This document shows positions 1 to 64,000 of a DNA stretch of 64,000 nucleotides, piece by piece. Positions within the stretch are counted from its first letter, which is position 1; each line of letters starts with the position of its first letter. This stretch comes from Mesorhizobium onobrychidis (GTDB lineage Bacteria > Pseudomonadota > Alphaproteobacteria > Rhizobiales > Rhizobiaceae). The DNA is taken from positions 1,364,001-1,428,000 of the forward strand of contig NZ_CP062229.1 of the NCBI RefSeq assembly GCF_024707545.1, read 5' to 3'. Below the pieces are notes generated by a model. The model made no database searches. It had not been told where the DNA came from and saw only the letters and a program-made list of their open reading frames with translations. Position numbers and translations under genes: made by a program.

Positions 1-722
1 TCCTTTTGCTGCTCGCCAAAGCGCTCGACCACGGTGAAATGGGTGACGGCGTGGCGGGCATCGTCGCGGCCCTCCGGCACCACGGCGCGACGCACGCGGT
101 CGGCGGCGCGGCCGAGCGGCTCGTCGACCGTGCCTGTCGGTCTCGTCGGTATGCCCCAGACCAGCGCCAGGTAGGCGCGTTTGAGATCGCCGGTCAGGCC
201 ATGGTCGGCAAAGGCCTCCGACAATGACTTGTGGGCGCGATCGGTCTTGGCGACGACCATGACGCCGCTGGTCTCCTTGTCAAGGCGGTGGACGATGCCC
301 GGCCGCCGCACACCGCCGATGCCGGAAAGACTGTCGCCGCAATGGTGGATCAGCGCGTTGACCAGCGTGCCGGTCCAGTTGCCGGCGCCGGGATGGACGA
401 CCAGCCCCGGGGGCTTGTTGATGACGATCAATTCATTGTCTTCATAGAGGACGTCGAGCGCGATGTTCTCGCCTTGCGGCTCCGCCGGCTCCGGCTCCGG
501 CATGTCGACCGATACGCGGTCACCGGCCGCCATCTTGCGCTTGGTCTCGTTGACCGGTTGGCCGCCGACCTTGACGGCGCCCTGTCTGATCAGCATCTGC
601 ACCCGGCTGCGCGACATGTCCGGGCCGAGCTTGCCCGCCAGCCATTGGTCGAGGCGCTGGCCGGCCGCATCGGGACCCGCTTCCAGCGCGATCGGTGCAC
701 CGTCTGGCGATCCGCCCTCCAT
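1..722 (-). CDS. rluD: RluA-family 23S rRNA pseudouridine synthase (RluD-like), 3' end outside the window
   Basis: This gene runs leftwards off the window, so only about the first 240 residues are visible. An S4-like RNA-binding segment lies at residues ~15-60 (RLDQWLAGKLGPDMSRSRVQ), followed by the synthase domain, with the block VLYEDNELIVINKPPGLVVH and the catalytic motif HRLDKETSG whose Asp is the nucleophile in this family. The order S4-synthase and the HRLDxxTSG motif fit RluD/RluC, which isomerise uridines in 23S rRNA. I chose the ATG at 720-722; the frame stays open upstream and TTG codons precede it, so the start is uncertain. It is divergent from the small membrane protein gene at 812. 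The exact RluA/C/D assignment is inference; the family is secure. Confidence 0.9.
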   Translation of the reverse strand, partial: MEGGSPDGAPIALEAGPDAAGQRLDQWLAGKLGPDMSRSRVQMLIRQGAVKVGGQPVNETKRKMAAGDRVSVDMPEPEPAEPQGENIALDVLYEDNELIVINKPPGLVVHPGAGNWTGTLVNALIHHCGDSLSGIGGVRRPGIVHRLDKETSGVMVVAKTDRAHKSLSEAFADHGLTGDLKRAYLALVWGIPTRPTGTVDEPLGRAADRVRRAVVPEGRDDARHAVTHFTVVERFGEQQK

Positions 723-773
723 CAATCCATCCCCTGTCAATCCATCCTCTATCAATATGGGGGCCTCTTCGTT

Positions 774-785
774 ATGAGCGCTCAT
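774..785. promoter_or_regulatory. 12-bp perfect palindrome between divergent genes
   Basis: ATGAGCGCTCAT is a perfect palindrome centred between the pseudouridine synthase gene and the divergent gene at 812. Its place suits an operator, but no regulator is known for it and a 12-bp palindrome can arise by chance. Confidence 0.25.
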
Positions 786-811
786 CGAAAATCGTTCCGG
801 AATGTTTTGCC

Positions 812-1207
812 ATGGCTGCTGCCGACGAAGACGAGGAAAAGCCGCTCGACCCCGAAGTTGAAAAAGTGCGCAAGAAGCTCGTCCGCTTCGTCGCCATCAA
901 TCTCGGCCTGCTGTTCCTCGCCCTTATGGTGGTGATCGCGGCCCTTGTCTACAAAACGCGCACAGCGCCGCCGCCAGCGGGCTCGCCGCCCAATAGTCCA
1001 TCCCTGGCCGGCGACATCCAGGTGCCGGCCGGCGAGCCGCTGACCGGCGACATCGTGCTGCCGGTCGGCGCCAAGGTGATGAGCCAGTCACTCTCCGGCA
1101 ACCGCGTCTCCATCGATGCGGAGCTTGCCGACGGCAGCCGCGCCATCTTTGTCTACGACACCACTGAGCGGCGGATCATTGGCCGGTTTTCGATCCGCAA
1201 CAAATGA
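812..1207 (+). CDS. Small membrane-anchored protein of unknown function
   Basis: A 131-residue protein with an acidic/basic N-terminus (MAAADEDEEKPLDPEVEKVR), one strong transmembrane helix at residues ~30-50 (FVAINLGLLFLALMVVIAAL) and a ~75-residue hydrophilic C-terminal domain that, by topology, should lie in the periplasm. The C-terminal part ends in a beta-rich stretch (SRAIFVYDTTERRIIGRFSI). The start ATG at 812 was chosen because the frame upstream runs through non-coding-looking sequence. The stop codon overlaps the start of the next gene in an ATGA, so the two are probably co-translated. I do not recognise the family beyond its occurrence as a short single-pass protein in rhizobia. 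Confidence 0.8.
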   Translation: MAAADEDEEKPLDPEVEKVRKKLVRFVAINLGLLFLALMVVIAALVYKTRTAPPPAGSPPNSPSLAGDIQVPAGEPLTGDIVLPVGAKVMSQSLSGNRVSIDAELADGSRAIFVYDTTERRIIGRFSIRNK

Positions 1208-1611
1208 CTGGTTTCGCCGAAAATCGCCGCGTCGCCACCGTCGCGCTCGTCGTCAGAAACGATGACGAGGCGATCTCCTGGTATGTCGACAGGTTGGGCT
1301 TTTTGCTCACCGAGGACGTCGATCTTGGCGGCGGCAAACGCTGGGTTACGGTGGCGCCGGCGAACGGACAAGGCGCGAGGCTGCTGCTGGCCGAAGCGGC
1401 GGACGATATGCAAGCAAGCAGCATCGGCAACCAGACCGGCGGCCGCGTCTTTTTGTTCCTCGAAACCGACGATTTTGTCCGCGACCACGCGGCAATGCTC
1501 GAAAAGGGCGTCGAATTCCGAGAGGCGCCCCGCCACGAGGCCTATGCCACTGTGGCGGTTTTCGCCGATCTCCACGGAAATCTCTGGGACCTGATCGAAC
1601 CAAAACGATAG
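1204..1611 (+). CDS. VOC superfamily (glyoxalase/bleomycin-resistance-like) protein
   Basis: A 135-residue single-unit VOC protein. The N-terminal half has the usual strand-helix pattern (VATVALVVRNDDEAISWYVD, then RLGFLLTED), and the C-terminal strand ends with the typical FADLHGNLWDLIEP, where the terminal Asp-Leu-Ile-Glu carries the metal-ligand Glu seen in glyoxalase-I-like proteins. Such proteins act on small electrophiles or are metal-binding resistance proteins; the substrate cannot be told from sequence. It starts within the stop codon of the preceding membrane-protein gene (ATGA overlap), implying translational coupling. tRNA-Glu follows about 90 bases later. Confidence 0.88.
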   Translation: MTGFAENRRVATVALVVRNDDEAISWYVDRLGFLLTEDVDLGGGKRWVTVAPANGQGARLLLAEAADDMQASSIGNQTGGRVFLFLETDDFVRDHAAMLEKGVEFREAPRHEAYATVAVFADLHGNLWDLIEPKR

Positions 1612-1701
1612 GATTGCAACGGATATTTTCCCGGCACCATCGACTGTCCGAAGCCCAGTTGCTTTTTCCCAGCCGTCAGCCTATATCGCCGGTTCTTGAA
1701 C

Positions 1702-1776
1702 GCGCCCATCGTCTAGCGGTCAGGACACCGCCCTCTCACGGCGGGAACAGGGGTTCGATTCCCCTTGGGCGTACCA
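1702..1776 (+). tRNA. tRNA-Glu (anticodon CTC)
   Basis: A full cloverleaf is visible: acceptor GCGCCCA pairs with TGGGCGT (the terminal pair is G-U), the anticodon arm is CCGCC-CTCTCAC-GGCGG giving anticodon CTC, and the T arm is AGGGG-TTCGATT-CCCCT. The discriminator is A and CCA is encoded. The sequence downstream is more AT-rich, so this could be an integration site, but no direct repeat of the tRNA 3' end was found in the window. Confidence 0.97.
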
Positions 1777-1947
1777 CTTAACTTACTGAAATAATTATAT
1801 AATTTTTCGAGATGGTCACGGACCGTTTCGATGGAACAAATATCCAACCAAATATATAAATCGAGCGTGGCGCGCAGCTTTGATAGGGAATCAGGCCGAT
1901 CCCAAGTCAACAGCCACTTTGGGTGGAAAGCGGAACATCAAGTCCGT

Positions 1948-2331
1948 TCATCCCGGAATGGGGGTACGAAATCCGTGCATATCACAAAGTGTTTTCGCGA
2001 TGTCATCGACCTTTGGATTTTTATCCAAGGCCATTATCTGCATGGTTCCGTTGCGATTTTCGGCGAAAAATAGAACCGCCGACGAAAAAATTCCTCCGTC
2101 CGTTAACCCGCAGAGATAAATGGTGCCGCTTTCTCCAATACGAGCTTGGGCGATCCATACGATCGGACTAGCCTCGATCACGAGGTGCCGTTGGATAGCG
2201 AGCTTCAACGGAGGCAGATCATCCAAGGTGGTAGGGTGCGGCGTCGTGTGTTCTGCCGCATAGGTTGGCAAAGCGGACCCCGAGCATGCCACGACAACGA
2301 CCGTTACTGGGAGTAAAGAAAGACGCATCAT
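1948..2331 (-). CDS. Secreted protein of unknown function
   Basis: A 127-residue protein with a clear signal peptide: hydrophobic core LLPVTVVVVACSGSALPTYA and likely cleavage after TYAAE around residue 26. The mature part has no motif I recognise; it contains two or three beta-rich segments (HLVIEASPIVWIAQARIG, GTIYLCGLTDGGIFSSAVLF) and three cysteines including one in the signal. Two adjacent ATG codons begin the frame; the first is used. It lies in the more AT-rich accessory stretch after tRNA-Glu, convergent to the tRNA and divergent from the RAMA-like gene. The coding call rests on the signal peptide and the uninterrupted frame. Confidence 0.6.
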   Translation of the reverse strand: MMRLSLLPVTVVVVACSGSALPTYAAEHTTPHPTTLDDLPPLKLAIQRHLVIEASPIVWIAQARIGESGTIYLCGLTDGGIFSSAVLFFAENRNGTMQIMALDKNPKVDDIAKTLCDMHGFRTPIPG

Positions 2332-2656
2332 TAGCCACCAGTACCTTGCAAAGGAGGAGCTCCCTCAGCCTGAAGACGGATGCACCGAGCGTAGCACATG
2401 CCTCCCCTGCCGCTATTCCCACCACACACGTTTGCAGGAGCATGGCCGCGATGCGCAACCCGCGCGGACATTCCACGCACATCGCCGATAACCCTGACAT
2501 TTGCCTTGACCGTCTATTGTTTGCGTCAATGTTGCTACGGCGGCTAGAGGATGCGGGCCGACGGTAGCTGCGGTCTAGCGTTATGCTACGCAAAGTCACT
2601 ATTGAATACTATAATCGCCTGCGACAGAATTGGAGCGTCTTAATCGGAGATGGCCC
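2332..2656. other. Intergenic stretch without a recognisable gene
   Basis: The space between the divergent secreted-protein gene and the RAMA-like gene. Frames here are short, compositionally poor and show no family resemblance. It probably holds the promoters of both neighbours, but I could not pick out a convincing -35/-10 pair. Confidence 0.4.
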
Positions 2657-3145
2657 ATGGAATATGTGTCGATCCCATTCCCGCGCGATCTCTACAATCT
2701 CATCGTCCTGCGATCCGGTGGGAAGCTGGACCCTGCGAACCTTGCCACAGAACAGGTGGAACAGTTCATCGAGCGAACCCGCGACGAGGCCCTTGTCTGG
2801 ACTGAGCAGGGCGTCGCCCAGTTTGCGAAAGAGGAGGCCGAGAAGAGCCAGGACTTCGGCGACCCGTCACGCGGCCATCAGTGGAGCTTCGTCTTTCTGC
2901 CTAATGGCACCGAGCTCCGTATGAAGTACCTAGGCAAAAAGCAGTATGCCACGATCAAGTCAGAAAACGTCGTTAGCGGCACGACCATCTTCTCTTCGGT
3001 ATCGCAATGGGTCAGAAGCGTCGCGCGCGGCACCTCGAGGAACGCATGGCATGACGTCTGGATCCGTTTTCCAACAGAGACCGAGTTCCGCTACAGCGAC
3101 ACCGTCAGGGAAGCGAAGCGGAAGGACCTTATCCGGAAGTTTTAG
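2657..3145 (+). CDS. Stand-alone protein with a RAMA-like domain
   Basis: A 162-residue protein (start ATG at 2657; the frame is open further upstream to 2630). Residues ~75-150 resemble the RAMA domain, found with restriction and DNA-methylation systems: a strand pair around LPNGTELRMKYLGKKQYATI, a middle strand with a Ser/Phe-Ser-Ser-Val turn (TTIFSSVSQWVRSVA), then GTSRNAWHDVWI, matching the family's G-x-x-x-N-x-W-x-x-W ending. The N-terminal ~70 residues (MEYVSIPFPRDLYNLIVLRS) are helical and unfamiliar. No methylase or nuclease gene adjoins it. Function is inferred only from the fold: recognition of modified DNA is the proposed role of RAMA domains. It sits in the accessory segment next to tRNA-Glu. 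Confidence 0.7.
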   Translation: MEYVSIPFPRDLYNLIVLRSGGKLDPANLATEQVEQFIERTRDEALVWTEQGVAQFAKEEAEKSQDFGDPSRGHQWSFVFLPNGTELRMKYLGKKQYATIKSENVVSGTTIFSSVSQWVRSVARGTSRNAWHDVWIRFPTETEFRYSDTVREAKRKDLIRKF

Positions 3146-3255
3146 AGCCTGCTTATATCCTGTACCTCAGCGCCCGAACTTGAATTCAACGTTGCTGGCG
3201 TGGATACGGCGCTTCTGGCGCAGCGCCGCCGATTGAATTAGCATTGCGTCATGAA

Positions 3256-3276
3256 CCTTGCGCCAAAGGCGCAAGG
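3256..3276. repeat. Perfect 9-bp hairpin
   Basis: CCTTGCGCC, loop AAA, GGCGCAAGG. There is no T-tract, so it is not a standard terminator. It lies in the leader region before the VOC gene at 3373 and might affect transcript stability. Confidence 0.4.
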
Positions 3277-3372
3277 TGGCGCCCGCGCGGTCGGCGCCAT
3301 GGAAAGCGTCAATTGCAGCGAATGCGGGTCCGACTCGTCCAGAAGAGGCGAGGGGATCGAAGGGAGGAACCG

Positions 3373-3954
3373 ATGCAGAAATTGCAATCGCAGGGCGTCC
3401 ATCATATCACGCTGGTCGGCGCCGGGCGCCAGACTTCGATCGACTTCTGGGAAGGCGTGCTTGGCATGCCTTTCATCTTCGAGCAGCCCAACCTCGACAA
3501 GGCCAGCGAAAGCCACCTCTATTTCGATCCGGGCGACGGCCGGCTGATCACCATCTTCACCGACGAGAGCCGCACGCCGGTCATGCGGCGCACGCCGACA
3601 GATGCGGGCTGCGTCCATCACATCGCCTTTGCGGTGTCGCGCGTCACCTTCCTGCAGGCGGTCGCCCGGCTCGACGAGCGCGCCATCAAGCACAGCGGCG
3701 TTAAGGATCGCGGCTTTATGGATTCGATCTATTTCGAGGATCCGCTCGGCCTGCTGATCGAACTCGCTTCCTACCGTTTCGAGCCGCCGGCGGGCTTCAC
3801 CCATGCCGACGTGCTGATGCAAGCGCACAAGCTTCGCGTCTCGCGCGGCGACTACGCAATCGCCGAAGTGCATCTTGCTGACGCAATTCAGGCGCTGGTC
3901 GAGCGCTCCCGCGCGACTTTGTCGGAGGACCGCGCGCCGAAAAATCCATACTGA
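3373..3954 (+). CDS. VOC-family metalloenzyme (ring-cleaving-dioxygenase-like)
   Basis: A 193-residue VOC protein. The first motif is GVHHITLVGAGRQTSIDFW, where the second His is the usual first metal ligand; the second module has CVHHIAFAV with another His, and the last strand ends YFEDPLGLLIELAS with the ligand Glu. This H/H/E pattern indicates an active metal site, as in extradiol dioxygenases and glyoxalases. The ATG at 3373 was chosen because AGGGAGGAAC precedes it by a suitable distance. A ~45-residue C-terminal tail follows the domain. It is followed after 28 bases by the glutathione-S-transferase gene, probably as one operon concerned with electrophile handling. Confidence 0.88.
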   Translation: MQKLQSQGVHHITLVGAGRQTSIDFWEGVLGMPFIFEQPNLDKASESHLYFDPGDGRLITIFTDESRTPVMRRTPTDAGCVHHIAFAVSRVTFLQAVARLDERAIKHSGVKDRGFMDSIYFEDPLGLLIELASYRFEPPAGFTHADVLMQAHKLRVSRGDYAIAEVHLADAIQALVERSRATLSEDRAPKNPY

Positions 3955-3982
3955 CGACAGCCAACCCCGAGGGAGGACCACA

Positions 3983-4873
3983 ATGGCCAAGACGACAACG
4001 AAGAGTGCGAAGAAGCCGGCCGCCAAGGCCGCCACGAAACCGGCTGCCAAGGCCGCGACAAAGCCTGCCGCCAGCGCGTCCAAAGCTTCCGCCAAGTCGA
4101 CAGTGAAAGCCGCCACAAAACCTGCGGGCAAGGCCTCCGCGAAGTCCGCGCGAAAGGCCGTAGCGAAGTCAGCGAAAAAACCGGCGCTGACGCTCAGCAT
4201 GCTGAAGCCGAGCGTCAACAATATGAGCGTACGGGTGTTTGCGCGCGCGGCCGGGCTCGACCATTCCGAGACCGACGTATGGGGCCACACGCGCTCGCCC
4301 GAATATATGGCGCGAAACCCAGCCCATCTGACGCCGATGATCGAGGATAAGGGCCTGCCGCGAGGCGTCTTGTGGGAAAGCTGCGCCATCATGCAGTATC
4401 TCGCCAACAAGCATGGGCTGGAGAAATTATATCCCAAGGCGCCCGCCAAGCGGGCAATGATCGACAGCGCCATGTTCTACCTGATCGGAACGCTCTACCC
4501 CTATGTGGCGCGCGCCACCTATCCTGCGCTGAACTTCCCGCAATATGCCGGCGAGGTCGGTCACAGCGACGCCCATCCCGACAGGAAATCGGAAGCCCAG
4601 AAGGCCGCGGCGGCCGCGATTGCCGAACCGCTGGAGGTCTTTCACAGCTTCTTCAGGAACGGCAAGCCGTTCATCGGCGGCAAGAACCCATCGATCGCCG
4701 ACATCCGCCTGGCGGCGACGCTCGAATTCCTCGCCGTCATCGACTACGCGCTGCCGCAATGGGCAAAGGAGTACATGGCGGCGATCGAGAAAAAGCTCGG
4801 CAAGGCCTATGCCGAGCCGGCCGCCGACGTGCGCGGCTATATCGCCTATGTGAAGTCGCAGGCTGCGGCGTGA
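3983..4873 (+). CDS. Glutathione S-transferase family protein with Lys/Ala-rich histone-H1-like N-terminus
   Basis: A 296-residue protein. Residues 1-~67 are a low-complexity run of Lys, Ala, Thr and Ser with repeats of the type AATKPAAK and SAKKPA, as in histone H1 or AlgP-like tails. From ~68 a GST fold begins: thioredoxin-like N-domain (LSMLKPSVNNMSVRVFARAA, then NPAHLTPMIEDKG and the ES-CAIMQYLANK segment that in GSTs contacts glutathione), and an all-helical C-domain containing GKPFIGGKNPSIADIRLAA, the conserved N-capping box. GSTs conjugate glutathione to electrophiles. The tail should bind nucleic acid or another polyanion, which would be unusual for a GST. The ATG at 3983 is preceded by GAGGGAGGA. 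It likely shares an operon with the VOC gene upstream. Confidence 0.88.
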   Translation: MAKTTTKSAKKPAAKAATKPAAKAATKPAASASKASAKSTVKAATKPAGKASAKSARKAVAKSAKKPALTLSMLKPSVNNMSVRVFARAAGLDHSETDVWGHTRSPEYMARNPAHLTPMIEDKGLPRGVLWESCAIMQYLANKHGLEKLYPKAPAKRAMIDSAMFYLIGTLYPYVARATYPALNFPQYAGEVGHSDAHPDRKSEAQKAAAAAIAEPLEVFHSFFRNGKPFIGGKNPSIADIRLAATLEFLAVIDYALPQWAKEYMAAIEKKLGKAYAEPAADVRGYIAYVKSQAAA

Positions 4874-4959
4874 GGCTTTCGCTCCCCGGTTGACTTCCCA
4901 GGCCGACTTAAACCGAGGCCGAAGGCCCGCCGCGGCGTGATTGATGTTGCGCTTGTCGT

Positions 4960-5844
4960 TCAGGGACCGAACATCACAAGCTCGGTGAACGTCAGATCTC
5001 CAAGCGAGGGTGGTCTGGGACCCCTAAAGTATTTCAGGCCCCTGTTGGGGCGGTACCACCCGAACAGGCCTGCAATCGGCTCCTTGGCGTCGACGACGCA
5101 AAGCAGGATGCCGCTTCGCAGGAGAAAGCGCCCCATGGCAGCGGCGCACCGGCTCAAATCCGCGAGAGAGCGGCAATAGACGACCTGATAGGATGGGATA
5201 AGACCGCGCAATATTCGGCGCGGCATCAACACGAAAGGAAACGCCACTCCGTCGCAAATGCAAATCAACGACAGGCAGCCCAGCGCGGCGTGTTCCGAGA
5301 GTATGTATCTCTCACTGTCGGGCAGCATCGCCATTTCCGCAAGATCGGGACGAGCTTCGAGCACACGACATGACCGCTGCACCGAGCTAAAAGCCGGCAA
5401 GAAGGCAAATTGTCCGCTGGAAAAGAGGCGAAAGCCGAGCGCCAAGTTGTGCTTTAATGTCGCGGGCGCCGGCGAAACGTTCGTGTAGGTCACGTCTCTT
5501 TGCTTGAGAACCGCCGCAATCAGCTTGATGGCATAGGGGCGGAATTCTGCGTCGACGGACCAGCTTGAAAGGTTGCAGCGGGTCTCGTCGCCTTCCTGCC
5601 GGCGATAACGGGTATAAAGGGTCAGCACAACGCCGACGATCCGACCAGCCTTCTCCAAAGCAAAGCCGTATTTTTGGAATTCGGCGACGGCAGGCCGCTG
5701 CGACAAACGGGTCAGCGCCTGTATCCAGTAACGCCGGTCACGCTCCGGAAAGCCCCTGCACAGGCAGTCGACCACTCCTTCCCAATCAGCTTCACGAATT
5801 GGTCGACAGCGAACGTCCGGTGGGAGAGCGCCAAGTACGGCCAT
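4960..5844 (-). CDS. GNAT-like acyltransferase, family uncertain
   Basis: A 294-residue protein. The N-terminal part looks like an acetyltransferase module (VRCRPIREADWEGVVDCLCR, followed by the strand VGVVLTLYTRY), a pattern seen in rhizobial proteins with a fused second GNAT-like half. The second half ends LFGWYRPNRGLKYFRGPRPP. The classical acetyl-CoA loop is not obvious, so activity is not certain. I chose the ATG at 5844, which has GGAAG eight bases before it; a TTG at 5865 would add seven residues. It stands alone, transcribed leftwards towards the GST gene. GC content around its start is lower than in the neighbours, consistent with an accessory origin. Confidence 0.7.
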   Translation of the reverse strand: MAVLGALPPDVRCRPIREADWEGVVDCLCRGFPERDRRYWIQALTRLSQRPAVAEFQKYGFALEKAGRIVGVVLTLYTRYRRQEGDETRCNLSSWSVDAEFRPYAIKLIAAVLKQRDVTYTNVSPAPATLKHNLALGFRLFSSGQFAFLPAFSSVQRSCRVLEARPDLAEMAMLPDSERYILSEHAALGCLSLICICDGVAFPFVLMPRRILRGLIPSYQVVYCRSLADLSRCAAAMGRFLLRSGILLCVVDAKEPIAGLFGWYRPNRGLKYFRGPRPPSLGDLTFTELVMFGP

Positions 5845-6257
5845 AAATCGACTTCCGGAATACAATATTTACTTAGATATGCCACACGCCAACATGTTGG
5901 TGCACATCGATTAATAGTCCGTGCCGCTTTTAAAAACGACTTTCCGCATTCCTCACGAAAACACAGATCGGATTGGCCAAGACGCATCGACGGGCTTCTT
6001 CCCGTCAGCTAAGGAATCGTTAACCAAAGCCCTGTCTACTGATCGGCAATTCACCTCCAACCCGTGACCACGGATGTACTGGCGCGGTCGAGGTGGAAAG
6101 GAAAGGTCGGCCATGTGCCCGCCTTTTGCTTTCAAGGGATATTGTTCCCGGGAAACTGCGGCCTGACTTCGCAATTGTCGTCGGGCATCTAGCCTTTGCA
6201 AAACATCAGGGTGGCGTCATCTCAAGCGATTGGATCCGAATCCCGGTTCACGAGATG
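5845..6257. other. Intergenic stretch, no supported gene
   Basis: About 410 bases between two leftward genes. It is AT-rich near 5850-5960. One leftward frame could encode ~53 residues (from ~6114), but its codon use and composition are poor and it resembles nothing I know, so I leave it out. Confidence 0.4.
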
Positions 6258-6494
6258 TCAGTGTTGCCCGCGTCTCGCATTGACATGGCGTGCCAATTCC
6301 GGCGTCTCAAAGACGTAGTCGTTCCACGCCGATTCCGGAATCTGACCGGCCAGATAGCATTCCAGCAAAAGACTTTGCTCAGGACTGAGAGGTCCCGGCG
6401 CGCGCTCATGATCCAGTCTCAGCGAGTGAAACAGATTTCTGGGCGAGTGAAACAGATTTCTGGTCAGGTCCGAGACGGTAAAGTGAATCGCCAT
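6258..6494 (-). CDS. Small protein of unknown function with an internal heptapeptide duplication
   Basis: A 78-residue protein; AAGGAGA sits at the correct distance before the ATG at 6494, which supports it as real. The N-terminal part contains two consecutive copies of the heptapeptide RNLFHSP/RNLFHSL, caused by a perfect 21-bp tandem duplication. The C-terminal part (SPEQSLLLECYLAGQIPESA, then ELARHV) is helical and may be the conserved portion. No catalytic motif is visible. It is an isolated accessory gene upstream of the IS630 element. Confidence 0.6.
   Translation of the reverse strand: MAIHFTVSDLTRNLFHSPRNLFHSLRLDHERAPGPLSPEQSLLLECYLAGQIPESAWNDYVFETPELARHVNARRGQH
6422..6463. repeat. 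Perfect 21-bp tandem duplication
   Basis: The 21-bp unit starting GCGAGTGAAACAG occurs twice head to tail at 6422-6442 and 6443-6463. It keeps the reading frame of the small gene at 6258-6494 and duplicates seven residues. Confidence 0.95.
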
Positions 6495-6783
6495 TTGCGG
6501 TCTCCTTTGACTATCCACCGCATGACCTCAATATCGGGATCGATCGTTGCTACGCTGCCCTTCGGTTGGGATAGGCCCATGCGCCAAATCAAACGGCACA
6601 GCGTACTGCATCCAAACGGACGCCAGGCGCCGTAATGGCCGTTAACGCCGCAAGCAGCACAAGGTTTCAGCGTGGAGTTGGCGGTAACGCCGAATTGATC
6701 GTGGTCGCCGGATCGATCGAGCAGCCCGAAACCCACCGTTTGAGGACGGATATTTTGGCTGCCGTCGTTTGAATGCCGGCCGG

Positions 6784-7146
6784 CTATTCGCAGACCATGC
6801 GGACCCGTTTTCCGGGTTGGCTGACGTTCCTGCAGGTGAGCGGTTTTGCCGGTTCGGATGACGGCGTCGGCGGAGCTTTGGAAATCCTGGTGATTTGCCT
6901 TCTCGGCGCCACGGGGGCGTTGATTCTGCGGGCCGCCGCGCCGTTCGGCGTTTCGGGCGCCGCAGGAAAGACATCGGTCTGCAGCAGCTGCGGCTGTTCG
7001 GCTTGCGCCTGCTGCGGCGGCCTGTCCCAGAACCGCCGGACATCGAGCGGCCTTGGAATGACGACGGTACCGTCGTAGCTGCGCGAGCAGCCGCTCCCCA
7101 ACAGCAGCATCGGGCACAGCAAAAAAGGCAGGATCCGTCCCAACAT
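6784..7146 (-). CDS. Small lipoprotein
   Basis: A 120-residue protein with a lipoprotein signal peptide: MLGRILPFLLCPMLLLGSGC, where LGSGC is the lipobox and Cys20 the modified residue. The mature part is Pro/Ala/Gln-rich and probably unstructured (FWDRPPQQAQAEQPQLLQTD), ending in a short segment with two cysteines (LTCRNV...RVRMVCE) that could form a disulfide. The ATG at 7146 is preceded by AAGGGTG. I do not know its function; it would sit in the inner face of the outer membrane or on the inner membrane. The IS630 copy lies 150 bases upstream, so the promoter region may have been affected. Confidence 0.7.
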   Translation of the reverse strand: MLGRILPFLLCPMLLLGSGCSRSYDGTVVIPRPLDVRRFWDRPPQQAQAEQPQLLQTDVFPAAPETPNGAAARRINAPVAPRRQITRISKAPPTPSSEPAKPLTCRNVSQPGKRVRMVCE

Positions 7147-7296
7147 CGGCAACACCCTTGCGGGATTTATAACGCGGCTTCGGCTCTGCCGACAACCGTC
7201 GGAATACACCGCGGGCAAGGCTAGCGCATGACCCGGAGAATCGGAATCGATTTCGCTGGGGATCATGCGCAAAATCAAAGTGCCGCAATGTCCCTA

Positions 7297-8431
7297 GTGT
7301 TCCGTCTCTAACGAAAGGATTCCCTTTAGCTCTCTGATGTGCGAGTCAGAGGGCATGTCAACTGAATCGGGCATCCGGTTGTCTCCTGAGGATCGGGCGA
7401 CGCTGGAAGGTTGGGTGGCGGACCGCAACTCGCCACAGAAATGGGTTTGGCGGGCGCGGATCGTGCTGATGTGGGCGGACGGCGACGGCGTCACCGCGAT
7501 TGTACGGGCGACCGGCAAAACCAAGCGAACCGCCTATCGCTGGCGTGATCGTTACGTTGCGTGCGGCATTGAGGGGCTGAAGCGGGATGCCAGCCGGCCG
7601 AGCCGCAAGCCGCCGCTTTCGGCCGAGGTGATCAAGCGTGTGGTGGATATGACGCTGCATCAGAAGCCGCCGGCGAGCACCCATTGGTCGGTGCGCAAGC
7701 TCGCCAAGGTGGTGGGGCTCAGCCCGTCGAGCGTGCAGCGCATCTGGGCAGCGCACGGGCTGAAGCCGCATCTGATCAAAAAATTCAAGCTGTCCAATGA
7801 CAAGGCGTTCGTCGAGAAGGTCCAGGACGTCGTCGGCCTTTATCTCAACCCGCCGGACAAAGCCCTGGTGCTTTGCGTCGACGAGAAGAGCCAAATCCAG
7901 GCGCTCGACCGCACGCAGCCGGGGCTGCCCATCAAGAAGGGGCGGGCCGGCACGATGACCCATGACTACAAGCGCAACGGCACCACGACACTGTTTGCCG
8001 CCCTCGACGTGGCCACCGGCAAGGTCATCGGCGAATGCATGCCGCGACACCGCCACCAGGAGTTCCTGCGCTTCCTGCGCACGATCGATCGCAACACGCC
8101 CAAGCACTTCGCCCTGGATTTGGTGGTCGACAACTACGCCACCCACAAGCATCCCAAGGTCAAAGCCTGGCTTGCCCGGCATAAGCGCTTCCGCCTCCAC
8201 TTCACGCCGACCTCTGGCTCCTGGCTGAACCAGGTCGAGCGCTTCTTCGGGCTCATCACCGACGACGCCATCCGCCGCGGCGTCTTCCGCAGCGTGACCG
8301 ACCTGACGATCGCGATCGAGGCCTACCTGGAGCATCACAATGCCGACCCCAAACCCTTCATCTGGGCCGCCAAGGCTGCTGACATCCTTGAAAAGGTCGC
8401 ACGAGGGCGTCGAGTGTTAGAGTCACAACAC
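7297..8431 (+). mobile_element. IS630-family insertion sequence, intact
   Basis: A 1,135-bp element flanked by TA on both sides (7295-7296 and 8432-8433), as expected from IS630/Tc1-mariner target duplication. Terminal inverted repeats start GTGTTCCGTCTCTAAC on the left and GTGTTGTGACTCTAAC on the right (read inwards), 13 of 16 identical. It carries one transposase gene that fills nearly the whole element. The intact frame and ends suggest recent or still possible mobility. Confidence 0.9.
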
Positions 8432-8434
8432 TAG
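7337..8434 (+). CDS. IS630-family DDE transposase
   Basis: A 365-residue transposase in one frame. An N-terminal helix-turn-helix region (TAIVRATGKTKRTAYRWRDR) and a second HTH (RKLAKVVGLSPSSVQRIWAA) precede the catalytic core. The core acids are visible: Asp in VLCVDEKSQIQALDR, Asp in LDLVVDNYATHKHP, and Glu in SGSWLNQVERFFGLI, the standard IS630 DDE layout. It binds the element ends and cuts and pastes into TA. A second ATG at 7355 is an alternative start. The stop codon TAG is formed by the right-hand TA target duplication plus the next flanking base, so the C-terminus depends on the insertion site. Confidence 0.95.
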   Translation: MCESEGMSTESGIRLSPEDRATLEGWVADRNSPQKWVWRARIVLMWADGDGVTAIVRATGKTKRTAYRWRDRYVACGIEGLKRDASRPSRKPPLSAEVIKRVVDMTLHQKPPASTHWSVRKLAKVVGLSPSSVQRIWAAHGLKPHLIKKFKLSNDKAFVEKVQDVVGLYLNPPDKALVLCVDEKSQIQALDRTQPGLPIKKGRAGTMTHDYKRNGTTTLFAALDVATGKVIGECMPRHRHQEFLRFLRTIDRNTPKHFALDLVVDNYATHKHPKVKAWLARHKRFRLHFTPTSGSWLNQVERFFGLITDDAIRRGVFRSVTDLTIAIEAYLEHHNADPKPFIWAAKAADILEKVARGRRVLESQH

Positions 8435-8902
8435 CGCATCCGAAAGAACGCGCCGCGCTGTGGCTCGGCGCGGACGGAAAATCCAGCGCAACGCGGGATT
8501 GGCATCAGCGTCAGGCTGTAGAGCTCAGCCGAGATTCGGCGACGTTGTTGCGGATAAGACTATGGTGCGATCGCACCATACCAAAGCGTGCGTCCGGTTG
8601 GGACAATAAGCGCATTCGAGTTCCGCTCCTCCAGTTACGGGCGGGAGCAGCGACCGCCGGCAAGAAGCAGGGTCAGATTTACCCCAACGGACCTGTTTCG
8701 GCGATGGCGCGGCCATGACCTCCTTTGGCCGCATGCAACGCGCTCCCGCCCGGATTTTCTTTTTCGGCGCCAATTGTCTCGCCTGTCGAGGGCAAATGCC
8801 GGCCGGAAATCGCGCAAGCTGCTGATTCCAGCGGCAAACCACGGCTGTGCCGGCGAGACCCGCGGCGCTTCCATTTCGACACGGCACTGCGGCGTTACCG
8901 GG
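8435..8902. other. Long intergenic region upstream of pstS
   Basis: About 470 bases with no supported gene. In Sinorhizobium-type genomes phoR lies upstream of pstS, but no phoR reading frame or remnant was recognised here; instead the IS630 copy is the next feature. The region holds a 20-bp perfect palindrome. Confidence 0.5.
8561..8580. promoter_or_regulatory. 20-bp perfect palindrome, candidate operator
   Basis: TATGGTGCGATCGCACCATA reads the same on both strands with no spacer. It lies about 430 bases before pstS and 130 bases after the IS. Perfect uninterrupted 20-bp palindromes are rare by chance, so it is probably a protein-binding site; the binding protein is unknown. Confidence 0.45.
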
Positions 8903-8931
8903 CTGACATCAAACTGTCATGTGACTGTAAT
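8903..8931 (+). promoter_or_regulatory. Pho box with three PhoB half-sites
   Basis: Three 7-mers at 11-bp spacing: CTGACAT (8903-8909), CTGTCAT (8914-8920) and CTGTAAT (8925-8931). The PhoB consensus is CTGTCAT with 4-bp AT-rich spacers, so this is an excellent match. It lies 77 bases before the pstS start and should make the pst operon phosphate-starvation inducible through the PhoB encoded at the end of the same cluster. Confidence 0.92.
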
Positions 8932-9007
8932 AATCGGGGGCTATTGGCCTCAGCGGGCGCCGCAGGAATGGCGCCGACAGACCATTTTCCGAACAGGAGC
9001 AGGCCAC

Positions 9008-10012
9008 ATGAAGAAATTCCTCCTTACGGCGTCGGCCGCGGCGCTTGCGCTCGCCGCGTCGGCTGGTTATGCCGCCGCGCGCGACCAGATTCAAATCGTC
9101 GGTTCGTCCACAGTGTTCCCCTTCACGACGGCTGTCGCCGAAAAGCTCGGCCAGGGCGGAAAGATCAAGACCCCGGTCGTCGAATCGACTGGCACCGGCG
9201 GCGGCATGAAGCTGTTTTGCCAGGGCGTCGGCGAAAATACCGCTGACTTCACCAATGCCTCGCGCGCCATCAAGGACAGCGAACTTGAAACCTGCAAGGC
9301 AAACGGCGTGACGCCGGTCGAGATCAAGGTCGGCTTCGACGGCATCGTACTGGCCAACTCGAAGGCAGGGGCTGTCGTTGATCTGACCAAGGAACAGGTT
9401 TTCAAGGCGCTCGCCAAGAACGTCGCTGTTGACGGCAAGGTCGTCCCCAATCCCTACAAGAACTGGTCGGATGTCGACGCGTCGCTTCCCGCGACAAAGA
9501 TCGAGGTGCTTGGCCCACCGCCCACGTCTGGCACGCGCGATGCGTTCGTTGAACTCGTCATGGATGCGGCCTGCCAGGAAGAAGTGAAGGCGGCTAATGA
9601 AAAGGGCTGCGGCGAGATCCGCGAGGACGGCGCTTTTGTCGAGGCCGGCGAAAACGACAATCTGATCGTCCAGAAGCTGGAAGCCAACCCCAATGCCTTC
9701 GGCATCTTTGGTTTCTCGTTCCTTGACCAGAACGCCGACAAGCTGCAGGGCCACAAGGTCGACGGCGTCGAGCCGACCTTCGAGAACATCGCATCCGGCG
9801 ATTACGGCGTTTCCCGCTCGCTCTATGTCTATGCCAAGAAAGAGCATGTCGGCGTCATCCCCGGCATGCAGGAGTTCATCGCCGAGTACACCTCGGAGGG
9901 TGCATGGGGTCCTGATGGTTATCTGGCCGACAAGGGCCTGATCCCGCTTCCGGACGCCGAGCGCGCCAAGTGGGCCGAAAACGCCAAGGCCCTGAAGGGC
10001 ATGGGCTCTTGA
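9008..10012 (+). CDS. pstS: Phosphate ABC transporter substrate-binding protein PstS
   Basis: A 334-residue periplasmic protein with a signal peptide (KKFLLTASAAALALAASAGY, cleavage near AAA-RD). The mature start IQIVGSSTVFPFTTAVAEK is the classic PstS N-terminus; the phosphate-binding GSST and the later PTSGTRDAF segment are present, as is the Asp in VGFDGI. It captures phosphate and delivers it to PstCA. GGAG lies before the ATG at 9008. The gene follows a Pho box and is separated from pstC by a stable hairpin, consistent with higher expression of the binding protein. Confidence 0.97.
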   Translation: MKKFLLTASAAALALAASAGYAAARDQIQIVGSSTVFPFTTAVAEKLGQGGKIKTPVVESTGTGGGMKLFCQGVGENTADFTNASRAIKDSELETCKANGVTPVEIKVGFDGIVLANSKAGAVVDLTKEQVFKALAKNVAVDGKVVPNPYKNWSDVDASLPATKIEVLGPPPTSGTRDAFVELVMDAACQEEVKAANEKGCGEIREDGAFVEAGENDNLIVQKLEANPNAFGIFGFSFLDQNADKLQGHKVDGVEPTFENIASGDYGVSRSLYVYAKKEHVGVIPGMQEFIAEYTSEGAWGPDGYLADKGLIPLPDAERAKWAENAKALKGMGS

Positions 10013-10064
10013 TGTTTCGGGGTCCGGGCGTATATCCGCTCTGACCCCTCATGCTCTAAAAGCC

Positions 10065-10095
10065 CAAAGCGCGGGACCAAAGGTCCCGTGCTTTG
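10065..10095 (+). terminator. Stable hairpin between pstS and pstC (attenuator or mRNA-stabilising)
   Basis: CAAAGCGCGGGACC, loop AAA, GGTCCCGTGCTTTG: a 14-bp stem with one G-T pair. No T-tract follows, so it is more likely a partial terminator or 3'-end stabiliser that gives excess pstS mRNA than a full stop, since pstCAB lack their own visible promoter. Confidence 0.6.
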
Positions 10096-10132
10096 AGCCG
10101 GTGAATGACCGGCGGTCGAGGGGACGTCCTGA

Positions 10133-11521
10133 ATGGTCGGTTATCTCGTTGTTCTACTGTTAGTTCTGGCCGCTGCGGCCTATTGGATCGGCCGGACACG
10201 CGCAATTGCCAGTGTCAATGGCGACGTCGCGCGATTGCATTCGCTGCCTGGCCAACATGGCATGTTTCTGACGCTTTTTGCTGCCGGTCCCGCGCTGCTT
10301 GCGATCGTGTTGTGGTCGCTGGTGACGCCGGGAATTGAATCGTCGATCATTGCCGACCGCTTCGCCTCCGAGTTGTCGGGAATGGGCGTTCCGCAGGTCG
10401 AAGCTTTCATCCGTGACGCTCGCGCGATGGCCTTTGGCGGGCTTGTCGGCTTCGCCGATCCGACGAAAGAGGCAGCCGCGGCCGTCTACAAATCGATCCA
10501 TACGACCAGCACCTGGATCATCTGGGCCGTCGCGCTCGTGCTTTCCGCGTCCGGATTTTACTGGGCCTATTCGCGCATCGCCCGAGCCTACCGGGCGCGC
10601 CACGTGGTCGAGCGCGTTCTTCGCGCATTCTTGATCGCCTGTTCGGTGGTCGCAATCCTGACGACGATCGGTATCGTCCTGTCGCTTATCTTCGAATCCC
10701 TGCGGTTCTTCCAACAGGTGCCGTTCTATAAGTTCCTGTTCGGCACGCACTGGTCGCCGCAGAGCGCCTTCACCGGTGCGGGGACGGAAGCCGGGGCGGT
10801 CAACCAGGACATTTTTGGCGCGGTGCCGCTCTTTGCCGGCACGTTGCTCATCACCTTCATCGCTATGCTGGTGGCCGCACCTATCGGGCTGATGGCTGCG
10901 ATCTACCTTTCGGATTACGCCTCCAAAAGCGTCCGCGCGGTGGCAAAGCCGGTACTGGAAATCCTCGCCGGCATTCCGACCGTCGTCTACGGCTTCTTCG
11001 CCGCGCTGACGGTTGCGCCCTACTTCCGCGGTATGGGCGAAAGCCTGGGCCTCAGCGTCGCGTCCGAATCCGCGCTCGCCGCAGGCGTGGTCATGGGTAT
11101 CATGATCATTCCCTTCGTTTCCTCGCTTTCCGATGATGTGATCAATGCCGTTCCGCAATCCCTGCGAGACGGTTCCGCCGGCCTCGGCGCGACCAAGTCG
11201 GAAACCATCCGCAAGGTGGTGCTTCCTGCTGCCCTTCCGGGCATCGTTTCGGCGATGCTGCTCGCCGTCAGCCGCGCAATCGGCGAAACAATGATCGTGG
11301 TCATGGCGGCGGGGCTGGCGGCAAACCTCACGGCCAACCCGCTCGAAGCGGTCACGACAGTGACCGTGCAGATCGTGACGCTGCTTGTGGGCGATCAGGA
11401 GTTCGATAGCGCCAAGACGCTTGCAGCCTTCGCACTCGGCCTGGTGCTGTTCTGCATCACGCTTACCCTCAACATCGTCGCTTTGCGCGTCGTCCAGAAA
11501 TACCGAGAGCAATATGACTGA
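10133..11521 (+). CDS. pstC: Phosphate ABC transporter permease PstC
   Basis: A 462-residue inner-membrane protein. After an N-terminal helix (YLVVLLLVLAAAAYWIG) and a rhizobial N-terminal extension, the binding-protein-dependent transport fold occupies residues ~240-450, with AAPIGLMAAIYLSDYAS, LEILAGIPTVVYGFFAALT and the EAA loop LGATKSETIRKVVLPAALPG that docks on PstB. With PstA it forms the phosphate channel. The last codons overlap the pstA start by eight bases. Confidence 0.95.
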   Translation: MVGYLVVLLLVLAAAAYWIGRTRAIASVNGDVARLHSLPGQHGMFLTLFAAGPALLAIVLWSLVTPGIESSIIADRFASELSGMGVPQVEAFIRDARAMAFGGLVGFADPTKEAAAAVYKSIHTTSTWIIWAVALVLSASGFYWAYSRIARAYRARHVVERVLRAFLIACSVVAILTTIGIVLSLIFESLRFFQQVPFYKFLFGTHWSPQSAFTGAGTEAGAVNQDIFGAVPLFAGTLLITFIAMLVAAPIGLMAAIYLSDYASKSVRAVAKPVLEILAGIPTVVYGFFAALTVAPYFRGMGESLGLSVASESALAAGVVMGIMIIPFVSSLSDDVINAVPQSLRDGSAGLGATKSETIRKVVLPAALPGIVSAMLLAVSRAIGETMIVVMAAGLAANLTANPLEAVTTVTVQIVTLLVGDQEFDSAKTLAAFALGLVLFCITLTLNIVALRVVQKYREQYD

Positions 11522-13127
11522 TGCGATCGCGTCATTCGGCGCCGGCGGACGGCCGGTCAGCATTCATACCGACGATGCCGCGAAGGTGCGGCTGAAGGGT
11601 CGTTACCGCACGGAAACATGGTTCAAATGGCTAGGCGCCGCAGCCGTCGCGTTGGCCGGCTTATTCCTTGTGCTGCTCCTGTCGACGATCGTCACGCAGG
11701 CGATCCCGGCGCTGCGGCAGAACTATCTGACGCTGCCGATCGATCTTTCGGCGGCCAAGGTCGACCCGGCGAAACTCGACGCCGCCAACTACGACGCCAT
11801 CGCTCAGGAAGCGCTTACGGCAAAATTTCCTGATGTGACGAGCCGTCAGGACAAGCGCCTGCTGCGCGGACTGATTTCCACCGGCACAGGCGTCTTCCTG
11901 CGCAAAGATATTGCGGCTGATCCGGGGATGCTCGGAGGAACGGTGGACTATGCGGTTCCACTTGACGATTTTGCCGACCTTTATCTCAAGGGGTTGCTTG
12001 CCGACGTCGGTTCGGACGAAGCGATTTCGACAAGCGTCACGCCTTCGGAAACCAGCGGCGACATCGATCTTACCTTCGGCGACGACGCCATGCTGACGCT
12101 GGCGCGTGGCCATGGTGCGACCGAGGGCGAAAACGGTATGCTCACGCTGACGAGCGGCGCATCGTCGCTGCTGGTCGCGTTCAATGGCGGTACGGTCAAG
12201 CTGACCGCGCTGTCGCCTGGGGCCAACGGGACGGCGGTCGCAAAGGGCACGGTGATCGAGGCGCTGGACAGCACGGCGCCCGCAGCGAGCGGCCAGGCAT
12301 TCCTGCGCGTCATCGACACGCCGGAAGCATCGCGAAAGATTTCCGACAAGATGATCGTCTGGCTCGACACGCTGAAGAGCGCCGGCCTGATCGAAAGCCG
12401 GTTCAACTCGATCTTCTTCTTCACCGGCGCAAGCCGCGAGCCGGAACTGGCCGGTGTCTGGGGCGCGGTCGTCGGATCGTTCCTGACCATGATCGTTACG
12501 CTCGCCATCGCCTTCCCGATCGGCGTTTCGGCGGCGATCTATCTTGAGGAATTTGCCCCCAAGAACCGGCTGACGACGATCATCGAAGTGAATATCAACA
12601 ATCTGGCGGCGGTGCCTTCGATCGTCTTCGGCCTGCTTGGACTTGCCGTATTCCTGAATTTCTTCGGCATGCCGCGCTCAGCCCCGGTGGTCGGCGGCAT
12701 GGTGCTGGCGCTGATGACCCTGCCGATCATCATTATCGCCTCGCGCGCTTCGTTGCGCGCCGTGCCACCGTCGATCCGGGAGGCGGCGCTTGGCATCGGA
12801 GCGTCCAAGGTCCAGACCGTATTCCATCACGTCCTGCCGCTGGCGATGCCGGGTATCATGACCGGCACCATCCTCGGAATGGCGCATGCGCTGGGTGAAA
12901 CCGCGCCGCTGCTGATGATCGGCATGGTCGCCTTCATCGTCGACATTCCCGGCGGCTTCACCGATCCCGCGACGATCCTGCCGGTGCAGATATTCATGTG
13001 GGCCGATTTCCCGGAAGCCGGGTTCCAGCAGAAGACTTCGGCGGCGATTTTGATTTTGCTGCTGTTTTTGGTCATCATGAATGCCATCGCGGTGATACTG
13101 CGCAGGCGCTTCGAGCGGCGCTGGTAA
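11514..13127 (+). CDS. pstA: Phosphate ABC transporter permease PstA with long N-terminal extension
   Basis: A 537-residue permease, much longer than the ~300-residue enterobacterial PstA. Residues ~40-60 are a membrane helix (WLGAAAVALAGLFLVLLLST); residues ~65-300 form a large extracytoplasmic insert of the kind known in alphaproteobacterial PstA (DUF3333); residues ~310-530 are the canonical permease (PIGVSAAIYLEEFAPKN, NNLAAVPSIVFGLLGLAVF, EAA loop LGIGASKVQTVFHHVLPLAM). The ATG at 11514 lies inside the end of pstC. It pairs with PstC as the phosphate channel. Confidence 0.93.
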   Translation: MTDAIASFGAGGRPVSIHTDDAAKVRLKGRYRTETWFKWLGAAAVALAGLFLVLLLSTIVTQAIPALRQNYLTLPIDLSAAKVDPAKLDAANYDAIAQEALTAKFPDVTSRQDKRLLRGLISTGTGVFLRKDIAADPGMLGGTVDYAVPLDDFADLYLKGLLADVGSDEAISTSVTPSETSGDIDLTFGDDAMLTLARGHGATEGENGMLTLTSGASSLLVAFNGGTVKLTALSPGANGTAVAKGTVIEALDSTAPAASGQAFLRVIDTPEASRKISDKMIVWLDTLKSAGLIESRFNSIFFFTGASREPELAGVWGAVVGSFLTMIVTLAIAFPIGVSAAIYLEEFAPKNRLTTIIEVNINNLAAVPSIVFGLLGLAVFLNFFGMPRSAPVVGGMVLALMTLPIIIIASRASLRAVPPSIREAALGIGASKVQTVFHHVLPLAMPGIMTGTILGMAHALGETAPLLMIGMVAFIVDIPGGFTDPATILPVQIFMWADFPEAGFQQKTSAAILILLLFLVIMNAIAVILRRRFERRW

Positions 13128-13139
13128 GGAGTAGAGGAT

Positions 13140-13955
13140 ATGAACATCATGACGGAAGCCGGCGTCGAACAGAAACTGAGTAGCGGAACCAACGCCCCTT
13201 CGATCAAGATGAAGGGCGACAAGGTCTCTGTTCATTACGGCGAGAAGCGAGCTCTGTTCGACGTGGATCTCGATGTCCGCGAGAACCAGGTGACGGCGTT
13301 GATCGGCCCATCGGGCTGTGGCAAGTCGACCTTCCTGCGTTGCCTGAACCGAATGAACGACACCATCGATATCGCGCGAGTGAGCGGCAAGATCACACTC
13401 GACGGCGAGGATGTCTACGACCCGAAAATCGATGTCGTCGAGCTGCGAGCTCGCGTCGGCATGGTATTCCAGAAGCCGAACCCGTTTCCCAAGTCGATCT
13501 ATGAAAACGTCGCTTACGGTCCGCGCATTCACGGCCTCGCCAGGAGCAAGGCCGAGTTGGACGGCATCGTTGAATCGAGCCTGAAGAACGCCGGTCTGTT
13601 CAACGAGGTCAAGGATCGCCTGCTCGAGTCGGGCACCGGTCTCTCCGGCGGACAGCAGCAGCGCCTGTGCATCGCGCGCGCCATCGCCGTGTCGCCGGAA
13701 GTGATCCTGATGGACGAGCCCTGTTCGGCGCTCGATCCGATCGCCACCGCCCGCGTCGAGGAACTGATTGACGAACTGCGCCAGAACTACACGATCGTCA
13801 TCGTCACTCATTCGATGCAGCAGGCAGCGCGCGTGTCGCAACGCACGGCGATGTTCCATCTCGGCTATCTGGTCGAGGAGGGCGCGACCGACAAGATGTT
13901 CACCAACCCCGACGACAAGCGCACCCAGGACTACATCACCGGCCGGTTCGGCTGA
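13140..13955 (+). CDS. pstB: Phosphate ABC transporter ATPase PstB
   Basis: A 271-residue ATPase. Walker A is GPSGCGKST, followed by [13 protein letters not shown] typical of PstB; the Q-loop is VFQKPNPFP; the signature is [16 protein letters not shown]; Walker B is [15 protein letters not shown]; the H-loop is [13 protein letters not shown]. It drives phosphate import by PstCA. It starts 12 bases after pstA with a GGAG site, in the operon. Confidence 0.97.
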
Positions 13956-13993
13956 GCGGTCCGGCGGCGAATTTCGAACACGAGGACAGTATC

Positions 13994-14701
13994 ATGGGTG
14001 AACACACCGTCGCGTCTTTCGACGAGGAACTGGAGCACATCGACAGGCTGATCCGCGATATGGACGAGCTCGCCGCCGCGATGGTCGCAGCCTCGATCCG
14101 CGCGTTGCTTGCATCAGACAATGCGATGGCGCAGCGCGTCGTCTCGGACGACGCCATCATGGATGCCCGGCAGCGCGAACTCGACGATAGTGCGATCACG
14201 CTGATCGCCAAGCGGCAGCCGATGGCGCAAGATCTGCGCGCAGTGGTTGGCGCAATCCGCATGGCCGGCGATCTCGAGCGCATCGGCGACCTGGCCAAGA
14301 ACATAGCCAAGCGGGTCAGCGCAGTCGGGCAGAGCGCCACGCCGCGTAATCTCTCGCACGGTATCGACGCGATGGCGGATCTCGTTCTTGTGCAGCTTCG
14401 CGGCGTGGTCGAGCACTATGTGTCGCGTAATGCCGGCGCGTTGAAAGAACTGCGCGCCGACGACCAGAAGATCGACGTGAAATACACGGCGGTTTTTCGC
14501 GAACTCCTGACCTACATGATGGAGGATCCGCGCAACATCACCGCCTGCACGCATCTTCTGTTCTGCGCCAAGAATCTCGAGCGTATCGGCGATCATGTCA
14601 CCAACATCGCCGAAAACGCCTACTTTGTCGTGACCGGGCAGCAATTGCCGGCGGATCGCCCGAAGCTAGACGAAACGACGATGTCGGCGCCGGCGACATG
14701 A
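13994..14701 (+). CDS. phoU: Phosphate signalling protein PhoU
   Basis: A 235-residue all-helical protein made of two PhoU repeats. The first carries ASIRALLASDNAMAQRVVSD and the second LLFCAKNLERIGDHVTNIAE; each ends in the conserved E-R-I-G-D metal-binding motif (LERIGDLAKNIAKR and LERIGDHVTNIAEN). PhoU links Pst transport to the PhoR-PhoB pathway and limits phosphate uptake. It follows pstB by 38 bases and precedes phoB. Confidence 0.96.
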   Translation: MGEHTVASFDEELEHIDRLIRDMDELAAAMVAASIRALLASDNAMAQRVVSDDAIMDARQRELDDSAITLIAKRQPMAQDLRAVVGAIRMAGDLERIGDLAKNIAKRVSAVGQSATPRNLSHGIDAMADLVLVQLRGVVEHYVSRNAGALKELRADDQKIDVKYTAVFRELLTYMMEDPRNITACTHLLFCAKNLERIGDHVTNIAENAYFVVTGQQLPADRPKLDETTMSAPAT

Positions 14702-14717
14702 CAGGAGTGACCGGCCG

Positions 14718-15407
14718 ATGATCGCGCCGCGCATCATGGTGGTGGAGGATGAAGAGCCGCTGGGCGTCCTCCTCCGTTACAATCTGGAATCCGAAGGTTA
14801 TCAGGTCGAGGTGGTGACGCGCGGCGACGAGGCCGAAATCCGGCTGCAGGAAAACGTGCCCGATCTCCTGGTGCTCGACTGGATGGTGCCGGCGGTTTCC
14901 GGCATCGAACTTTGCAGGCGCCTTCGGGTGCGTCCCGAAACTGAGCGGCTGCCGATCATCATGCTTACCGCGCGCGGTGAGGAGAGCGACCGGGTGCGCG
15001 GCCTTTCCACCGGAGCCGACGACTATCTGGTCAAGCCGTTCTCGACGCCGGAATTCATGGCCAGGGTCAAGGCGCTGCTGCGCCGCGCCAAGCCCGAAGT
15101 GCTGTCCAGCGTGCTTAAGGTCGGCGACATCGTGCTCGATCGCGAATCGCACAGGGTCTATCGCAAGAAGAGCGAGATCCGGCTCGGGCCGACCGAATTC
15201 CGGCTGCTCGAATTCATGATGCGGCACCCGGGTCGGGTCTTCTCGCGCAGCCAGTTGCTCGACAATGTCTGGGGCGAGACGATCTACATCGACGAGCGCA
15301 CGGTGGACGTCCATGTCGGACGGTTGCGCAAGGCGGTCAACAATGGTCGCATGCCCGATGTCATCCGCACCATCCGCGGCGCGGGCTATGCGATCAGGGA
15401 AGACTAG
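14718..15407 (+). CDS. phoB: Phosphate regulon response regulator PhoB
   Basis: A 229-residue OmpR/PhoB-type regulator. The receiver domain (residues 1-~120) has the acidic pair in VVEDEEPLGVLL, phospho-acceptor Asp in LVLDWMVPAVSG, Thr in IMLTARGEE and Lys in YLVKPFSTPE. The C-terminal winged helix has the PhoB hallmark RTVDVHVGRLRKAV and ends VIRTIRGAGYAIRED. It binds Pho boxes such as the one at 8903. It closes the pst operon; its kinase PhoR is not in the window. Confidence 0.95.
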   Translation: MIAPRIMVVEDEEPLGVLLRYNLESEGYQVEVVTRGDEAEIRLQENVPDLLVLDWMVPAVSGIELCRRLRVRPETERLPIIMLTARGEESDRVRGLSTGADDYLVKPFSTPEFMARVKALLRRAKPEVLSSVLKVGDIVLDRESHRVYRKKSEIRLGPTEFRLLEFMMRHPGRVFSRSQLLDNVWGETIYIDERTVDVHVGRLRKAVNNGRMPDVIRTIRGAGYAIRED

Positions 15408-15461
15408 GGATGTGCTGATATTCGGGTGATGCCGGCCTGCGAATGGCGATTTCCTGCGCTT

Positions 15462-15507
15462 CCGGTACTCACGTACCCAAAGTACGCTCCGTTCCGGTTT
15501 TCGGAAC
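15462..15507. repeat. Compound extragenic hairpin between convergent genes
   Basis: Two overlapping inverted repeats: CCGGTACTCACGTAC against GTACGCTCCGTTCCGG, then GTTCCG-GTTTT-CGGAAC, perfect. It lies between phoB and the convergent ROK gene and may serve as a bidirectional terminator. Similar GTACxxxxGTACGCTCC elements recur at gene ends in rhizobia (recalled, not searched). Confidence 0.5.
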
Positions 15508-15614
15508 CCGCCCAGTCCGGTCGCTTCGCGCCCGTCTTCGAGCCCGGCGCGGACTGACCTGAATCTCAAGACATCCCCAAGTCGCAATCCGCCTTTGTTC
15601 CTTGCCTTTCGGAC

Positions 15615-16862
15615 TCAGGCCACGTCCTTCCTGATCGTGCCGGACCTTCCTTGCGCGCCCGGCGCGAAAATCTCCTGGTCGACGAAGCTCAGCGCCCGCA
15701 TCGCGCAGCCTTCGCGGATCAGCGGCAGCTCGTTTGGCTCGGTGTCGAAGGAAATCGAACCCGAATGCTGGCCGCCGGCGGTCTGGGCTATGGCCTCGCG
15801 CAGGGCCGGCTCGATCAGGTCGAAGGCGGCAGCGCTGGCGCCGACCATGGCGACCGGCGCCGGATCGATCAGCGCGAACAGGCTGCCGAGCCCGAAGCCG
15901 AGCGCTTCGCCGGCCTTGCGGTAGGCTTCGCGTTCCGGTCCGTCCGTCTCGCGCGCCCGGGCCGCCAGTGCCCGCATCTCGGCGTCGCTGACGTCGGCGA
16001 CCGGCTCGGCGTTCTCGCTCAATTGCCTTGCGTTGCGCCAGATAGCATAGTTGCCGGCATAGGCCTCGACGCAGCCGCGCCGCCCGCAGCGACAGAGCGC
16101 GCCGCCCGGCCGATGGATCATGTGGCCGAATTCGCCGCCCGAGGAATGGGTGCCGGTGAACAGTTCGCCTTTCAGCACCAGCCCCATACCGATGCCGTGC
16201 GAGAGCAGGATGGCGATGAAATCGTCGCGGTAACGATCCGGGTCGCGCCAGCGCAGCGCCACGGCCATCATGTTGCAGTCGTTCTCCATGATGGCCGGAA
16301 TGCCGAACTCGCGTTCCAGAATGTCGGCGAAGGCGATGTTCGTCTGCGGCGTGATCGGCGACCACAACATGGCGCGCGCATGGGAATCGGTGATCCCCTG
16401 GATCGCCAGCGCGATGCGGGCGACGCTTTGGACATCGAGGTCGGGGTCTTCGAGCCGGCGCCGGACAATGGCGACACATTCGTCGATCAGCTCGTCGCGC
16501 GACATGGTCAGCGTGTCCAGCCGGCGCTGTTCCTCGGCGACCACCTGTCCGGCATAATCGATGACGGCGACCGACAGGAAATTCAGCGACAACACGACGG
16601 CCAACACCGCAGCGGCTTCCGGATTGAGGCTGAGCCCGACCTGCGGCCGGCCGCGTTTCAGCGAAGTGGTCTCGCTGGCCTTGCTCTCGGTTAGGATGCC
16701 TTCTTGGATCAGGTCGGAAGAGATCGCCGATATGGTCGAATGGCTGAGGCCGGTGGTCGCGGCGATCTCGGTCCGCGACGGCTGGCCTGCGCGCCGTATG
16801 GCCGAAATCACCATCGCCCGGTTGCGCCGGCGCAAATCGTCATGACGAATTCCAACCGACAT
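15615..16862 (-). CDS. ROK-family transcriptional repressor of the xylose transport genes
   Basis: A 415-residue ROK regulator. An N-terminal winged helix (SRTEIAATTGLSHSTISAIS) joins a sugar-kinase-like ROK domain. The ROK signature is present (HSSGGEFGHM) with the zinc-binding cluster CRCGRRGCVEAY, where three Cys and the His of GHM bind zinc in this family. Xyl/NagC-type ROK repressors release DNA on binding the sugar. It is divergent from xylF, and the shared 268-base region holds two related palindromes, so XylR-type control of xylFHG is the natural reading. The ligand is inferred from the neighbouring genes. Confidence 0.88.
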   Translation of the reverse strand: MSVGIRHDDLRRRNRAMVISAIRRAGQPSRTEIAATTGLSHSTISAISSDLIQEGILTESKASETTSLKRGRPQVGLSLNPEAAAVLAVVLSLNFLSVAVIDYAGQVVAEEQRRLDTLTMSRDELIDECVAIVRRRLEDPDLDVQSVARIALAIQGITDSHARAMLWSPITPQTNIAFADILEREFGIPAIMENDCNMMAVALRWRDPDRYRDDFIAILLSHGIGMGLVLKGELFTGTHSSGGEFGHMIHRPGGALCRCGRRGCVEAYAGNYAIWRNARQLSENAEPVADVSDAEMRALAARARETDGPEREAYRKAGEALGFGLGSLFALIDPAPVAMVGASAAAFDLIEPALREAIAQTAGGQHSGSISFDTEPNELPLIREGCAMRALSFVDQEIFAPGAQGRSGTIRKDVA

Positions 16863-16957
16863 TCTTTTGCTTCCTCCCTATTGCCGCGGCCGCTCATGAA
16901 TCGGAAGCCGTCGGTAATATCAGACAAATACTGGCAGAAGCAGAAGGCCCTGTCATT

Positions 16958-16982
16958 GTTTATTCCGAGGCTCGAAAAAATT
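16958..16982. promoter_or_regulatory. Degenerate copy of the xyl operator
   Basis: The half-site GGCTCGAAAAAATT repeats the right arm of the perfect operator at 17042-17066, while the left arm GTTTATTCCG matches only partly (6 of 10). It lies nearer the ROK gene and may serve autoregulation or cooperative binding. Confidence 0.55.
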
Positions 16983-17015
16983 CGGCAGGAGCATCAAAAT
17001 CCATCAGAATTGATG

Positions 17016-17044
17016 TTGACAGCGCTTCGGCGTTGGACCAGTAT
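17016..17044 (+). promoter_or_regulatory. Candidate xylF promoter
   Basis: A perfect -35 TTGACA (17016-17021), 17 bases, then CAGTAT (17039-17044) as a weak -10. The -10 overlaps the palindromic operator at 17042, so a bound repressor would block RNA polymerase. Confidence 0.6.
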
Positions 17045-17066
17045 TTTTTCGGGGCTCGAAAAAATA
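17042..17066. promoter_or_regulatory. Perfect palindromic operator of the xyl genes
   Basis: TATTTTTTCG, 5-bp spacer GGGCT, CGAAAAAATA: perfect 10-bp arms. It lies at the -10 region of the xylF promoter and 65 bases before the xylF start. It is the probable binding site of the divergent ROK repressor. Confidence 0.75.
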
Positions 17067-17130
17067 GGGCCTCTTGTGCCGGCCTTCGGGCCAGTGTGGG
17101 CGCGCCGTACGCGGCGCAGGGAGGAAAATC

Positions 17131-18174
17131 ATGAAGAGATTCGCAGCCGCCATTCTGGCGGGGGTAGCCATGTCGCTGACGCTCGCATCGGCCGCGCAGG
17201 CCAAGGACAAGGTCATTGGCGTTTCGTGGTCGAACTTCCAGGAAGAGCGTTGGAAGACCGACGAAGCCGCCATGAGGACGGCGATCGAGGCCGCCGGCGA
17301 CAAGTATATTTCCGCCGATGCACAGTCCAATCCCGGCAAGCAGCTGACCGATGTCGAGAGCCTGATCTCGCAGGGCGCCAACGCGCTGATCATCCTTGCG
17401 CAGGATGCCTCGGCCATTGGGCCGGCGGTGCAGAAAGCGCTGGACGAAGGCATTCCGGTCGTCGGCTATGACCGGCTGATCGAGAACAAGGACGTGTTCT
17501 ATCTGACCTTCGACAACCAGGAAGTCGGCCGCATGCAGGCCCGTGAAGTGTTCAAGGTGGCGCCGGAAGGCAATTACGTCTTCATCAAGGGCTCGGGCGC
17601 CGATCCGAATGCCGATTTCCTGTTCGCCGGCTCGATGGAAGTGCTCAAGGATGCGATCGACAGCGGCAAGATCAAGAATGTCGGCGAGGCCTATACGGAC
17701 GGCTGGCTTCCCGCCAACGCCCAGAAGAACATGGAACAGTTCCTGACCGCCAACGACAACAAGGTCGACGCGGTGGTTGCCGCCAATGACGGCACCGCCG
17801 GTGGCGTTGTCGCGGCGCTGACGGCGCAAGGCTTGGCCGGATCCGTCCCGGTGTCCGGCCAGGACGGCGACCATGCCGCGCTGAACCGCATCGCGCTCGG
17901 CACACAGACCGTCTCGGTATGGAAGGACGCGCGCGAGCTTGGCAAGAGCGCTGCCGAGATCGCCTCGCAGCTTGCCGACGGCAAGCCGATGGCCGACATT
18001 GCGGGCGTCAAGGACTTCACCACGCCGGGCGGCAATGTCGTCAAGTCGCTGTTCCTGACGCCGATTGCCATCACCAAGGACAATCTCAACGTCGTCATCG
18101 ACGCCGGCTGGATCAAGAAGGAAGAGGTCTGCGCCGGCGTGGCGGCGGCGGGCACTGTCCCGGTCTGCAACTGA
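17131..18174 (+). CDS. xylF: D-xylose-binding protein XylF
   Basis: A 347-residue periplasmic protein with signal peptide ([20 protein letters not shown], cleavage after AQA). The mature sequence fits the XylF family closely: [19 protein letters not shown], then [50 protein letters not shown] and [20 protein letters not shown] with [19 protein letters not shown], all landmark XylF blocks. It binds xylose and passes it to XylH. GGGAGGA precedes the ATG at 17131. A terminator hairpin follows before xylH. Confidence 0.93.
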
Positions 18175-18199
18175 TCCGACCTTCGCAAGAAGCCTGAAA

Positions 18200-18228
18200 C
18201 GCCGCGGCTTCACGCCGCGGCGTTTTTT
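18200..18228 (+). terminator. Rho-independent terminator/attenuator between xylF and xylH
   Basis: CGCCGCGGC, loop TTCAC, GCCGCGGCG, followed by six T. It is strong and inside the operon, so it probably makes xylF more abundant than xylH and xylG. Confidence 0.9.
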
Positions 18229-18316
18229 CAAAAAGAACTGTTTTTCCGCTTCTCGCGGAAAACTTCTAAGCTGCTTCCGGCATCCGCGGCAGACGGCAAC
18301 CCGGTGGGAGGACATC

Positions 18317-19648
18317 ATGACCGACACGACTTCCAACACGCCGGCCGCCGATACCGCTGCCGATCGGGCGCGTGAATCCGAGCTCAGCCCCGTCGGCCGC
18401 TTCCTCAAGGCAACCGAGCTCGACATACGCATGCTCGGCATGGTCGGCGCGCTGCTGGTCATCTGGGTTGGAATCCACATCCTGTCGGGCGGGCTCTTCC
18501 TTACGCCGCGCAATCTCTGGAACCTGTCGGTGCAGACCTCCTCGGTCGCGATCATGGCGACCGGCATGGTGCTGGTCATCGTGATGCGCAACATCGATCT
18601 TTCGGTCGGCTCCGTCGAAGGTGTGATCGGCATGGTGATGGGCGTCGCGCAGGCCGAATTCCTCATCCGGGTCATGGGCTTCCAGCTTGGAAATCCCTGG
18701 ATATGGATCATCGCACTGGCTGCCGGCGTAGCGCTCGGCCTCATGATCGGCGCACTCCAGGGCTTCATCATCGCCTATCTCGAGGTTCCGGCCTTCATCG
18801 TGACGCTGGGCGGCCTGCTGATCTGGCGCGGCATGGCGTGGCTGATGACGAGCGGGCGCACCGTCGCGCCGCTCGACGCCACATTCCAGCTCATGGGTGG
18901 CGGGCCGCGTGGCTCGATCGGGGCAACCGCAAGCTGGATCGTCGGCATTCTCGCCTGTGTGGCCGTCGCCTTGATGCTGCTCAACGGCCGGTCACAGCGC
19001 AAGCGGTTCAAATTTCCGCTGCGCCCGGTCTGGGCGGAGAGCTTGCTTGGTGTTGTCGCCTGCGCCGCCATCCTTGGCGCCGTCTGGATCGCCAATTCCT
19101 ATCCCTGGCCGATCGGCATCGTTCGCCAGTACGCTCAGCGGACCGGCATCACCGTTCCCGAAGGCGGCCTGTTCATCGCCCATGGCATCGCCATACCGGT
19201 GCTGATCGCGGTCGCAGTCGGCATCGTTATGACCTTCATCACCAGGCGCACCCGTTTCGGCCGCTATGTCTTCGCCATTGGCGGCAATCCGGAAGCGGCG
19301 GAACTCGCCGGCATCAACACGCGCTGGGTGACCATGAAGGTGTTCATGATCATGGGCGTGCTGGCCGCGATCAGCGCGGCGATTGCGTCGGCCCGCCTCA
19401 ATGCGTCGACCAATGCGCTGGGTACGCTGGACGAGCTCTTGGTCATCGCGGCTGCGGTCATTGGAGGCACATCGCTGGCCGGCGGCTCCGGCACGGTGCT
19501 CGGCGCCATGCTGGGCGCACTTCTGATGCAGTCGTTGCAGTCGGGCATGGTGTTGCTCGGCATCGATTCACCACTTCAGAGCGTCGTTGTCGGCGCCGTG
19601 CTGGTCGTCGCCGTCTGGCTCGACACCGTCTACCGCAAGCGGGTCTGA
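18317..19648 (+). CDS. xylH: Xylose ABC transporter permease XylH
   Basis: A 443-residue inner-membrane permease of the CUT2 (ribose/xylose) family. Helices are plentiful from residue ~35 on. Landmarks include MVLVIVMRNIDLSVGSVEG (the conserved I-D-L-S-V-G block), YLEVPAFIVTLGGLLIWRG and FGRYVFAIGGNPEAAELAGI, which holds the cytoplasmic coupling region. The length near 440 with an extra central loop matches XylH rather than RbsC. GGGAGGAC precedes the ATG at 18317. It forms the channel for XylF-delivered xylose. Confidence 0.93.
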   Translation: MTDTTSNTPAADTAADRARESELSPVGRFLKATELDIRMLGMVGALLVIWVGIHILSGGLFLTPRNLWNLSVQTSSVAIMATGMVLVIVMRNIDLSVGSVEGVIGMVMGVAQAEFLIRVMGFQLGNPWIWIIALAAGVALGLMIGALQGFIIAYLEVPAFIVTLGGLLIWRGMAWLMTSGRTVAPLDATFQLMGGGPRGSIGATASWIVGILACVAVALMLLNGRSQRKRFKFPLRPVWAESLLGVVACAAILGAVWIANSYPWPIGIVRQYAQRTGITVPEGGLFIAHGIAIPVLIAVAVGIVMTFITRRTRFGRYVFAIGGNPEAAELAGINTRWVTMKVFMIMGVLAAISAAIASARLNASTNALGTLDELLVIAAAVIGGTSLAGGSGTVLGAMLGALLMQSLQSGMVLLGIDSPLQSVVVGAVLVVAVWLDTVYRKRV

Positions 19649-19714
19649 GCATGATCCCGAGCCGAAGCTCCGCGTCAGCGAAAATTGGACGCCGGTTTCG
19701 ACAAGACCATGCTC
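19647..19714. repeat. Long imperfect extragenic palindrome between xylH and xylG
   Basis: GAGCATGATC at 19647-19656 is answered by GACCATGCTC at 19705-19714 (9 of 10 complementary), with the inner parts also partly complementary. It resembles a widespread rhizobial extragenic palindrome (recalled, not searched). It may fold in the xylH-xylG mRNA. Confidence 0.55.
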
Positions 19715-19741
19715 AAGCAAAAACCATAGGGAGGAACGATC

Positions 19742-20536
<795 letters not shown>

Positions 20537-20644
20537 AGCTTCAAATAAGCCGGCTAAATACCTGTCATGTGATAGGCCAGCCGTCATGATGGTTTGGCCG
20601 TGCCATTGTGTTGGCGCGGGGATTTGCCCATAAGATGGGGAACC

Positions 20645-22306
20645 ATGGGCCGCAGCAGCAATTTGAAGAAGTTCTTTCCGATTGTCGCTTTCATCGCCGT
20701 CGCGCTGATCAGCCTGACGATGGCGGGATTCGCCTATTTCGCCACGCAGGAAGCGGCGCGCATCAAGTTCGAGGCGACGGCGGACGATGCGCTCAACCGG
20801 ATCGATAGCCGCATCGACCTGCATCTGTCGCTGCTGCGATCGACCCATGCGCTGTTCGAGGCGCGCAATGGTGGCATTTCGCGGGGCGAGTTCAAGGCGT
20901 TCTTCGAAGCGCTTGGTATCAACGACAATTTTACCGGCCTGCGCGGTATCGGCTTTCTCCGGCTGGTGAGAGCCGGCGACGAGGCAGCTGTCGAGCGTGC
21001 CATCCTGCACGACTATGGCGCCAGCCATGCGATCTATCCGGCTACGACAACGCTGCCATGGCGTACGCCCATCACGCTGTTCGAGCCGCTGGATCCTTCC
21101 AATCAATCCAGCATCGGCTACGACATGTTCACCGAACCGGTGCGGCGCGAGGCGATCGAAAGGGCGATGGCCGACAACCAGCAGCACGCGAGCGGCCGCG
21201 TGCAGCTAGGCCAGGAAACAGGTGCTGCGCAGACCTTCACCGGCTTCCTGGTCTTCGTGCGGCTCAACGTCGAAACCGCCCAGGACGGCATCGATGGGTC
21301 CAGCTCCTCGACATCAGGCTTTCTTTATGCGGCCTTCCGCGCCCGCGATCTGTTCCAGACCGCGCTCAGCCGAACGCCGCTGCTGCCGGTCAACATCGAA
21401 ATCTATGACGGCAAGGTGGATGCCGACCATCTTTTGTTCCAGTCGGAAACGCCGCCGGCGTCGACCTTGGGCGACAGGCTGCTGGTTTCTCGTGAGATCA
21501 CCATCGCCGGACGTCCATGGACCGTCCTGTTCAGGCCGACAAGCGCCTTCTCGCAACCCTCCTCGCGCGCCATTCCGGTGATGCTCGGCCTGTTCGGGCT
21601 GCTGCTCGCAGGAACGATCGCGCTGGTGGCACGCTATCAGGAGCGGGCCTATGACGCGGTCTCGCTGCTTCACGAAACGACGGAAAAAAGCCTGCTCGAA
21701 AAAGACCTGATGCTGCAGGAGATGAAGCACCGCATCAAGAACTCGATCACGCGGGTGCTGGCGATCGCGCGCCAGACGGCGTCGCACGCCACCGACGTCC
21801 ACGAGTTCTCGTCCTCTTTTTCGGCCCGGCTGCAAGCGATGGCGGCTTCCCAGGACATGCTGACGCGCTCGCGCTGGCAGAAGGCCGATCTCGGCGATCT
21901 CTTGCGCATCGAGCTTGGCCAGGTGTTCGGCAAGGAGCTTCCCGAGGGGATATTGTCGGGGCCAGAGGTGTTGCTCGACGAGACGACGACGCAAGCGCTC
22001 GGCCTGACCTTTCACGAACTGGCAACGAACGCGCTGAAATATGGCGAAACCGGCAATTCGGTGAATGCTAGAACGGGCGAGTGGTCACTCAAGGTCGACT
22101 GGTCGGTCGAGGGCCGCAGGAGCGACCGGACGCTGGTCCTCAACTGGCGCGAAGCCGGCCAGAAGAAGCTCGAACCACCTGTCAAAACCGGTTTTGGCAC
22201 CAAGCTGATCGATCTGAACGTCACGCGCGAATTGCGCGGTACGATCAATCGCGATTTTCACGATGGCGGGTTGAGCGTGGAAATCAGGATCCCACTGTTG
22301 GACTGA
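20645..22306 (+). CDS. Membrane HWE-family histidine kinase with CHASE sensor domain
   Basis: A 553-residue kinase. TM1 is at ~10-30 (FFPIVAFIAVALISLTMAGF); residues ~40-290 form a periplasmic CHASE domain (blocks NFTGLRGIGFLRLV and SSIGYDMFTEP); TM2 is at ~305-325 (VMLGLFGLLLAGTIALVA). The phosphorylation box is LMLQEMKHRIKNSITRVLAI with the His in MKHRIKN, the N-box is TFHELATNALKYG and the W-x-E hallmark of HWE kinases is LNWREAG. No receiver is attached. It is a candidate upstream kinase for PhyR, encoded 3 kb away. The ATG at 20645 has GGGG before it; longer upstream starts look wrong. Confidence 0.9.
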   Translation: MGRSSNLKKFFPIVAFIAVALISLTMAGFAYFATQEAARIKFEATADDALNRIDSRIDLHLSLLRSTHALFEARNGGISRGEFKAFFEALGINDNFTGLRGIGFLRLVRAGDEAAVERAILHDYGASHAIYPATTTLPWRTPITLFEPLDPSNQSSIGYDMFTEPVRREAIERAMADNQQHASGRVQLGQETGAAQTFTGFLVFVRLNVETAQDGIDGSSSSTSGFLYAAFRARDLFQTALSRTPLLPVNIEIYDGKVDADHLLFQSETPPASTLGDRLLVSREITIAGRPWTVLFRPTSAFSQPSSRAIPVMLGLFGLLLAGTIALVARYQERAYDAVSLLHETTEKSLLEKDLMLQEMKHRIKNSITRVLAIARQTASHATDVHEFSSSFSARLQAMAASQDMLTRSRWQKADLGDLLRIELGQVFGKELPEGILSGPEVLLDETTTQALGLTFHELATNALKYGETGNSVNARTGEWSLKVDWSVEGRRSDRTLVLNWREAGQKKLEPPVKTGFGTKLIDLNVTRELRGTINRDFHDGGLSVEIRIPLLD

Positions 22307-22349
22307 AACGCTGCCGCAAACCGACCGTTTTCGAAGGCGCAAGTAAACA

Positions 22350-22370
22350 GAGACCGGCTCGTCCGGTCTC
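22350..22370 (+). terminator. Hairpin after the CHASE kinase gene
   Basis: GAGACCGG, loop CTCGT, CCGGTCTC; perfect 8-bp stem but only a weak pyrimidine tract follows. Possibly a bidirectional terminator shared with the convergent lipoprotein gene. Confidence 0.5.
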
Positions 22371-22401
22371 CGCTTCTATTGCTTCATGCGTTTGAAACGG
22401 A

Positions 22402-22644
22402 TCAACAGCGAGCCGTAAAGAGACGGCCACGGTTGTCGCGGTACTGGCAATAGCCGTTGCGAAGGTTGCGCACCAGCAGGCCGGAACCGGCACCGATGGC
22501 TGCGCCCACCAGCGCACCCTTGCCGCCGTCAATCAGGCCGCCGGCCAGAGCGCCGACACCGGCGCCGACGGCGACATCCTTCTCAGTGGTGCTGCAACCG
22601 CTGACCGCGATCACGGCAACCATGGCAATAATCATCTTCCGCAT
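22402..22644 (-). CDS. Glycine-zipper lipoprotein (17 kDa surface-antigen-like)
   Basis: An 80-residue protein: lipoprotein signal MRKMIIAMVAVIAVSGCSTT with lipobox VSGC, then a glycine zipper (VGAGVGALAGGLIDGGKGAL and AAIGAGSGLLV), then a short tail with two cysteines (YCQYRDNRGRLFTARC). Glycine-zipper lipoproteins of this size lie in the outer membrane and are often stress- or envelope-related. It is transcribed towards the kinase hairpin. Confidence 0.85.
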   Translation of the reverse strand: MRKMIIAMVAVIAVSGCSTTEKDVAVGAGVGALAGGLIDGGKGALVGAAIGAGSGLLVRNLRNGYCQYRDNRGRLFTARC

Positions 22645-22725
22645 AGGGTCACTCCTCGCCTTTTTGTCCCACTTGTAGCTCTACCCGTCATTTATCATGC
22701 GAAAAAGCGTTTTGCCTGCTCGATT

Positions 22726-23052
22726 TCATTGTTGGCTAAGAGAATCTTTTTTGGCGCGCGCGCCGTTCGAGGCAACCTCAAGGTTGGAAATCTCCACCGA
22801 AGCGTCGAGCGTGCCGTCCGGACGCACATTCCAGACGATCTGGTCGTAATCATCCTCAAGTGCCGGATCGACGGAAAGGCATTTGGCAATTATGCGCGGA
22901 GCCTGACCCTGCACATCGCTCAAGGCAAACGGCCGCGCGGCGGTGCATTCCTGAGCGGTTTCGAAAACGCTCACCGATACGGGCAGTTCGCGACACTCGG
23001 TCATCGCGTTCGAACAGCCAATGACCAGCAAGACGGCAGCGATGTGTTCCAT
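22726..23052 (-). CDS. Small exported protein under an EcfG-type promoter
   Basis: A 108-residue protein with a hydrophobic N-terminus (MEHIAAVLLVIGCSNAM) that could be a signal peptide; four cysteines follow or lie in it. The rest (CRELPVSVSVFETAQECTAA, DDYDQIVWNVRPDGTLDASV) matches no motif I know, but small rhizobial proteins of this composition are common. GGGAGGA eight bases before the ATG at 23052 supports the start. An EcfG promoter 24 bases upstream supports a role in the general stress response. Confidence 0.75.
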   Translation of the reverse strand: MEHIAAVLLVIGCSNAMTECRELPVSVSVFETAQECTAARPFALSDVQGQAPRIIAKCLSVDPALEDDYDQIVWNVRPDGTLDASVEISNLEVASNGARAKKDSLSQQ

Positions 23053-23075
23053 GACGACGGTCCTCCCGCCATAAG

Positions 23076-23100
23076 AACGGGCCACATTCATCAAAGTTCC
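23076..23100 (-). promoter_or_regulatory. EcfG-type (general stress response) promoter
   Basis: On the minus strand GGAAC, 16 bases, CGTT, located just upstream of the small exported protein gene ending at 22726. This is the published alphaproteobacterial EcfG consensus (GGAAC-N16/17-CGTT). Confidence 0.85.
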
Positions 23101-23268
23101 TGCGATGCAGGCTGGCGCGCGACTGATTGGAGAACAGGTCGACATGAGGCAAGCACAAGCCGCCGGCCACTTTGGGTCCGACGCTTTAAATTTTTATGCA
23201 TGTCGTTATCGCAAAACCGCTGCACACCCTCGGGTCAGGCCCGAGGGCATGCTTTTGCGCTACATGCA

Positions 23269-23451
23269 TTAGATCAACTGGAACGCGGCGGCCAGGACGA
23301 CCACTGCGGCCAGCCCGATTGCGGCGAGGCCGGGGGTCGGGAGGGAAGCACGGGGCGACGGCATCGCGGATGCTTCGAGATCCTGAAACCCGCCCATCGA
23401 AACGCGTGCGGCCTGTTCCAGCCTGTTGATGTCGGCAACCGTCAAAGCCAT
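23269..23451 (-). CDS. Small single-pass membrane protein, possible
   Basis: A 60-residue frame: a short hydrophilic head (ALTVADINRLEQAARVSMGG), a Ser/Pro linker and a C-terminal hydrophobic helix (GLAAIGLAAVVVLAAAF). GGGAGGA lies one base before the ATG, too close, but at correct distance before the TTG codon two positions on (23445), which may be the true start. No homologue is recognised. Confidence 0.4.
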   Translation of the reverse strand: MALTVADINRLEQAARVSMGGFQDLEASAMPSPRASLPTPGLAAIGLAAVVVLAAAFQLI

Positions 23452-23610
23452 TCCTCCCGTACTGCGCAGCAGACTGCGATCGAAAACGTCATGCTGTGCC
23501 TGGAAAAAACAGCATCGGACTTTATGGTGAACAGATGGTTAAGCCGGCGCGGCCGGTATCGATCCCCAGCCCTCTTGGCCCCTGCTCTCTTGGGCTCGGC
23601 TGCTGTCCGT

Positions 23611-24645
23611 TCAATCCGTCTCGAAATTGCCGCGAGGAACGACAAGACGATATTCGAGGCGGTCCCCGGTGATTTCAAGTGTCGCCGTACCGTTCAACGA
23701 CGCAGGCACGACGCGCTCGAGCGCGACGCTGCCAAAACGCTTCTCACTGGGCTGATTGTCATTGGCTCCGATGGCTTCGGCCCATGTCAGCGATAGGGCG
23801 GTCTCGCCAGCGGAAGCGGCCGTCAGATCGGCCGTCACTTCGACGAATCCGTCGGCTCGCGACAGAGCGCCGTAGCTGACCGAATTGACGGCAAGCTCAT
23901 GCATGGCCAAGCCGATATGCAGGGCGGCATTGGGGTTGAGGTACGGATTCGCACCCTGGAAACGCAAGCTGCGGACGGGGTCGGCTCCATAGCGGCCGAC
24001 CTGGCCGGACACGAGTTCGCGCAGTGCCGCTCCCCGCCAGTTCGACGAGGTCACCAGGTCCTGGGATGAGGCAAGCGACTGCAGCCGGCCGCGAAAGCGT
24101 GTCAGGAAATCACCGAGCGTGTCCGAATAACGGCTGGTCTGGGTGGCGATGCTCTGGATGATTGCCAAAAGGTTCTTTGAGCGGTGGCTGACCTCGCGCA
24201 GCAGCGTCTTCAGGGTCTGCTCGCGACGTTTCTGCTCGGTCGTTTCGACCATGGTGGTGACGATGCCCTGTACGGCGCCGCCGCCGTCGCGATCCGCGTC
24301 TACCCATACCTGAAACCAGCGGACGCCATCGTCGGCGGGAATGCTGAGCTCAAGATGTTCCGGATTGCCGGATGCGACGACGTTGCGTTTGGCTGCACCA
24401 ATACGCTCCGCCTGCGCCAGCGGCAGGATGCCGTTGCTGTCGGCCGTATCGGAAGCCCATGGCGGGCGCATGTTGCGGGCCCAGACGGTTTTCATCTCGC
24501 GATCCTGATAGAGAACCGAAATGCCGGCATTGTGCAGCGCATGGAGAAGGGCCCGGCCAAGCTGCATTCCACTCTCAGCGGACTGCAAAGCGATGATCTC
24601 ATCGCTCCGTCCGCTGTCTTTCATGTCTCCGGCTCTGGATTGCAT
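23611..24645 (-). CDS. Soluble HWE-family histidine kinase with PAS domain
   Basis: A 344-residue kinase with no membrane helix. Residues ~25-140 form a PAS-like sensor (LLHALHNAGISVLYQDREMK, ending IVTTMVETTEQKRREQ). The H-box is LLREVSHRSKNLLAIIQSIA; the N-box is AMHELAVNSVSYGA; the HWE-type Trp-x-Glu is LTWAEA. Such kinases often act on PhyR. The start at 24645 is provisional: a second ATG lies at 24624. An EcfG promoter directly upstream would give positive feedback. Confidence 0.9.
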   Translation of the reverse strand: MQSRAGDMKDSGRSDEIIALQSAESGMQLGRALLHALHNAGISVLYQDREMKTVWARNMRPPWASDTADSNGILPLAQAERIGAAKRNVVASGNPEHLELSIPADDGVRWFQVWVDADRDGGGAVQGIVTTMVETTEQKRREQTLKTLLREVSHRSKNLLAIIQSIATQTSRYSDTLGDFLTRFRGRLQSLASSQDLVTSSNWRGAALRELVSGQVGRYGADPVRSLRFQGANPYLNPNAALHIGLAMHELAVNSVSYGALSRADGFVEVTADLTAASAGETALSLTWAEAIGANDNQPSEKRFGSVALERVVPASLNGTATLEITGDRLEYRLVVPRGNFETD

Positions 24646-24674
24646 CGTTCACTTCACCCGCCCAATGCAGGCTG

Positions 24675-24699
24675 AACGGCTGACGGAAAAATGGGTTCC
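24675..24699 (-). promoter_or_regulatory. EcfG-type promoter of the PAS-HWE kinase
   Basis: Minus-strand GGAAC, 16 bases, CGTT, ending about 30 bases before the kinase start at 24645. Confidence 0.85.
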
Positions 24700-24794
24700 C
24701 AAAAGAGGTCCGCCGAGCGACGTCCCGTAAGGACTCCGCCCGGCGGTAGCTGGAAACCGCTTGAGGGGTGCGGCTCCCAGTGTTCGATCGCAGT

Positions 24795-24962
24795 TCACGA
24801 CGCGCGTTTGAACAAGCCCGCGATAAGCGAAATGATCAGGAAAGCGAGAAAGATGAAAAACAGTATCTGCGCTATACCGGCCGAGGTGCCGGCGATACCG
24901 CCGAAACCAAGAGCGCCTGCAATGATCGCGACGACGAGAAATACGAGCGCCCAGTAAAGCAT
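24795..24962 (-). CDS. DUF1328-family small membrane protein
   Basis: A 55-residue protein with two hydrophobic helices ([20 protein letters not shown] and [19 protein letters not shown]) around a glycine-rich turn ([12 protein letters not shown]). This pattern is that of the short DUF1328/YtjA membrane proteins. Function is unknown but the family is often stress-linked. AAGGAGATGGATC precedes the ATG, a good ribosome site, and an EcfG promoter lies upstream. Confidence 0.9.
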
Positions 24963-24991
24963 GATCCATCTCCTTCAAATGGTACGGCAAA

Positions 24992-25016
24992 AACGTCTTT
25001 CGCTACCGTTTGTTCC
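24992..25016 (-). promoter_or_regulatory. EcfG-type promoter of the DUF1328 gene
   Basis: Minus-strand GGAAC, 16 bases, CGTT, 30 bases before the ATG at 24962. The leader contains AAGGAG at the correct distance. Confidence 0.88.
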
Positions 25017-25196
25017 ACCATTTCCCGAAAAAGACGATCCCTGGAAATCTTTCCGGCCCGAATTGAATCGTCATGCGCAGGGGGAAGTTCGAGGCGCAAG
25101 TGACGTTTGCCAGCCGCAAGCGGCCAGCATCATTCGATCAGTGGGAAAACGGGCGATCCGTGGAACGGGGCAGCGCGAGGCTGGGCCTGCCCGGTC

Positions 25197-25991
25197 CTAT
25201 GCAGCGGCTTTCGCATGCCGGTCGAAGAACAGCGCCTGGCTGATCAGGGCCTTGACCATATCCGGATTGAACGGCTTGGTGACGAGGAAGGCCGGCTCCG
25301 GCCGCTCGCCGGTCAGGAGGCGCTCGGGAAAGGCGGTGATGAAGATCACCGGCACCGGCGTGGACGACAGGATCTCGTTCACCGCTTCGATGCCCGAGCT
25401 GCCGTCGGCAAGCTGGATGTCGGCCAGCACCATCTTCGGCCGCGTCTTTGTGAACATCGCCACCGCCTCGGCGTGGGTACGCGCAGTTCCGACAACGCGA
25501 TGGCCCAGGCTTTCGACCATTTGCTCGATGTCCATGGCGATCAGCGGCTCGTCCTCGATGATCAGCACATCGGTTGCCACCTGGCGGGAAATCTCGTTGC
25601 TGGCCTCGGCGAGAAGTTCGGAGAACTCCTGATCGTCGACGTCGAGAATCTCCGCCGCCTCGTCTTCGCTGAAACCTTCGACGGCGACCAGCAGGAAGGC
25701 TTGGCGGGGACGGGGTGAGATCGCGTTCAGATTGGCGGCAGCGCGCTGTTCCCACGCCGACTGCGGGTGTTCTTGCGGAACGCGGATGGCGACCGAGGTG
25801 AACAGCCTGGCGAAGACCTTGTAGAGCGCGATGCGGTCGTTCGACGCGTCCGGAAAGATGTCGATGTCGGCGATGATTGCTTCGAGCATCGCGGCGACCA
25901 GCGCGTCGCCACTCTCCTGCGATCCGGAAACGGCCCGCGAGAAGCGGCGCAGGAACGGCAGGTGCGGAGCGATGGTTGCGGATAGGCTCAT
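25197..25991 (-). CDS. phyR: General stress response regulator PhyR (sigma-like anti-anti-sigma factor)
   Basis: A 264-residue protein with the diagnostic two-part build. Residues 1-~130 mimic an ECF sigma factor (regions sigma2/sigma4: AFLLVAVEGFSEDEAAEILD), and residues ~135-260 form a receiver with acidic pair DVLIIEDEPLIAM, phospho-acceptor Asp in MVLADIQLADG, Thr in IFITAF and Lys in LVTKPFN. On phosphorylation it binds NepR and releases EcfG. The ATG at 25991 is used; an upstream in-frame start exists at 26021. It is divergent from nepR-ecfG and has its own EcfG promoter. Confidence 0.96.
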   Translation of the reverse strand: MSLSATIAPHLPFLRRFSRAVSGSQESGDALVAAMLEAIIADIDIFPDASNDRIALYKVFARLFTSVAIRVPQEHPQSAWEQRAAANLNAISPRPRQAFLLVAVEGFSEDEAAEILDVDDQEFSELLAEASNEISRQVATDVLIIEDEPLIAMDIEQMVESLGHRVVGTARTHAEAVAMFTKTRPKMVLADIQLADGSSGIEAVNEILSSTPVPVIFITAFPERLLTGERPEPAFLVTKPFNPDMVKALISQALFFDRHAKAAA

Positions 25992-26073
25992 GATGGACGT
26001 CTCCCTCTGACGTGATTGCATAAATTGCAGGCCAAGCTAATCACACCCCCCGAAAATAAGCCCTGGAAACCTA

Positions 26074-26098
26074 AACGCCGGCTTTCCGAAAAAGTTCC
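26074..26098 (-). promoter_or_regulatory. EcfG-type promoter of phyR
   Basis: Minus-strand GGAAC, 16 bases, CGTT. It lies back to back with the nepR-ecfG promoter, so both arms of the switch are autoregulated by EcfG. Confidence 0.9.
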
Positions 26099-26106
26099 GA
26101 TGGTTT

Positions 26107-26131
26107 GGAACTAATATAAGAGGACGGCGTT
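26107..26131 (+). promoter_or_regulatory. EcfG-type promoter of nepR-ecfG
   Basis: GGAAC, 16 bases, CGTT, starting nine bases from the phyR promoter and 98 bases before nepR. Confidence 0.92.
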
Positions 26132-26228
26132 TGAGGTCGGGACGGGCAACCAGACGAGGGGACCGCCTGCCTTGCGTCGTGTATTGAAGGGCGGCAGGGG
26201 TACTGGGAACAAAGGGCGAAATGAAGAC

Positions 26229-26423
26229 ATGACGAAAGATACCACGGCTGGTGCTGCAAACAGGCGCCGGGCTGCTTCCGGCGACCCGCTCGGGCCAAAC
26301 TCGGAAATCGGCCGCAAACTCAAACAATATTACGACGAGCTGATCTCCGACAACGTGCCGGATCGCTTCGCCCAATTGCTTAGCCAGTTGGAACAGGCCC
26401 AACCTGCACGGAAAAAGGACTGA
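26229..26423 (+). CDS. nepR: Anti-sigma factor NepR
   Basis: A 64-residue protein. The conserved NepR helix region is EIGRKLKQYYDELISDNVPD followed by RFAQLLSQLEQAQ; this pair of helices clamps EcfG. The N-terminus is a disordered, basic stretch. The ATG at 26229 is preceded by a usable site (AATGAAGAC); a longer frame upstream is not conserved in kind. Its stop is three bases from the ecfG start, so the two are translationally coupled. Confidence 0.95.
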   Translation: MTKDTTAGAANRRRAASGDPLGPNSEIGRKLKQYYDELISDNVPDRFAQLLSQLEQAQPARKKD

Positions 26424-26426
26424 GGC

Positions 26427-26978
26427 ATGGCCGCCGTCTCCCAGAGCTTCAAGACGGATCTGCTCGGCTCGATTCCGAGCCTGCGGGCCTTTGCCGTGTC
26501 ATTGACGCAAAACGCCGACAAGGCCGACGATCTGGTGCAGGAAACGCTGGTGAAGGCCTGGGACAAGCATGAAAGCTTCGAGCCAGGCACCAATCTCAAG
26601 GCATGGCTGTTCACCATCCTGCGCAATGAATTCTATTCGCAGATGCGCAAGCGCGGCCGCGAGGTGCAGGACAGCGACGGCATCATGACGGCCAGGCTAG
26701 CCGTCCATCCGGCCCAGCACGGCCAGCTCGACCTCAAGGACTTTCGCAGCGCGCTCGAGCAATTGCCCGAGGACCAGCGCGAAGCCATCATCCTTATCGG
26801 TGCGTCGGGCTTTTCCTACGAGGAAGCCGCCGAGATCTGCGGCTGCGCGGTCGGAACGATCAAGAGCCGCGTCAGCCGCGCCCGCACGCGGCTGCAGGAA
26901 ATCCTGAAGATTTCCGGCGATGACGAGTTTGGCCCGGATGCAATCTCGGCTCAGGTGACGGGGTCGAACGCCGCCTGA
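26427..26978 (+). CDS. ecfG: General stress ECF sigma factor EcfG (RpoE2-like)
   Basis: A 183-residue ECF15-type sigma factor. Region 2 is LTQNADKADDLVQETLVKAWD with the core-binding helix, then NLKAWLFTILRNEFYSQMRK; region 4 is LPEDQREAIILIGASGFSYE and AEICGCAVGTIKSRVSRART, which reads the -35 GGAAC. It directs the promoters listed in this region. It is encoded with NepR, opposite phyR. Confidence 0.96.
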   Translation: MAAVSQSFKTDLLGSIPSLRAFAVSLTQNADKADDLVQETLVKAWDKHESFEPGTNLKAWLFTILRNEFYSQMRKRGREVQDSDGIMTARLAVHPAQHGQLDLKDFRSALEQLPEDQREAIILIGASGFSYEEAAEICGCAVGTIKSRVSRARTRLQEILKISGDDEFGPDAISAQVTGSNAA

Positions 26979-27032
26979 ATACGGATCACCGGTAATATGG
27001 GCCCCGGTAGTACCGGCGCCGGTCTTCGGACA

Positions 27033-27413
27033 TCAAACAAGAGGGCCGCGCCCGCACGCCGCCGCCACTGCCTGCACGAGATCGTCTCCCGAATAAGGCT
27101 TGGTGACCAATCTGATATCCGGAAAGGACACCTTGATTTCGTCCATGTCGGAATAGCCCGAGGCGAAGACGAAAGGCACGCCCGATTCGCGCAGCCGCGA
27201 AGCGAAATCGAGCGTCGAAGCGCCGCCCAGCATGAGGTCGACGATGGCTGCGTCGAATTGCGAGGCAACGCTCTTCCGATCGATCTCACCCAGATCGCGG
27301 GCGATGATCACGTCGCCGGCGCCATAGTCGCGGCAAAGCTGCTCGACATCCATGGCGATGAGGAATTCATCCTCCAAAACAAGAATCCGCAATCCGTCAA
27401 GCAAGGGTGGCAC
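27033..27413 (-). CDS. Single-domain response regulator of the FATGUY type
   Basis: A 126-residue receiver with no output domain. The acidic pair is LRILVLEDEFLIAM, phospho-acceptor Asp is in AAIVDLMLGGAS, and Lys is in RLVTKPYS. The segment VPFVFASGYSD matches the FAT-GUY motif (PFxFATG) of stress-linked single-domain regulators such as SdrG and MrrA (named from the literature), which pass phosphate between kinases and PhyR. The start is GTG at 27413; no ribosome site is strong. It is convergent with ecfG. Confidence 0.9.
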   Translation of the reverse strand: MPPLLDGLRILVLEDEFLIAMDVEQLCRDYGAGDVIIARDLGEIDRKSVASQFDAAIVDLMLGGASTLDFASRLRESGVPFVFASGYSDMDEIKVSFPDIRLVTKPYSGDDLVQAVAAACGRGPLV

Positions 27414-27706
27414 GTGGCAATGTCTCCGTGGAGCGCGGGGAAAGGGGAAGCGCAGGGAACAGAGGAGTCATGACCTCTATTTGGCTTCCTGTCATCTAAA
27501 GTTATTTGGCATCCTGTCATCTAAAAAAGACATGCCCGTCGCGGACGACGGAATTTCGATCCTTCAACGAGACGATCCGAAAGCTCAACCCGCTGGGAGG
27601 GTTGAGCGAGGGTCGCCGGCCGCTGATCTGGCGCCGGTCCCGGGATGTTTGGGTCGGGCTGGACTCATACGCGGAAACACCCTTTCATGGACCTCATTCC
27701 GATTTC
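27414..27706. other. Intergenic region with a duplicated motif
   Basis: No gene is supported. It contains the 25-bp period direct repeat at 27479-27525 and, at its right edge, the EcfG promoter of the DUF883 gene. Confidence 0.6.
27479..27525. repeat. 22-bp direct repeat, 25-bp period
   Basis: ATTTGGCTTCCTGTCATCTAAA (27479-27500) and ATTTGGCATCCTGTCATCTAAA (27504-27525) differ at one base. It lies between the divergent response regulator and DUF883 genes and could be a tandem binding site. CTGTCAT inside it recalls a PhoB half-site but the spacing is wrong. Confidence 0.85.
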
Positions 27707-27731
27707 GGAACCTTGGCGTGTATCGAGCGTT
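27707..27731 (+). promoter_or_regulatory. EcfG-type promoter of the DUF883/YqjE-like pair
   Basis: GGAAC, 16 bases, CGTT, 29 bases before the ATG at 27760. Confidence 0.88.
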
Positions 27732-27759
27732 TGGAGCCAAGCAAGCAAGGAGTTGAGCA

Positions 27760-28086
27760 ATGGCGACTGCCGCAGGAAAGGCCGCGAATGCAAGCCGGGC
27801 GGATTCGGATCTCGAGGCCGACATCAGGCAATTGAAAGCCGATATTGAAAAACTCACCAAGCAATTGGCCAAGACCGGTGAGCATGGTTACGGGACGGCC
27901 CGCCGCGCCGCGACCGAAGGTGTCGAGCAATTGCGCGCCCAGGGCGAAGCAGCCTTCGACACCCTGCGCAGCAACGCCAAGGACATCGAAGCGCAAGTGG
28001 CGGCGAGCGTGCGCGAAAAGCCGGTGACGTCGCTGGCAATCGCGGCAGGCGTCGGCTTTCTGTTCGCGCTTCTCGCGCGCCGCTAG
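27760..28086 (+). CDS. DUF883/ElaB/YqjD-family membrane-anchored protein
   Basis: A 108-residue protein: a long helical region with coiled-coil character (LEADIRQLKADIEKLTKQLA, ending with AAFDTLRSNAKDIEAQVAAS), then a C-terminal membrane helix (PVTSLAIAAGVGFLFALLAR). This is the ElaB/YqjD/DUF883 architecture; members anchor ribosomes to the membrane in stationary phase in E. coli. AAGGAG precedes the ATG. It is stress-inducible through the EcfG promoter and probably co-transcribed with the next gene. Confidence 0.88.
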   Translation: MATAAGKAANASRADSDLEADIRQLKADIEKLTKQLAKTGEHGYGTARRAATEGVEQLRAQGEAAFDTLRSNAKDIEAQVAASVREKPVTSLAIAAGVGFLFALLARR

Positions 28087-28097
28087 CCTCAGCCCAG

Positions 28098-28562
28098 ATG
28101 GGAATGCTGGCATCGTTGATCTCGGGCCTCGCCTCGGGTGAAGCCGTTGCAGCCGTGCGGCGCGCGCGCACGGCTGCAATCGTCTATGCGCTCGCAGCAC
28201 TTGCCGCACTGTGCGGCGTCGGTTTCCTCGTCGGAGCCGCCTATGTCTGGGTGGCGGGTCACTACGGGCCGATAGCAGCCTGCCTTGGTTTCGGGCTCGG
28301 TTTCCTGGTGATCGCAGGGCTCCTCCTGCTCATCCATCAGCTGTCGGCCGGCGCGCGCGCCCGACGCCGGGCGCGGAGGCGCCAAGCAGATATGAAAGCG
28401 GTCGGCATCACGGCCGCGCTCGCCGTGCTGCCGGCGCTACTCAAGGGGAAAGGCGGCCTGGGCACCCTACTCGGCCCAGCGATCGCACTCGCTGCCTATG
28501 CCATCTACCGCGAGAACGTGAAGCCGGGCGCGGGCGATCCGGACGCGGGCGAATCGAAGTGA
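28098..28562 (+). CDS. YqjE/holin-like membrane protein
   Basis: A 154-residue membrane protein with helices around AAIVYALAALAALCGVGFLV and GPIAACLGFGLGFLVIAGLL, a strongly basic loop (SAGARARRRARRRQADMK) and a C-terminal stretch. A YqjE-like membrane protein next to a DUF883 protein reproduces the yqjD-yqjE pairing of enterobacteria. It follows the DUF883 stop by 11 bases, so the two form one unit. Confidence 0.8.
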   Translation: MGMLASLISGLASGEAVAAVRRARTAAIVYALAALAALCGVGFLVGAAYVWVAGHYGPIAACLGFGLGFLVIAGLLLLIHQLSAGARARRRARRRQADMKAVGITAALAVLPALLKGKGGLGTLLGPAIALAAYAIYRENVKPGAGDPDAGESK

Positions 28563-28589
28563 GTTGAAGCGAAATGAGCCTGGCGGCCG

Positions 28590-30140
28590 TCACTTCGGCA
28601 GATCCTCCAGCGGCATCGATATTTCGGCGAACACGCCTTCCGGCCGGAATTCGTGGGTCACTTCGCTGGAGATGACCTTGGCCAGGCTGCGGCGGATCAG
28701 GATCGAGCCGAAGCCGTGGCGTTCGGGCGAGGCAACTTCAGGCCCGCCGCTTTCGCGCCAGGTCAGCACCAGGCGCCGTGCGCCTTTCCCGCCCTGTGCC
28801 TTCCAGTCGAGATCGACCTTGCCCGAAGCCGCCGACAGCGCTCCGTATTGCAGCGCGTTGCTCCCCAGTTCATGCAAGATCAGGCCGAGCCCGACTGCCT
28901 GGTCGGGCGAAAGCAGCAGATCGGCGCCCGAGATCGTCATGCGCGGCTGTCCGGCGGTGTCGAACGGCTTGACTTCGATCTGCACGAGTTCGCGAATGCC
29001 GATGCCGCGCCACTCGCGGTCGGACAGCAGGCTGTGAGCGGCGCCCAACGCCTGAAGCCTGGCGCTGAAGGCTTCGAGGAAATCGCTCGGCTGGCGGGCA
29101 TGGCGAACGGTCTGCGTCGCCAACGCCTGCACGGTCGCCAGCGTGTTCTTGACGCGATGGTTCAGCTCGCGCAGCAGGAGCCGTTGCCGCTCGTCGCCGA
29201 GCTTGCGTTCGGTGATGTCGTAATTGACGCCGAAGATCAGCGTCGGCTTGCCGTCGGCATCGCGCTCGATGACACGGCCGCGCGTAGCGAGCCAGCGCGG
29301 CGGACTGAAGCCCTTGACGCGGTATTCGCCAAAATAGTCGTCGCCGCCGGTCAGCGCGTCGCGAAAGCGCGTCTCGGTCTGGTAGACATCGCGCGGGTCG
29401 ATGGCGGCAAGGATATCGCGCGCCCTCAGCCGGTTTGAGCGCGGCAGATCGAACAGCTCCGACAACCGGACATCGCATTCGATCGTGTCGGTGTGGATGT
29501 CCCATGCCCAACTGGCGAGCGAGGCGGCATCGAGCGCGATGCCGCGCCGCTTTTCCTCGCGCGCCAGCGCCGCTGCGGCGCTGGCGCCGTTGCGGGTGGC
29601 GTCCTTCAATGCGAACAGGCTGGCGGCGAGGATGGCGAGCGCCGTCAATTGTTCGAGCTGGGCGGCAGACGGGGACGCGCGCGGCTTCCGGTCGAGCACG
29701 CAGAGTGTGCCGATGCGGGCGCCGGCCACCACAATCGCCGCACCCGCATAGAAACGGACATGGTGCTGGCCAGTGACCAGGGGGCTGGCGCTGAAACGTG
29801 GATCCGCGATCGCATCGTTCACCACCATCGGCTCGTCGCCGGCGGCAATGGCGTGGGCGCAGAAAGACGTATCGGTCGCCGCCTCGGTCTCATCCAGGCC
29901 GACACTGGATTTGTACCATTGCCGCTCGACGTCGAGCAGCGTGACGAGCGCGATAGGCGCCTGCATCACCGCGGCGGCAAGAGCACTGATATGGTCGAAG
30001 TCGGGATCGGCTGCCGTGCCGAGTGCATCGAGACCGTGGAGTACGGCAAGCCGATCCTGCGCCCTTACCACGCCAAGGACATCGACCGGCAGATTCGGCT
30101 TTATCTCTACCCTGCTATCCACAAGCCCCCCAAAATGCAT
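28590..30140 (-). CDS. Soluble HWE histidine kinase with GAF and PAS domains
   Basis: A 516-residue kinase. Residues ~30-170 form a GAF domain (PIALVTLLDVERQWYKSSVG, ending IGTLCVLDRKPR), residues ~190-315 a PAS domain (FGEYRVKGFSPPRWLATRGR, ending VNYDITERKLGDE). The H-box is LLRELNHRVKNTLATVQALA, the N-box LILHELGSNALQYGALS, and the W-x-E motif LTWRESG. Soluble multi-sensor HWE kinases of this kind feed PhyR. No EcfG promoter was found upstream, unlike the other kinase at 23611. Confidence 0.9.
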   Translation of the reverse strand: MHFGGLVDSRVEIKPNLPVDVLGVVRAQDRLAVLHGLDALGTAADPDFDHISALAAAVMQAPIALVTLLDVERQWYKSSVGLDETEAATDTSFCAHAIAAGDEPMVVNDAIADPRFSASPLVTGQHHVRFYAGAAIVVAGARIGTLCVLDRKPRASPSAAQLEQLTALAILAASLFALKDATRNGASAAAALAREEKRRGIALDAASLASWAWDIHTDTIECDVRLSELFDLPRSNRLRARDILAAIDPRDVYQTETRFRDALTGGDDYFGEYRVKGFSPPRWLATRGRVIERDADGKPTLIFGVNYDITERKLGDERQRLLLRELNHRVKNTLATVQALATQTVRHARQPSDFLEAFSARLQALGAAHSLLSDREWRGIGIRELVQIEVKPFDTAGQPRMTISGADLLLSPDQAVGLGLILHELGSNALQYGALSAASGKVDLDWKAQGGKGARRLVLTWRESGGPEVASPERHGFGSILIRRSLAKVISSEVTHEFRPEGVFAEISMPLEDLPK

Positions 30141-30186
30141 CGGCTTGCAGCCCTTCGCGCTAGGCCAGTTGCCTGGCTCCGAAACC

Positions 30187-30211
30187 GGAACCTTCGCCTT
30201 GAGGAACCGTT
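30187..30211 (+). promoter_or_regulatory. EcfG-type promoter of the small membrane protein gene
   Basis: GGAAC, 16 bases, CGTT, 57 bases before the ATG at 30269. Confidence 0.85.
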
Positions 30212-30268
30212 ACCCAACCACGTTTTGCCAGCCGCGCCCGTCGGCGCCAAACGATATGGAGGCTGATC

Positions 30269-30469
30269 ATGCCCAAGATCGTTCCTGAAAACAAAGCCCG
30301 CCAGGGACGCTGGGGGTGGCACACTTTCCGTATCTTGATCGCGGCGCTGCTGTTGGCGTTTATCGCCTGGGGCATCGCGGAGATTTACGGCAACATGATA
30401 GACAAGACGTCGACAACCGAACAGGGCGAGCTTCCCAGGAACGAACAGGGCGAGATTCCCAAAGGCTAA
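30269..30469 (+). CDS. Small single-pass membrane protein, stress-induced
   Basis: A 66-residue protein: basic head, one membrane helix (FRILIAALLLAFIAWGIAEI), then a Glu/Gln-rich tail in which NEQGEIPKG and TEQGELPR are near repeats. GGAGG six bases before the ATG supports it. The EcfG promoter suggests envelope stress. No function is known to me. Confidence 0.8.
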   Translation: MPKIVPENKARQGRWGWHTFRILIAALLLAFIAWGIAEIYGNMIDKTSTTEQGELPRNEQGEIPKG

Positions 30470-30498
30470 AGCCTTCCGATCGACTGTGCCGGGATGCA

Positions 30499-31461
30499 TC
30501 AAGCGGCCTTTGCTTGGACAGCGCGCGCCGGGACGAGAACGTTCAGCGCGCCAGGGTGGATTTCAATTGTCGTTTCGCGGTCAAGCCCGACCAGTTCGCC
30601 ATCCATGACGGCGCGGAATTTCTTCGCTGCCGAGTGGACTTTCAAAACGGCCCGGTCGGCCTGGTGAATTTCCACGTGCTCACTGTCGCGCCATTTGCCG
30701 CGTGCCATGTCGAAGAGGACCCTGACCAGTTCGCCACGCCGCCGCGCCACCGTGACATAGATGCCGAGCACGCCGCCGGCGGGATTGTCGGCATAGGGCA
30801 GATGACCCTCACCGAACAGATTGTTGGTGATGCCGATGCCGGTGGTGCGCGTCACGATCTCGGCTTCGCCGATGGTCAGCGTCACCTTCATTGCCGACGG
30901 GTTGTTGATCGCTGCCCAGGCAGCCTTCACTGAAGCCCGCATCTTTCCCAACCGCGAGCCAAATTCCATGGCCTGGCGAAGCTGAACCATCCTGGCATGC
31001 ATGCCGATCGAGAACTGATGCACGAATGGCCTGCCGTTGGCGGTTGCCATATCGACTGCGATCACCTCGCCGTCGGCAAAGGATTCCACGGCCGCGTCCA
31101 GGGTCTGTGGGATGCCGAGCCCGCGCGCGAACAGGTTCATCGTGCCAGCCGGCAAAATGGCAAGTGCCTTCTTCCTGCCCATCAACCGAGCCGCTGCGGC
31201 CGAAATGGTGCCGTCGCCGCCGCCGGCCAGCACAATGTCGACGCTGTGCTTCGAAGCGATGCGGTCCAGCGTTGCGACGATGTCCTTGCCGGCAACGATG
31301 TCGATATCGATGGAGTGACCTGCTGCCTCCAACGTCTGGCGCATCCGGTCCGTGAAGGCGGAAAGATCAATCGTACGCAGGGTGCCGCCCTCCTGGTTCA
31401 GCACCGCCGCAAATCGCATCCCCCCGCTCCGTTTTTTCTTGCCAACCATTTGGATAATCAT
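30499..31461 (-). CDS. Diacylglycerol/lipid-kinase-family protein
   Basis: A 320-residue DAGK-catalytic-fold protein with the nucleotide loop DIVLAGGGDGTISAAAARL and the following PAGTMNLFARGLGI (the P-x-G-T-x-N-x-x-A signature). Members phosphorylate diacylglycerol, sphingosine or other lipids, using a magnesium-bound ATP. The exact lipid is not predictable. Starts at 31461, 31449 or 31419 are possible; the last has GGAG upstream. An EcfG promoter lies 30 bases before the first start, so the gene belongs to the stress regulon. Confidence 0.87.
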   Translation of the reverse strand: MIIQMVGKKKRSGGMRFAAVLNQEGGTLRTIDLSAFTDRMRQTLEAAGHSIDIDIVAGKDIVATLDRIASKHSVDIVLAGGGDGTISAAAARLMGRKKALAILPAGTMNLFARGLGIPQTLDAAVESFADGEVIAVDMATANGRPFVHQFSIGMHARMVQLRQAMEFGSRLGKMRASVKAAWAAINNPSAMKVTLTIGEAEIVTRTTGIGITNNLFGEGHLPYADNPAGGVLGIYVTVARRRGELVRVLFDMARGKWRDSEHVEIHQADRAVLKVHSAAKKFRAVMDGELVGLDRETTIEIHPGALNVLVPARAVQAKAA

Positions 31462-31490
31462 CGGCCAGGACAGACCCAGCCCGAGGCTGG

Positions 31491-31515
31491 AACGGGGCGG
31501 CTGAAAAAAAGTTCC
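31491..31515 (-). promoter_or_regulatory. EcfG-type promoter of the lipid-kinase gene
   Basis: Minus-strand GGAAC, 16 bases, CGTT. Confidence 0.87.
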
Positions 31516-31610
31516 GCAGCTCTGACGAAAATACAGGAGCGAATCTCACCGGCCGAACGCATGATTGAGCGCGATTCGGGTGGTTTTTTCACGATGCTCG
31601 CCGTGGTGTC

Positions 31611-31635
31611 GGAACAACGGCGCGGTCACGACGTT
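31611..31635 (+). promoter_or_regulatory. EcfG-type promoter of the PRC-barrel gene
   Basis: GGAAC, 16 bases, CGTT, 76 bases before the ATG at 31711. It is divergent from the lipid-kinase promoter. Confidence 0.87.
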
Positions 31636-31710
31636 GTGAATATGTAACGCCGCGACCAATCTCCCACCCGGTGGCTCGTGGCGTGAACGAAATAACGCTC
31701 GAGGAGGATT

Positions 31711-33168
31711 ATGATGATCCGCACCCTTTTAACCACCACCGCACTGGCAGCGTTGATTGCGACCGGTGCGTATGCGCAGGAGGCCACAACCCCGGCGCCG
31801 ACGCAGGACCCGGCAGTTCAGGATACAGCTCCGGCAGCTCCCGTTGCGCGCGCCGAGGGCAGCTTGGTAACCAACATCGTCGGTGAATCTGTCTATAATG
31901 GCACAGGCGACGATGCCGAGAACATCGGTAATGTCAGTGATGTCGTCTTCGATGAAAACGGTCAGGCGAAATCCGTCGTTATCGGTGTCGGCGGCTTTCT
32001 TGGCGTCGGCGCCAAGAATGTCACTTTCGACTACAGCAAGTTGGAATGGGCCGAACGGAATGGCGACCGCTGGCTGATTGCCAAAACCACAAAGGATGAG
32101 TTGACGGCTCAGCCGGACTTCGACCGCAAGCCCTATGATCCGGCTCCTGCGGCCACCGACACCACGGCTACGGCTCCTCCAGCCCCTTCTGGCACGACCG
32201 ATACCACCGCACAGAACGCTCCGGCGGCTCCGGTCGAACCGGTTCCGGCCGAACCCGTGAAGCGTGCCGACGGTAACCTTGCCACCAATATCATCGGCGA
32301 AAACGTCTACAACGGCACTGGCGACGACGCTCAAAACATCGGTGACGTGAACGACATCGTCCTGGCCAAGGATGGCAAGGCCGAGTCGCTGATCATTGGC
32401 GTCGGCGGCTTCCTTGAGATTGGCGAAAAGAATGTCGCCTATCAGTTCGACAAGGCCAAGTGGGCGGAGAGGGATGGCGATCGCTGGCTAGTGGCCGAGA
32501 CCACGAGAGAGGATCTGGAGGCGCTGCCGGAGTTCGACCGCAGGCCCTATGATCCCGCCCCGGCGACTACCGCATCGACTGACGCGGCGACGCCGGCGCC
32601 GGTGACCACGACCCCTGCTGTCACTCCAACCCCGGCGGAGAAGACCGCGGAAGCTCCGGCGGCAACGCCTGAACCCGCTGCTCCGGCACCGGCGGACAAG
32701 ACCGCGGAAGCCCCTGCGGCAACGCCTGACACCGCTGCTCCGGCTCCAATGGACAAGACAGCCGAGGCTCCGGCTGCAGCAACGCCTGACGCAACACCCG
32801 ACCAGACACAGACCGCGGCGATCGACAAGTCGGCGCTGACCGAAATGCCGGTCGACAAAATCCGGTCCGAGGATTTGGTTGGAACCACCGTCTATGGCGC
32901 TAATGATGTCAACGTCGGTGAGATTGGTGACGTCGTGCTGACGGGCGACAAGAAGGTCGATGCCGTCATCATCGACGTCGGCGGTTTCCTTGGCGTTGGC
33001 GAGAAGGAGGTGGCGATCGGCATGGATAACCTGAAATTCATGACCGACAAGGATGGCAAGCGCTATCTCTACACGAGCTTCACCAAGGAGCAGTTCGAGG
33101 CGCAGGCGCCTTATGACAAGGGCACATATACGCAAAACCGCGACACACAGCGCATGATCATGCGGTAG
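31711..33168 (+). CDS. Exported protein with three PRC-barrel domains and Ala/Pro-rich linkers
   Basis: A 485-residue protein with signal peptide (IRTLLTTTALAALIATGAYA, cleavage after AYA). Three PRC-barrel repeats follow: the first near residues 50-140, the second at ~190-280 and the third at ~385-470. Each has an ENIGNVSDVV-like strand and a GVGGFLGVGxKxV loop (VIGVGGFLGVGAK, IIGVGGFLEIGEK, VIDVGGFLGVGEK). The linkers are rich in Ala, Pro and Thr, with DKTAEAPAATP-type repeats. PRC-barrels are usually RNA- or partner-binding; here export suggests an envelope role. GAGGAGG before the ATG and an EcfG promoter support stress expression. Confidence 0.9.
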   Translation: MMIRTLLTTTALAALIATGAYAQEATTPAPTQDPAVQDTAPAAPVARAEGSLVTNIVGESVYNGTGDDAENIGNVSDVVFDENGQAKSVVIGVGGFLGVGAKNVTFDYSKLEWAERNGDRWLIAKTTKDELTAQPDFDRKPYDPAPAATDTTATAPPAPSGTTDTTAQNAPAAPVEPVPAEPVKRADGNLATNIIGENVYNGTGDDAQNIGDVNDIVLAKDGKAESLIIGVGGFLEIGEKNVAYQFDKAKWAERDGDRWLVAETTREDLEALPEFDRRPYDPAPATTASTDAATPAPVTTTPAVTPTPAEKTAEAPAATPEPAAPAPADKTAEAPAATPDTAAPAPMDKTAEAPAAATPDATPDQTQTAAIDKSALTEMPVDKIRSEDLVGTTVYGANDVNVGEIGDVVLTGDKKVDAVIIDVGGFLGVGEKEVAIGMDNLKFMTDKDGKRYLYTSFTKEQFEAQAPYDKGTYTQNRDTQRMIMR

Positions 33169-33188
33169 TTTGCTCCAACGACGAAAGA

Positions 33189-33220
33189 GGCCCGTGCCGG
33201 CAAAGGCGCGGGCCTTTTTT
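33189..33220 (+). terminator. Rho-independent terminator after the PRC-barrel gene
   Basis: GGCCCGTGCC, loop GGCAAA region, GGCGCGGGCC (one G-T pair), then six T. It overlaps the 3' edge of the convergent sulfatase-like gene at 33220. Confidence 0.9.
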
Positions 33221-34833
33221 CATGACTGGAAAGGTGGCAGGCCTGCGACGTGGCCGGCAACGCCATCCTCGGTCAGTTCGGCAAGCGCCAGCGACTGGTC
33301 GAGATGTTCGGCCCGCCAGGCAAGCAGCCTTTCGGCAAGCTCCAGCCGGATCGGCAGATAGGCCGGGTCGGCAGCGACATTGGTTAGTTCGTCTCGATCC
33401 TTCTCCAAGTCGAACAGCAGCGGCGGCAGGCCGCCGCCGAAATGTACATATTTGAATTGCTTCGTGCGGATGACGGCGAGATTGCATTGGCGCGGACCGA
33501 TGCCGAAATGGCGCTCGGCATGACCGTCGGCAACCGAACGGAAATCGAACTCCCAATGCGCGGCCTCGCGCCAGTTGTCCGGCTCCCTGGCATCCAGGAA
33601 CGGCTTCAGCGATTGTCCGTCGAGATGCGGCGGCGTTTTCTCGCCAAGCAGATCGAGCAAGGTCGGCGCTATGTCCACCGCCTCGGTGAAGCGGTCGACG
33701 CTGGCGCCGGCCGCTTTGTGGCGACGCGGGTCGCGGATGATCAGCGGAATATGATAACTGCCGTCGAAGAAGCCGCCCTTGCCCAGCATGTAATGGTCGC
33801 CCATCATTTCGGCATGGTCGGAGGTCAGCACGACGATGGTGTCATCCCAGGCATCCGCTGCCTTGACTGCCTGCCAGATGCGGCCAAGCTGCGCGTCGAC
33901 TTCGGAGATCATGCCGTAATACAGCGCGCGGATGCGGCCAAAATCGTAGTCGCCCCAGTCGCGCACCTTGCCCTCGGCGCCGGGGCGGAAATTCGAACGC
34001 TCCTGCAGGTCAACGTTGTAGGCAAGGTAGGGATGGCTTTCTGCCTCGGCCTGCCAGCTCACGGCGCGGTGGAAAGCCGGTCCCTCGGTAGGATCATACA
34101 TGCTGTTGTAGGGTTCCGGCACGATGAACGGCGGATGCGGGCTGAGGAAGGAAAGATGCGCGAACCACGGTGTATCGCGCTCCTGTTCGCCAAGCCAGCG
34201 GAGGAATTCGCCGGTCAGGAACGCGGCTGGGGTTTCGTCCTTCGAGTAGACGGGCGGCGCGTTGGTGACCGCGCCTTCCACCCTGCCGCCATCGATCTGG
34301 TCCGCTGGGCGATGGATGTCGGGAAAGCCGGCGCCGCTATCGATGCCGCGCGCCTTGAGCCACGACAGCCACGGTTTCTGGTGCTCCGGCAGGAGTTGGC
34401 GCACGGTGAAGCCCGGCAGCACGCCTTCGTAGCTTTTCAGCCGCGGGTCGCCCGGCGCCAGCGTGCGCGGATCGGGCGATACGTCGGTATAGCCGAACAG
34501 CGTCGGATCATAGCCGAGGCTGCGCGCCGAGAGCGCGATGTTGCCGTGGCGGGCGTCGAGCGGCGTGCCGTTGCGGCAAACGCGGTTGTTCATCTGGTAA
34601 AGGCCGGTGTAGAGGCAGGCGCGTGCCGGCGAGCACGGCGCCGCCCCGCCATAGTGCTGTCGAAACAGCACACCCTCGGCGGCGAGCGCGTCGGCATTCG
34701 GCGTTCGCACCACCTTGTGGCCTGCCGCCGACAGGCAGTCCCCCCGCCACTGGTCGCAGGTGATCAGGAGAACATTCGGGCGTCTGTCTTTTCTGACCAA
34801 TGCTGTATCCTTCATTGAAAACGTGCCGCTCAT
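33220..34833 (-). CDS. Sulfatase-superfamily enzyme, phosphonate monoester hydrolase-like
   Basis: A 537-residue cytosolic-looking enzyme (no signal). The metal site starts NVLLITCDQWRGDCLSAAGH; the formylglycine signature is APCSPARACLYTGLYQMNNR (C-x-P-x-R, Cys to be converted to formylglycine); later blocks are GYTDVSPDPRTL, VVLTSDHAEMMGDH and FKYVHFGGGLPPLLFDLEKD. These blocks closely match phosphonate monoester hydrolases of rhizobia and Agrobacterium, promiscuous enzymes that cleave phosphate mono/diesters and sulfates. A start at 34815 is an alternative. Substrate is inference. Confidence 0.88.
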   Translation of the reverse strand: MSGTFSMKDTALVRKDRRPNVLLITCDQWRGDCLSAAGHKVVRTPNADALAAEGVLFRQHYGGAAPCSPARACLYTGLYQMNNRVCRNGTPLDARHGNIALSARSLGYDPTLFGYTDVSPDPRTLAPGDPRLKSYEGVLPGFTVRQLLPEHQKPWLSWLKARGIDSGAGFPDIHRPADQIDGGRVEGAVTNAPPVYSKDETPAAFLTGEFLRWLGEQERDTPWFAHLSFLSPHPPFIVPEPYNSMYDPTEGPAFHRAVSWQAEAESHPYLAYNVDLQERSNFRPGAEGKVRDWGDYDFGRIRALYYGMISEVDAQLGRIWQAVKAADAWDDTIVVLTSDHAEMMGDHYMLGKGGFFDGSYHIPLIIRDPRRHKAAGASVDRFTEAVDIAPTLLDLLGEKTPPHLDGQSLKPFLDAREPDNWREAAHWEFDFRSVADGHAERHFGIGPRQCNLAVIRTKQFKYVHFGGGLPPLLFDLEKDRDELTNVAADPAYLPIRLELAERLLAWRAEHLDQSLALAELTEDGVAGHVAGLPPFQS

Positions 34834-34880
34834 GGAGCCGAATTTTTGTGGCGACGCAAGCCCGAGGTGTTCGCCGAATG

Positions 34881-34907
34881 GTGAACAAAAGTCGCCTTAT
34901 TGTTCAC
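34881..34907. promoter_or_regulatory. Palindromic operator candidate upstream of the ring-cleaving dioxygenase operon
   Basis: GTGAACAA, 11 bases, TTGTTCAC: perfect 8-bp arms. It lies 112 bases before the dioxygenase start. MhqR-like MarR repressors control mhqO/mhqD-type genes in Bacillus; no regulator gene is adjacent here, so the binding protein is unknown. Confidence 0.6.
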
Positions 34908-35018
34908 TCATAGAGCACAGTCCATTCTGTGTTTGCGGCCTTTGCCGCCGGCTGGCGGGTCCTCATATTGGCGTAGACGCGGCATGGGCCGCACAGGACA
35001 AGGGAAGGAGCAGGAAAA

Positions 35019-35951
35019 ATGCTCGACCAGATCAAAGGCCTGCATCACGTCACCTCGATGGCCAGGGATGCGCGCCAGAACAATGAGTTCTTCACCAAAA
35101 AGCTCGGCCTGCGCCGGGTCAAGAAAACCGTCAATTTCGACGCGCCGGATGTCTACCATCTCTATTATGCCGACGAGCTCGGCACGCCCGGTTCGGTGAT
35201 GACCTATTTTCCGTTTCCCAATATCGGCAAGGGCCGCCACGGCGTTGGCGAGGTCGGCACTACGGTCTATTCGGTTCCCGAGGGCACGCTCGCCTATTGG
35301 GAAAGGCGTTTTGCCGATAAGGGCGTCGCCGGCCTGTCGCGCGAAGAGAGCTTCGGCGAGAAGCGCCTTGGCTTCGCCGGTCCCGATGGTGACGGGTTTG
35401 CGCTGGTCGAGAACAACGCCGACACCCGTACGCCGTGGGCGAAGGGCGATGTTCCCTCCGACGAGGCGACCCGCGGTTTTCACTCGGTGTCGCTCAGGCT
35501 GAAGGATGGCGGCGCCACAGAAGAGCTGCTGAAATTCATGGGCTATGAGGAAGTCGACACGTCCGGCACTGTAAAAAGGCTGGCGGTGAGGAACGGCAAT
35601 GGCGCCAATATCGTCGATATCGAATCGCTGCCGGGCGCCGCTTTTGCCGATCTCGGCGCCGGCTCGGTCCACCACGTCGCCTTCGCTGTCGAAAACCGCG
35701 CCAAGCAGCTCGAAGTGCGCAAGGCGCTGATGGATACGGGTTACCAGGTGACGCCGGTGATCGATCGTGACTATTTCTGGGCGATCTATTTCCGCACGCC
35801 GGGCGGCGTGCTGTTCGAAGTCGCCACCAACGAGCCGGGCTTCGACCGCGACGAGGACGCCGCCCATCTCGGCGAGGCGCTGAAGCTGCCGTCGCAGCAC
35901 CAGCATCTGAGGCTCTATCTCGAGCAACATCTGCAAAAGCTGGAAGACTGA
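35019..35951 (+). CDS. mhqO: Ring-cleaving dioxygenase, MhqO-like VOC protein
   Basis: A 310-residue protein with two VOC modules. The first has GLHHVTSMARDARQNNEFFT (first metal His) and the second SVHHVAFAVENRAKQ (second His), with the metal Glu in PGGVLFEVATNEPGF. This is the MhqO/MhqA/LinE-type family, which opens hydroquinone rings and detoxifies quinones. AAGGAGCAGG precedes the ATG. It forms an operon with an MhqD-type hydrolase. Confidence 0.92.
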   Translation: MLDQIKGLHHVTSMARDARQNNEFFTKKLGLRRVKKTVNFDAPDVYHLYYADELGTPGSVMTYFPFPNIGKGRHGVGEVGTTVYSVPEGTLAYWERRFADKGVAGLSREESFGEKRLGFAGPDGDGFALVENNADTRTPWAKGDVPSDEATRGFHSVSLRLKDGGATEELLKFMGYEEVDTSGTVKRLAVRNGNGANIVDIESLPGAAFADLGAGSVHHVAFAVENRAKQLEVRKALMDTGYQVTPVIDRDYFWAIYFRTPGGVLFEVATNEPGFDRDEDAAHLGEALKLPSQHQHLRLYLEQHLQKLED

Positions 35952-35961
35952 GGACAAGGCC

Positions 35962-36585
35962 ATGAGCAAGGACGCTTACATCTACAAGACACTGCCCGGT
36001 TCGCCTGGTGGATCGCTGCTCTTCGTCTTCCACGGGACCGGGGCCGACGAGAGCCAGCTTCTGTCGCTCGGGCGCGATCTCGCGCCGCAGGCGACTATCG
36101 TTTCGCCGCGCGGCGATGTCTCGGAACACGGTGCTGCGCGCTTCTTTCACCGCACCGGCGAAGGCGTCTACGACATGGACGACCTGGCGCGGGCGACGGA
36201 CAAGATGGTTGGCTTCGTCAAGGCGCATGTCGAGGCGTCAAAGGCCTCGTCGGTGCTTGGCCTCGGCTATTCCAACGGCGCCAACATCCTGGCCTCGGTG
36301 GTGTTCGCGGCGCCCTCTCTGTTCGACGCGGCGGTGCTGATGCATCCGCTGATTCCGTTCGAGCCGGAGATCGAGGGAAGTCTCGCCGGCCGCCGCATCC
36401 TGGTCACAGCAGGCAGGCGCGATCCGATCTGTCCGCCCAACCTGACGTCGCGGCTGGAGGCCTATTTGCGCGCCGATGGCGCCGATGTCACAGTGGAGTG
36501 GCACGACGGCGGCCATGAGGTGCAGTCGAACGAGATCGAGGCGGCGCGGCGGTTCCTGTCCGCTACGCCGATAGAAGGAGCGTAG
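35962..36585 (+). CDS. Alpha/beta hydrolase, MhqD/phospholipase-carboxylesterase-like
   Basis: A 207-residue alpha/beta hydrolase. The oxyanion region is LLFVFHGTGADESQL; the nucleophile elbow is LGLGYSNGANI with Ser in GYSNG; the acid is Asp in TAGRRDPICPP and the base His in WHDGGHEVQSNE. It is the hydrolase usually paired with MhqO in quinone detoxification (mhqNOP/mhqD). It follows the dioxygenase by 10 bases. Confidence 0.9.
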   Translation: MSKDAYIYKTLPGSPGGSLLFVFHGTGADESQLLSLGRDLAPQATIVSPRGDVSEHGAARFFHRTGEGVYDMDDLARATDKMVGFVKAHVEASKASSVLGLGYSNGANILASVVFAAPSLFDAAVLMHPLIPFEPEIEGSLAGRRILVTAGRRDPICPPNLTSRLEAYLRADGADVTVEWHDGGHEVQSNEIEAARRFLSATPIEGA

Positions 36586-36587
36586 CA

Positions 36588-36887
36588 ATGCTTGACCAAT
36601 TGCCGGAGATCGAACTGGAAGATCGCGGTTCCAAGGGCCGTTATCTCTTGCGCGGGCCTGATGGCGCCGAGGCGGAGATGACCTTCACCAAGATCGGCGA
36701 GCACCAGATCATCATCGACCACACCGAAGTGCCGGATGCGTTTCGCGGCCAGGGCGCGGGGCTTCGCCTCGTTACCCGCGCCGTCGAGGACGCGCGCGCG
36801 GCGGGCAAGAAGATCATCCCGCTCTGCCCGTTCGCCAACGCCCAGTTCCGACGTCACCAGGAATGGGCCGACGTGCTGAAGCAATAG
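36588..36887 (+). CDS. Short GNAT-type acetyltransferase (YjdJ-like)
   Basis: A 99-residue protein with HTEVPDAFRGQGAGLRLVTR, the acetyl-CoA-binding G-x-G-x-G-type loop and following helix, and the ending KKIIPLCPFANAQFRRH, as in YjdJ-like mini-GNATs. It starts two bases after the hydrolase stop, so it belongs to the mhq-like operon. Its acceptor is unknown. Confidence 0.88.
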   Translation: MLDQLPEIELEDRGSKGRYLLRGPDGAEAEMTFTKIGEHQIIIDHTEVPDAFRGQGAGLRLVTRAVEDARAAGKKIIPLCPFANAQFRRHQEWADVLKQ

Positions 36888-36979
36888 CGTTGATCCTAGC
36901 CGCAGGCCTCGGCGCACGATGACGGTTGAGGGGGGCAGCCACAAGCGCACGCATCGCTGTGGCATTTGCGCAGATCGCC

Positions 36980-37034
36980 TGTCTTGCCTAGTGGGTTGTC
37001 TTGCCTAGTGGGTATTGCCTTGCCTAAGTAGGTA
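36980..37034. repeat. 17-bp tandem repeat upstream of the dipeptidase gene
   Basis: TGTCTTGCCTAGTGGGT occurs at 36980-36996 and again at 36997-37013, followed by a degenerate third copy to 37034. It occupies the leader before the dipeptidase gene. Confidence 0.85.
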
Positions 37035-37071
37035 TATTGCCGCCCGACCAATCGAACCGAATGATCCCTTG

Positions 37072-38130
37072 ATGACCGAAACCGATCTTGTTCCCGTCTT
37101 CGACGGCCACAACGATACGCTGCTCAGGCTCCATCAGTCGAAGGACGCGGATGTCAAAAAGCTGTTCATCGAGGGAACATCGGGTGGCCACATCGACCTG
37201 CCACGTGCGAAAAAGGGCGGCTTTGCCGGCGGTATGTTCGCGATCTTTCCGCCGCCGGTCGAGAAATCCAAGCGCAGTGCGGTTCCACCCGCGCCGAGCG
37301 ATACCGAGCCCTTGCCGCCCGAGCTTCCGCGCGCTGACGCGCTCGCCTCCACCATCGCCATGGCCTCGATTCTGTTCCGGCTGGAGCGGGCTTCGGCGCT
37401 CACCGTCTGCCGCAGCGCCGTCGACGTGCGAAACGCGATGGCGCAAGGGTCGATCGCGGCGGTGTTCCATATAGAAGGCGTTGAGGCGATCGACCCCGAA
37501 CTGACGATGCTCGACGTGCTGCATGCGGCCGGCTTGCGCTCGCTCGGCATCGTCTGGAGCCGCCCGAACGCTTTTGGCCACGGCGTGCCGTTCCGGTTCC
37601 CGTCGACGCCCGACACCGGACCTGGCCTGACCGATGCCGGCAAGGCACTGGTCAAGGCCTGTAACCAGCTCGGCATCATGGTCGATCTTTCGCACCTCAA
37701 CGAAAAGGGGTTTCGCGACGTCGCCGAGATCAGCGACGCACCATTGGTCGCGACCCATTCCAATGTCCACACGATCTGCGGCCATTCCCGCAACCTCACC
37801 GACTGGCAGCTCGGCGCGATCCGCGAGTCGGGTGGCATGGTCGGGCTGAATTTCGCCACCGGGTTTTTGCGCGAGGACGGTAGGATGAATGCCGATACCA
37901 GTCTCGACATCATGGTGCGCCATGTCGATTCACTGCTGCAGGCGCTGGGCGAAGACGGCGTCGGCCTCGGGTCCGATTTCGACGGCGCCATGATCCCGGC
38001 TGTGATCGGCGACGTCACCGGCCTGCCGAAGCTGCTCGATGCGTTCGCCGAGCGCGGCTTCGGTCGCGCGCTGATCGAGAAAATCGCCTATCGCAACTGG
38101 ATCAGTATGCTGGAAAAGACCATCGGCTAA
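37072..38130 (+). CDS. Membrane dipeptidase, peptidase family M19
   Basis: A 352-residue protein. The zinc-binding start VFDGHNDTLLRLHQS holds the first ligands (H-x-D); Glu in VFHIEGVEAI bridges the zincs; later His residues are in MVDLSHLNEKG and PLVATHSNVHTICGHSRNLTD. This is the renal-dipeptidase family, which cleaves dipeptides including some D-amino-acid forms. The ATG at 37072 was chosen over the longer frame from 37015, which begins inside the tandem repeat. It has no signal peptide. Confidence 0.92.
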   Translation: MTETDLVPVFDGHNDTLLRLHQSKDADVKKLFIEGTSGGHIDLPRAKKGGFAGGMFAIFPPPVEKSKRSAVPPAPSDTEPLPPELPRADALASTIAMASILFRLERASALTVCRSAVDVRNAMAQGSIAAVFHIEGVEAIDPELTMLDVLHAAGLRSLGIVWSRPNAFGHGVPFRFPSTPDTGPGLTDAGKALVKACNQLGIMVDLSHLNEKGFRDVAEISDAPLVATHSNVHTICGHSRNLTDWQLGAIRESGGMVGLNFATGFLREDGRMNADTSLDIMVRHVDSLLQALGEDGVGLGSDFDGAMIPAVIGDVTGLPKLLDAFAERGFGRALIEKIAYRNWISMLEKTIG

Positions 38131-38189
38131 AGCGTGTCGCCCGGCAGAGTAGCCAGCGACCTGCAATATATCGATCGAGCGGGGTTTTG

Positions 38190-38270
38190 ATGATCTCGAC
38201 AAGACCCTTGTCTCCGGAGCTCAAGCCGCGGATGATTGCGGACTTCGAGAACTTCAGGGCCGGCTCTTGA
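38190..38270 (+). CDS. Possible 26-codon leader frame coupled to the amine-oxidase gene
   Basis: ATG at 38190 opens a short frame (MISTRPLSPELKPRMIADFE) whose TGA stop overlaps the TTG start of the next gene as TTGA. It may be a leader peptide that sets up translation of the oxidase, or a relic of a longer N-terminus in another frame. No homologue is recognised. Confidence 0.3.
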   Translation: MISTRPLSPELKPRMIADFENFRAGS

Positions 38271-39544
38271 AGCGCCAGACCGATGTCGCCATCGTCGGCG
38301 CCGGCTTTACCGGCCTGTCAGCCGCGCATGAATTGAACAGGGCCGGCATTGATTTTGTGCTGCTCGAGGCGCGCGGCCGCGTCGGCGGGCGGGTCGAGTC
38401 CAAGTGGAATGGGCTTGCCGAGCTGATCGACAGCGGCGGTCAGTTCCTGTGCGAAGACATGCCGGAACTGATGGCCCTGGTGCGAACGCGCGGTAAGACG
38501 TTGGTCGAGACCTATGTTAAGGGCAAAGTCATTGCCCAGCCGCTGACGGGCGAAAAGGAAGCCGAGCGAATCTACTACGCCTCGATGGCGATCCGCGACC
38601 GCATGAACGCGATTGCACCGGCCGATCCGACTATTGCCGGCTTGACCGTCGCCGCATGGCTCGATCGCCAGAACGATCCCGGTGAGGCCAAGGCGGCTTT
38701 TCGCTCGATGATCGAGGGCCTGTGGTGCCAAGCGCTCGAAAAACTGCCGCTTTGGCACCTCATCGACAATGACCGCCGTATTACCAATGAGGTGTCGGAA
38801 CTGCAGTATTTCGTGCACGAAACCATGCAGTCTCTGGCGGACGATCTGGCTGGCGATCTCGGCGACCGCCTGCGATTGAACACGCCGGTCAGAACGATCG
38901 AGCGCAGACTGGGAGGAGTTCGTCTCACGTCGACGACGGGCTCGATCACGGCGCGAACGGCGCTGATCGCCATGCCGCCGATGATGGCTTCGAAGCTGGA
39001 TTTCGCGCCGCCGCTGCCGGTTGCCTTGGATAAGGCCCTCGGTGTCTGGCAAAGCGGCGCGGTGATCAAAATGCAGGTGCGCTACCCCACAGCCTTTTGG
39101 CGCGCCAAGGGCTTGAGCGGCATGGTGATGTGGCGCGATCCGCCGGCACTTTTTGCCTGTGACGTCAGCAAGGATGGCGGCCACCCTGCGTTGGTCGTCT
39201 TCGTCGGCGGGCCGCTTGCCCTACGCTGGCGGGAACTGGGAGATGCCGCGTTGCGCGCCGAGGTTACGGCGCGGCTGAAGGAGGCGCTCGGCACGGACGC
39301 AGACAACTTCACCGATTTCAGCTGTCGCGACTGGACCGATGATCGCTGGAGCGGCGGCGGCTACAGCGATCTCATCATCGATACGAGTGCCACCGACGCC
39401 GAACAAACCATCCTGGCCGGCGCGGCGCCAGTGTATTTCGCATCCTCGGAATTGTCGCCGTCATTTCCGGGCTATGTCGAAGGCGCAATCGTGGCTGGGC
39501 GCATTGCTGCACAGAAAATCCTCTCGGAATTTAATCCGCAATAG
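38267..39544 (+). CDS. Flavin monoamine oxidase family protein
   Basis: A 425-residue FAD enzyme. The dinucleotide-binding start is DVAIVGAGFTGLSAAHELNR, followed by LLEARGRVGGRVESKW, the GG-doublet typical of amine oxidases; the C-terminal FAD block is LSPSFPGYVEGAIVAGRIAA. It oxidises a primary or secondary amine to imine with oxygen; the amine is unknown. The only in-frame start is TTG at 38267, overlapped by the leader frame's stop. Confidence 0.88.
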   Translation: MKRQTDVAIVGAGFTGLSAAHELNRAGIDFVLLEARGRVGGRVESKWNGLAELIDSGGQFLCEDMPELMALVRTRGKTLVETYVKGKVIAQPLTGEKEAERIYYASMAIRDRMNAIAPADPTIAGLTVAAWLDRQNDPGEAKAAFRSMIEGLWCQALEKLPLWHLIDNDRRITNEVSELQYFVHETMQSLADDLAGDLGDRLRLNTPVRTIERRLGGVRLTSTTGSITARTALIAMPPMMASKLDFAPPLPVALDKALGVWQSGAVIKMQVRYPTAFWRAKGLSGMVMWRDPPALFACDVSKDGGHPALVVFVGGPLALRWRELGDAALRAEVTARLKEALGTDADNFTDFSCRDWTDDRWSGGGYSDLIIDTSATDAEQTILAGAAPVYFASSELSPSFPGYVEGAIVAGRIAAQKILSEFNPQ

Positions 39545-39815
39545 TCACAAGCGCCTCATGGTCGCAGGCGAGGCGTCTCAAGGTGGCGACCGGACGTCGC
39601 CGGGCCAGAGCGGCGGCGTGATTTGATCCCGTGAACACGCGGCTGCATGAAACAGTTCGGCAAACGAACTCCCTCGCCCTCGCATGACCGCATATGCCCG
39701 GTACTGCCCGAATTCCCGTTTCAAATCTGTTACACGGTCAGTTTGCGTGCGTCGTTCGTCCGTTACAAGGTGCGGCTAAGTTCGTTTCAACAGAAAAAGA
39801 AGATCAACGAAGGGA
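39545..39815. other. Intergenic region without a recognised feature
   Basis: About 270 bases between the amine-oxidase gene and the small membrane protein gene; no clear promoter or repeat was found. Confidence 0.4.
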
Positions 39816-40226
39816 ATGGCGATGTATGCGAAAATCCAGACTGCCTACGGTGGCCGCCTGCAGGCGGAGCGCAACGATCGGCGGCCGAAGCTGGCGCTGC
39901 GCCGGCGCGCCAACGATCATCCGATGGCGCTGTTCGTGGTGCTGGGCGCCGCCGCGTTCGTCGGCATGGCCTTCGCGCCGACGGTTGGTCCAGCCTTTGC
40001 TTCACTGAACCCGCCGGCAAACATCGTCGACGGCGCGCCGACCACGACAAAGACCGCGCGCCTGCCGATGCCGGAGATCGATTTTGTCTGCAAGGGGCAG
40101 GCCTGGGGCGCCGAAAGTGCGGACTGCCTGCGCGTCATCGCCGAGCAATCCGGCATTCACAAGGCTCGCGCGGTCCGCGTGATCGCCAATGCCGCGCCGC
40201 TGACCGATACGCCGAACGTTTTTTGA
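39816..40226 (+). CDS. Small membrane-anchored protein with two-cysteine C-terminal domain
   Basis: A 136-residue protein: basic cytosolic head (ERNDRRPKLALRRRANDHPM), one membrane helix (MALFVVLGAAAFVGMAFAPT), and a C-terminal domain with two cysteines (DFVCKGQAWGAESADCLRVI). AGGG fits best to the second ATG at 39822, so the real start may be two codons on. Function is unknown; homologues seem restricted to rhizobia (recalled, not searched). Confidence 0.75.
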   Translation: MAMYAKIQTAYGGRLQAERNDRRPKLALRRRANDHPMALFVVLGAAAFVGMAFAPTVGPAFASLNPPANIVDGAPTTTKTARLPMPEIDFVCKGQAWGAESADCLRVIAEQSGIHKARAVRVIANAAPLTDTPNVF

Positions 40227-40260
40227 TGCCCCCGAGCGACCCTCCAGCGCTCCAGGCAGG

Positions 40261-40292
40261 CTCCCGCCGCATCCTCGGCCGGGAGTCTTTTT
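40261..40292 (+). terminator. Rho-independent terminator
   Basis: CTCCCGCCG and CGGCCGGGAG form an imperfect stem followed by TCTTTTTT. It ends the small membrane protein transcript. Confidence 0.75.
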
Positions 40293-40360
40293 TCTCTGGA
40301 CTCTAGCCCTTTGTTTGAGCATCGGATTTTTCAAAAACCGATTTCCACCAGTCCGAAGTT

Positions 40361-42448
40361 CTAGCTGCCCAATGCGGCCTGCTCGGCAATGGCCGACAGC
40401 ACGCCGCGCACGTCGAGCGTGCTGAACGGCTTTTCCAGGATCTGCGGACGCTGCGGCGCGGGCAACGCCTCGATTTCGGCCTTCGCGCCGATCAGGTCGC
40501 CGGTGACCAGAACGAAGCGCCGCGCCAGGTCAGGCTTTTCGGCGAGCAGTTCGCGATAGATTGATATGCCGCTGGTGCCGGGCATGCGCAGATCGGAAAA
40601 GACGATGTCCGGTGGCATATGGCCGGACAAAGTCGCGGCGGCCGATCCCCAGGCCGGCACGATCCGCGACTTGATGCCCATCAACTCCAGAATGTCGGAC
40701 AGCGAGGCGGCGACATCCGGCTCGTCGTCGATGATCAGCGCGTGACGCAATCCGCTCGATCGCGCCGGGCTTTCGCCGGCGGCGGCCGCGCCGGCGGCGA
40801 TCGCCGGCAACTGGACGACGAAACGGGCGCCCCTCGGCAGAACTTCCTCGAACCAGACATCGCCATTGTGCCGTTCGATGATCGATTTCGAGATCGACAG
40901 GCCGATGCCGGTGCCGACGCCGACCGGCTTGGTGGTGAAGTAGGATTCGAAGATGCGGGAGCGTATCGCTTCCGGCACGCCCAGCCCGTTGTCCTCGACC
41001 GAGAAACAGGGATTGCCGCGATCGCTGCGAAACGTACGGACCTTGATCAGCCGGTCGCCGCCGATGCCGGCCAGAGCGTGCTGGCTGTTGATGAGGAAGT
41101 TGGCAGCCACTTGCGTCACATGGTCGGCGTCGGCCATGGCCAGCAGCGGGCCGCTGGCGAAATCGGTATCGATAATGATGCCGGTCGACCTGGCGCCGTA
41201 GGCAGTCACTTCGAGTGCCGCGCGGACCACCTGGTTGAGGTCGGTCTCGGCCTGTGACGCCGGATGCAGGCGCACCATGGAGAGGAAGCTCTTGACGATG
41301 CGGCCGCAGCGCTCTGCGGCGGCGCGCACCTTTTCAGCGCGCACCTTGGTCTGCGGGTCTGAAGCGAACTCGTGCAACAGCGTCGATTGGGCGACGACTA
41401 CGGCAAGCGGGTTGTTGAGCTCGTGTGACACGCCGGCAAGCAGTGAGCCCATCGCCGCCATCTTCTCGTTCTGGTGCAGCTTTTCGCGCTGGCGGCCGAT
41501 CTCTTCCTCGGCGCGCAATTTGTCGCGCAGGTCGCGGATCGAGCCGAAGATCAGGCGGCGATCGGCGACCCGCATCTCGGTCGCCGTCAGTTCGATCGGA
41601 AAGACCTCACCGGCCGCATTCTGGGTGACGGTCTCGATCCGCTGGCCGACCATCGGCGCGCCGCGGCCCGACATGTATTCGGCGCCCGACACATAGCCCT
41701 TGCGATAATATTCCGGAACGACGGTGTCGAGCAGGTCCTTGCCGAGGATGTTGCTGCGCTGGTAGCCGAACATCTTTTCGGCGGCCGGATTGAATTCGAT
41801 GATCGAACCGGTCTCGTCGATGACGATGATGGCGTCGAGCGAGGCCTGCAGCATGGTGCGGCGGATGACTTCGCTGGCATGGGCATCGGAAAGCGATCGT
41901 TCAATGGCGTCGCCGATGGCCAGCGCCACGATGTGCAGCGTTGCCTCTTCCTCGTCGGTCCATTCGCGCTCGTTCACGCAGTCGTTGACCGCCAGCGTGC
42001 CCCACAGATGGCCATGCGCAAAGACCGACACCGACAGGAACGACTTGATGTGCTGCTTTTCGAAGTCGGTTCTCAGAAAGCCTTCGAGGTCGCGCGTGTG
42101 TCCCGCGAAGATCTTGCCTTGCCGCTCGTCCTCCGCCAACCGTTCCAGCAGCGGGTCCGAATTGACAACCGACTGCATGATCACCGTTGGCGACGCCAGT
42201 TCGCCGCCAAAACGGGGGTTGATCCAGTAAGCCGAGACCGACTGGGCAAAGCCCTGGCCGGGCAGCTCGCGCAGCCGAAACAGGATGCCGCGCTGGCAAT
42301 CCATGGCCGCGCAGAGCGTTTCAAGGATGCTGTCCATCTCGCGCTGCCAGTCGCCGGCTTCGCGAAGCCGGCGAACGACATGGACAGCCGCCATCGCCGC
42401 GCCCTGCCTGACGCCGTGCCTATCGCTGCGTGCTGCTTCAGCCGTCAT
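40361..42448 (-). CDS. Hybrid sensor histidine kinase (GAF-PAS-HisKA-HATPase-receiver)
   Basis: A 695-residue kinase. Residues ~35-185 form a GAF domain (CQRGILFRLRELPGQG); ~195-310 PAS (LDAIIVIDETGSIIEFNPAA); the HisKA box is LLAGVSHELNNPLAVVVAQS; the ATPase N-box is VAANFLINSQHALAG and G-box VGTGIGLSISKSI; the C-terminal receiver has ALIIDDEPDVAAS, phospho-Asp in DIVFSDLRMPGT and Lys in QILEKPFS. No membrane helix. It lies next to an OmpR-type regulator on the same strand, so they probably form a phosphorelay or a two-component pair. The stimulus is unknown. Confidence 0.92.
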   Translation of the reverse strand: MTAEAARSDRHGVRQGAAMAAVHVVRRLREAGDWQREMDSILETLCAAMDCQRGILFRLRELPGQGFAQSVSAYWINPRFGGELASPTVIMQSVVNSDPLLERLAEDERQGKIFAGHTRDLEGFLRTDFEKQHIKSFLSVSVFAHGHLWGTLAVNDCVNEREWTDEEEATLHIVALAIGDAIERSLSDAHASEVIRRTMLQASLDAIIVIDETGSIIEFNPAAEKMFGYQRSNILGKDLLDTVVPEYYRKGYVSGAEYMSGRGAPMVGQRIETVTQNAAGEVFPIELTATEMRVADRRLIFGSIRDLRDKLRAEEEIGRQREKLHQNEKMAAMGSLLAGVSHELNNPLAVVVAQSTLLHEFASDPQTKVRAEKVRAAAERCGRIVKSFLSMVRLHPASQAETDLNQVVRAALEVTAYGARSTGIIIDTDFASGPLLAMADADHVTQVAANFLINSQHALAGIGGDRLIKVRTFRSDRGNPCFSVEDNGLGVPEAIRSRIFESYFTTKPVGVGTGIGLSISKSIIERHNGDVWFEEVLPRGARFVVQLPAIAAGAAAAGESPARSSGLRHALIIDDEPDVAASLSDILELMGIKSRIVPAWGSAAATLSGHMPPDIVFSDLRMPGTSGISIYRELLAEKPDLARRFVLVTGDLIGAKAEIEALPAPQRPQILEKPFSTLDVRGVLSAIAEQAALGS

Positions 42449-42506
42449 GGTCAGCCGTCATTTTCACAGTCGTGCCACCGAGAGTGGTTACCAGTGGTCG
42501 CGCCGC

Positions 42507-43238
42507 TCAGTTGCCTTCGCCGGTCGGCAGCGAAAAGATATAGCCTTCGCCGCGGACTGTGCGCAGGAATTTCGGATTGGCCGGGTCCGCCTCGATCTTC
42601 TTTCTCAGCCGCATGATGCGGATATCGACGGCGCGTGAGGATTCAGGATCTTCCACGAAGCCGATCGCCTCGGAGATCGCCGCACGCGTCAGCAAACGGT
42701 TGGCACGCGTCAGGAAGACCTCCAGCACGTCGAACTCGCTCTTGGCCATGTCGATAACCGTCCCATTGGTGCCGGTGACGAACCGGCCGTCGAGATCGGC
42801 ATGGAAAGGGCCGAAGCTCATGAAACGGCGGTTGGCAGTTGTTTCGGCCTTGGCGCCCTGTGGTTCGGCCGGCTGCGGCACGCGGCGCAGCACGCTGCGG
42901 ACCCTCGCCAGCACCTCGCGCAATTCGTAAGGCTTGACGATGTAGTCGTCGGCGCCGAGTTCCAGCCCGACGATGCGATCGAGCGCGGTGCCGGCGGCAG
43001 TGGCGTAGATGATGCCGATAGGCATTTTCGAGCGCAGCCAGCGGCCGAGCGACAGGCCGTCCTCGCCTGGCATGGCGATGTCGAGGATGGCCAGATGAAA
43101 CGACTGCGTTTCCAGCAAGGTTCGCGCGGCGCTGGCGCTCTCGGCCGTCGCGACATCGTAGCCGCTGGCGCCGAGATACTCGGCGACCGCGTCCCTCAGA
43201 TCCGGCTCGTCCTCGACGATGACAATTCGTGCCCGCAC
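42507..43238 (-). CDS. OmpR-family response regulator
   Basis: About 243 residues. The receiver has RIVIVEDEPDLRDAV, phospho-Asp in LAILDIAMPGEDG, Thr in YATAAG and Lys in YIVKPYELR; the winged helix is MAKSEFDVLEVFLTRANRLL, ending FLRTVRGEGYIFSLP. I chose GTG at 43238, since the residues from 43298 (MLDMMFIPNLLSAESG) are atypical; an ATG start at 43298 cannot be excluded. It is the probable partner of the hybrid kinase. Confidence 0.93.
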   Translation of the reverse strand: MRARIVIVEDEPDLRDAVAEYLGASGYDVATAESASAARTLLETQSFHLAILDIAMPGEDGLSLGRWLRSKMPIGIIYATAAGTALDRIVGLELGADDYIVKPYELREVLARVRSVLRRVPQPAEPQGAKAETTANRRFMSFGPFHADLDGRFVTGTNGTVIDMAKSEFDVLEVFLTRANRLLTRAAISEAIGFVEDPESSRAVDIRIMRLRKKIEADPANPKFLRTVRGEGYIFSLPTGEGN

Positions 43239-43332
43239 TATGCTCTCGCTCCCGCTTTCAGCGGAAAGTAGATTGGGTATAAACATCATGTCCAGCACTC
43301 ATCTTGGGTTGCCGGTTGCAGGGTGGAAAAAA

Positions 43333-44019
43333 ATGGCTGCACGATCCGTCATCGCGCTTGTTTCGGTCGCCGAAGTGGTCGCGACCGATCTCGCCGACCA
43401 TCTCGAACGGCGTGGCCATGACGTGCGCGCGGTGCGGCAGCCGTGGGAGGCCGAATCCTTGCTTTCCGGAAAGGGCATCGATGTCGTCGTCGTCGGCGAC
43501 AGCCTCAGCCAGGCGGAAGGGCGTGATCTGCTCAGGCGCCATGGCGGCGAGGGCGGGCCGGATTTCATCCTGATCTGCCGGCCGGCCGATCTCGTCGACA
43601 AGGTGCTGGCGCTCGAACTCGGCGCCGCCGACGTCGTCGAGAGCCCGCTCAACGTCAGGGAACTCGCCGCCCGTATCGGCGGCCTGCTGGCACGGCGCGG
43701 CAGGAACGCCGGGGAATTGGTCGTGCTGGAGAACGCGACGGTCGACCTCCGGTCGGCCATGGTCATGCATCGGTCCGGCACGGAAGAACAATTGTCGCCA
43801 GGTCAGGTGGCGCTGCTCAGATTGTTCCTGGCCAGTCCGCGCAAGGTCTTGACGCGCGACGACATCATTGCCGCCGCGCCCGCCGAAAATGCCGATGCCT
43901 TCGATCGCTCGATCGATTCGCGCATCGTGCGGCTGCGCCGCAAGCTCGACACCGAAACCATCACCACCATAAGGGGTGCGGGCTACCGGTTCGATCCGCC
44001 GACGCAGTTCGCCGACTGA
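43333..44019 (+). CDS. OmpR-family regulator with degenerate receiver domain
   Basis: A 228-residue regulator, divergent from the true OmpR-type gene. The receiver fold is kept (ALVSVAEVVATDLADHLERR ... VVVVGDSLSQAEGRDL) but the acidic pair is missing, the phospho-acceptor position aligned with LD in normal receivers reads VG, and the conserved Lys-Pro becomes Ser-Pro (VVESPLNVRE). The winged helix (LSPGQVALLRLFLASPRKVL ... RIVRLRRKLDTETI) is normal. It should bind DNA without phosphorylation. Alternative starts are 43288 and 43219; GGTGG supports 43333. Confidence 0.88.
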   Translation: MAARSVIALVSVAEVVATDLADHLERRGHDVRAVRQPWEAESLLSGKGIDVVVVGDSLSQAEGRDLLRRHGGEGGPDFILICRPADLVDKVLALELGAADVVESPLNVRELAARIGGLLARRGRNAGELVVLENATVDLRSAMVMHRSGTEEQLSPGQVALLRLFLASPRKVLTRDDIIAAAPAENADAFDRSIDSRIVRLRRKLDTETITTIRGAGYRFDPPTQFAD

Positions 44020-44058
44020 GGCCGGGGCCCTCACCGTACTGTCCACAGGCCCAGGCGC

Positions 44059-44226
44059 TCAGCGCACCACGAGAAGCGACGGACCTGACGGCATTTCGCT
44101 GGCCGCGACGAATTCGCTCGCATGGGCACGATCCCTAAGAAGCACGGTGGCGAGGCCGGCAAAGCCGAGCAGGCCCTGTGCGTAGAGCAGTGCGGAAAGC
44201 ACCGAAGCTGCAAATTTTGTGTTCAT
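44059..44226 (-). CDS. Small single-pass membrane protein
   Basis: A 55-residue protein: one hydrophobic helix (VLSALLYAQGLLGFAGLATV) and a short hydrophilic tail. GGGA lies nine bases before the ATG. It follows the membrane protein gene at 44251 by 24 bases, so it is likely the second gene of a two-gene unit. No family known. Confidence 0.5.
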   Translation of the reverse strand: MNTKFAASVLSALLYAQGLLGFAGLATVLLRDRAHASEFVAASEMPSGPSLLVVR

Positions 44227-44250
44227 CGTTTTCGTCCCGCAAGTTTGGTT

Positions 44251-44595
44251 TTAGGTTCGCTTCAGGGAAACCCCCGAAGTGCCCGCGCCGCCAGCGGAGC
44301 CCCCCGTCGCGGCGCGGGCCTTCGGTCCTCTCGGCTGCAAGTTGCCGGAGGGGCCGCGCATCTTCGTCAGCCCAAAACCGACCCGCCAGAGGGCCTTGAG
44401 CCGGTTGATGCGCAGACTGGACACGATCCAGACCGTGGCGAAAAACAGTGCGGCATGCAGCGTCGAAACTTCGCCTGAAGTCATCTCCGCAAGCTTTGTC
44501 ATCGGGTTGCCGGCGAAGGTGCCGACGCCGCCAATGATCGCTGCGGCTATGCTTATCCTGAAAAGCCAGGAGATCGCGTTCGATTGCATGTTCAT
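44251..44595 (-). CDS. Membrane protein of unknown function
   Basis: A 114-residue protein with two membrane helices (ISWLFRISIAAAIIGGVGTF and LHAALFFATVWIVSSLRI) and a basic, glycine/serine-rich tail. Starts at 44595 or 44589 are equally possible. Upstream is a 327-base spacer before the L,D-transpeptidase gene. Function not recognised. Confidence 0.6.
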   Translation of the reverse strand: MNMQSNAISWLFRISIAAAIIGGVGTFAGNPMTKLAEMTSGEVSTLHAALFFATVWIVSSLRINRLKALWRVGFGLTKMRGPSGNLQPRGPKARAATGGSAGGAGTSGVSLKRT

Positions 44596-44955
44596 CTTCG
44601 TTTGTGCCGGCTGTTTTCGTTGGGTCAACTTTGCCGGTGACCTGTATCCAGATCATGCCGCTACAGCCCGCGGTTTGTTGCAGATTGGTTTCGAGGCAAG
44701 TCAAATTTCTTTCACAAGAGGCAAGATCGCACTTTCGTTTGAAGATGGCGGTACCTTTCTGCAGGTCTGGGCTCGGCCACTTTGCCCATGGTCCGTGGGC
44801 TTGGGGATATCCCTCGGAGGGGCTTCCGGCCGTTAACCAGAGGAAACAGATTCGAAACAGAAACGTCTGCGATGCGAAATCAATTCGAAACATGACGTAA
44901 CGATAAGCCGGTCATCGAATTTGGAGCCGGCCATGTCCGGCAGACGGGGGACATC
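44596..44955. other. Spacer between divergent membrane-protein and L,D-transpeptidase genes
   Basis: No gene is supported. ATTCGAAACA occurs twice (44850 and 44883), 33 bases apart, in front of the transpeptidase gene. No other motif was recognised. Confidence 0.45.
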
Positions 44956-45429
44956 ATGTACACTGCCATTTCTGCCAAGCTCATCAACATCGCTGCCGCC
45001 GTCACTGCGGGTACGGTTCTTCTGTTCGGCGCCGGCAGCGGCGTTGCCCATGCCGCCAATCGGGCCGCCAATCAGATCGTGGCGCGGATTTCGCTTTCGC
45101 AGCAGACGATGGAAGTCCTGGTCGACGGGCGGCCGACCTTCGCGTGGAAAGTGTCAACCGGCGACAGGGCGCATGTCACCCCGACCGGCTCGTTCAAGCC
45201 GACCCGCATGCACCAAATGTGGTATTCGAGCAAATACGACAACGCGCCGATGCCGCATTCGGTCTTCTTCAAGGGTGGCTACGCCGTTCATGCGACCAAT
45301 TTCGTCAAACGTCTCGGCCGCCCGGCCTCGCATGGCTGCGTGCGGCTGCATCCGGACAACGCCGCCGATTTCTACCAGCTTGTCGAGATTTTCGGTCCGG
45401 CCAACACCCGGATCGTCATCGTCAAATAG
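44956..45429 (+). CDS. Periplasmic L,D-transpeptidase (YkuD domain)
   Basis: A 157-residue protein with signal peptide (LINIAAAVTAGTVLLFGAGS, cleavage near AHA-AN). The YkuD domain covers the rest: ARISLSQQTMEVLVDGRP and the catalytic SHGCVRLHPDNA with the active Cys in HGCVR. It makes 3-3 peptidoglycan cross-links or attaches proteins to the wall. A strong bidirectional terminator follows. Confidence 0.93.
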   Translation: MYTAISAKLINIAAAVTAGTVLLFGAGSGVAHAANRAANQIVARISLSQQTMEVLVDGRPTFAWKVSTGDRAHVTPTGSFKPTRMHQMWYSSKYDNAPMPHSVFFKGGYAVHATNFVKRLGRPASHGCVRLHPDNAADFYQLVEIFGPANTRIVIVK

Positions 45430-45492
45430 ATAACCAAAGACTACCCGCCTGCCGGGTATAAATACATTGCGGGTCGGACATCACTGCCCAAG

Positions 45493-45520
45493 AAAAAGGC
45501 CGGAAATTTCCGGCCTTTTT
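45493..45520. terminator. Bidirectional Rho-independent terminator
   Basis: A perfect 28-bp palindrome, AAAAAGGCCGGAAA/TTTCCGGCCTTTTT. It ends both the L,D-transpeptidase gene and the convergent RND pump operon. Confidence 0.95.
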
Positions 45521-45526
45521 TATCAA

Positions 45527-48500
45527 TCAATCAGCCGGCACCGGCATCAGCTTCGGGTCCGGCTTCTCGGCGTGATGCGGCAGGTCCTTGCTGGCAATGA
45601 AGGTGTAGAACATCGGCACCACGAACAGGGTGAATATGGTCCCCACCAGAATGCCGGTGAAGATCACCAGGCCCATCGAATAGCGCGCCGCCGCACCCGC
45701 GCCGCTGGAGATGATCAGCGGCACCACGCCGAGCGCCATCGCAGCGGTCGTCATCAGGATAGGCCTTAGCCGCACCCTGGCCGAGGCGACGATCGCATCG
45801 CGCCGCCGCATCCCGTGGAGCTCGCGCTGCTGGTTGGCGAACTCGACCAGAAGAATGCCGTGCTTGGTGATCAGGCCGATCAGCGTGATCAGACCGACCT
45901 GCGTGTAGATATTGAGCGTTCCCAGCCCCAGATTGAGCGGCACGATCGCGCCGAAGATCGACAGCGGCACCGACATCATGATGATCAACGGATCGCGGAA
46001 GCTTTCGAACTGCGCCGCCAGCACCAGATAGATGACGAGAACAGCTGCCGCGAAGGCGATGATGATCGTGTAGCCCTGTTCCTTCTCCTGCCGCGACTGG
46101 CCGGTATAGTCGATGAAGAACGTGTCGGGCAGGCTTTCCCTGGCGATATCCTCGATGGTCTTCAGCCCGTCGCCCGTGGTGACGGTGGGCAATGGCAGAG
46201 CGGAAATCGTGGCGGAGTTCAATTGGTTGAACTGCTCGATCACGGCCGGCGAGGCGTTGGTCGAGATCTTCACCACCGCCGAGAGCGGCACCATCTCGCC
46301 CGACGCGCTGCGCACGAAATACTCGGCCAGCTTTTCAGGGTTGTCGCGGAAGTTCTGCGGCACCTGCGGGATGATGTCGTAGCTGTTGGATTCGCGGTCG
46401 AATTGCGCCACTTCGGCGCCACCGACCAAAAGGGTCAGTGTCCGGCCGATGTCGGCGATCGGCAGGTTGAGCGCCGCGGCGCGGTCGCGGTCGATCGTCA
46501 CCGTCACTTGCGGCGCGTCGTAGGACATCGAATTCTGCACGGCGAGGAAGCGACCGGAGGCCTGCGCCTTGTTCTTGATGTCCTCGGCCGCCTCGTACAC
46601 CTGGGAGGCATCGCCGGTCGAGCGCACCACCATCGTGACCGGCAGGCCGCCGCCGGAGCCGGGCAGCGTCGGCGGTGCGAAGACGAAAGCCTCGACGCCT
46701 GCCACCTTGGCAAGGCGGGCGGTGATGTCTTCCTGAAGTTCCTTCGAGCTGCGCGCGCGCTCGGCCCAGTCTTTGAATGCGAACCCGACGAAGGCGTTGT
46801 TCGTCGGGCCTTGGAACGCAACGGCGGAGAACCGCGCCCTGGTTTCGGGGATATCATTCATCAGCCCGAGAATCTGGTTCACATAGGTCTCGGTGTAGTC
46901 CGACGTGGCATAGCGCGGCGCATTCACAATAGACAGCAAGAAGCCCTGGTCTTCTTCCGGCGCCAGTTCGCTCGCGGTCTTGGTGAACATGAAGCCGGTC
47001 GTGGCCACCAGTGCGATGACGATCATCAGCGTCACCGGGCGATATTTCAACGAGCCGCTGACCAGCCGCTCATAGATGTTTTCGACGCGCCCGAACGTGT
47101 TGTCGACAATACGCTGGAAGCGGCTGTGCGAGCCGGCCCTCAGGATGCGTGCCGACATCATCGGCGTGACGGTGAGGGCAACGACACCCGAAAGCACCAC
47201 CGAGCCGGCGAGCGTCACCGCGAATTCGCGAAACAGTGCGCCGGTCAGGCCGCCGGTGAAGGCCAGCGGCGCGAACACGGCGGCCAGCGTTATCGTCATG
47301 GCGATGACGGCGGACGAGATCTCCCGCATGCCGTTGAAGGCCGCCTGCATCGGCGACAAACCGTCTTCCTCCATGTGGCGGTGAATGTTTTCCACCACCA
47401 CGATGGCATCGTCAACGACGAGGCCGATCGCCAGCACCATGGCCAGCAACGACAAAAGATTGATCGAATAGCCCAGCGAAAACAGCAGGAAACAGACGCC
47501 GATCAGCGACAGCGGAATGGTCACGATCGGCATCAGCACCGAGCGGAACGAGCCGAGGAAGAGCAGGATGACGACGATGACGATGGCGACCGCCTCGCCG
47601 ATGGTCTTGAACACCTCCTCGATCGAGGCGCTGATCTGCTCGGTCGAATCGTAGACGATCTCGATCGTCATGCCGAGCGGCAGCGTCTCCTGAATTGTCG
47701 GCACAATTTCGTGGATCGCCTCCGCTGTCGTCAGCGGATTGGCGGCCGGCGTCGGGAAGATGGCGAGGAAGATGCCGGGCTTGCCGTTGAAGCTGACCCT
47801 GGTGTCGGTGTTCGCCGCGGCGAGCTCGACGCGTGCCACGTCGCGCAGCCTCACCACATTGCCGTCTTTCGAACGGAGCGGAAGAGCAGCGAAAGCCTCC
47901 GGCGTCTGCAGCGTCGAACGAACGGTGATCGAGGAGGCGACGTATTCGTTTTCGGTATTGCCGGGCGCGGAGAGGAAATTCGATTCGTTGATGGCGGTCA
48001 GCACTTCCGCCGCCGTCACGCCGCGCGCCGCCAGTTTGACCGGGTCGATCCAGACGCGCATCGAATATTCGGCGGCCCCGAAGATCTGCACGTCGGCGAC
48101 ACCCTCGACCGTCGACATGCGCGGCCGCACGACGCGCTCGATATATTCGGTGAGCTGCTCCGGCGTCATGTTCGGATTCTGCATCGAGATATACATCATC
48201 GCGAACTGCTCGCCGGTGCCCTTGACGATCACCGGGTCTTCGGCCTCGTCCGGCAGATCGCCGCGCACGCCTTGTACCTTCGACAAGACTTCGTTCAGCG
48301 CGATGTCGGGGTTGGAGCCGAGTTTCATCTGCACCGTCACGGTGCTGGAGGACGCCCGGCTTGCCGACGTGACATAGTCGATGTTTTCGGTCGAAGCGAC
48401 GGCGCGGGCGATCGGCGCGGAAATGAACCCCTGGATCAGGTCGGCGCTGGCGCCGGGATAGGCCGTGGTGATCGTGATGGCCGTTTCTTCGACCTCCGGA

Positions 48501-48610
48501 TACTGCCGGATCGAGAGGCTGAAGATGCCCTGGAAACCCAGAAGCAGGATCATCAAGGCGAGCACGGTCGAAAGGACCGGACGGCGAATGAAGATGTCGG
48601 AGAAGCTCAT
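45527..48610 (-). CDS. RND efflux pump inner-membrane transporter (AcrB/MexF type)
   Basis: A 1,027-residue HAE1 transporter. It starts MSFSDIFIRRPVLSTVLALM, the usual RND N-terminus; the duplicated 12-helix fold is evident (VAIVIVVILLFLGSFRSVLM, NLLSLLAMVLAIGLVVDDAI with the proton-relay Asp-Asp, and the second half ending VGLITLIGLITKHGILLVEF). It exports drugs or solvents using proton force. Its start overlaps the adaptor's stop by four bases. No outer-membrane component adjoins. Confidence 0.95.
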   Translation of the reverse strand: MSFSDIFIRRPVLSTVLALMILLLGFQGIFSLSIRQYPEVEETAITITTAYPGASADLIQGFISAPIARAVASTENIDYVTSASRASSSTVTVQMKLGSNPDIALNEVLSKVQGVRGDLPDEAEDPVIVKGTGEQFAMMYISMQNPNMTPEQLTEYIERVVRPRMSTVEGVADVQIFGAAEYSMRVWIDPVKLAARGVTAAEVLTAINESNFLSAPGNTENEYVASSITVRSTLQTPEAFAALPLRSKDGNVVRLRDVARVELAAANTDTRVSFNGKPGIFLAIFPTPAANPLTTAEAIHEIVPTIQETLPLGMTIEIVYDSTEQISASIEEVFKTIGEAVAIVIVVILLFLGSFRSVLMPIVTIPLSLIGVCFLLFSLGYSINLLSLLAMVLAIGLVVDDAIVVVENIHRHMEEDGLSPMQAAFNGMREISSAVIAMTITLAAVFAPLAFTGGLTGALFREFAVTLAGSVVLSGVVALTVTPMMSARILRAGSHSRFQRIVDNTFGRVENIYERLVSGSLKYRPVTLMIVIALVATTGFMFTKTASELAPEEDQGFLLSIVNAPRYATSDYTETYVNQILGLMNDIPETRARFSAVAFQGPTNNAFVGFAFKDWAERARSSKELQEDITARLAKVAGVEAFVFAPPTLPGSGGGLPVTMVVRSTGDASQVYEAAEDIKNKAQASGRFLAVQNSMSYDAPQVTVTIDRDRAAALNLPIADIGRTLTLLVGGAEVAQFDRESNSYDIIPQVPQNFRDNPEKLAEYFVRSASGEMVPLSAVVKISTNASPAVIEQFNQLNSATISALPLPTVTTGDGLKTIEDIARESLPDTFFIDYTGQSRQEKEQGYTIIIAFAAAVLVIYLVLAAQFESFRDPLIIMMSVPLSIFGAIVPLNLGLGTLNIYTQVGLITLIGLITKHGILLVEFANQQRELHGMRRRDAIVASARVRLRPILMTTAAMALGVVPLIISSGAGAAARYSMGLVIFTGILVGTIFTLFVVPMFYTFIASKDLPHHAEKPDPKLMPVPAD

Positions 48611-49872
48611 TTCTGGGCTGCCTGCTGGTTTGCCGGCTTGGTCGGGTCGATGGTGTTGTCGACGGCAACGGACATGCCGTTGGAGAGCCGGTTCTGGCCG
48701 GCGGTAACGACTTCGTCGCCGGGCGCGATGCCTTCCAGGATCTCAACCAGGCCGGCATCGCGGCGGCCGGGCTTGACGAACACCTGGGCAAGCACGAGCT
48801 GCGGCTTCTGTTCTTCCGCCGTCGGTTCGGCCGGATTAGCAGCCGGTTTTTCCTCGGGTTTTGCCGCGGGCGCTTCGGCTGCGGGCTTCGCACTATCTGT
48901 GGCGGGCTTTTCTTCCGGCTTCGCCGCAGCAGCAGGGGGGGCGCCATTGGCCGCGGCAGGCTTCGCCGGACGCACCACAAAGACGAAGTCACCGTACAGG
49001 CTGGAGGTCAGCGCGGTCTGCGGCACCGTCAGTACGTTGTTTTCCTCGGGCAGTTCGACGCGCACCTGCACGAATTGGCCAGGGGTCAGCTTGCCTTCGG
49101 GGTTGGCGACCTCGGCCCTGACCGTCACCAGCCGGCTGGCCGGGTCGATTTTGGGGTCGATGCCGCGAATAGTGCCGGTGAAAGGCAACTCGCCGTCACC
49201 AACGCCCAGCCGCACCGTCTGGCCGATCTTCAGCAGCGGAAGCTGCTGTTCGGGAACCGAGAAATCGGCCCGCATCGTCTCCAGATCCTGCAGGGTCGCT
49301 ACGGAAGTGCCGGGTGAGAGATACTGGCCGAGATCGATCCTGGGGATACCCACGGTGCCGCTGAAGGGCGCGGTCAGCAGCTTCTGCTCGAGCACCGCCT
49401 GCAGCCTGTTGACCCGCGAAGCGGAAGCCAATGCGGCTGCCCGCGCCGTATCGAGCGTCGAATCCGAGCCGACACCGCGTTTCTGCAATTCAAGGGCGCG
49501 TGTCAACGCCGTCTGGTCGAGCGCTGCTTGCGCCTTCGTCGCTTCGAGATCGGCGCGCTCGGCGGCATCGTCAAGCTGAAGGAGACCCGCGTTGGCTTCA
49601 ACTTTCTGATTGGCGTGAAACAGGATGTCCTTGACGATGCCGGCGGTTTCGACGGTCAGGTCGACGCCGCGGACCGCACTGACAGTGCCGATCGCCTCGA
49701 CGCCCGGCGTCCATTCCGTCGGCCCGACGATTGTCGTCGACACGGTCGCGGCCGGGGGCTTCATGGTGGCGAAGAATTGCTGCATTGCATTGTCGCGGAA
49801 CAAATTGAAGCCGACGATGCCGCCGCACACCAGCACGAGCAGAATGAAGGCAATGATGAAACGCTTGATCAC
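48607..49872 (-). CDS. RND periplasmic adaptor (HlyD/MFP family) with low-complexity insert
   Basis: A 421-residue adaptor with an N-terminal helix (FIIAFILLVLVCGGIVGFNL). The lipoyl halves are VSAVRGVDLTVETAGIVKDI and FSGTVGIPRIDLGQYLSPGT; the beta-barrel is RADFSVPEQQLPLLK. Inside the C-terminal part a ~55-residue Ala/Pro/Lys/Glu insert has two AKPEEKPA copies. I chose GTG at 49872 with AGGGGA before it; longer starts read through the promoter. It joins the pump to an outer-membrane channel. Confidence 0.9.
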   Translation of the reverse strand: MIKRFIIAFILLVLVCGGIVGFNLFRDNAMQQFFATMKPPAATVSTTIVGPTEWTPGVEAIGTVSAVRGVDLTVETAGIVKDILFHANQKVEANAGLLQLDDAAERADLEATKAQAALDQTALTRALELQKRGVGSDSTLDTARAAALASASRVNRLQAVLEQKLLTAPFSGTVGIPRIDLGQYLSPGTSVATLQDLETMRADFSVPEQQLPLLKIGQTVRLGVGDGELPFTGTIRGIDPKIDPASRLVTVRAEVANPEGKLTPGQFVQVRVELPEENNVLTVPQTALTSSLYGDFVFVVRPAKPAAANGAPPAAAAKPEEKPATDSAKPAAEAPAAKPEEKPAANPAEPTAEEQKPQLVLAQVFVKPGRRDAGLVEILEGIAPGDEVVTAGQNRLSNGMSVAVDNTIDPTKPANQQAAQK

Positions 49873-49968
49873 GAACAGTCCCCTTGGCCATGGCCCGGCA
49901 TAACAGTCGGATGACCGAAACACATACCTGTGACTGGTCCCGATTTCAAATGACGGCGATCTTACTGT

Positions 49969-49982
49969 ACCGTCTGGACGGT
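49969..49982. promoter_or_regulatory. TetR-type operator between adaptor and regulator genes
   Basis: ACCGTCTGGACGGT has perfect 6-bp arms around TG, the classic TetR-family operator form. It lies 41 bases before the TetR gene and 97 bases before the adaptor start. Confidence 0.7.
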
Positions 49983-50022
49983 CTTGTCAATTCCGCATAG
50001 GCTAATGTATGGGGAGCGTTTG

Positions 50023-50559
50023 ATGAAAGCCCGCAGAGCAAATTCGCGTGATAAAATTCTCGCCGCCGCAGCCGATGTGGCACGCGAGACAGGGCCCGGC
50101 AGCCTGTCGCTGGACGCCGTCGCCAGCCGAGCCGGCGTGTCGAAAGGCGGCTTGCTGTACAATTTCCCAACCAAGGCGAAACTGATGCAGGCGCTGGTAG
50201 AGGATTACCTGCGCGCCTTCGAGCAGGCGCTGGAGTCCGCCCGCACGGCCGGCGTCGGCGGCGAAAGCCCGCTTGCGACTTACATCAAGCTTTCGGCCGA
50301 ACATGCCGAGGAATCGAAACCGTCGGCTTCCTGGATATTTTCAGCGATCGCCGAGGATCCCGATTTTCTGACACCGATAAAATCGTTCAGGCGGCAGGTT
50401 TTCGAGCGCCTCAAGGGAGAGACGCCGGACCTCAAGGCGCTGCTGGTCTGCTACCTCGCCATCGAAGGACTTCGCAGCATGAACCTGTTCGATTCGGATG
50501 TTCTTTCGGTCGACGAACGCCGGTTGCTGATATCGTCCTTGCTGGAGATCGCGGGATAG
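50023..50559 (+). CDS. TetR-family repressor of the RND pump
   Basis: A 178-residue TetR protein: the HTH is NSRDKILAAAADVARETGPG and SLDAVASRAGVSKGGLLYNF; the C-terminal helical core carries WIFSAIAEDPDFLTPI. The divergent layout with the pump operon and the palindrome between them argue for local repression. GGGGAG precedes the ATG at 50023. Confidence 0.92.
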   Translation: MKARRANSRDKILAAAADVARETGPGSLSLDAVASRAGVSKGGLLYNFPTKAKLMQALVEDYLRAFEQALESARTAGVGGESPLATYIKLSAEHAEESKPSASWIFSAIAEDPDFLTPIKSFRRQVFERLKGETPDLKALLVCYLAIEGLRSMNLFDSDVLSVDERRLLISSLLEIAG

Positions 50560-50685
50560 ATTGCCGCGTAGGCTGGGCGAAGCACCTGCGGCAAGACACA
50601 TCCCATCTCTCTCGACATTGATGCCTGCCCATCACCGCCGCTGCGTTACGGGAAAACCTGATCTCGCGGGCCGCCTGCATCATTG

Positions 50686-50739
50686 TCATGGCCAGATTTC
50701 CAACGTATTGCCGGCCGGGTCCTGCAACGGCCGTGCAAA
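50686..50739 (-). pseudogene. C-terminal remnant of a VOC gene
   Basis: The minus strand reads FARPLQDPAGNTLEIWP and then stop, the usual glyoxalase C-terminus (D-P-x-G-N-x-L-E-I-W). Only these ~17 codons remain; the sequence beyond reads as the ABC ATPase promoter. It is a decayed gene cut by rearrangement. Confidence 0.6.
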
Positions 50740-50779
50740 CGACCGGCACAGGGCGCAATGATATGCGGATGGGTGGAGC

Positions 50780-51847
50780 ATGAGCGAAATCAGGGTGGAG
50801 CGCCTCACCAAGCGGTTCAACGAAACCGCCGCGCTGGACGCCGTTTCACTCGAGTTTGCGGCGGGCTCGTTCACTGCGCTGCTCGGTCCGTCCGGTTGCG
50901 GCAAGACCACGATGCTGAGGTTGATCGCCGGCTTCGAGGCGCCAAGCGAAGGCCGCGTGCTCTTTGGCGACGAACTGATGGCCGATCCGCAGCGGCAGGT
51001 GCCGCCGGAAGCGCGCGGCGTTGGGGTCGTCTTCCAGTCCTACGCACTCTGGCCGCATATGGATGTCGCTGAAAACGTCGCCTATCCGCTGAGAGCCCGG
51101 CATGTCAAACGAGGCGAGATCGCCGGCCGTGTCGGCGCGGTTCTCGATATCGTTGGGTTCAACGGATTTGAAAGCCGCCGCATCGAGGAACTGTCCGGCG
51201 GCCAGCGCCAGCGTGTAGCGCTGGCGCGCTGCCTCGTTGCCGACGCCAAAATTATCCTGTTCGACGAACCGCTCGCCAATCTCGACATGCATCTGCGCTC
51301 GTCGATGGTCGACGCGTTTCGCGACATCCACCGCCGCACCGGCGCCACCATCGTCTACGTCACCCACGACCAGGCCGAGGCCCTGGCGCTGGCCGACCGC
51401 GTTGCCATCATGAGCGGAGGCAAGGTGCTGCAGGCGGCGGCGCCGCAGGAGGTCTATCGCGCGCCGGCCAATGCCACGGTTGCTGGCTTCGTTGGTCGCG
51501 GGTCTATCGTTGCGGGCCTAGCGATCGATCACGCCCAAGGAAGCGCGACAGTCGACATAGCAGGGCATCGCCTCATGGCGCGAAGTGCCGGGACATCGGC
51601 TGGGCCGGTGAAAATCCTGCTGCGGCCGGAAGCGCTGCGGATTTCACCTGAAGGCATGCCGGCGACGGTGCTCGACAGCATCTATCGCGGCGCGGTCCAT
51701 GAGGTGCGGCTGGCCTTGCCGATGCCGAGACGGGGGCCAGGACAGGGTCCGGCACAGGAATTGGTGATCGACAGTACCGAGGCAGTTGCAGTCGGCCAAA
51801 GAGTGCATGTGACCGTCTCGGACGCCTGGATTGTCCCGAGCGCCTGA
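50780..51847 (+). CDS. ABC transporter ATPase (iron(III)/2-aminoethylphosphonate type)
   Basis: A 355-residue ATPase with a C-terminal TOBE domain. Walker A is GPSGCGKTT, Q-loop VFQSYALWPHM, signature [15 protein letters not shown], Walker B IILFDEPLANLDMHL, H-loop VTHDQAEALALADR. This is the FbpC/PotA/phosphonate style. It is the only gene of the transporter on the plus strand and is convergent with the permease gene, seven bases away; normally all three run the same way. Confidence 0.9.
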   Translation: MSEIRVERLTKRFNETAALDAVSLEFAAGSFTALLGPSGCGKTTMLRLIAGFEAPSEGRVLFGDELMADPQRQVPPEARGVGVVFQSYALWPHMDVAENVAYPLRARHVKRGEIAGRVGAVLDIVGFNGFESRRIEELSGGQRQRVALARCLVADAKIILFDEPLANLDMHLRSSMVDAFRDIHRRTGATIVYVTHDQAEALALADRVAIMSGGKVLQAAAPQEVYRAPANATVAGFVGRGSIVAGLAIDHAQGSATVDIAGHRLMARSAGTSAGPVKILLRPEALRISPEGMPATVLDSIYRGAVHEVRLALPMPRRGPGQGPAQELVIDSTEAVAVGQRVHVTVSDAWIVPSA

Positions 51848-51853
51848 GCCGGC

Positions 51854-53592
51854 TTACCGCCAGGGCAACACACCGGCCGGAAGCCGCCGCCCGAACCGGT
51901 CGAGCACAAGCAGCAGGACGACGACGACGGCAATCGTGGAAACAGCGATCGCGGCGGCCTGCGTTCCCAAGCCGGCTTCCTCGAGGCTGAACAGCACCAC
52001 GCCCAAAGTTTCGTTGCCACTCGACCAGAGCAAGGCCGAGACCGTCAGTTCGTTGAAAGCGCTCATGAAGACGAGCAGCCCGCCCGCCACTGCCGCCGGC
52101 GCGGCGAGCGGCGCGGTAATAGTTGCAAGCCGGCGCAGCGAGCCGGCTCCCGACACCGCCGCTGCCTCGTCGAGATCGCGTGAAATCTGCCCGACCGCGG
52201 TCGCCACCGGTTTCAAGGCGAGCGTGAAAAACCGCATCACATAGGCGACCATAATGATCGAGGCCGTTGCATAAAGGCTGCCGACCAGCGGCAGCGGGCG
52301 CAGGAACAACAGGATGCAGGCAATGGCAAGCACGACGCCGGGAACCGCATAGGGCAGGTCGACGATGCCGCCGAGCAGACGCTGCCAACGGCGGCCGAGC
52401 CGTTCGAGGACGGCGGTCACCGGTATGACGCCGATGGCGAGGACCAGTGCTGCGCTGCCGGCAAACAGAAGGGAATTGCGGAAGGCACGGACGGTTGAAG
52501 CCTGGCGGACCAGAACCTCGGAATAATTGGACGCGGTCATCGTTTGCCAGCCCAGCGGCACACCGAAGGACGGGACGAGCGACGTTGCCAGCAGCGCGCA
52601 AGCCGGAAGCACAAGGATGAAACCGATCACCAGCCAACCGAGACCGGCCAGCAACAGGCGGTAGCGCCCGAGCTCGAAATGCGCCGGCGTGCCTGAGGTA
52701 AAGCGGTGAGCGGCGCCACGCAGGGCCAGCGACTGGCAAGCAACACCGGCCAGCGCCAGCACCCCGACCAGCGCCGACAGCGCCGTGATCTGCGGCAGAA
52801 CGCCGGGTCCGAAACTCGACAGGTCCTGATAGATCAGCGTTGGCAGCGTCAGATAGTTGACCGGCATTCCGAGCAAAGCGGGGATGCCGAAATTGCCGAC
52901 GCTCGAAACGAAGGCGAGTGCTGCCGCAGCCACGATATACGGACGCACGACCGGCAGGACGATGGTCCACAGCACGGATAGCGGCCTGGCGCCGGCGGCC
53001 CTGGCCGCCTCGACGAGATCGCGAGGAATCCGCGCTAGTCCGGCCCGCAGCGTGATGAAGACGATCGGTGCATGCTGGACGGCGTAAAGCAGGATGATGC
53101 CGTTGCGGCCAAGCATCGGATTTGGAGTTCCTGGCGGAGGCGCTATCCCAATCATGCCGAGAAGCGTGCTGGATGGGCCAAACAGGTGCAGCCACGACAA
53201 AGCGGTGACCTGTGGCGCGATCATCAGCGGCAGCAACAGCAGGAAGCCGAGGGCTTTCGTCCCGGCAGGTCGGTCATCGTTATGGCGACGGCAAAGGGGC
53301 TGCCGAGGCAGACCGCCAGCACGGCGCCGAAAAAAGCAGTATCCAACGTATGCCACATCGCCCGCAAGGCGGCGGGCTTGGCCAGGCGTTCGGCGAAAGC
53401 GCCGAAGTCGAGTTCGCCGCCCGGCGCGACGGCCGCGACGAGGAGCCTGACCATCGGCAGCAGACTGAGCAGAGCGATGACCAGTAGAACGGCGAGCGCC
53501 GACGCGCGAAACCCTGATGTGGCCCGCACCCCGGGCCCGCGCCGAGCCGGCACGGACCGCCCGGCGAGGATATCCGGCGCGGATGACACCAC
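51854..53592 (-). pseudogene. ABC permease gene, frameshifted (FbpB-like)
   Basis: Two overlapping frames encode one permease of ~580 residues. The first (from 53592) holds the N-terminal helices (ALAVLLVIALLSLLPMVRLL ... ALRAMWHTLDTAFFGAVLAV) and ends after DLPGRKPSASCCC; the second resumes with TKALGFLLLLPLMIAPQVTA and runs through two permease halves, including PLPLVGSLYATASIIMVAYV. The reading must drop back one base near 53250-53270, so one base is missing. It is either a real lesion or a sequencing error. No slippery heptamer is visible, so programmed frameshifting is unlikely. Confidence 0.8.
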
Positions 53593-53607
53593 TGGGTAAC
53601 GGGCTGG

Positions 53608-54582
53608 CTACTGGCTCATCACGGCGCCGAACTTTTCCTTGTTGGCGGCGTCGTTGGCGAGTGCGGCGGCCGCATTGTAGCCCAGCACCTTGATCGACGA
53701 GCGGTCGGGATAGCCGGCCGGCAAGGCAATATCGGCGCGCGCCGGGATGTAGCCCATTTTTGCGGCGGCCTGCTGTCCGTCCTTGGACAGCAGGAAATCG
53801 ACGAAGGCCTTGGCGGCGTCGGCGTTCTTGGCCGTGGACAGGATGGCGACCGGCTCGGTGACGGCCGAGACACCTTCCCTGGGGAATACGAACTCGACGG
53901 GCGCACCCTTGGCCTTCTCGCGAATGGGCATGTAGTCGACGATCATGCCGAACAGCTTGTCGCCGCCGCTGACGGCCTTCAGCACGTCGCCATTGCCGCC
54001 GCTTGCCTGGGCGCCGTTCCTGGCGAGCGCGTTATAGTAGTCCCAGCCTTGCGGCAAATTGCCGGTCAGCGTCGCGGTGTGGATCATCGCCGCACCCGAG
54101 GTCAGCGGGCTCGGCATCGCGACAAGGCCCTTGGCCTCCGGCTTGGTGAGGTCTTCCCAGCTCGCCGGCACGAAGGGCGCCTTGGTGTTGTAGACAATGC
54201 CGGTGGTGATCAGCTTGGTCGAGAAATAGGTCTTGTCCTTGTCATAGAGCGCCCCTTCGATACCGGAGATATCGGCCTCGGGATAGGCGAGCAGCCGGCC
54301 TTCCTTCTTCAGTCCTTCCATGGTCACGACGTCGGCGATCAAAAGCACATCCGCCTGCGGCTGGCCGGCTTCGATCTCGGCACGCAGCTTGGCCAGGATC
54401 TTCGGTGTTCCATCGCGCACCCATTCGACCTTGACTGCGGGGTACTTCGCCATGAAGGCATCGACGGTCTGCTGGGCGTCGGTGTTGGGCTGGCTGGTGT
54501 AGAGGACGAGCTTGCCGTCGGCAGCCGAAGCGCCTGCGATGGCGGATGCCAAAAACATGGCGGCGAGAATGATCTTGCGCAT
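53608..54582 (-). CDS. ABC transporter substrate-binding protein (iron(III)/phosphonate type)
   Basis: A 324-residue periplasmic protein with signal peptide (RKIILAAMFLASAIAGASAA). The mature start GKLVLYTSQPNTDAQQTVDA, followed by VEWVRDGTPKILAKLRAEIE and ADVLLIADVVTMEGLKKEGR, is that of the ferric-ion/phosphonate binding family (AfuA/FutA/PhnS-like). The ligand is not predictable. ATG at 54582 is preceded by GTGGGG. The gene lies 15 bases from the frameshifted permease, whose partner it is. Confidence 0.9.
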   Translation of the reverse strand: MRKIILAAMFLASAIAGASAADGKLVLYTSQPNTDAQQTVDAFMAKYPAVKVEWVRDGTPKILAKLRAEIEAGQPQADVLLIADVVTMEGLKKEGRLLAYPEADISGIEGALYDKDKTYFSTKLITTGIVYNTKAPFVPASWEDLTKPEAKGLVAMPSPLTSGAAMIHTATLTGNLPQGWDYYNALARNGAQASGGNGDVLKAVSGGDKLFGMIVDYMPIREKAKGAPVEFVFPREGVSAVTEPVAILSTAKNADAAKAFVDFLLSKDGQQAAAKMGYIPARADIALPAGYPDRSSIKVLGYNAAAALANDAANKEKFGAVMSQ

Positions 54583-54796
54583 GGAAAACCCCACTTGGTG
54601 TGAAGAGACGGATCCGGCTAGGCGCCGGATGCGAGAACGCTCTCCCTAGCGCCGCAGGATAAACCTATTGTGACAGGCGGGGATCGGCAAGGATGGCAGG
54701 TTTTTCGCCGCCGCCTCGGACGATCCGGGGAACTTTTGCTCGGCTGGCGATTTTGGATGTATGGTGGGAACCCGAACGACCAGAAGGGTGTTGCCG

Positions 54797-55066
54797 ATGA
54801 CGACAAAACGCCTTGCGATCTGCGCTCTCGTTTTCGCGATGGGCTGCAGCATGTCCGCCGCGGCCTTCGCTGGAAGTCGCGACCAACGGGCTGACCCTGA
54901 ACGCTACGTTCCCGCCGAAGGCGACATCATCGATATCCTGTTCGGCGGCCCGCGCTACTATGACCAGCAGTTGTTCACGACAGCCGCAGGAGCCTGCTCC
55001 TACCACAGGGTCGGGCCCGACGCGAATGCGTCGAACAAGATCAACGATCACTACTGCGGGAAGTAG
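54797..55066 (+). CDS. Small exported protein with four cysteines
   Basis: An 89-residue protein with signal peptide (MTTKRLAICALVFAMGCSMS, hydrophobic core; cleavage near AFA-GS). The mature part has Cys in GACSYHRVG and in DHYCGK, which could pair. No family recognised. It stands alone between the transporter cluster and the oxidoreductase gene. Confidence 0.65.
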   Translation: MTTKRLAICALVFAMGCSMSAAAFAGSRDQRADPERYVPAEGDIIDILFGGPRYYDQQLFTTAAGACSYHRVGPDANASNKINDHYCGK

Positions 55067-55076
55067 GCGGCAGGCT

Positions 55077-56162
55077 TTAGCGCCCGCCAGTCTTCTTCAT
55101 CTGCTCGATGATCTCTGCCATCAGCGCCAGGTCGCGGCGTGAGTCAGCTAGGTCGGTCAGCGGCTTCGTCCCGTCGGTGATGTGACGGTGGAAGGTCTCC
55201 AGTTCGTTGGAGAAGGCGTCGCCATAGAGCGGCCCGAATGTCCGCGTCACTGGGCCGGCTGCTCCGGTTTCCGTCACTTCGAGCCGCGTCGGCAGGCTGC
55301 GGATGTAGGGCGTGTCGTAAATGATGCGGACCCGTTTGGTGTTCGAGCGCACCTCGATTATGGCATCGAATAGGCCGAGATCATCGACCACTGCATCATA
55401 GCAGCAGGCGAAGTGGCCGTAGTCGAATGTCACGCTGGTGTTGGCGCCGCCATTGGTGCGGTGCGCCGCCAGCACACGGTCCGGTTCGCCGAGCAGTCCG
55501 CGCATCGCCGAAATATGGTGCGAGCTCAGCGCCGTCAGGCCGCGATAGGCGCGTACGAGGTCAGCGGGCGCATCGCTGCCCACCACTTCGCGGATCAGCG
55601 CTTCGCGTTCCTTGGCGCCGCGTGCCAAAAGGGCCGGATCGATGTCGGTGGGATAGAGGATGTTCTGGCTCTTTTTCAGGAAATGCCGGCCCTCGGAGAT
55701 CAGGTCGAAGATGCGGACATGGGTAATGTCGGCGAAGTCAGGCAGTTCCTCTATCGCTGCCAGATAGGCCGGAGCGTAGCGGCGCATGTAGCCGACGAAG
55801 ATCGTTTTGGCGGAGTTTGGCGTCAGCGCCAGAAGCTCGTCGATCTCGCGCACCGTCAGGCTGGCGGGCTTTTCCAAGAGGACATACTTGTTCGCCTGGA
55901 CGGCGGCACGGACGAAACGGCTGTGGGTCTCGTCTGACGAGAGGATGAAAACCGCGTCGATATCCGGCGAATCGATCAGCGCCTCTGCCGTTTCGAAGGC
56001 TTTGGCGGTCGGGTATTGGGATGTGCACAGCGCCATCAGGCTCGGCGAAACATCATAGATGCCTGATATCAGCCAGCGGTCGCGCTGGTCGCTCAGCACC
56101 GGCAGGTGGATCGACTGCGCGACCTCTCCAAGACCCACTAGCCCGACACGGATCACCGCCAC
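55077..56162 (-). CDS. Gfo/Idh/MocA-family NAD(P)-dependent sugar oxidoreductase
   Basis: A 361-residue protein. The Rossmann start is RVGLVGLGEVAQSIHLPVLS; the family signature VLLEKPASLTVREIDEL (E-K-P) follows; the C-terminal domain contains LTALSSHHISAMRGLLGE with the conserved His pair. Members oxidise sugars or inositols. GTG at 56162 with AGGGAG is chosen over a longer frame. It follows the CUT2 ATPase gene and probably acts on the imported sugar. Confidence 0.88.
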   Translation of the reverse strand: MAVIRVGLVGLGEVAQSIHLPVLSDQRDRWLISGIYDVSPSLMALCTSQYPTAKAFETAEALIDSPDIDAVFILSSDETHSRFVRAAVQANKYVLLEKPASLTVREIDELLALTPNSAKTIFVGYMRRYAPAYLAAIEELPDFADITHVRIFDLISEGRHFLKKSQNILYPTDIDPALLARGAKEREALIREVVGSDAPADLVRAYRGLTALSSHHISAMRGLLGEPDRVLAAHRTNGGANTSVTFDYGHFACCYDAVVDDLGLFDAIIEVRSNTKRVRIIYDTPYIRSLPTRLEVTETGAAGPVTRTFGPLYGDAFSNELETFHRHITDGTKPLTDLADSRRDLALMAEIIEQMKKTGGR

Positions 56163-56231
56163 GGCACACTCCCTTTGCAAACCAATTGTTTCAGCCAAAA
56201 GCCTGTTTGGGCGACAGGGGCGGCTCGTCCT

Positions 56232-56996
56232 TCATGCCGCACCGGTGACGAGCGCGACGAGTTCGTTGCCGGTTGTCTCGGATGAACGGACGGTCGCCAC
56301 CATCCGTCCCGCTCGCATCACCCAGATCTGGTCGGACAGGCGCCGCACCTGATCGAAATTATGACTGACCAGGATGACGCTGACGGCTTGTTCGCGCAGC
56401 CGCCGGATCAGGGCTTCGACATTGGCCGTCTCCTGCACGCCGAGCGCTGCGGTTGGTTCGTCCATCACCACCAGCTTGGCCCCGGAACCCGCGGCGCGGC
56501 AGATCGAGATCGCCTGTCGCTGTCCGCCCGACAGGCGCCGCACGCGCTGACTGACCGAAGGCATGTTGATCGACAGGCGCGACAGCATGGCGCGCGCCTG
56601 CTGTTTCATGGCCTTGCGGTCGAGCAAGGCGAAGGGACCGATCTGGCGCACGATCTCGCGGTTGAGGAACAGGTTCTGGGCGACGGTCAGTTCGTCGATC
56701 AGCGCCAGGTTCTGGTGCACCGTCTCGATGCCGGCCTTGCGCGCCTCGTCGGGGTTGGCGAAGGGACGCGGCCGGCCGTCGAAGAAGATCTCGCCGCCAT
56801 CCGGCACATGGACGCCGACCAGGCAGCGTATCAGCGTCGACTTGCCGGCGCCATTGTCGCCGATCACCGCTGTGACCTCGCCACGGCGGGCCTGGAAGGC
56901 GACATCGGTGAAGGCGCGGATGCCGCCGAAATGCTTGCTCAGTCCTTCGCAGGCGAGGATCGCGTCGACCGAGGGGGAGTGATTGACGGCGCTCAT
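56232..56996 (-). CDS. CUT2 sugar ABC transporter ATPase, single-domain
   Basis: A 254-residue ATPase: Walker A GDNGAGKST, Q-loop HQNLALIDELT, signature LSGGQRQAISICRA, Walker [14 protein letters not shown]-loop VSHNFDQVRRLSDQ. One ATPase domain instead of two, as in the xylose system here. It overlaps the permease stop by four bases. Confidence 0.92.
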   Translation of the reverse strand: MSAVNHSPSVDAILACEGLSKHFGGIRAFTDVAFQARRGEVTAVIGDNGAGKSTLIRCLVGVHVPDGGEIFFDGRPRPFANPDEARKAGIETVHQNLALIDELTVAQNLFLNREIVRQIGPFALLDRKAMKQQARAMLSRLSINMPSVSQRVRRLSGGQRQAISICRAAGSGAKLVVMDEPTAALGVQETANVEALIRRLREQAVSVILVSHNFDQVRRLSDQIWVMRAGRMVATVRSSETTGNELVALVTGAA

Positions 56997-57994
56997 TTCT
57001 GATACCGCATGATCAGTGCCGCCAGCACCACGATGGCGCCAACGGCCAGGGGCTGGTAGAAGGCCGAAACGCTGAGCAGCGTCAGCCCGTTGACGAGAGC
57101 GGTGAGCATCAGCGCTCCGATCGCCGGGCCGAGAATGCTGGCGCGTCCACCAAACAGGCTGACGCCTCCCAAGACGACTGCCGCCACCGAATTGAGCAGA
57201 AGGCTGGTATTGATCTGCGGTTCGGCCGAGCCGATGCGCGCCACGAGGAGCAGTGCGGCGATGCCGGCGCAGAAGCCTGAAATCGTATAGGCGGCGATCT
57301 TGACCCGGTTGGTGCGGATGCCGAGCGCGCTGGCGCTTTCGACCTGGCCGCCGGTCGCCAACAGATGCACGCCAAAGCGGGTGTGGTAGAGCGCGATATG
57401 CGCCACCAGAACGGCTGATATCGCCACCCAGACGGGATAGCCGAACGGTCCAAAGGAGCCTGAGGCCAGCCGCAGCAGGAAAGTCGAGCCGACCATTATC
57501 GGCTCGCCGCCCGACAAGATCAGGCCGAGCCCGGTGACGCCCGAAAGCGTGCCGAGCGTTACCACGAAGTCGGGTATTCGCCCGGCTGTGATGAGCAAGC
57601 CGTTAAAGAAACCGACCGCGCTGGTGGCGGCTACGGCGAGCACGCAGGCGAGGAAGATGCCATAGCCCGCGGCATCGACGAGGCCGAGGATGATGGCGCC
57701 CAGCATGACGGCTGCCGCCAAGGAGAGATCGATGCCGGCCGTCGCCACGACGAAGGTCTGGCCGATCGACAGCACGACCAGGATCGCCGCTGCCAGCAGC
57801 AGGGCCTGCAAATTGGCGACGCTGAGAAAGACCGGCTGGGCGATGCCGAACACAATGACGAGGCCGACGAGGCCGACGACCGATGCCCAGTCGGCCCAGA
57901 AGGAAGGATCCAGGAGGAGAGCCGCCAGGGAGGGACGGCTCTCCTCCGCCGCGCCCGCTTCCCGCGAGGACGCGTTCTCGGCGGGAGCGCTCAC
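56993..57994 (-). CDS. CUT2 sugar ABC transporter permease
   Basis: A 333-residue RbsC-like permease with many helices (FWADWASVVGLVGLVIVFGI, TFVVATAGIDLSLAAAVMLG with the I-D-L-S block, ITAGRIPDFVVTLGTLSGVT). GTG at 57994 overlaps the binding-protein stop as GTGA. Sugar unknown. Confidence 0.92.
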   Translation of the reverse strand: MSAPAENASSREAGAAEESRPSLAALLLDPSFWADWASVVGLVGLVIVFGIAQPVFLSVANLQALLLAAAILVVLSIGQTFVVATAGIDLSLAAAVMLGAIILGLVDAAGYGIFLACVLAVAATSAVGFFNGLLITAGRIPDFVVTLGTLSGVTGLGLILSGGEPIMVGSTFLLRLASGSFGPFGYPVWVAISAVLVAHIALYHTRFGVHLLATGGQVESASALGIRTNRVKIAAYTISGFCAGIAALLLVARIGSAEPQINTSLLLNSVAAVVLGGVSLFGGRASILGPAIGALMLTALVNGLTLLSVSAFYQPLAVGAIVVLAALIMRYQK

Positions 57995-58983
57995 TGCTGC
58001 AACATCTCGCGGAATGGGTCCGGATAGTCGCCGCCGGGGCGCGGGAAATTCTTCAACGAGGCTTCCGCATTGTCCTTGTTGATCAGCAGAACCGGCGCCG
58101 GCACGTTGGCGGGAAGCGCCTTGCCCTTGGCCGCCGCGGCGCAAGCTTCCACGCCCATGGCACCGACAACGTAGGGATACTGGGCGACGGTCGCGGCGAG
58201 CTCGCCGGCGGCAACGGATTTCAAGGCGTCGACGATGCCGTCGAGGCCGATCACCTTGACGTCCTTGCCCGAGGTCTGGACGGCGCGCTGGACGCCGAGC
58301 GCCATGATGTCGTTGGCGGCGAAGAAGCCGGCGAGATCTGGGTGTGCGGCCAGGATGTCGGTAGCCGCGGTCAGCGCCTTCTCACGGTCCCAGTCGGCGC
58401 TCACCATCACCACGACGTCGAGCTTGCCTTCGACAGCCTGCTTGAAACCCTTGATGCGGGCATTGCTGCCGACATCGCCGACGATGCCGGCCACCAGCGC
58501 GACCTTGGAGCCTGCAGGAACCAGCTTCAGCATCTCCTCGCCTGCCAGCACGCCGGCGGCGACGTTGTCGGTGCCGATATAGGTGCTGATGGTGAAGCCG
58601 GCGGCCTTGGCCTGCTCGGCGTCGATGGTGCTGTCGATGTTGACGATCGGCTTGTTCTTCTGGGCGACAGGCACCAGTGCCTGGACGAGGTTGCTGACGC
58701 TGATCGGATTGACCAGATAGCAATCGAAATCCTGCATGGCCATGGCGGTCAACCGATCGGCCTGCCCGGTCGCATCGCCCATATTGGCTGCTGCCTGGAC
58801 GGTGACGGCCACGCCGTCGGACTTGGCCTGCTCTTCGATGCCCTGGTGCATGTACTGGAAGAAGGGATTGTCGAGGCCCTTGACGATGGCCGCGACGCGG
58901 GCCGCGTCCTGGGCATGGGCCGGCATGGAAATAATGGCTGCAAACAGGCCTGCGCCAAACGTCAGGCAATTGAACATACGCAT
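57991..58983 (-). CDS. CUT2 sugar ABC transporter substrate-binding protein
   Basis: A 330-residue periplasmic protein with signal peptide (MFNCLTFGAGLFAAIISMPA, cleavage after AHA). The mature part has RVAAIVKGLDNPFFQYMHQG and later AGFFAANDIMALGVQRAVQ plus VIGLDGIVDALKSVAAGELA, the periplasmic-binding-protein-I type ribose-like fold. GGAGGAGG precedes the ATG at 58983. Next in its operon come permease and ATPase genes. Confidence 0.93.
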   Translation of the reverse strand: MRMFNCLTFGAGLFAAIISMPAHAQDAARVAAIVKGLDNPFFQYMHQGIEEQAKSDGVAVTVQAAANMGDATGQADRLTAMAMQDFDCYLVNPISVSNLVQALVPVAQKNKPIVNIDSTIDAEQAKAAGFTISTYIGTDNVAAGVLAGEEMLKLVPAGSKVALVAGIVGDVGSNARIKGFKQAVEGKLDVVVMVSADWDREKALTAATDILAAHPDLAGFFAANDIMALGVQRAVQTSGKDVKVIGLDGIVDALKSVAAGELAATVAQYPYVVGAMGVEACAAAAKGKALPANVPAPVLLINKDNAEASLKNFPRPGGDYPDPFREMLQQ

Positions 58984-59331
58984 GCTTCCTCCTCCTAATT
59001 GTTGTTGTGTCGCAATCGACCTGCTGTTCGGCGAACGGAATTGTGCCGACGAAGGCCAACCCGGCGCTTGCGATGACAGGCTGCTGACCGTTCCGCGATT
59101 GCCACACGGCTTGCAGGTTCCGACCCGGTTAGGGCCATTTTTCGTGTCAGGCATTTCTCCTCCCAGAGCGCTGACCGATGCCTGTCAGCATTTCCGCATG
59201 TTTTAGAAAAATTTGACACGCGTCAAGATTTAAAATGGTGTGCAGCGGTTTTTGATGTGCTGCAATGCAGCAGAAATTGGCAGGGACGAGGAAGAATGCA
59301 GCGATGAAGACGAGCGCTGGCGTTCCTTCGC

Positions 59332-59460
59332 GCCCCTCTGTCCTGCCGGACTCGGCCGTCATCCCCGCTTTCGCCAATCTCCAGCGTTGAAAGACAGGCT
59401 GGACGGCGAAGCTGCCGATCTCCCCCCAAGTGAGGGAGATGTCCGGCAGGACAGAGGGGG
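59332..59460. repeat. Extragenic inverted repeat, 19-bp arms
   Basis: GCCCCTCTGTCCTGCCGGA (59332-59350) is the reverse complement of TCCGGCAGGACAGAGGGG plus one base at 59442-59460. The inner sequence contains a second short hairpin, CTCCCCCC...GGGAGAT. It recalls a repeat frequent in Mesorhizobium intergenic regions (recalled, not searched). Confidence 0.75.
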
Positions 59461-59503
59461 GCGCTGTCCCGCCCAACGTCTCGCGAATGTCGGGGAATTC
59501 AGC

Positions 59504-60589
59504 TCAAGCCAGAGCCGCCAGCGCCGGCCCATCGGTGCGAAACAGGTGGCAAACCGATGGTGAGATGTCGAGCGCGATCGGGCTGTGCAACGGCGTCCTG
59601 TCGCCGCCTTCGGCCTGGACGACCAGCGTGATGTCAGGCGCGATCTCGACATGCAGGATGGTCAGGCTGCCAAGCCGCTCCGCCAGCACGGCTTGCCCCT
59701 TGAATTGTCCGTTGGCCGCGATGCGGAGATGTTCCGGCCGCATGCCGAGCAGCAGCTCGTCGCCAGATTTGCTTGCGCCGGCGGCGACCGGCACGGTCAG
59801 CGCCTCGCCGTCCGGCAAGGTTACGGTGACGCCTTCGGAGCCAGTCGAGGCCACCTTCAGCTTCAGCAGGTTCATCTTCGGCGAGCCGATGAAGCCGGCG
59901 ACGAAAATGTTCGCCGGCCTGACATAGAGGTCGAGCGGCGAGCCGACCTGCTCGATCGAGCCGCCGTTCAGCACCACGATTTTGTCGGCCATGGTCATGG
60001 CCTCGGTCTGGTCGTGGGTGACATAGATCATGGTCGCGGCCAGATGTTCATGCAGGCGCATCAGCTCGAGCCGCATGCTGACCCGCAAGGCGGCGTCGAG
60101 ATTGGACAGCGGCTCGTCGAACAAAAACACTTTGGGATTGCGCACGATGGCGCGGCCGATGGCGACACGCTGGCGCTGGCCGCCCGAAAGCGCCTTCGGC
60201 CGCCGGTCGAGTAGATGCGAAAGCTGCAGCACCTCGGCGGCCTCTCGCACTTTGCGTTCCTTTTCGGCGGCGGAAACGCCGGCGATCTTCAGCGCAAAGC
60301 CCATATTCTCGGCCACCGTCATGTGCGGATAGAGCGCGTAGGACTGGAACACCATGGCGAGCCCGCGCTCGGACGGATCGATGTCGTTGGCGCGTACGCC
60401 ATCGATCAGCAAGTCGCCGGCGGTGATCTTTTCCAGGCCGGCGATCATGCGCAGCAGTGTGGACTTGCCACAGCCGGACGGGCCAACGAAGACGACGAAT
60501 TCGCGGTCCTCGACATCCAGGTCAAGGCCTTTGATGATCTCGACGGATCCGTAGGATTTGCGCGCACCGCGCAGCTTGAGCTCAGCCAT
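59504..60589 (-). CDS. Carbohydrate ABC transporter ATPase (UgpC/MalK type)
   Basis: A 361-residue CUT1 ATPase with a TOBE/OB tail. Walker [11 protein letters not shown]-loop [11 protein letters not shown], signature [15 protein letters not shown], Walker [17 protein letters not shown]-loop [14 protein letters not shown]. The C-terminal regulatory domain includes [16 protein letters not shown]. It overlaps the kinase gene stop by eight bases. Its permeases and binding protein are likely beyond the right edge. Confidence 0.92.
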
Positions 60590-61619
60590 GGCTTGCCTCC
60601 CTGGCGCCGGCACGCTCGGTCGCGCCGTCTTTGCTGTCCTCGTCCTGCGCCATCGCCAACGGCGCGCCCGGTTCGCCTTCCCACAGGATCAGGCTGGCCG
60701 CGCCGATCAGTCCTGCGCGGGCGCCAAGCTGCGCTGGCACGATCGGCACATCCCGGTAGGCCAGCATGGCCCGCTGCTCGACGGTTGCCCTGATGGTTGG
60801 AGCCAACAGGTCGAAACCGTTGGCAAGGCCGCCGCCCATGACGATCAGGTCCGGCGAATAGAGGTGAAGCAGGTTGGTGAAGCCGATGCCGAGCCACCTG
60901 GCTTCCGCCTCGATCAACTCGAGCGCACTGATATCGCCGGCACGTGCGGCCTCGACGACGTGCCTGGCCGAAACGTCGCCGTCGGCCGAAAGGCGCCTGA
61001 GCAGGGAGCCGTCGCCCGGCGCTGTCAGCGCTGTGGCACGCCGCCCGAGCGCGGTTCCGGAGGCAACCGCCTCGAAACAGCCGACAGCGCCGCAGAAGCA
61101 GCGGTCGCCCTCGCCGGTGATGGTCATGTGACCGATCTCGGCGGCAAGCCCGCGCCGGCCGTGATAGATGTGGCCGTCGGCAACGACCCCGCCGCCGATG
61201 CCGGTCGATACGGTGACGAACACCAGGGATCCGGTGCCCTGGCCGGCGCCGAAGCGCCATTCGCCAAGGGCCGCCGCATTGGCGTCGTTTTCCAGCCGCA
61301 CCGGCAGGCCGAAATGCTTGCCGAGAATGTCGATCAACGGCACATCGTGCCAGCCGGCCAGCGTCGGCGGTGCGATCACGATCCCGGCTTTGGGATCGAG
61401 CGGACCCGGTGCGCCGATGCCGATGCCGACGACATCCGCCTGTGGGCGCTGTGTCAGAAGAGCCCCGGCCAGTGCGATGATCTGGCCGATCACCGCATCC
61501 GATCCCGCGATCGCCATCGTCGGCGCCGAAACCTGCGCGACAACCCGGCCGCCGCTCTCGACCAGCGCGCCGCGCAGCTCCGTTCCGCCGAGATCGAAGG
61601 CGAGGGCCAGTCTTGTCAT
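60582..61619 (-). CDS. ROK-family sugar kinase
   Basis: A 345-residue kinase (no HTH). ATP site [20 protein letters not shown]; catalytic [14 protein letters not shown] with Asp in NDANA; ROK signature [15 protein letters not shown] with the zinc cluster [14 protein letters not shown]. It phosphorylates a hexose or N-acetyl sugar. Start shares a base with the epimerase stop. Confidence 0.92.
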
Positions 61620-62341
61620 CAGGCGGCGACCTTCAGCCCATGCAGCCAGGCCATGCGCTGCGCGAGGTCGGGGTCGCCGAATGCCAGCGATCCGAGCACC
61701 ACCGTCTCGGCCCCGGCGGCGCGCAGGCGCGGCACGGTCTCGTGGCGGATGCCCCCGTCGGCAGCCAGGATGATATCGGCCTCCCGGCCGGCTTGCCGCA
61801 TCAATGTACGCGCCTCTATCAGGCGTGGGCAGGCCTGTTCGGAAAGGCTCTGGCCCTTGACGCCGATAGATGTGCCAAGAAGCGTCACAAACGCGACTTC
61901 GGGCAGGAACGGGGTGACCGCAGCGACCGGCGTTTCCAGCCTGAGCACCACGCCGGCTTCGGCGCCGAGCTCACGCGCCAGTTGCACGGCGCGCAGGCCG
62001 GCTTCGCCGTTTTCGGCATGGACGCTGACCAGGTCGGCGCCGGCCTCGATGAACTGACGCGTCTGCTCCTCGACGATCTCGGCTTCGACCATCAGGTGCA
62101 CATGGATCGGCTTTGCCGTCAGCCCGGCGATCCGCGCCACCAGGTCAGGGAAGAACAGGAAGCCGGGGGTGAAGCGGGCGTCTGCGACGTCGATGTGGTG
62201 GAGGTCGACATGAGGTTCTATGCGCTTCAGGTCGCGCTCCATATTGGCAAGATCGGCCGACCACAAGGAAAATTCGCCGAGCAGCCGGCTGCGCGGCAGG
62301 GCGGCGATGGCGTCGGGACCGGACAAGAATTTGGTCGTCAT
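61619..62341 (-). CDS. Ribulose-phosphate 3-epimerase family protein
   Basis: A 240-residue TIM barrel with EFSLWSADLANMERDLKRIE, then VDLHHIDVADARFTPGFLFF (metal His/Asp) and KPIHVHLMVEAE; late block ILAADGGIRHETVPRLRAAG. It resembles Rpe/AlsE-type 3-epimerases of phosphorylated ketoses. In this operon it probably acts after the ROK kinase. Confidence 0.9.
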   Translation of the reverse strand: MTTKFLSGPDAIAALPRSRLLGEFSLWSADLANMERDLKRIEPHVDLHHIDVADARFTPGFLFFPDLVARIAGLTAKPIHVHLMVEAEIVEEQTRQFIEAGADLVSVHAENGEAGLRAVQLARELGAEAGVVLRLETPVAAVTPFLPEVAFVTLLGTSIGVKGQSLSEQACPRLIEARTLMRQAGREADIILAADGGIRHETVPRLRAAGAETVVLGSLAFGDPDLAQRMAWLHGLKVAA

Positions 62342-63171
62342 GACGGAATGAGGCTCCGGAAATTCCAGTAGGTGTGAAGGAAGGTCGTGATCTCAGCCTG
62401 CAGCTCGGCGAAATGCCTGACGCTGTCGAGTGCCTTTGGAGAGGTTTCGGCAAAGGTTGCGCCGGGGATCGCCGCCGCGAGCGTACGGGCCGCCATCAGC
62501 GGATGCACCGCATCCATGGCATTGCCGATGACGAGCGTGGGGATGCCAAGGGCAGCGGCGTCACTCGCAGAAACACCTGGGCCGTCGGCGGCAATGTCGG
62601 CGAGGACCTGCGCGAATGGCGCGGCGTCCGGCCGGTCGAAATAGCCGAACAGCGAGGCAAGGTTGTCGGGCGCGTCGCGCTGCAGGCGCGCGGCGGTTTC
62701 CGATTGCGCGAAGATCGTCCTGGCATCGTCGGGGCCGTGGTCCAGGATAAGCTTGGCAACCTCGGCGATCGGCCGCAGGTTCACCGGCGCGCTGTCGAAA
62801 ATCCAGGCCGGCCGCACCAGCAGCAGGCCGGCGACGCGACCCGGGTGACGGCAGGCCAGGCGCAAGGCGATCGCCGCGCCCATGGAAATGCCGCCGGCGA
62901 CGAAACGGTCGAGGCCGACCTGATCGGTGGCGGCAACAACATCGTCCGCGAACATGCTCAGGCAAAACGGACGGCGGCTGCCCAGTCCGGAGGCACCGTG
63001 TCCGCGGCATTCCAGCGTGATGCGCCGCAACCCCGTCCCGGAAGGGAAAGCCTGGGCGACCTGCGCCTCGCCGCCGCCCAGCCCATGCTGAAAGACGACC
63101 GCAAGCCCGTCGCCGTGGTCGCAGACTTGCAGCGCGGCGTCATCGCGAAGCAGCGTGGCAGGGCGCGCCAT
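62338..63171 (-). CDS. Alpha/beta hydrolase
   Basis: A 277-residue hydrolase: LAVVFQHGLGGGEAQVAQAF (oxyanion), nucleophile elbow FVAGGISMGAAIALRLACRH with Ser in GISMG, acid Asp in VIGNAMDAVHPLMAA. Lactonase or esterase activity on a sugar lactone is possible. Overlaps both neighbours by a base or four. Confidence 0.88.
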   Translation of the reverse strand: MARPATLLRDDAALQVCDHGDGLAVVFQHGLGGGEAQVAQAFPSGTGLRRITLECRGHGASGLGSRRPFCLSMFADDVVAATDQVGLDRFVAGGISMGAAIALRLACRHPGRVAGLLLVRPAWIFDSAPVNLRPIAEVAKLILDHGPDDARTIFAQSETAARLQRDAPDNLASLFGYFDRPDAAPFAQVLADIAADGPGVSASDAAALGIPTLVIGNAMDAVHPLMAARTLAAAIPGATFAETSPKALDSVRHFAELQAEITTFLHTYWNFRSLIPS

Positions 63172-63989
63172 CAGATCAGCCCCTTCAGGAAGCGGGCAAC
63201 CGCAGGCGCTTCGTCGGCCGAAAGGCCGTGCGTGACCAGCGCCTCGTCAAAGCCAGATACTTTCAGGCGGGCGACGAAATCCCCAAAGTCGACGACACCT
63301 TGCCCGGCGGTGGCGAAGCGGCCGTCGGCAAAGCGGTCCTTGGCGTGCGCCATGGCGACATGGCCTGCCGTGGTTTCGACCGCAGCGGCCACGATGGCGC
63401 GTGCTTCCTCGGGGCTCGCCTGTTCGAACAGGTTGGCCGGATCGAGCACGACGCGCAGCCGTTTCGAGCCCATCTCGGCGATGAGGCGCATCGCGTCCGA
63501 CGCCGAGGTGACGATGTTGGCCTGTTCGGGCTCGATGCCGAGATCGACGCCGTGGCGCTCGGCGAGTTGCAGCGCCTTTTCCATCTCGCTCGCCATGTCG
63601 TCCCATGCCTCAGGGGCGGCATTGTCAGGGTGATACGCCCACTGATCGTCCGCGTTGCGCGTTCCCGTGCACAAGGTGACCAAGGGAACGGACAGGGATG
63701 CCGCGGCCTTGATGACCACGCCAAGCCGGCGCAGGCCGTCGTCGCGCATAGCCCTGTCGGGATGGGCCATGTTGTAGGTGCCGGAGAGCGCCACCAGCGC
63801 GACACCGCAAGCATTTGACGCGGCCGCGATGGCATGAATGGCGTCTTCCGGTACCGCATCCGGCATCGACGGCAGGCCGGCGCAGGCCAGGTTGAACTGG
63901 GCGACGGCAAATCCCGCGTCGCGGACCGCCGCCAGCACGACGGCCGGTTCGCTGCCCGGGAAGGTCTTGGCGAACACCCCGATCTGCAT
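63171..63989 (-). CDS. Sugar phosphate isomerase/epimerase (TIM barrel, AP-endonuclease-2 family)
   Basis: A 272-residue protein: MQIGVFAKTFPGSEPAVVLA start, LAERHGVDLGIEPEQANIVT (metal Glu), RLRVVLDPANLFEQASPEEA (Asp), HVAMAHAKDRFADGRF (His/Asp). It is the first gene of the visible operon, within the window by ten bases. Substrate unknown. Confidence 0.9.
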   Translation of the reverse strand: MQIGVFAKTFPGSEPAVVLAAVRDAGFAVAQFNLACAGLPSMPDAVPEDAIHAIAAASNACGVALVALSGTYNMAHPDRAMRDDGLRRLGVVIKAAASLSVPLVTLCTGTRNADDQWAYHPDNAAPEAWDDMASEMEKALQLAERHGVDLGIEPEQANIVTSASDAMRLIAEMGSKRLRVVLDPANLFEQASPEEARAIVAAAVETTAGHVAMAHAKDRFADGRFATAGQGVVDFGDFVARLKVSGFDEALVTHGLSADEAPAVARFLKGLI

Positions 63990-64000
63990 CAGACCGCTCC

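Follow-up and report, generated by a model that had tools for sequence, protein, structure and literature searches.

An island of EcfG-type promoters around phyR and nepR-ecfG in Mesorhizobium onobrychidis includes two candidate small stress proteins

Genes and predicted promoters at the locus

The stretch of Mesorhizobium onobrychidis DNA analyzed here, referred to as the window, is 64,000 nucleotides long. It contains the following genes and predicted EcfG promoters (window coordinates; fractions give the relatives or orthologues in which a promoter is present).

22726..23052, minus strand: 108-aa orphan small protein (sp108), starting MEHIAA
23076..23100, minus strand: promoter of the 108-aa gene (66/68)
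23611..24645, minus strand: HWE histidine kinase (PF07536, 83.6 bits)
24675..24699, minus strand: promoter of the HWE kinase gene (54/78)
24795..24962, minus strand: DUF1328 small membrane protein, 55 aa (PF07043, 60.2 bits)
24992..25016, minus strand: promoter of the DUF1328 gene (79/80)
25197..25991, minus strand: phyR, response regulator anti-anti-sigma factor (PF22233, PF22029 and PF00072, above gathering)
26074..26098, minus strand: promoter of phyR (79/80)
26107..26131, plus strand: promoter of nepR-ecfG (77/80)
26229..26423, plus strand: nepR, anti-sigma factor (PF18557, 55.2 bits versus gathering 25.7)
26427..26978, plus strand: ecfG, sigma factor (Sigma70_r2 and r4_2)
27033..27413, minus strand: single-domain response regulator (PF00072)
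27707..27731, plus strand: promoter of the DUF883-like gene (78/78)
27760..28086, plus strand: DUF883-like protein, 108 aa (PF19029 and PF05957, both below gathering)
28098..28562, plus strand: membrane protein with weak Phage_holin_3_6 (YqjE-like) similarity (17.7 bits)
28590..30140, minus strand: GAF-PAS-HWE kinase (domain search)
30187..30211, plus strand: promoter of the 66-aa gene (62/67, Mesorhizobium group)
30269..30469, plus strand: 66-aa orphan protein (sp66) with one hydrophobic stretch
30499..31461, minus strand: YegS/diacylglycerol-kinase-type lipid kinase (PF00781, 74.4 bits)
31491..31515, minus strand: promoter of the lipid kinase gene (64/67)
31611..31635, plus strand: promoter of the triple PRC-barrel gene (73/73)
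31711..33168, plus strand: exported-looking protein with three PRC-barrel stretches (PF05239, 111.1 bits)

The identities of phyR, nepR and the sigma factor gene, proposed in an initial annotation, were borne out by Pfam. PhyR also scored 389.9 bits against NF006623 (cut-off, 240); NepR stayed below the NCBIfam equivalog NF051865 (24.3 versus a cut-off of 100), and a TTG start of nepR was rejected as a gene model. The best PDB sequence match of the sigma factor was 5uxx_A (E = 3.4e-74), which we take to be a Bartonella EcfG-type factor with NepR; because of this presumed identity and the operon with nepR, we assign the sigma factor to the EcfG type. The genes show the PhyR-NepR-EcfG arrangement, with divergent phyR and nepR-ecfG and a GGAAC-N16/17-CGTT promoter on both, and the −35 boxes of the two promoters lie back to back, 8 bp apart. 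As proof of selection, the constancy of this gap was weakened by a rough estimate that the Mesorhizobium indel rates in the neighboring leader suffice for so short a stretch. The ecfG gene lacks a separate promoter within 250 nt upstream, and none of 79 orthologues had a site.

Nine EcfG-type motifs in the window and the genome

A spacer scan of the 64-kb window found nine GGAAC-N16-CGTT sites, all at 23 to 31.6 kb and exactly where the initial annotation had placed them. Every site lies on the strand facing a gene, its GGAAC and CGTT boxes 16 bases apart, and spacers of 14, 15, 17 or 18 bases did not occur in the window. Among spacers of 8 to 28 bases, N16 accounted for 9 matches and the other 20 spacers together for 17 (mean, 0.85). 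With N15-18 allowed, the window held 9 matches compared to a mean of 2.16 in shuffled sequence, and 0 of 100 shuffles reached 9. The motif is identical to the consensus given in the available parts of the reports on Rhizobium etli and Sphingopyxis granuli, and by this likeness the nine sites are predicted to represent the established EcfG (ECF15) general stress promoter. Between CGTT and the start codon, the distance is 23 nt for the 108-aa gene, 28 nt for the DUF883-like gene, 29 nt for the HWE kinase and DUF1328 genes, 57 nt for the 66-aa gene, 75 nt for the PRC-barrel gene, 82 nt for phyR and 97 nt for nepR. For the lipid kinase it is 29 nt, or 71 nt with an internal ATG; the true start may lie at 31419.

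The whole genome (7.55 Mb) contains 98 N16 sites. In the comparison with the chance rate that the initial annotation had called for, 0.10 sites would be expected in the 8.56-kb island from the other 89, and 9 were found; the densest stretches of equal length elsewhere held 3 at most. Just upstream of a called gene lay 56 of the 98 sites, compared to 20 of 508 random positions. A further 31 (29 outside the island) were called coding by an imperfect heuristic, which also called two true island sites coding (108-aa and PRC-barrel genes), and no gene followed another 11; sites of these two kinds are probably mostly chance matches. Genome-wide, N15-18 matches numbered 274. A reversed-pattern control (499 versus 274 matches) was not composition-matched and was left out of the argument.

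Conservation of the sites and length of the spacer

In 80 related loci, the first genes of the nine units had an N16 or N17 site within 250 nt upstream in 632 of 671 orthologues, whereas eight neighboring control genes had one in 1 of 542; these loci belong to close relatives, and their counts are not independent. The spacer sequences differ among relatives (23 to 63 distinct ones per promoter at N16 sites). The list of served genes in the initial annotation was thus upheld in that the sites are kept before the same genes and the control genes lack them. The fixed 16-base spacer holds within the window (9/9) but was rejected as a functional constraint, since orthologous promoters alternate between 16 and 17 bases: N17 spacers made up 86 of the 706 sites with either length in the related loci and 65 of the 302 in 60 wider loci, and N16 and N17 were found 30 and 36 times, respectively, before the 108-aa gene and 43 and 21 times before the lipid kinase gene.

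The wider loci contained 237 N16 and 65 N17 sites, compared to 5 to 25 for each of the other 19 spacers. With up to one mismatch, sites preceded 44 of 44 DUF1328, 42 of 48 DUF883-like, 48 of 60 phyR and 37 of 51 nepR genes in the wider set, where control-spacer means for these genes and the 108-aa gene were 2.6 to 6.4. For the PRC-barrel protein, extrapolation of the gene start gave a site in 4 of 25 cases; it misplaces the start, as the domains align internally, and was replaced by a locus count (26 sites in 26 loci). On average, about five N16 or N17 sites surround phyR in the 60 loci of other genera. This shows that the island is part of a wider phenomenon: across genera, EcfG-type promoters and their genes tend to collect around the EcfG control locus.

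Effector genes, kinases and a response regulator

The DUF883 and YqjE-like labels of the initial annotation did not stand. PF19029 (25.1 versus 27 bits) and PF05957 (21.5 versus 25.4 bits) stayed below gathering, so the first protein is called DUF883-like only; for a visually chosen paralogue, Pfam gave no DUF883 match. ElaB of the enterobacteria is presumably a DUF883 protein. The second protein did not reach the gathering score of Phage_holin_3_6 (28.4). Its gene has no site of its own (0/78 orthologues) and is probably cotranscribed from the DUF883-like promoter. Some of the 78 HWE kinase orthologues may be paralogous kinases; outside Mesorhizobium, 9 exact sites were found before this gene, and 16 of 44 genes had a site with up to one mismatch (control, 4.2). 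The single-domain response regulator (0/79 orthologues) and the GAF-PAS-HWE kinase (0/47) lack EcfG sites.

Two orphan small proteins with conserved promoters

The conserved sites upstream of the 108-aa and 66-aa genes sustain the earlier proposal that both proteins are likely new regulon members. In sp66, an RQG motif is invariant in 23 aligned sequences. Outside Mesorhizobium, an exact site preceded its gene in 3 of 24 cases and one with up to one mismatch in 14 of 24 (control, 3.2). Regulon membership of sp66 is therefore supported in the Mesorhizobium group and more weakly outside. A paralogous ECF sigma factor of overlapping specificity could be the main reader of some sites, especially those of the 66-aa and HWE kinase genes, and EcfG paralogues are indeed described in the available literature on R. 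etli, Methylobacterium and Sphingopyxis; however, the sites adjoin this ecfG and have one consensus in common with phyR and nepR-ecfG, which makes this reading improbable.

The sp108 protein reached no Pfam or NCBIfam family, and a profile search of solved-structure sequences gave no match. Of 81 genomes of the bacterial family, 48 encode it, and in 27 of 35 loci its gene lies on the phyR strand, 0.4 to 2.2 kb downstream of phyR. Within 200 nt upstream, 24 of the wider loci had an exact site and 33 of 35 one with up to one mismatch (control spacers, 3.0); within 90 nt, 23 had an exact site, 9 a one-mismatch site and 3 no site (n = 35). Of the 23 exact sites, 20 have the end of CGTT 21 to 29 nt upstream of the ATG, and in 21 the −35 box starts 46 to 60 nt upstream of it. 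The start MEH is invariant in 39 hand-picked aligned sequences and recurs in 30 of the 35 wider loci; in-frame starts inside or above the promoter were rejected as gene models. With a conserved consensus promoter directly upstream, membership of sp108 in the general stress response (GSR) regulon is strongly supported.

At the two small genes, a real motif might serve another transcript, a small or antisense RNA, with the open reading frames as passengers or miscalled. A precedent is the EcfG1-dependent 88-nt RNA ReC64, located downstream of phyR-tcrY in R. etli and called non-coding in the available part of the report. Both frames, however, show purifying selection (dN/dS medians of 0.16 over 51 pairs for sp108 and of 0.23 over the 50 sp66 pairs with finite dS; orthologues 60 to 97% identical), and the start and promoter distance of sp108 are kept as described above, so that we regard this explanation as very improbable. 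The idea that ReC64 is itself the mRNA of the 108-aa gene was weakened, as the named phyR-kinase-108-aa loci are from Mangrovicella, Aurantimonas and Mangrovibrevibacter, not Rhizobium. The genome-wide N15-18 count lies near the approximately 255 scaled up from the shuffled window, which speaks for a chance cluster of a short motif in GC-rich DNA; this reading is rejected as practically nil by the N16-only sites, the cluster density (Poisson, 3e-15) and the conservation compared to control genes and control spacers. Judged from promoters and their conservation, it is very probable that the two small proteins are part of the stress response.

The 39 aligned sp108 sequences share four invariant cysteines, and structure prediction yields a small alpha/beta fold (mean pLDDT, 74), as might be expected of a module that responds to redox state or metal. 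A tentative idea, which we consider rather unlikely, is that sp108 is an unnamed core GSR component of the family and takes part in, or acts upon, PhyR signaling instead of being a passenger effector.

A proposed self-amplifying regulon island

We are highly confident that the locus is the GSR control locus of a Mesorhizobium species, organized as a self-amplifying regulon island. Upon stress, an HWE kinase phosphorylates PhyR, which in its phosphorylated form sequesters NepR, and the EcfG released in this way guides RNA polymerase to GGAAC-N16/17-CGTT. EcfG would thereby raise its own regulators (phyR, nepR-ecfG and one HWE kinase) in one step, and the same step would raise six local effector units, namely, the DUF1328 gene, the DUF883-like/holin-like pair and the genes for the lipid kinase, the PRC-barrel protein, sp108 and sp66. 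EcfG dependence of the nine units is inferred from their promoter sequences, and the effectors are probably envelope- or protein-protective. In much of the family, sp108 would belong to the GSR genes, and sp66 would do so mainly in Mesorhizobium and close genera.

According to the available literature, the R. etli ecfG1, Sinorhizobium meliloti rpoE2 and S. granuli loci likewise have phyR divergent from nepR-ecfG with EcfG promoters on both, a kinase gene beside phyR and the GGAAC-N16-CGTT consensus. Unlike these, the Mesorhizobium locus packs, within 9 kb, another six effector units that each have an EcfG promoter, and the sp108 and sp66 families are not named in the accessible parts of that literature. 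New here are thus additional members of an already known regulon. PRC-barrel targets are described for S. meliloti RpoE2 (SMb20522, with a GGAAC-N16-CGTT promoter) and Sphingomonas melonis EcfG (#1478), with no sign of an adjoining sigma factor gene in the available text. In the enterobacterial RpoS regulon, DUF1328 (YtjA) and CsbD (YjbJ) appear in the accessible part of the Salmonella sigma-S table, and ElaB is described as RpoS-regulated; sigma factor and promoter differ there, so this is a parallel and not membership. In the accessible part of a heat shock microarray of M. loti MAFF303099, the top 50 genes include mll3685 (PRC-barrel, 6.08), mll3694 (regulator, 4.98), mlr3707 (hypothetical, 4.25) and mll3692 (hypothetical, 4.14), and the rpoE2-like mll3697 was induced 2.4. 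With tags mapped to genes by order, strand and size alone, mlr3707 would be the 108-aa gene, mll3692 one of the DUF883-like pair, mll3694 a Crp/Fnr gene and mll3685 the PRC-barrel gene, so that probable island genes are among the most heat-induced in M. loti.

Reading the motif thus yielded a gene list with two uncharacterised small protein families that carry conserved stress promoters, one of which, sp108, is spread over much of the bacterial family and tied to the phyR neighborhood. Since the EcfG locus gathers EcfG-type promoters across genera, neighborhood and promoter together offer a cheap finder of stress proteins without assigned function. By the heuristic used, this genome has about 49 more candidate units with the N16 motif beyond the island.

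Clustering of candidate EcfG promoters

The nine GGAAC-N16-CGTT sites claimed by the initial annotation were all recovered in place. When spacers of 8 to 28 were scanned over the whole window, N16 gave nine sites, all within 23-31.6 kb; the 20 other spacers gave 17 in total, and N14, N15, N17, N18 and N22 gave none. The window belongs to a 7.55-Mb genome of two contigs, which holds 98 N16 sites among 274 with spacers of 15-18, so that N15, N17 and N18 account for 176, about 59 each. A genome-wide comparison with chance, which the initial annotation had proposed, set the nine N16 sites in 8.56 kb against 0.10 expected from the 89 outside the island (Poisson, 3e-15); outside the island, no 8.56-kb stretch of the genome carried more than three.

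The proteins assigned by Pfam were PhyR, NepR, the ECF-type sigma factor, the HWE kinase, the DUF1328 protein, the receiver-only response regulator, the CHASE-HWE and GAF-PAS-HWE kinases, the glycine-zipper lipoprotein, the lipid kinase and the triple PRC-barrel protein. The DUF883/YqjE-like pair did not stand as a family assignment, and neither Pfam nor NCBIfam had a family for the 108-aa and 66-aa small proteins. Four island genes have no site of their own: those of the receiver-only regulator and the GAF-PAS-HWE kinase, the holin-like gene and ecfG. The last two follow closely behind promoter-bearing genes and are probably cotranscribed with them.

Selected features of the island
22726-23052, minus strand, gene of the 108-aa protein
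23269-23451, 60-aa open reading frame (ORF) lying between the genes of the 108-aa protein and the HWE kinase
26074-26131, phyR and nepR-ecfG promoters, back to back, 8 bp between the -35 boxes
27760-28562, DUF883-like and Phage_holin_3_6-like pair, similarity below Pfam gathering scores
30269-30469, plus strand, gene of the 66-aa protein

Conservation in related loci and other genera

The related set comprised the best 80 of at least 577 confirmed relatives, taken with as much as 10 kb of DNA to either side of phyR; the PhyR of the window is 100% identical to those of Mesorhizobium wenxiniae and M. temperatum, on which ground the window is assigned to Mesorhizobium. Gene positions came from tblastn, and a 250-nt stretch ahead of each start was scanned for N16/N17 sites. 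Such sites preceded the nine island genes in 632 of 671 gene-locus pairs and eight control genes, which lack a site in the window, in 1 of 542 (same scan; one sulfatase match at a contig edge was dropped), counts that are not independent, the 80 loci being related to one another. Since each promoter had 23 to 63 different spacer sequences (N16 sites), this conservation does not merely mirror overall identity. The spacer length, which had been described as fixed, varies: these loci contained 620 N16 and 86 N17 sites, against 4 to 70 for each of the other 19 spacers, and the 108-aa gene had N16 in 30 loci and N17 in 36.

Sites before genes (columns: related loci with N16/N17; sites in the wider-set cluster; wider loci with a site of at most one mismatch, control spacers in brackets)
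108-aa gene: 66/68; 25; 33/35 (3.0)
HWE kinase: 54/78; 9; 16/44 (4.2)
DUF1328 gene: 79/80; 40; 44/44 (6.4)
phyR: 79/80; 34; 48/60 (4.6)
nepR: 77/80; 19; 37/51 (2.6)
DUF883-like gene: 78/78; 36; 42/48 (6.0)
66-aa gene: 62/67; 6; 14/24 (3.2)
Lipid kinase: 64/67; 5; 10/25 (1.2)
PRC gene: 73/73; 26; 4/25 (1.2), start misplaced in this last scan
AI-2E-type transporter: -; 15; 17/23 (1.6)
CsbD: -; 10; -
Crp/Fnr: -; 6; 7/25 (1.2)
DUF3309: -; 3; -
Glycine-zipper (control): 1/71; 4; 7/24 (1.0)
Response regulator (control): 0/79; -; 10/60 (2.6)
ecfG (control): 0/79; -; 2/53 (3.0)
Holin-like gene (control): 0/78; -; 0/32 (1.0)
Sulfatase (control): 0/64; -; 0/7 (1.0)
CHASE-HWE kinase (control): 0/72, one N18; -; -
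GAF-HWE kinase (control): 0/47; -; -
60-aa ORF (control): 0/52, two N20; -; -

For the 60-aa ORF, tblastn gave a relative in 52 of the 80 loci; it has no N16/17 site, and its median dN/dS was 0.30 (range up to 1.5).

Among 81 genomes (80 genera) of the family labeled f1 in our survey, which we take to be Rhizobiaceae, PhyR was detected in 66 (E up to 1e-60), the 108-aa protein in 48 and the 66-aa protein in 41, some matches being weak scoring. A wider set of 60 loci, up to 20 kb around phyR, was drawn from 56 of these 66 genomes and four of other families in the order; the window's genome, a congener, three with the coordinates of related loci L066, L070 and L075, and genomes G154, G191, G220, G223 and G225 were excluded. 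It contained 237 N16 and 65 N17 sites (mean, 5.0 per locus), and the other 19 spacers gave 5 to 25 each. The proteins behind these sites were clustered and named by best match; clusters of one or two held 61 sites together, and the AI-2E, CsbD, Crp/Fnr and DUF3309 representatives scored above Pfam gathering. Sites with at most one mismatch within 200 nt were then compared with identically counted control spacers. Judged by these counts, the EcfG control locus recurrently gathers such candidate promoters, a broader tendency in which Mesorhizobium stands at the rich end.

In 54 of the 80 related loci (e.g., L001, position 8438), another N16/17 site lies in the interval from ecfG to the DUF883-like gene, mostly before a Crp/Fnr-type regulator gene. 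This regulator gene was full length in 57 of the 80, in pieces in 6 and not found in 17. It appears to have been lost from the window (27414-27706), where only a weak 21-residue match is left (27566-27628). An AI-2E-type transporter gene, common behind such sites in other genera, occurred in 6 of the 80; in L062, L065, L067, L070 and L075 it carries an N17 site and lies approximately at the position of the window's GAF-PAS-HWE kinase.

The two orphan small proteins

The conserved sites support the proposal that both orphans are likely members of the regulon. The 108-aa protein showed a median dN/dS of 0.16 (51 pairs, 60-97% identity), and 39 chosen orthologues share M1, E2, H3, cysteines 13, 20, 36 and 58, D62-P63-A64 and W74. 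Among 35 wider loci, 30 had the MEH start, and within 90 nt 23 had an exact site, 9 a one-mismatch site and 3 none (one of them masked); the distance from the end of CGTT to ATG was 21-29 nt in 20 of the 23. The gene lay on the strand of phyR, 0.4-2.2 kb downstream, in 27 and on the opposite strand in 5; an HWE kinase stood between it and phyR in 12 of 13 such loci inspected. The predicted model (mean pLDDT, 74; pTM, 0.62; residues 90-108 below 50) has the order strand-strand-helix-three strands. Because residues 6-13 are modeled as a strand, a simple lipoprotein signal seems less likely. The 66-aa protein (median dN/dS, 0.23; 50 pairs) has RQG and a hydrophobic stretch common to 23 chosen orthologues, and its database relatives with a name given were from Mesorhizobium.

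In Rhizobium etli, two reports describe ReC64, an EcfG1-dependent 88-nt RNA downstream of phyR-tcrY that is labeled noncoding and shows a larger transcript left unexplained (PMC3892343, PMC2881028). It occupies the position where other genera have the 108-aa gene; by this comparison, drawn from genera other than R. etli, ReC64 might be part of the 108-aa mRNA.

Back-to-back phyR and nepR-ecfG promoters

Both promoters were present in 76 of the 80 related loci, with gaps of 6-10 bp in 73 and of 18, 19 and 22 bp once each; the gap sequence was unconserved (64 distinct). In the 60 wider loci, both occurred in 13 (6-9 bp in 11, 19 bp in 2). When genomes were searched for N16 pairs standing back to back 0-30 bp apart, 87 of the 297 from the family had a match, as did 16 of the 385 from the class; the reversed pattern was matched in one genome of each set. 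Several of the 16 look like chance. At 75 family places among the matches listed, gaps were 2-5 bp in 3, 6-10 in 48, 11-17 in 5, 18-22 in 11 and 23-29 in 8. Eighteen of the listed matches are known to adjoin phyR (6-9 bp in 16, 19 bp in 2), and four do not (10, 16, 22 and 23 bp). Helical phasing of two polymerases is possible. The gaps suggest, but do not establish, that one helical face is preferred, since few genera supply the long ones.

Expression data and sites elsewhere in the genome

When M. loti MAFF303099 was exposed to heat shock (48°C, 30 min), mll3685 (PRC-barrel, 6.08, third), mll3694 (regulator, 4.98) and the hypothetical genes mlr3707 (4.25) and mll3692 (4.14) ranked among the 50 most strongly induced genes; the rpoE2-like mll3697 reached 2.4. 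Going by their order, strand and size, the first four are probably the PRC, Crp/Fnr and 108-aa genes and one of the DUF883-like/holin-like pair, respectively. The data concern heat induction, not EcfG dependence. Published work already describes the consensus with its 16-base spacer and autoregulation of both phyR and nepR-ecfG, and it counts genes for PRC-barrel and CsbD proteins among EcfG or RpoE2 targets. Titles and abstract openings listed in searches of the open-access literature for EcfG, candidate target families and six M. loti tags contained no description of the island as an EcfG island; one listed paper, PMC1557990, mentions mll3697 once.

A codon-usage heuristic sorted the 98 N16 sites: 56 were promoter-like, 31 fell in the coding class and 11 were intergenic with no gene called behind them. 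Of 508 random window positions outside the island, it classed 20 as promoter-like and 445 as coding. The 56 include seven island sites, the other two having been assigned to coding sequence; this leaves about 49 candidate promoters among the 89 sites outside. Of four proteins behind them that were compared with Pfam, three were DUF3606, DUF2267 and DUF1236; the fourth, DUF883-like by eye, had no match above gathering. Another looked by eye like a DNA ligase; the published EcfG regulon of Sphingopyxis granuli also includes csbD and ku-ligD. Two pairs of identical N16 sites were seen on contig C1 of the window's genome (G000), at 582393 and 598672 and at 3958244 and 4416337. The small genes that follow them are identical or nearly so, an indication that stress genes were duplicated in this genome.
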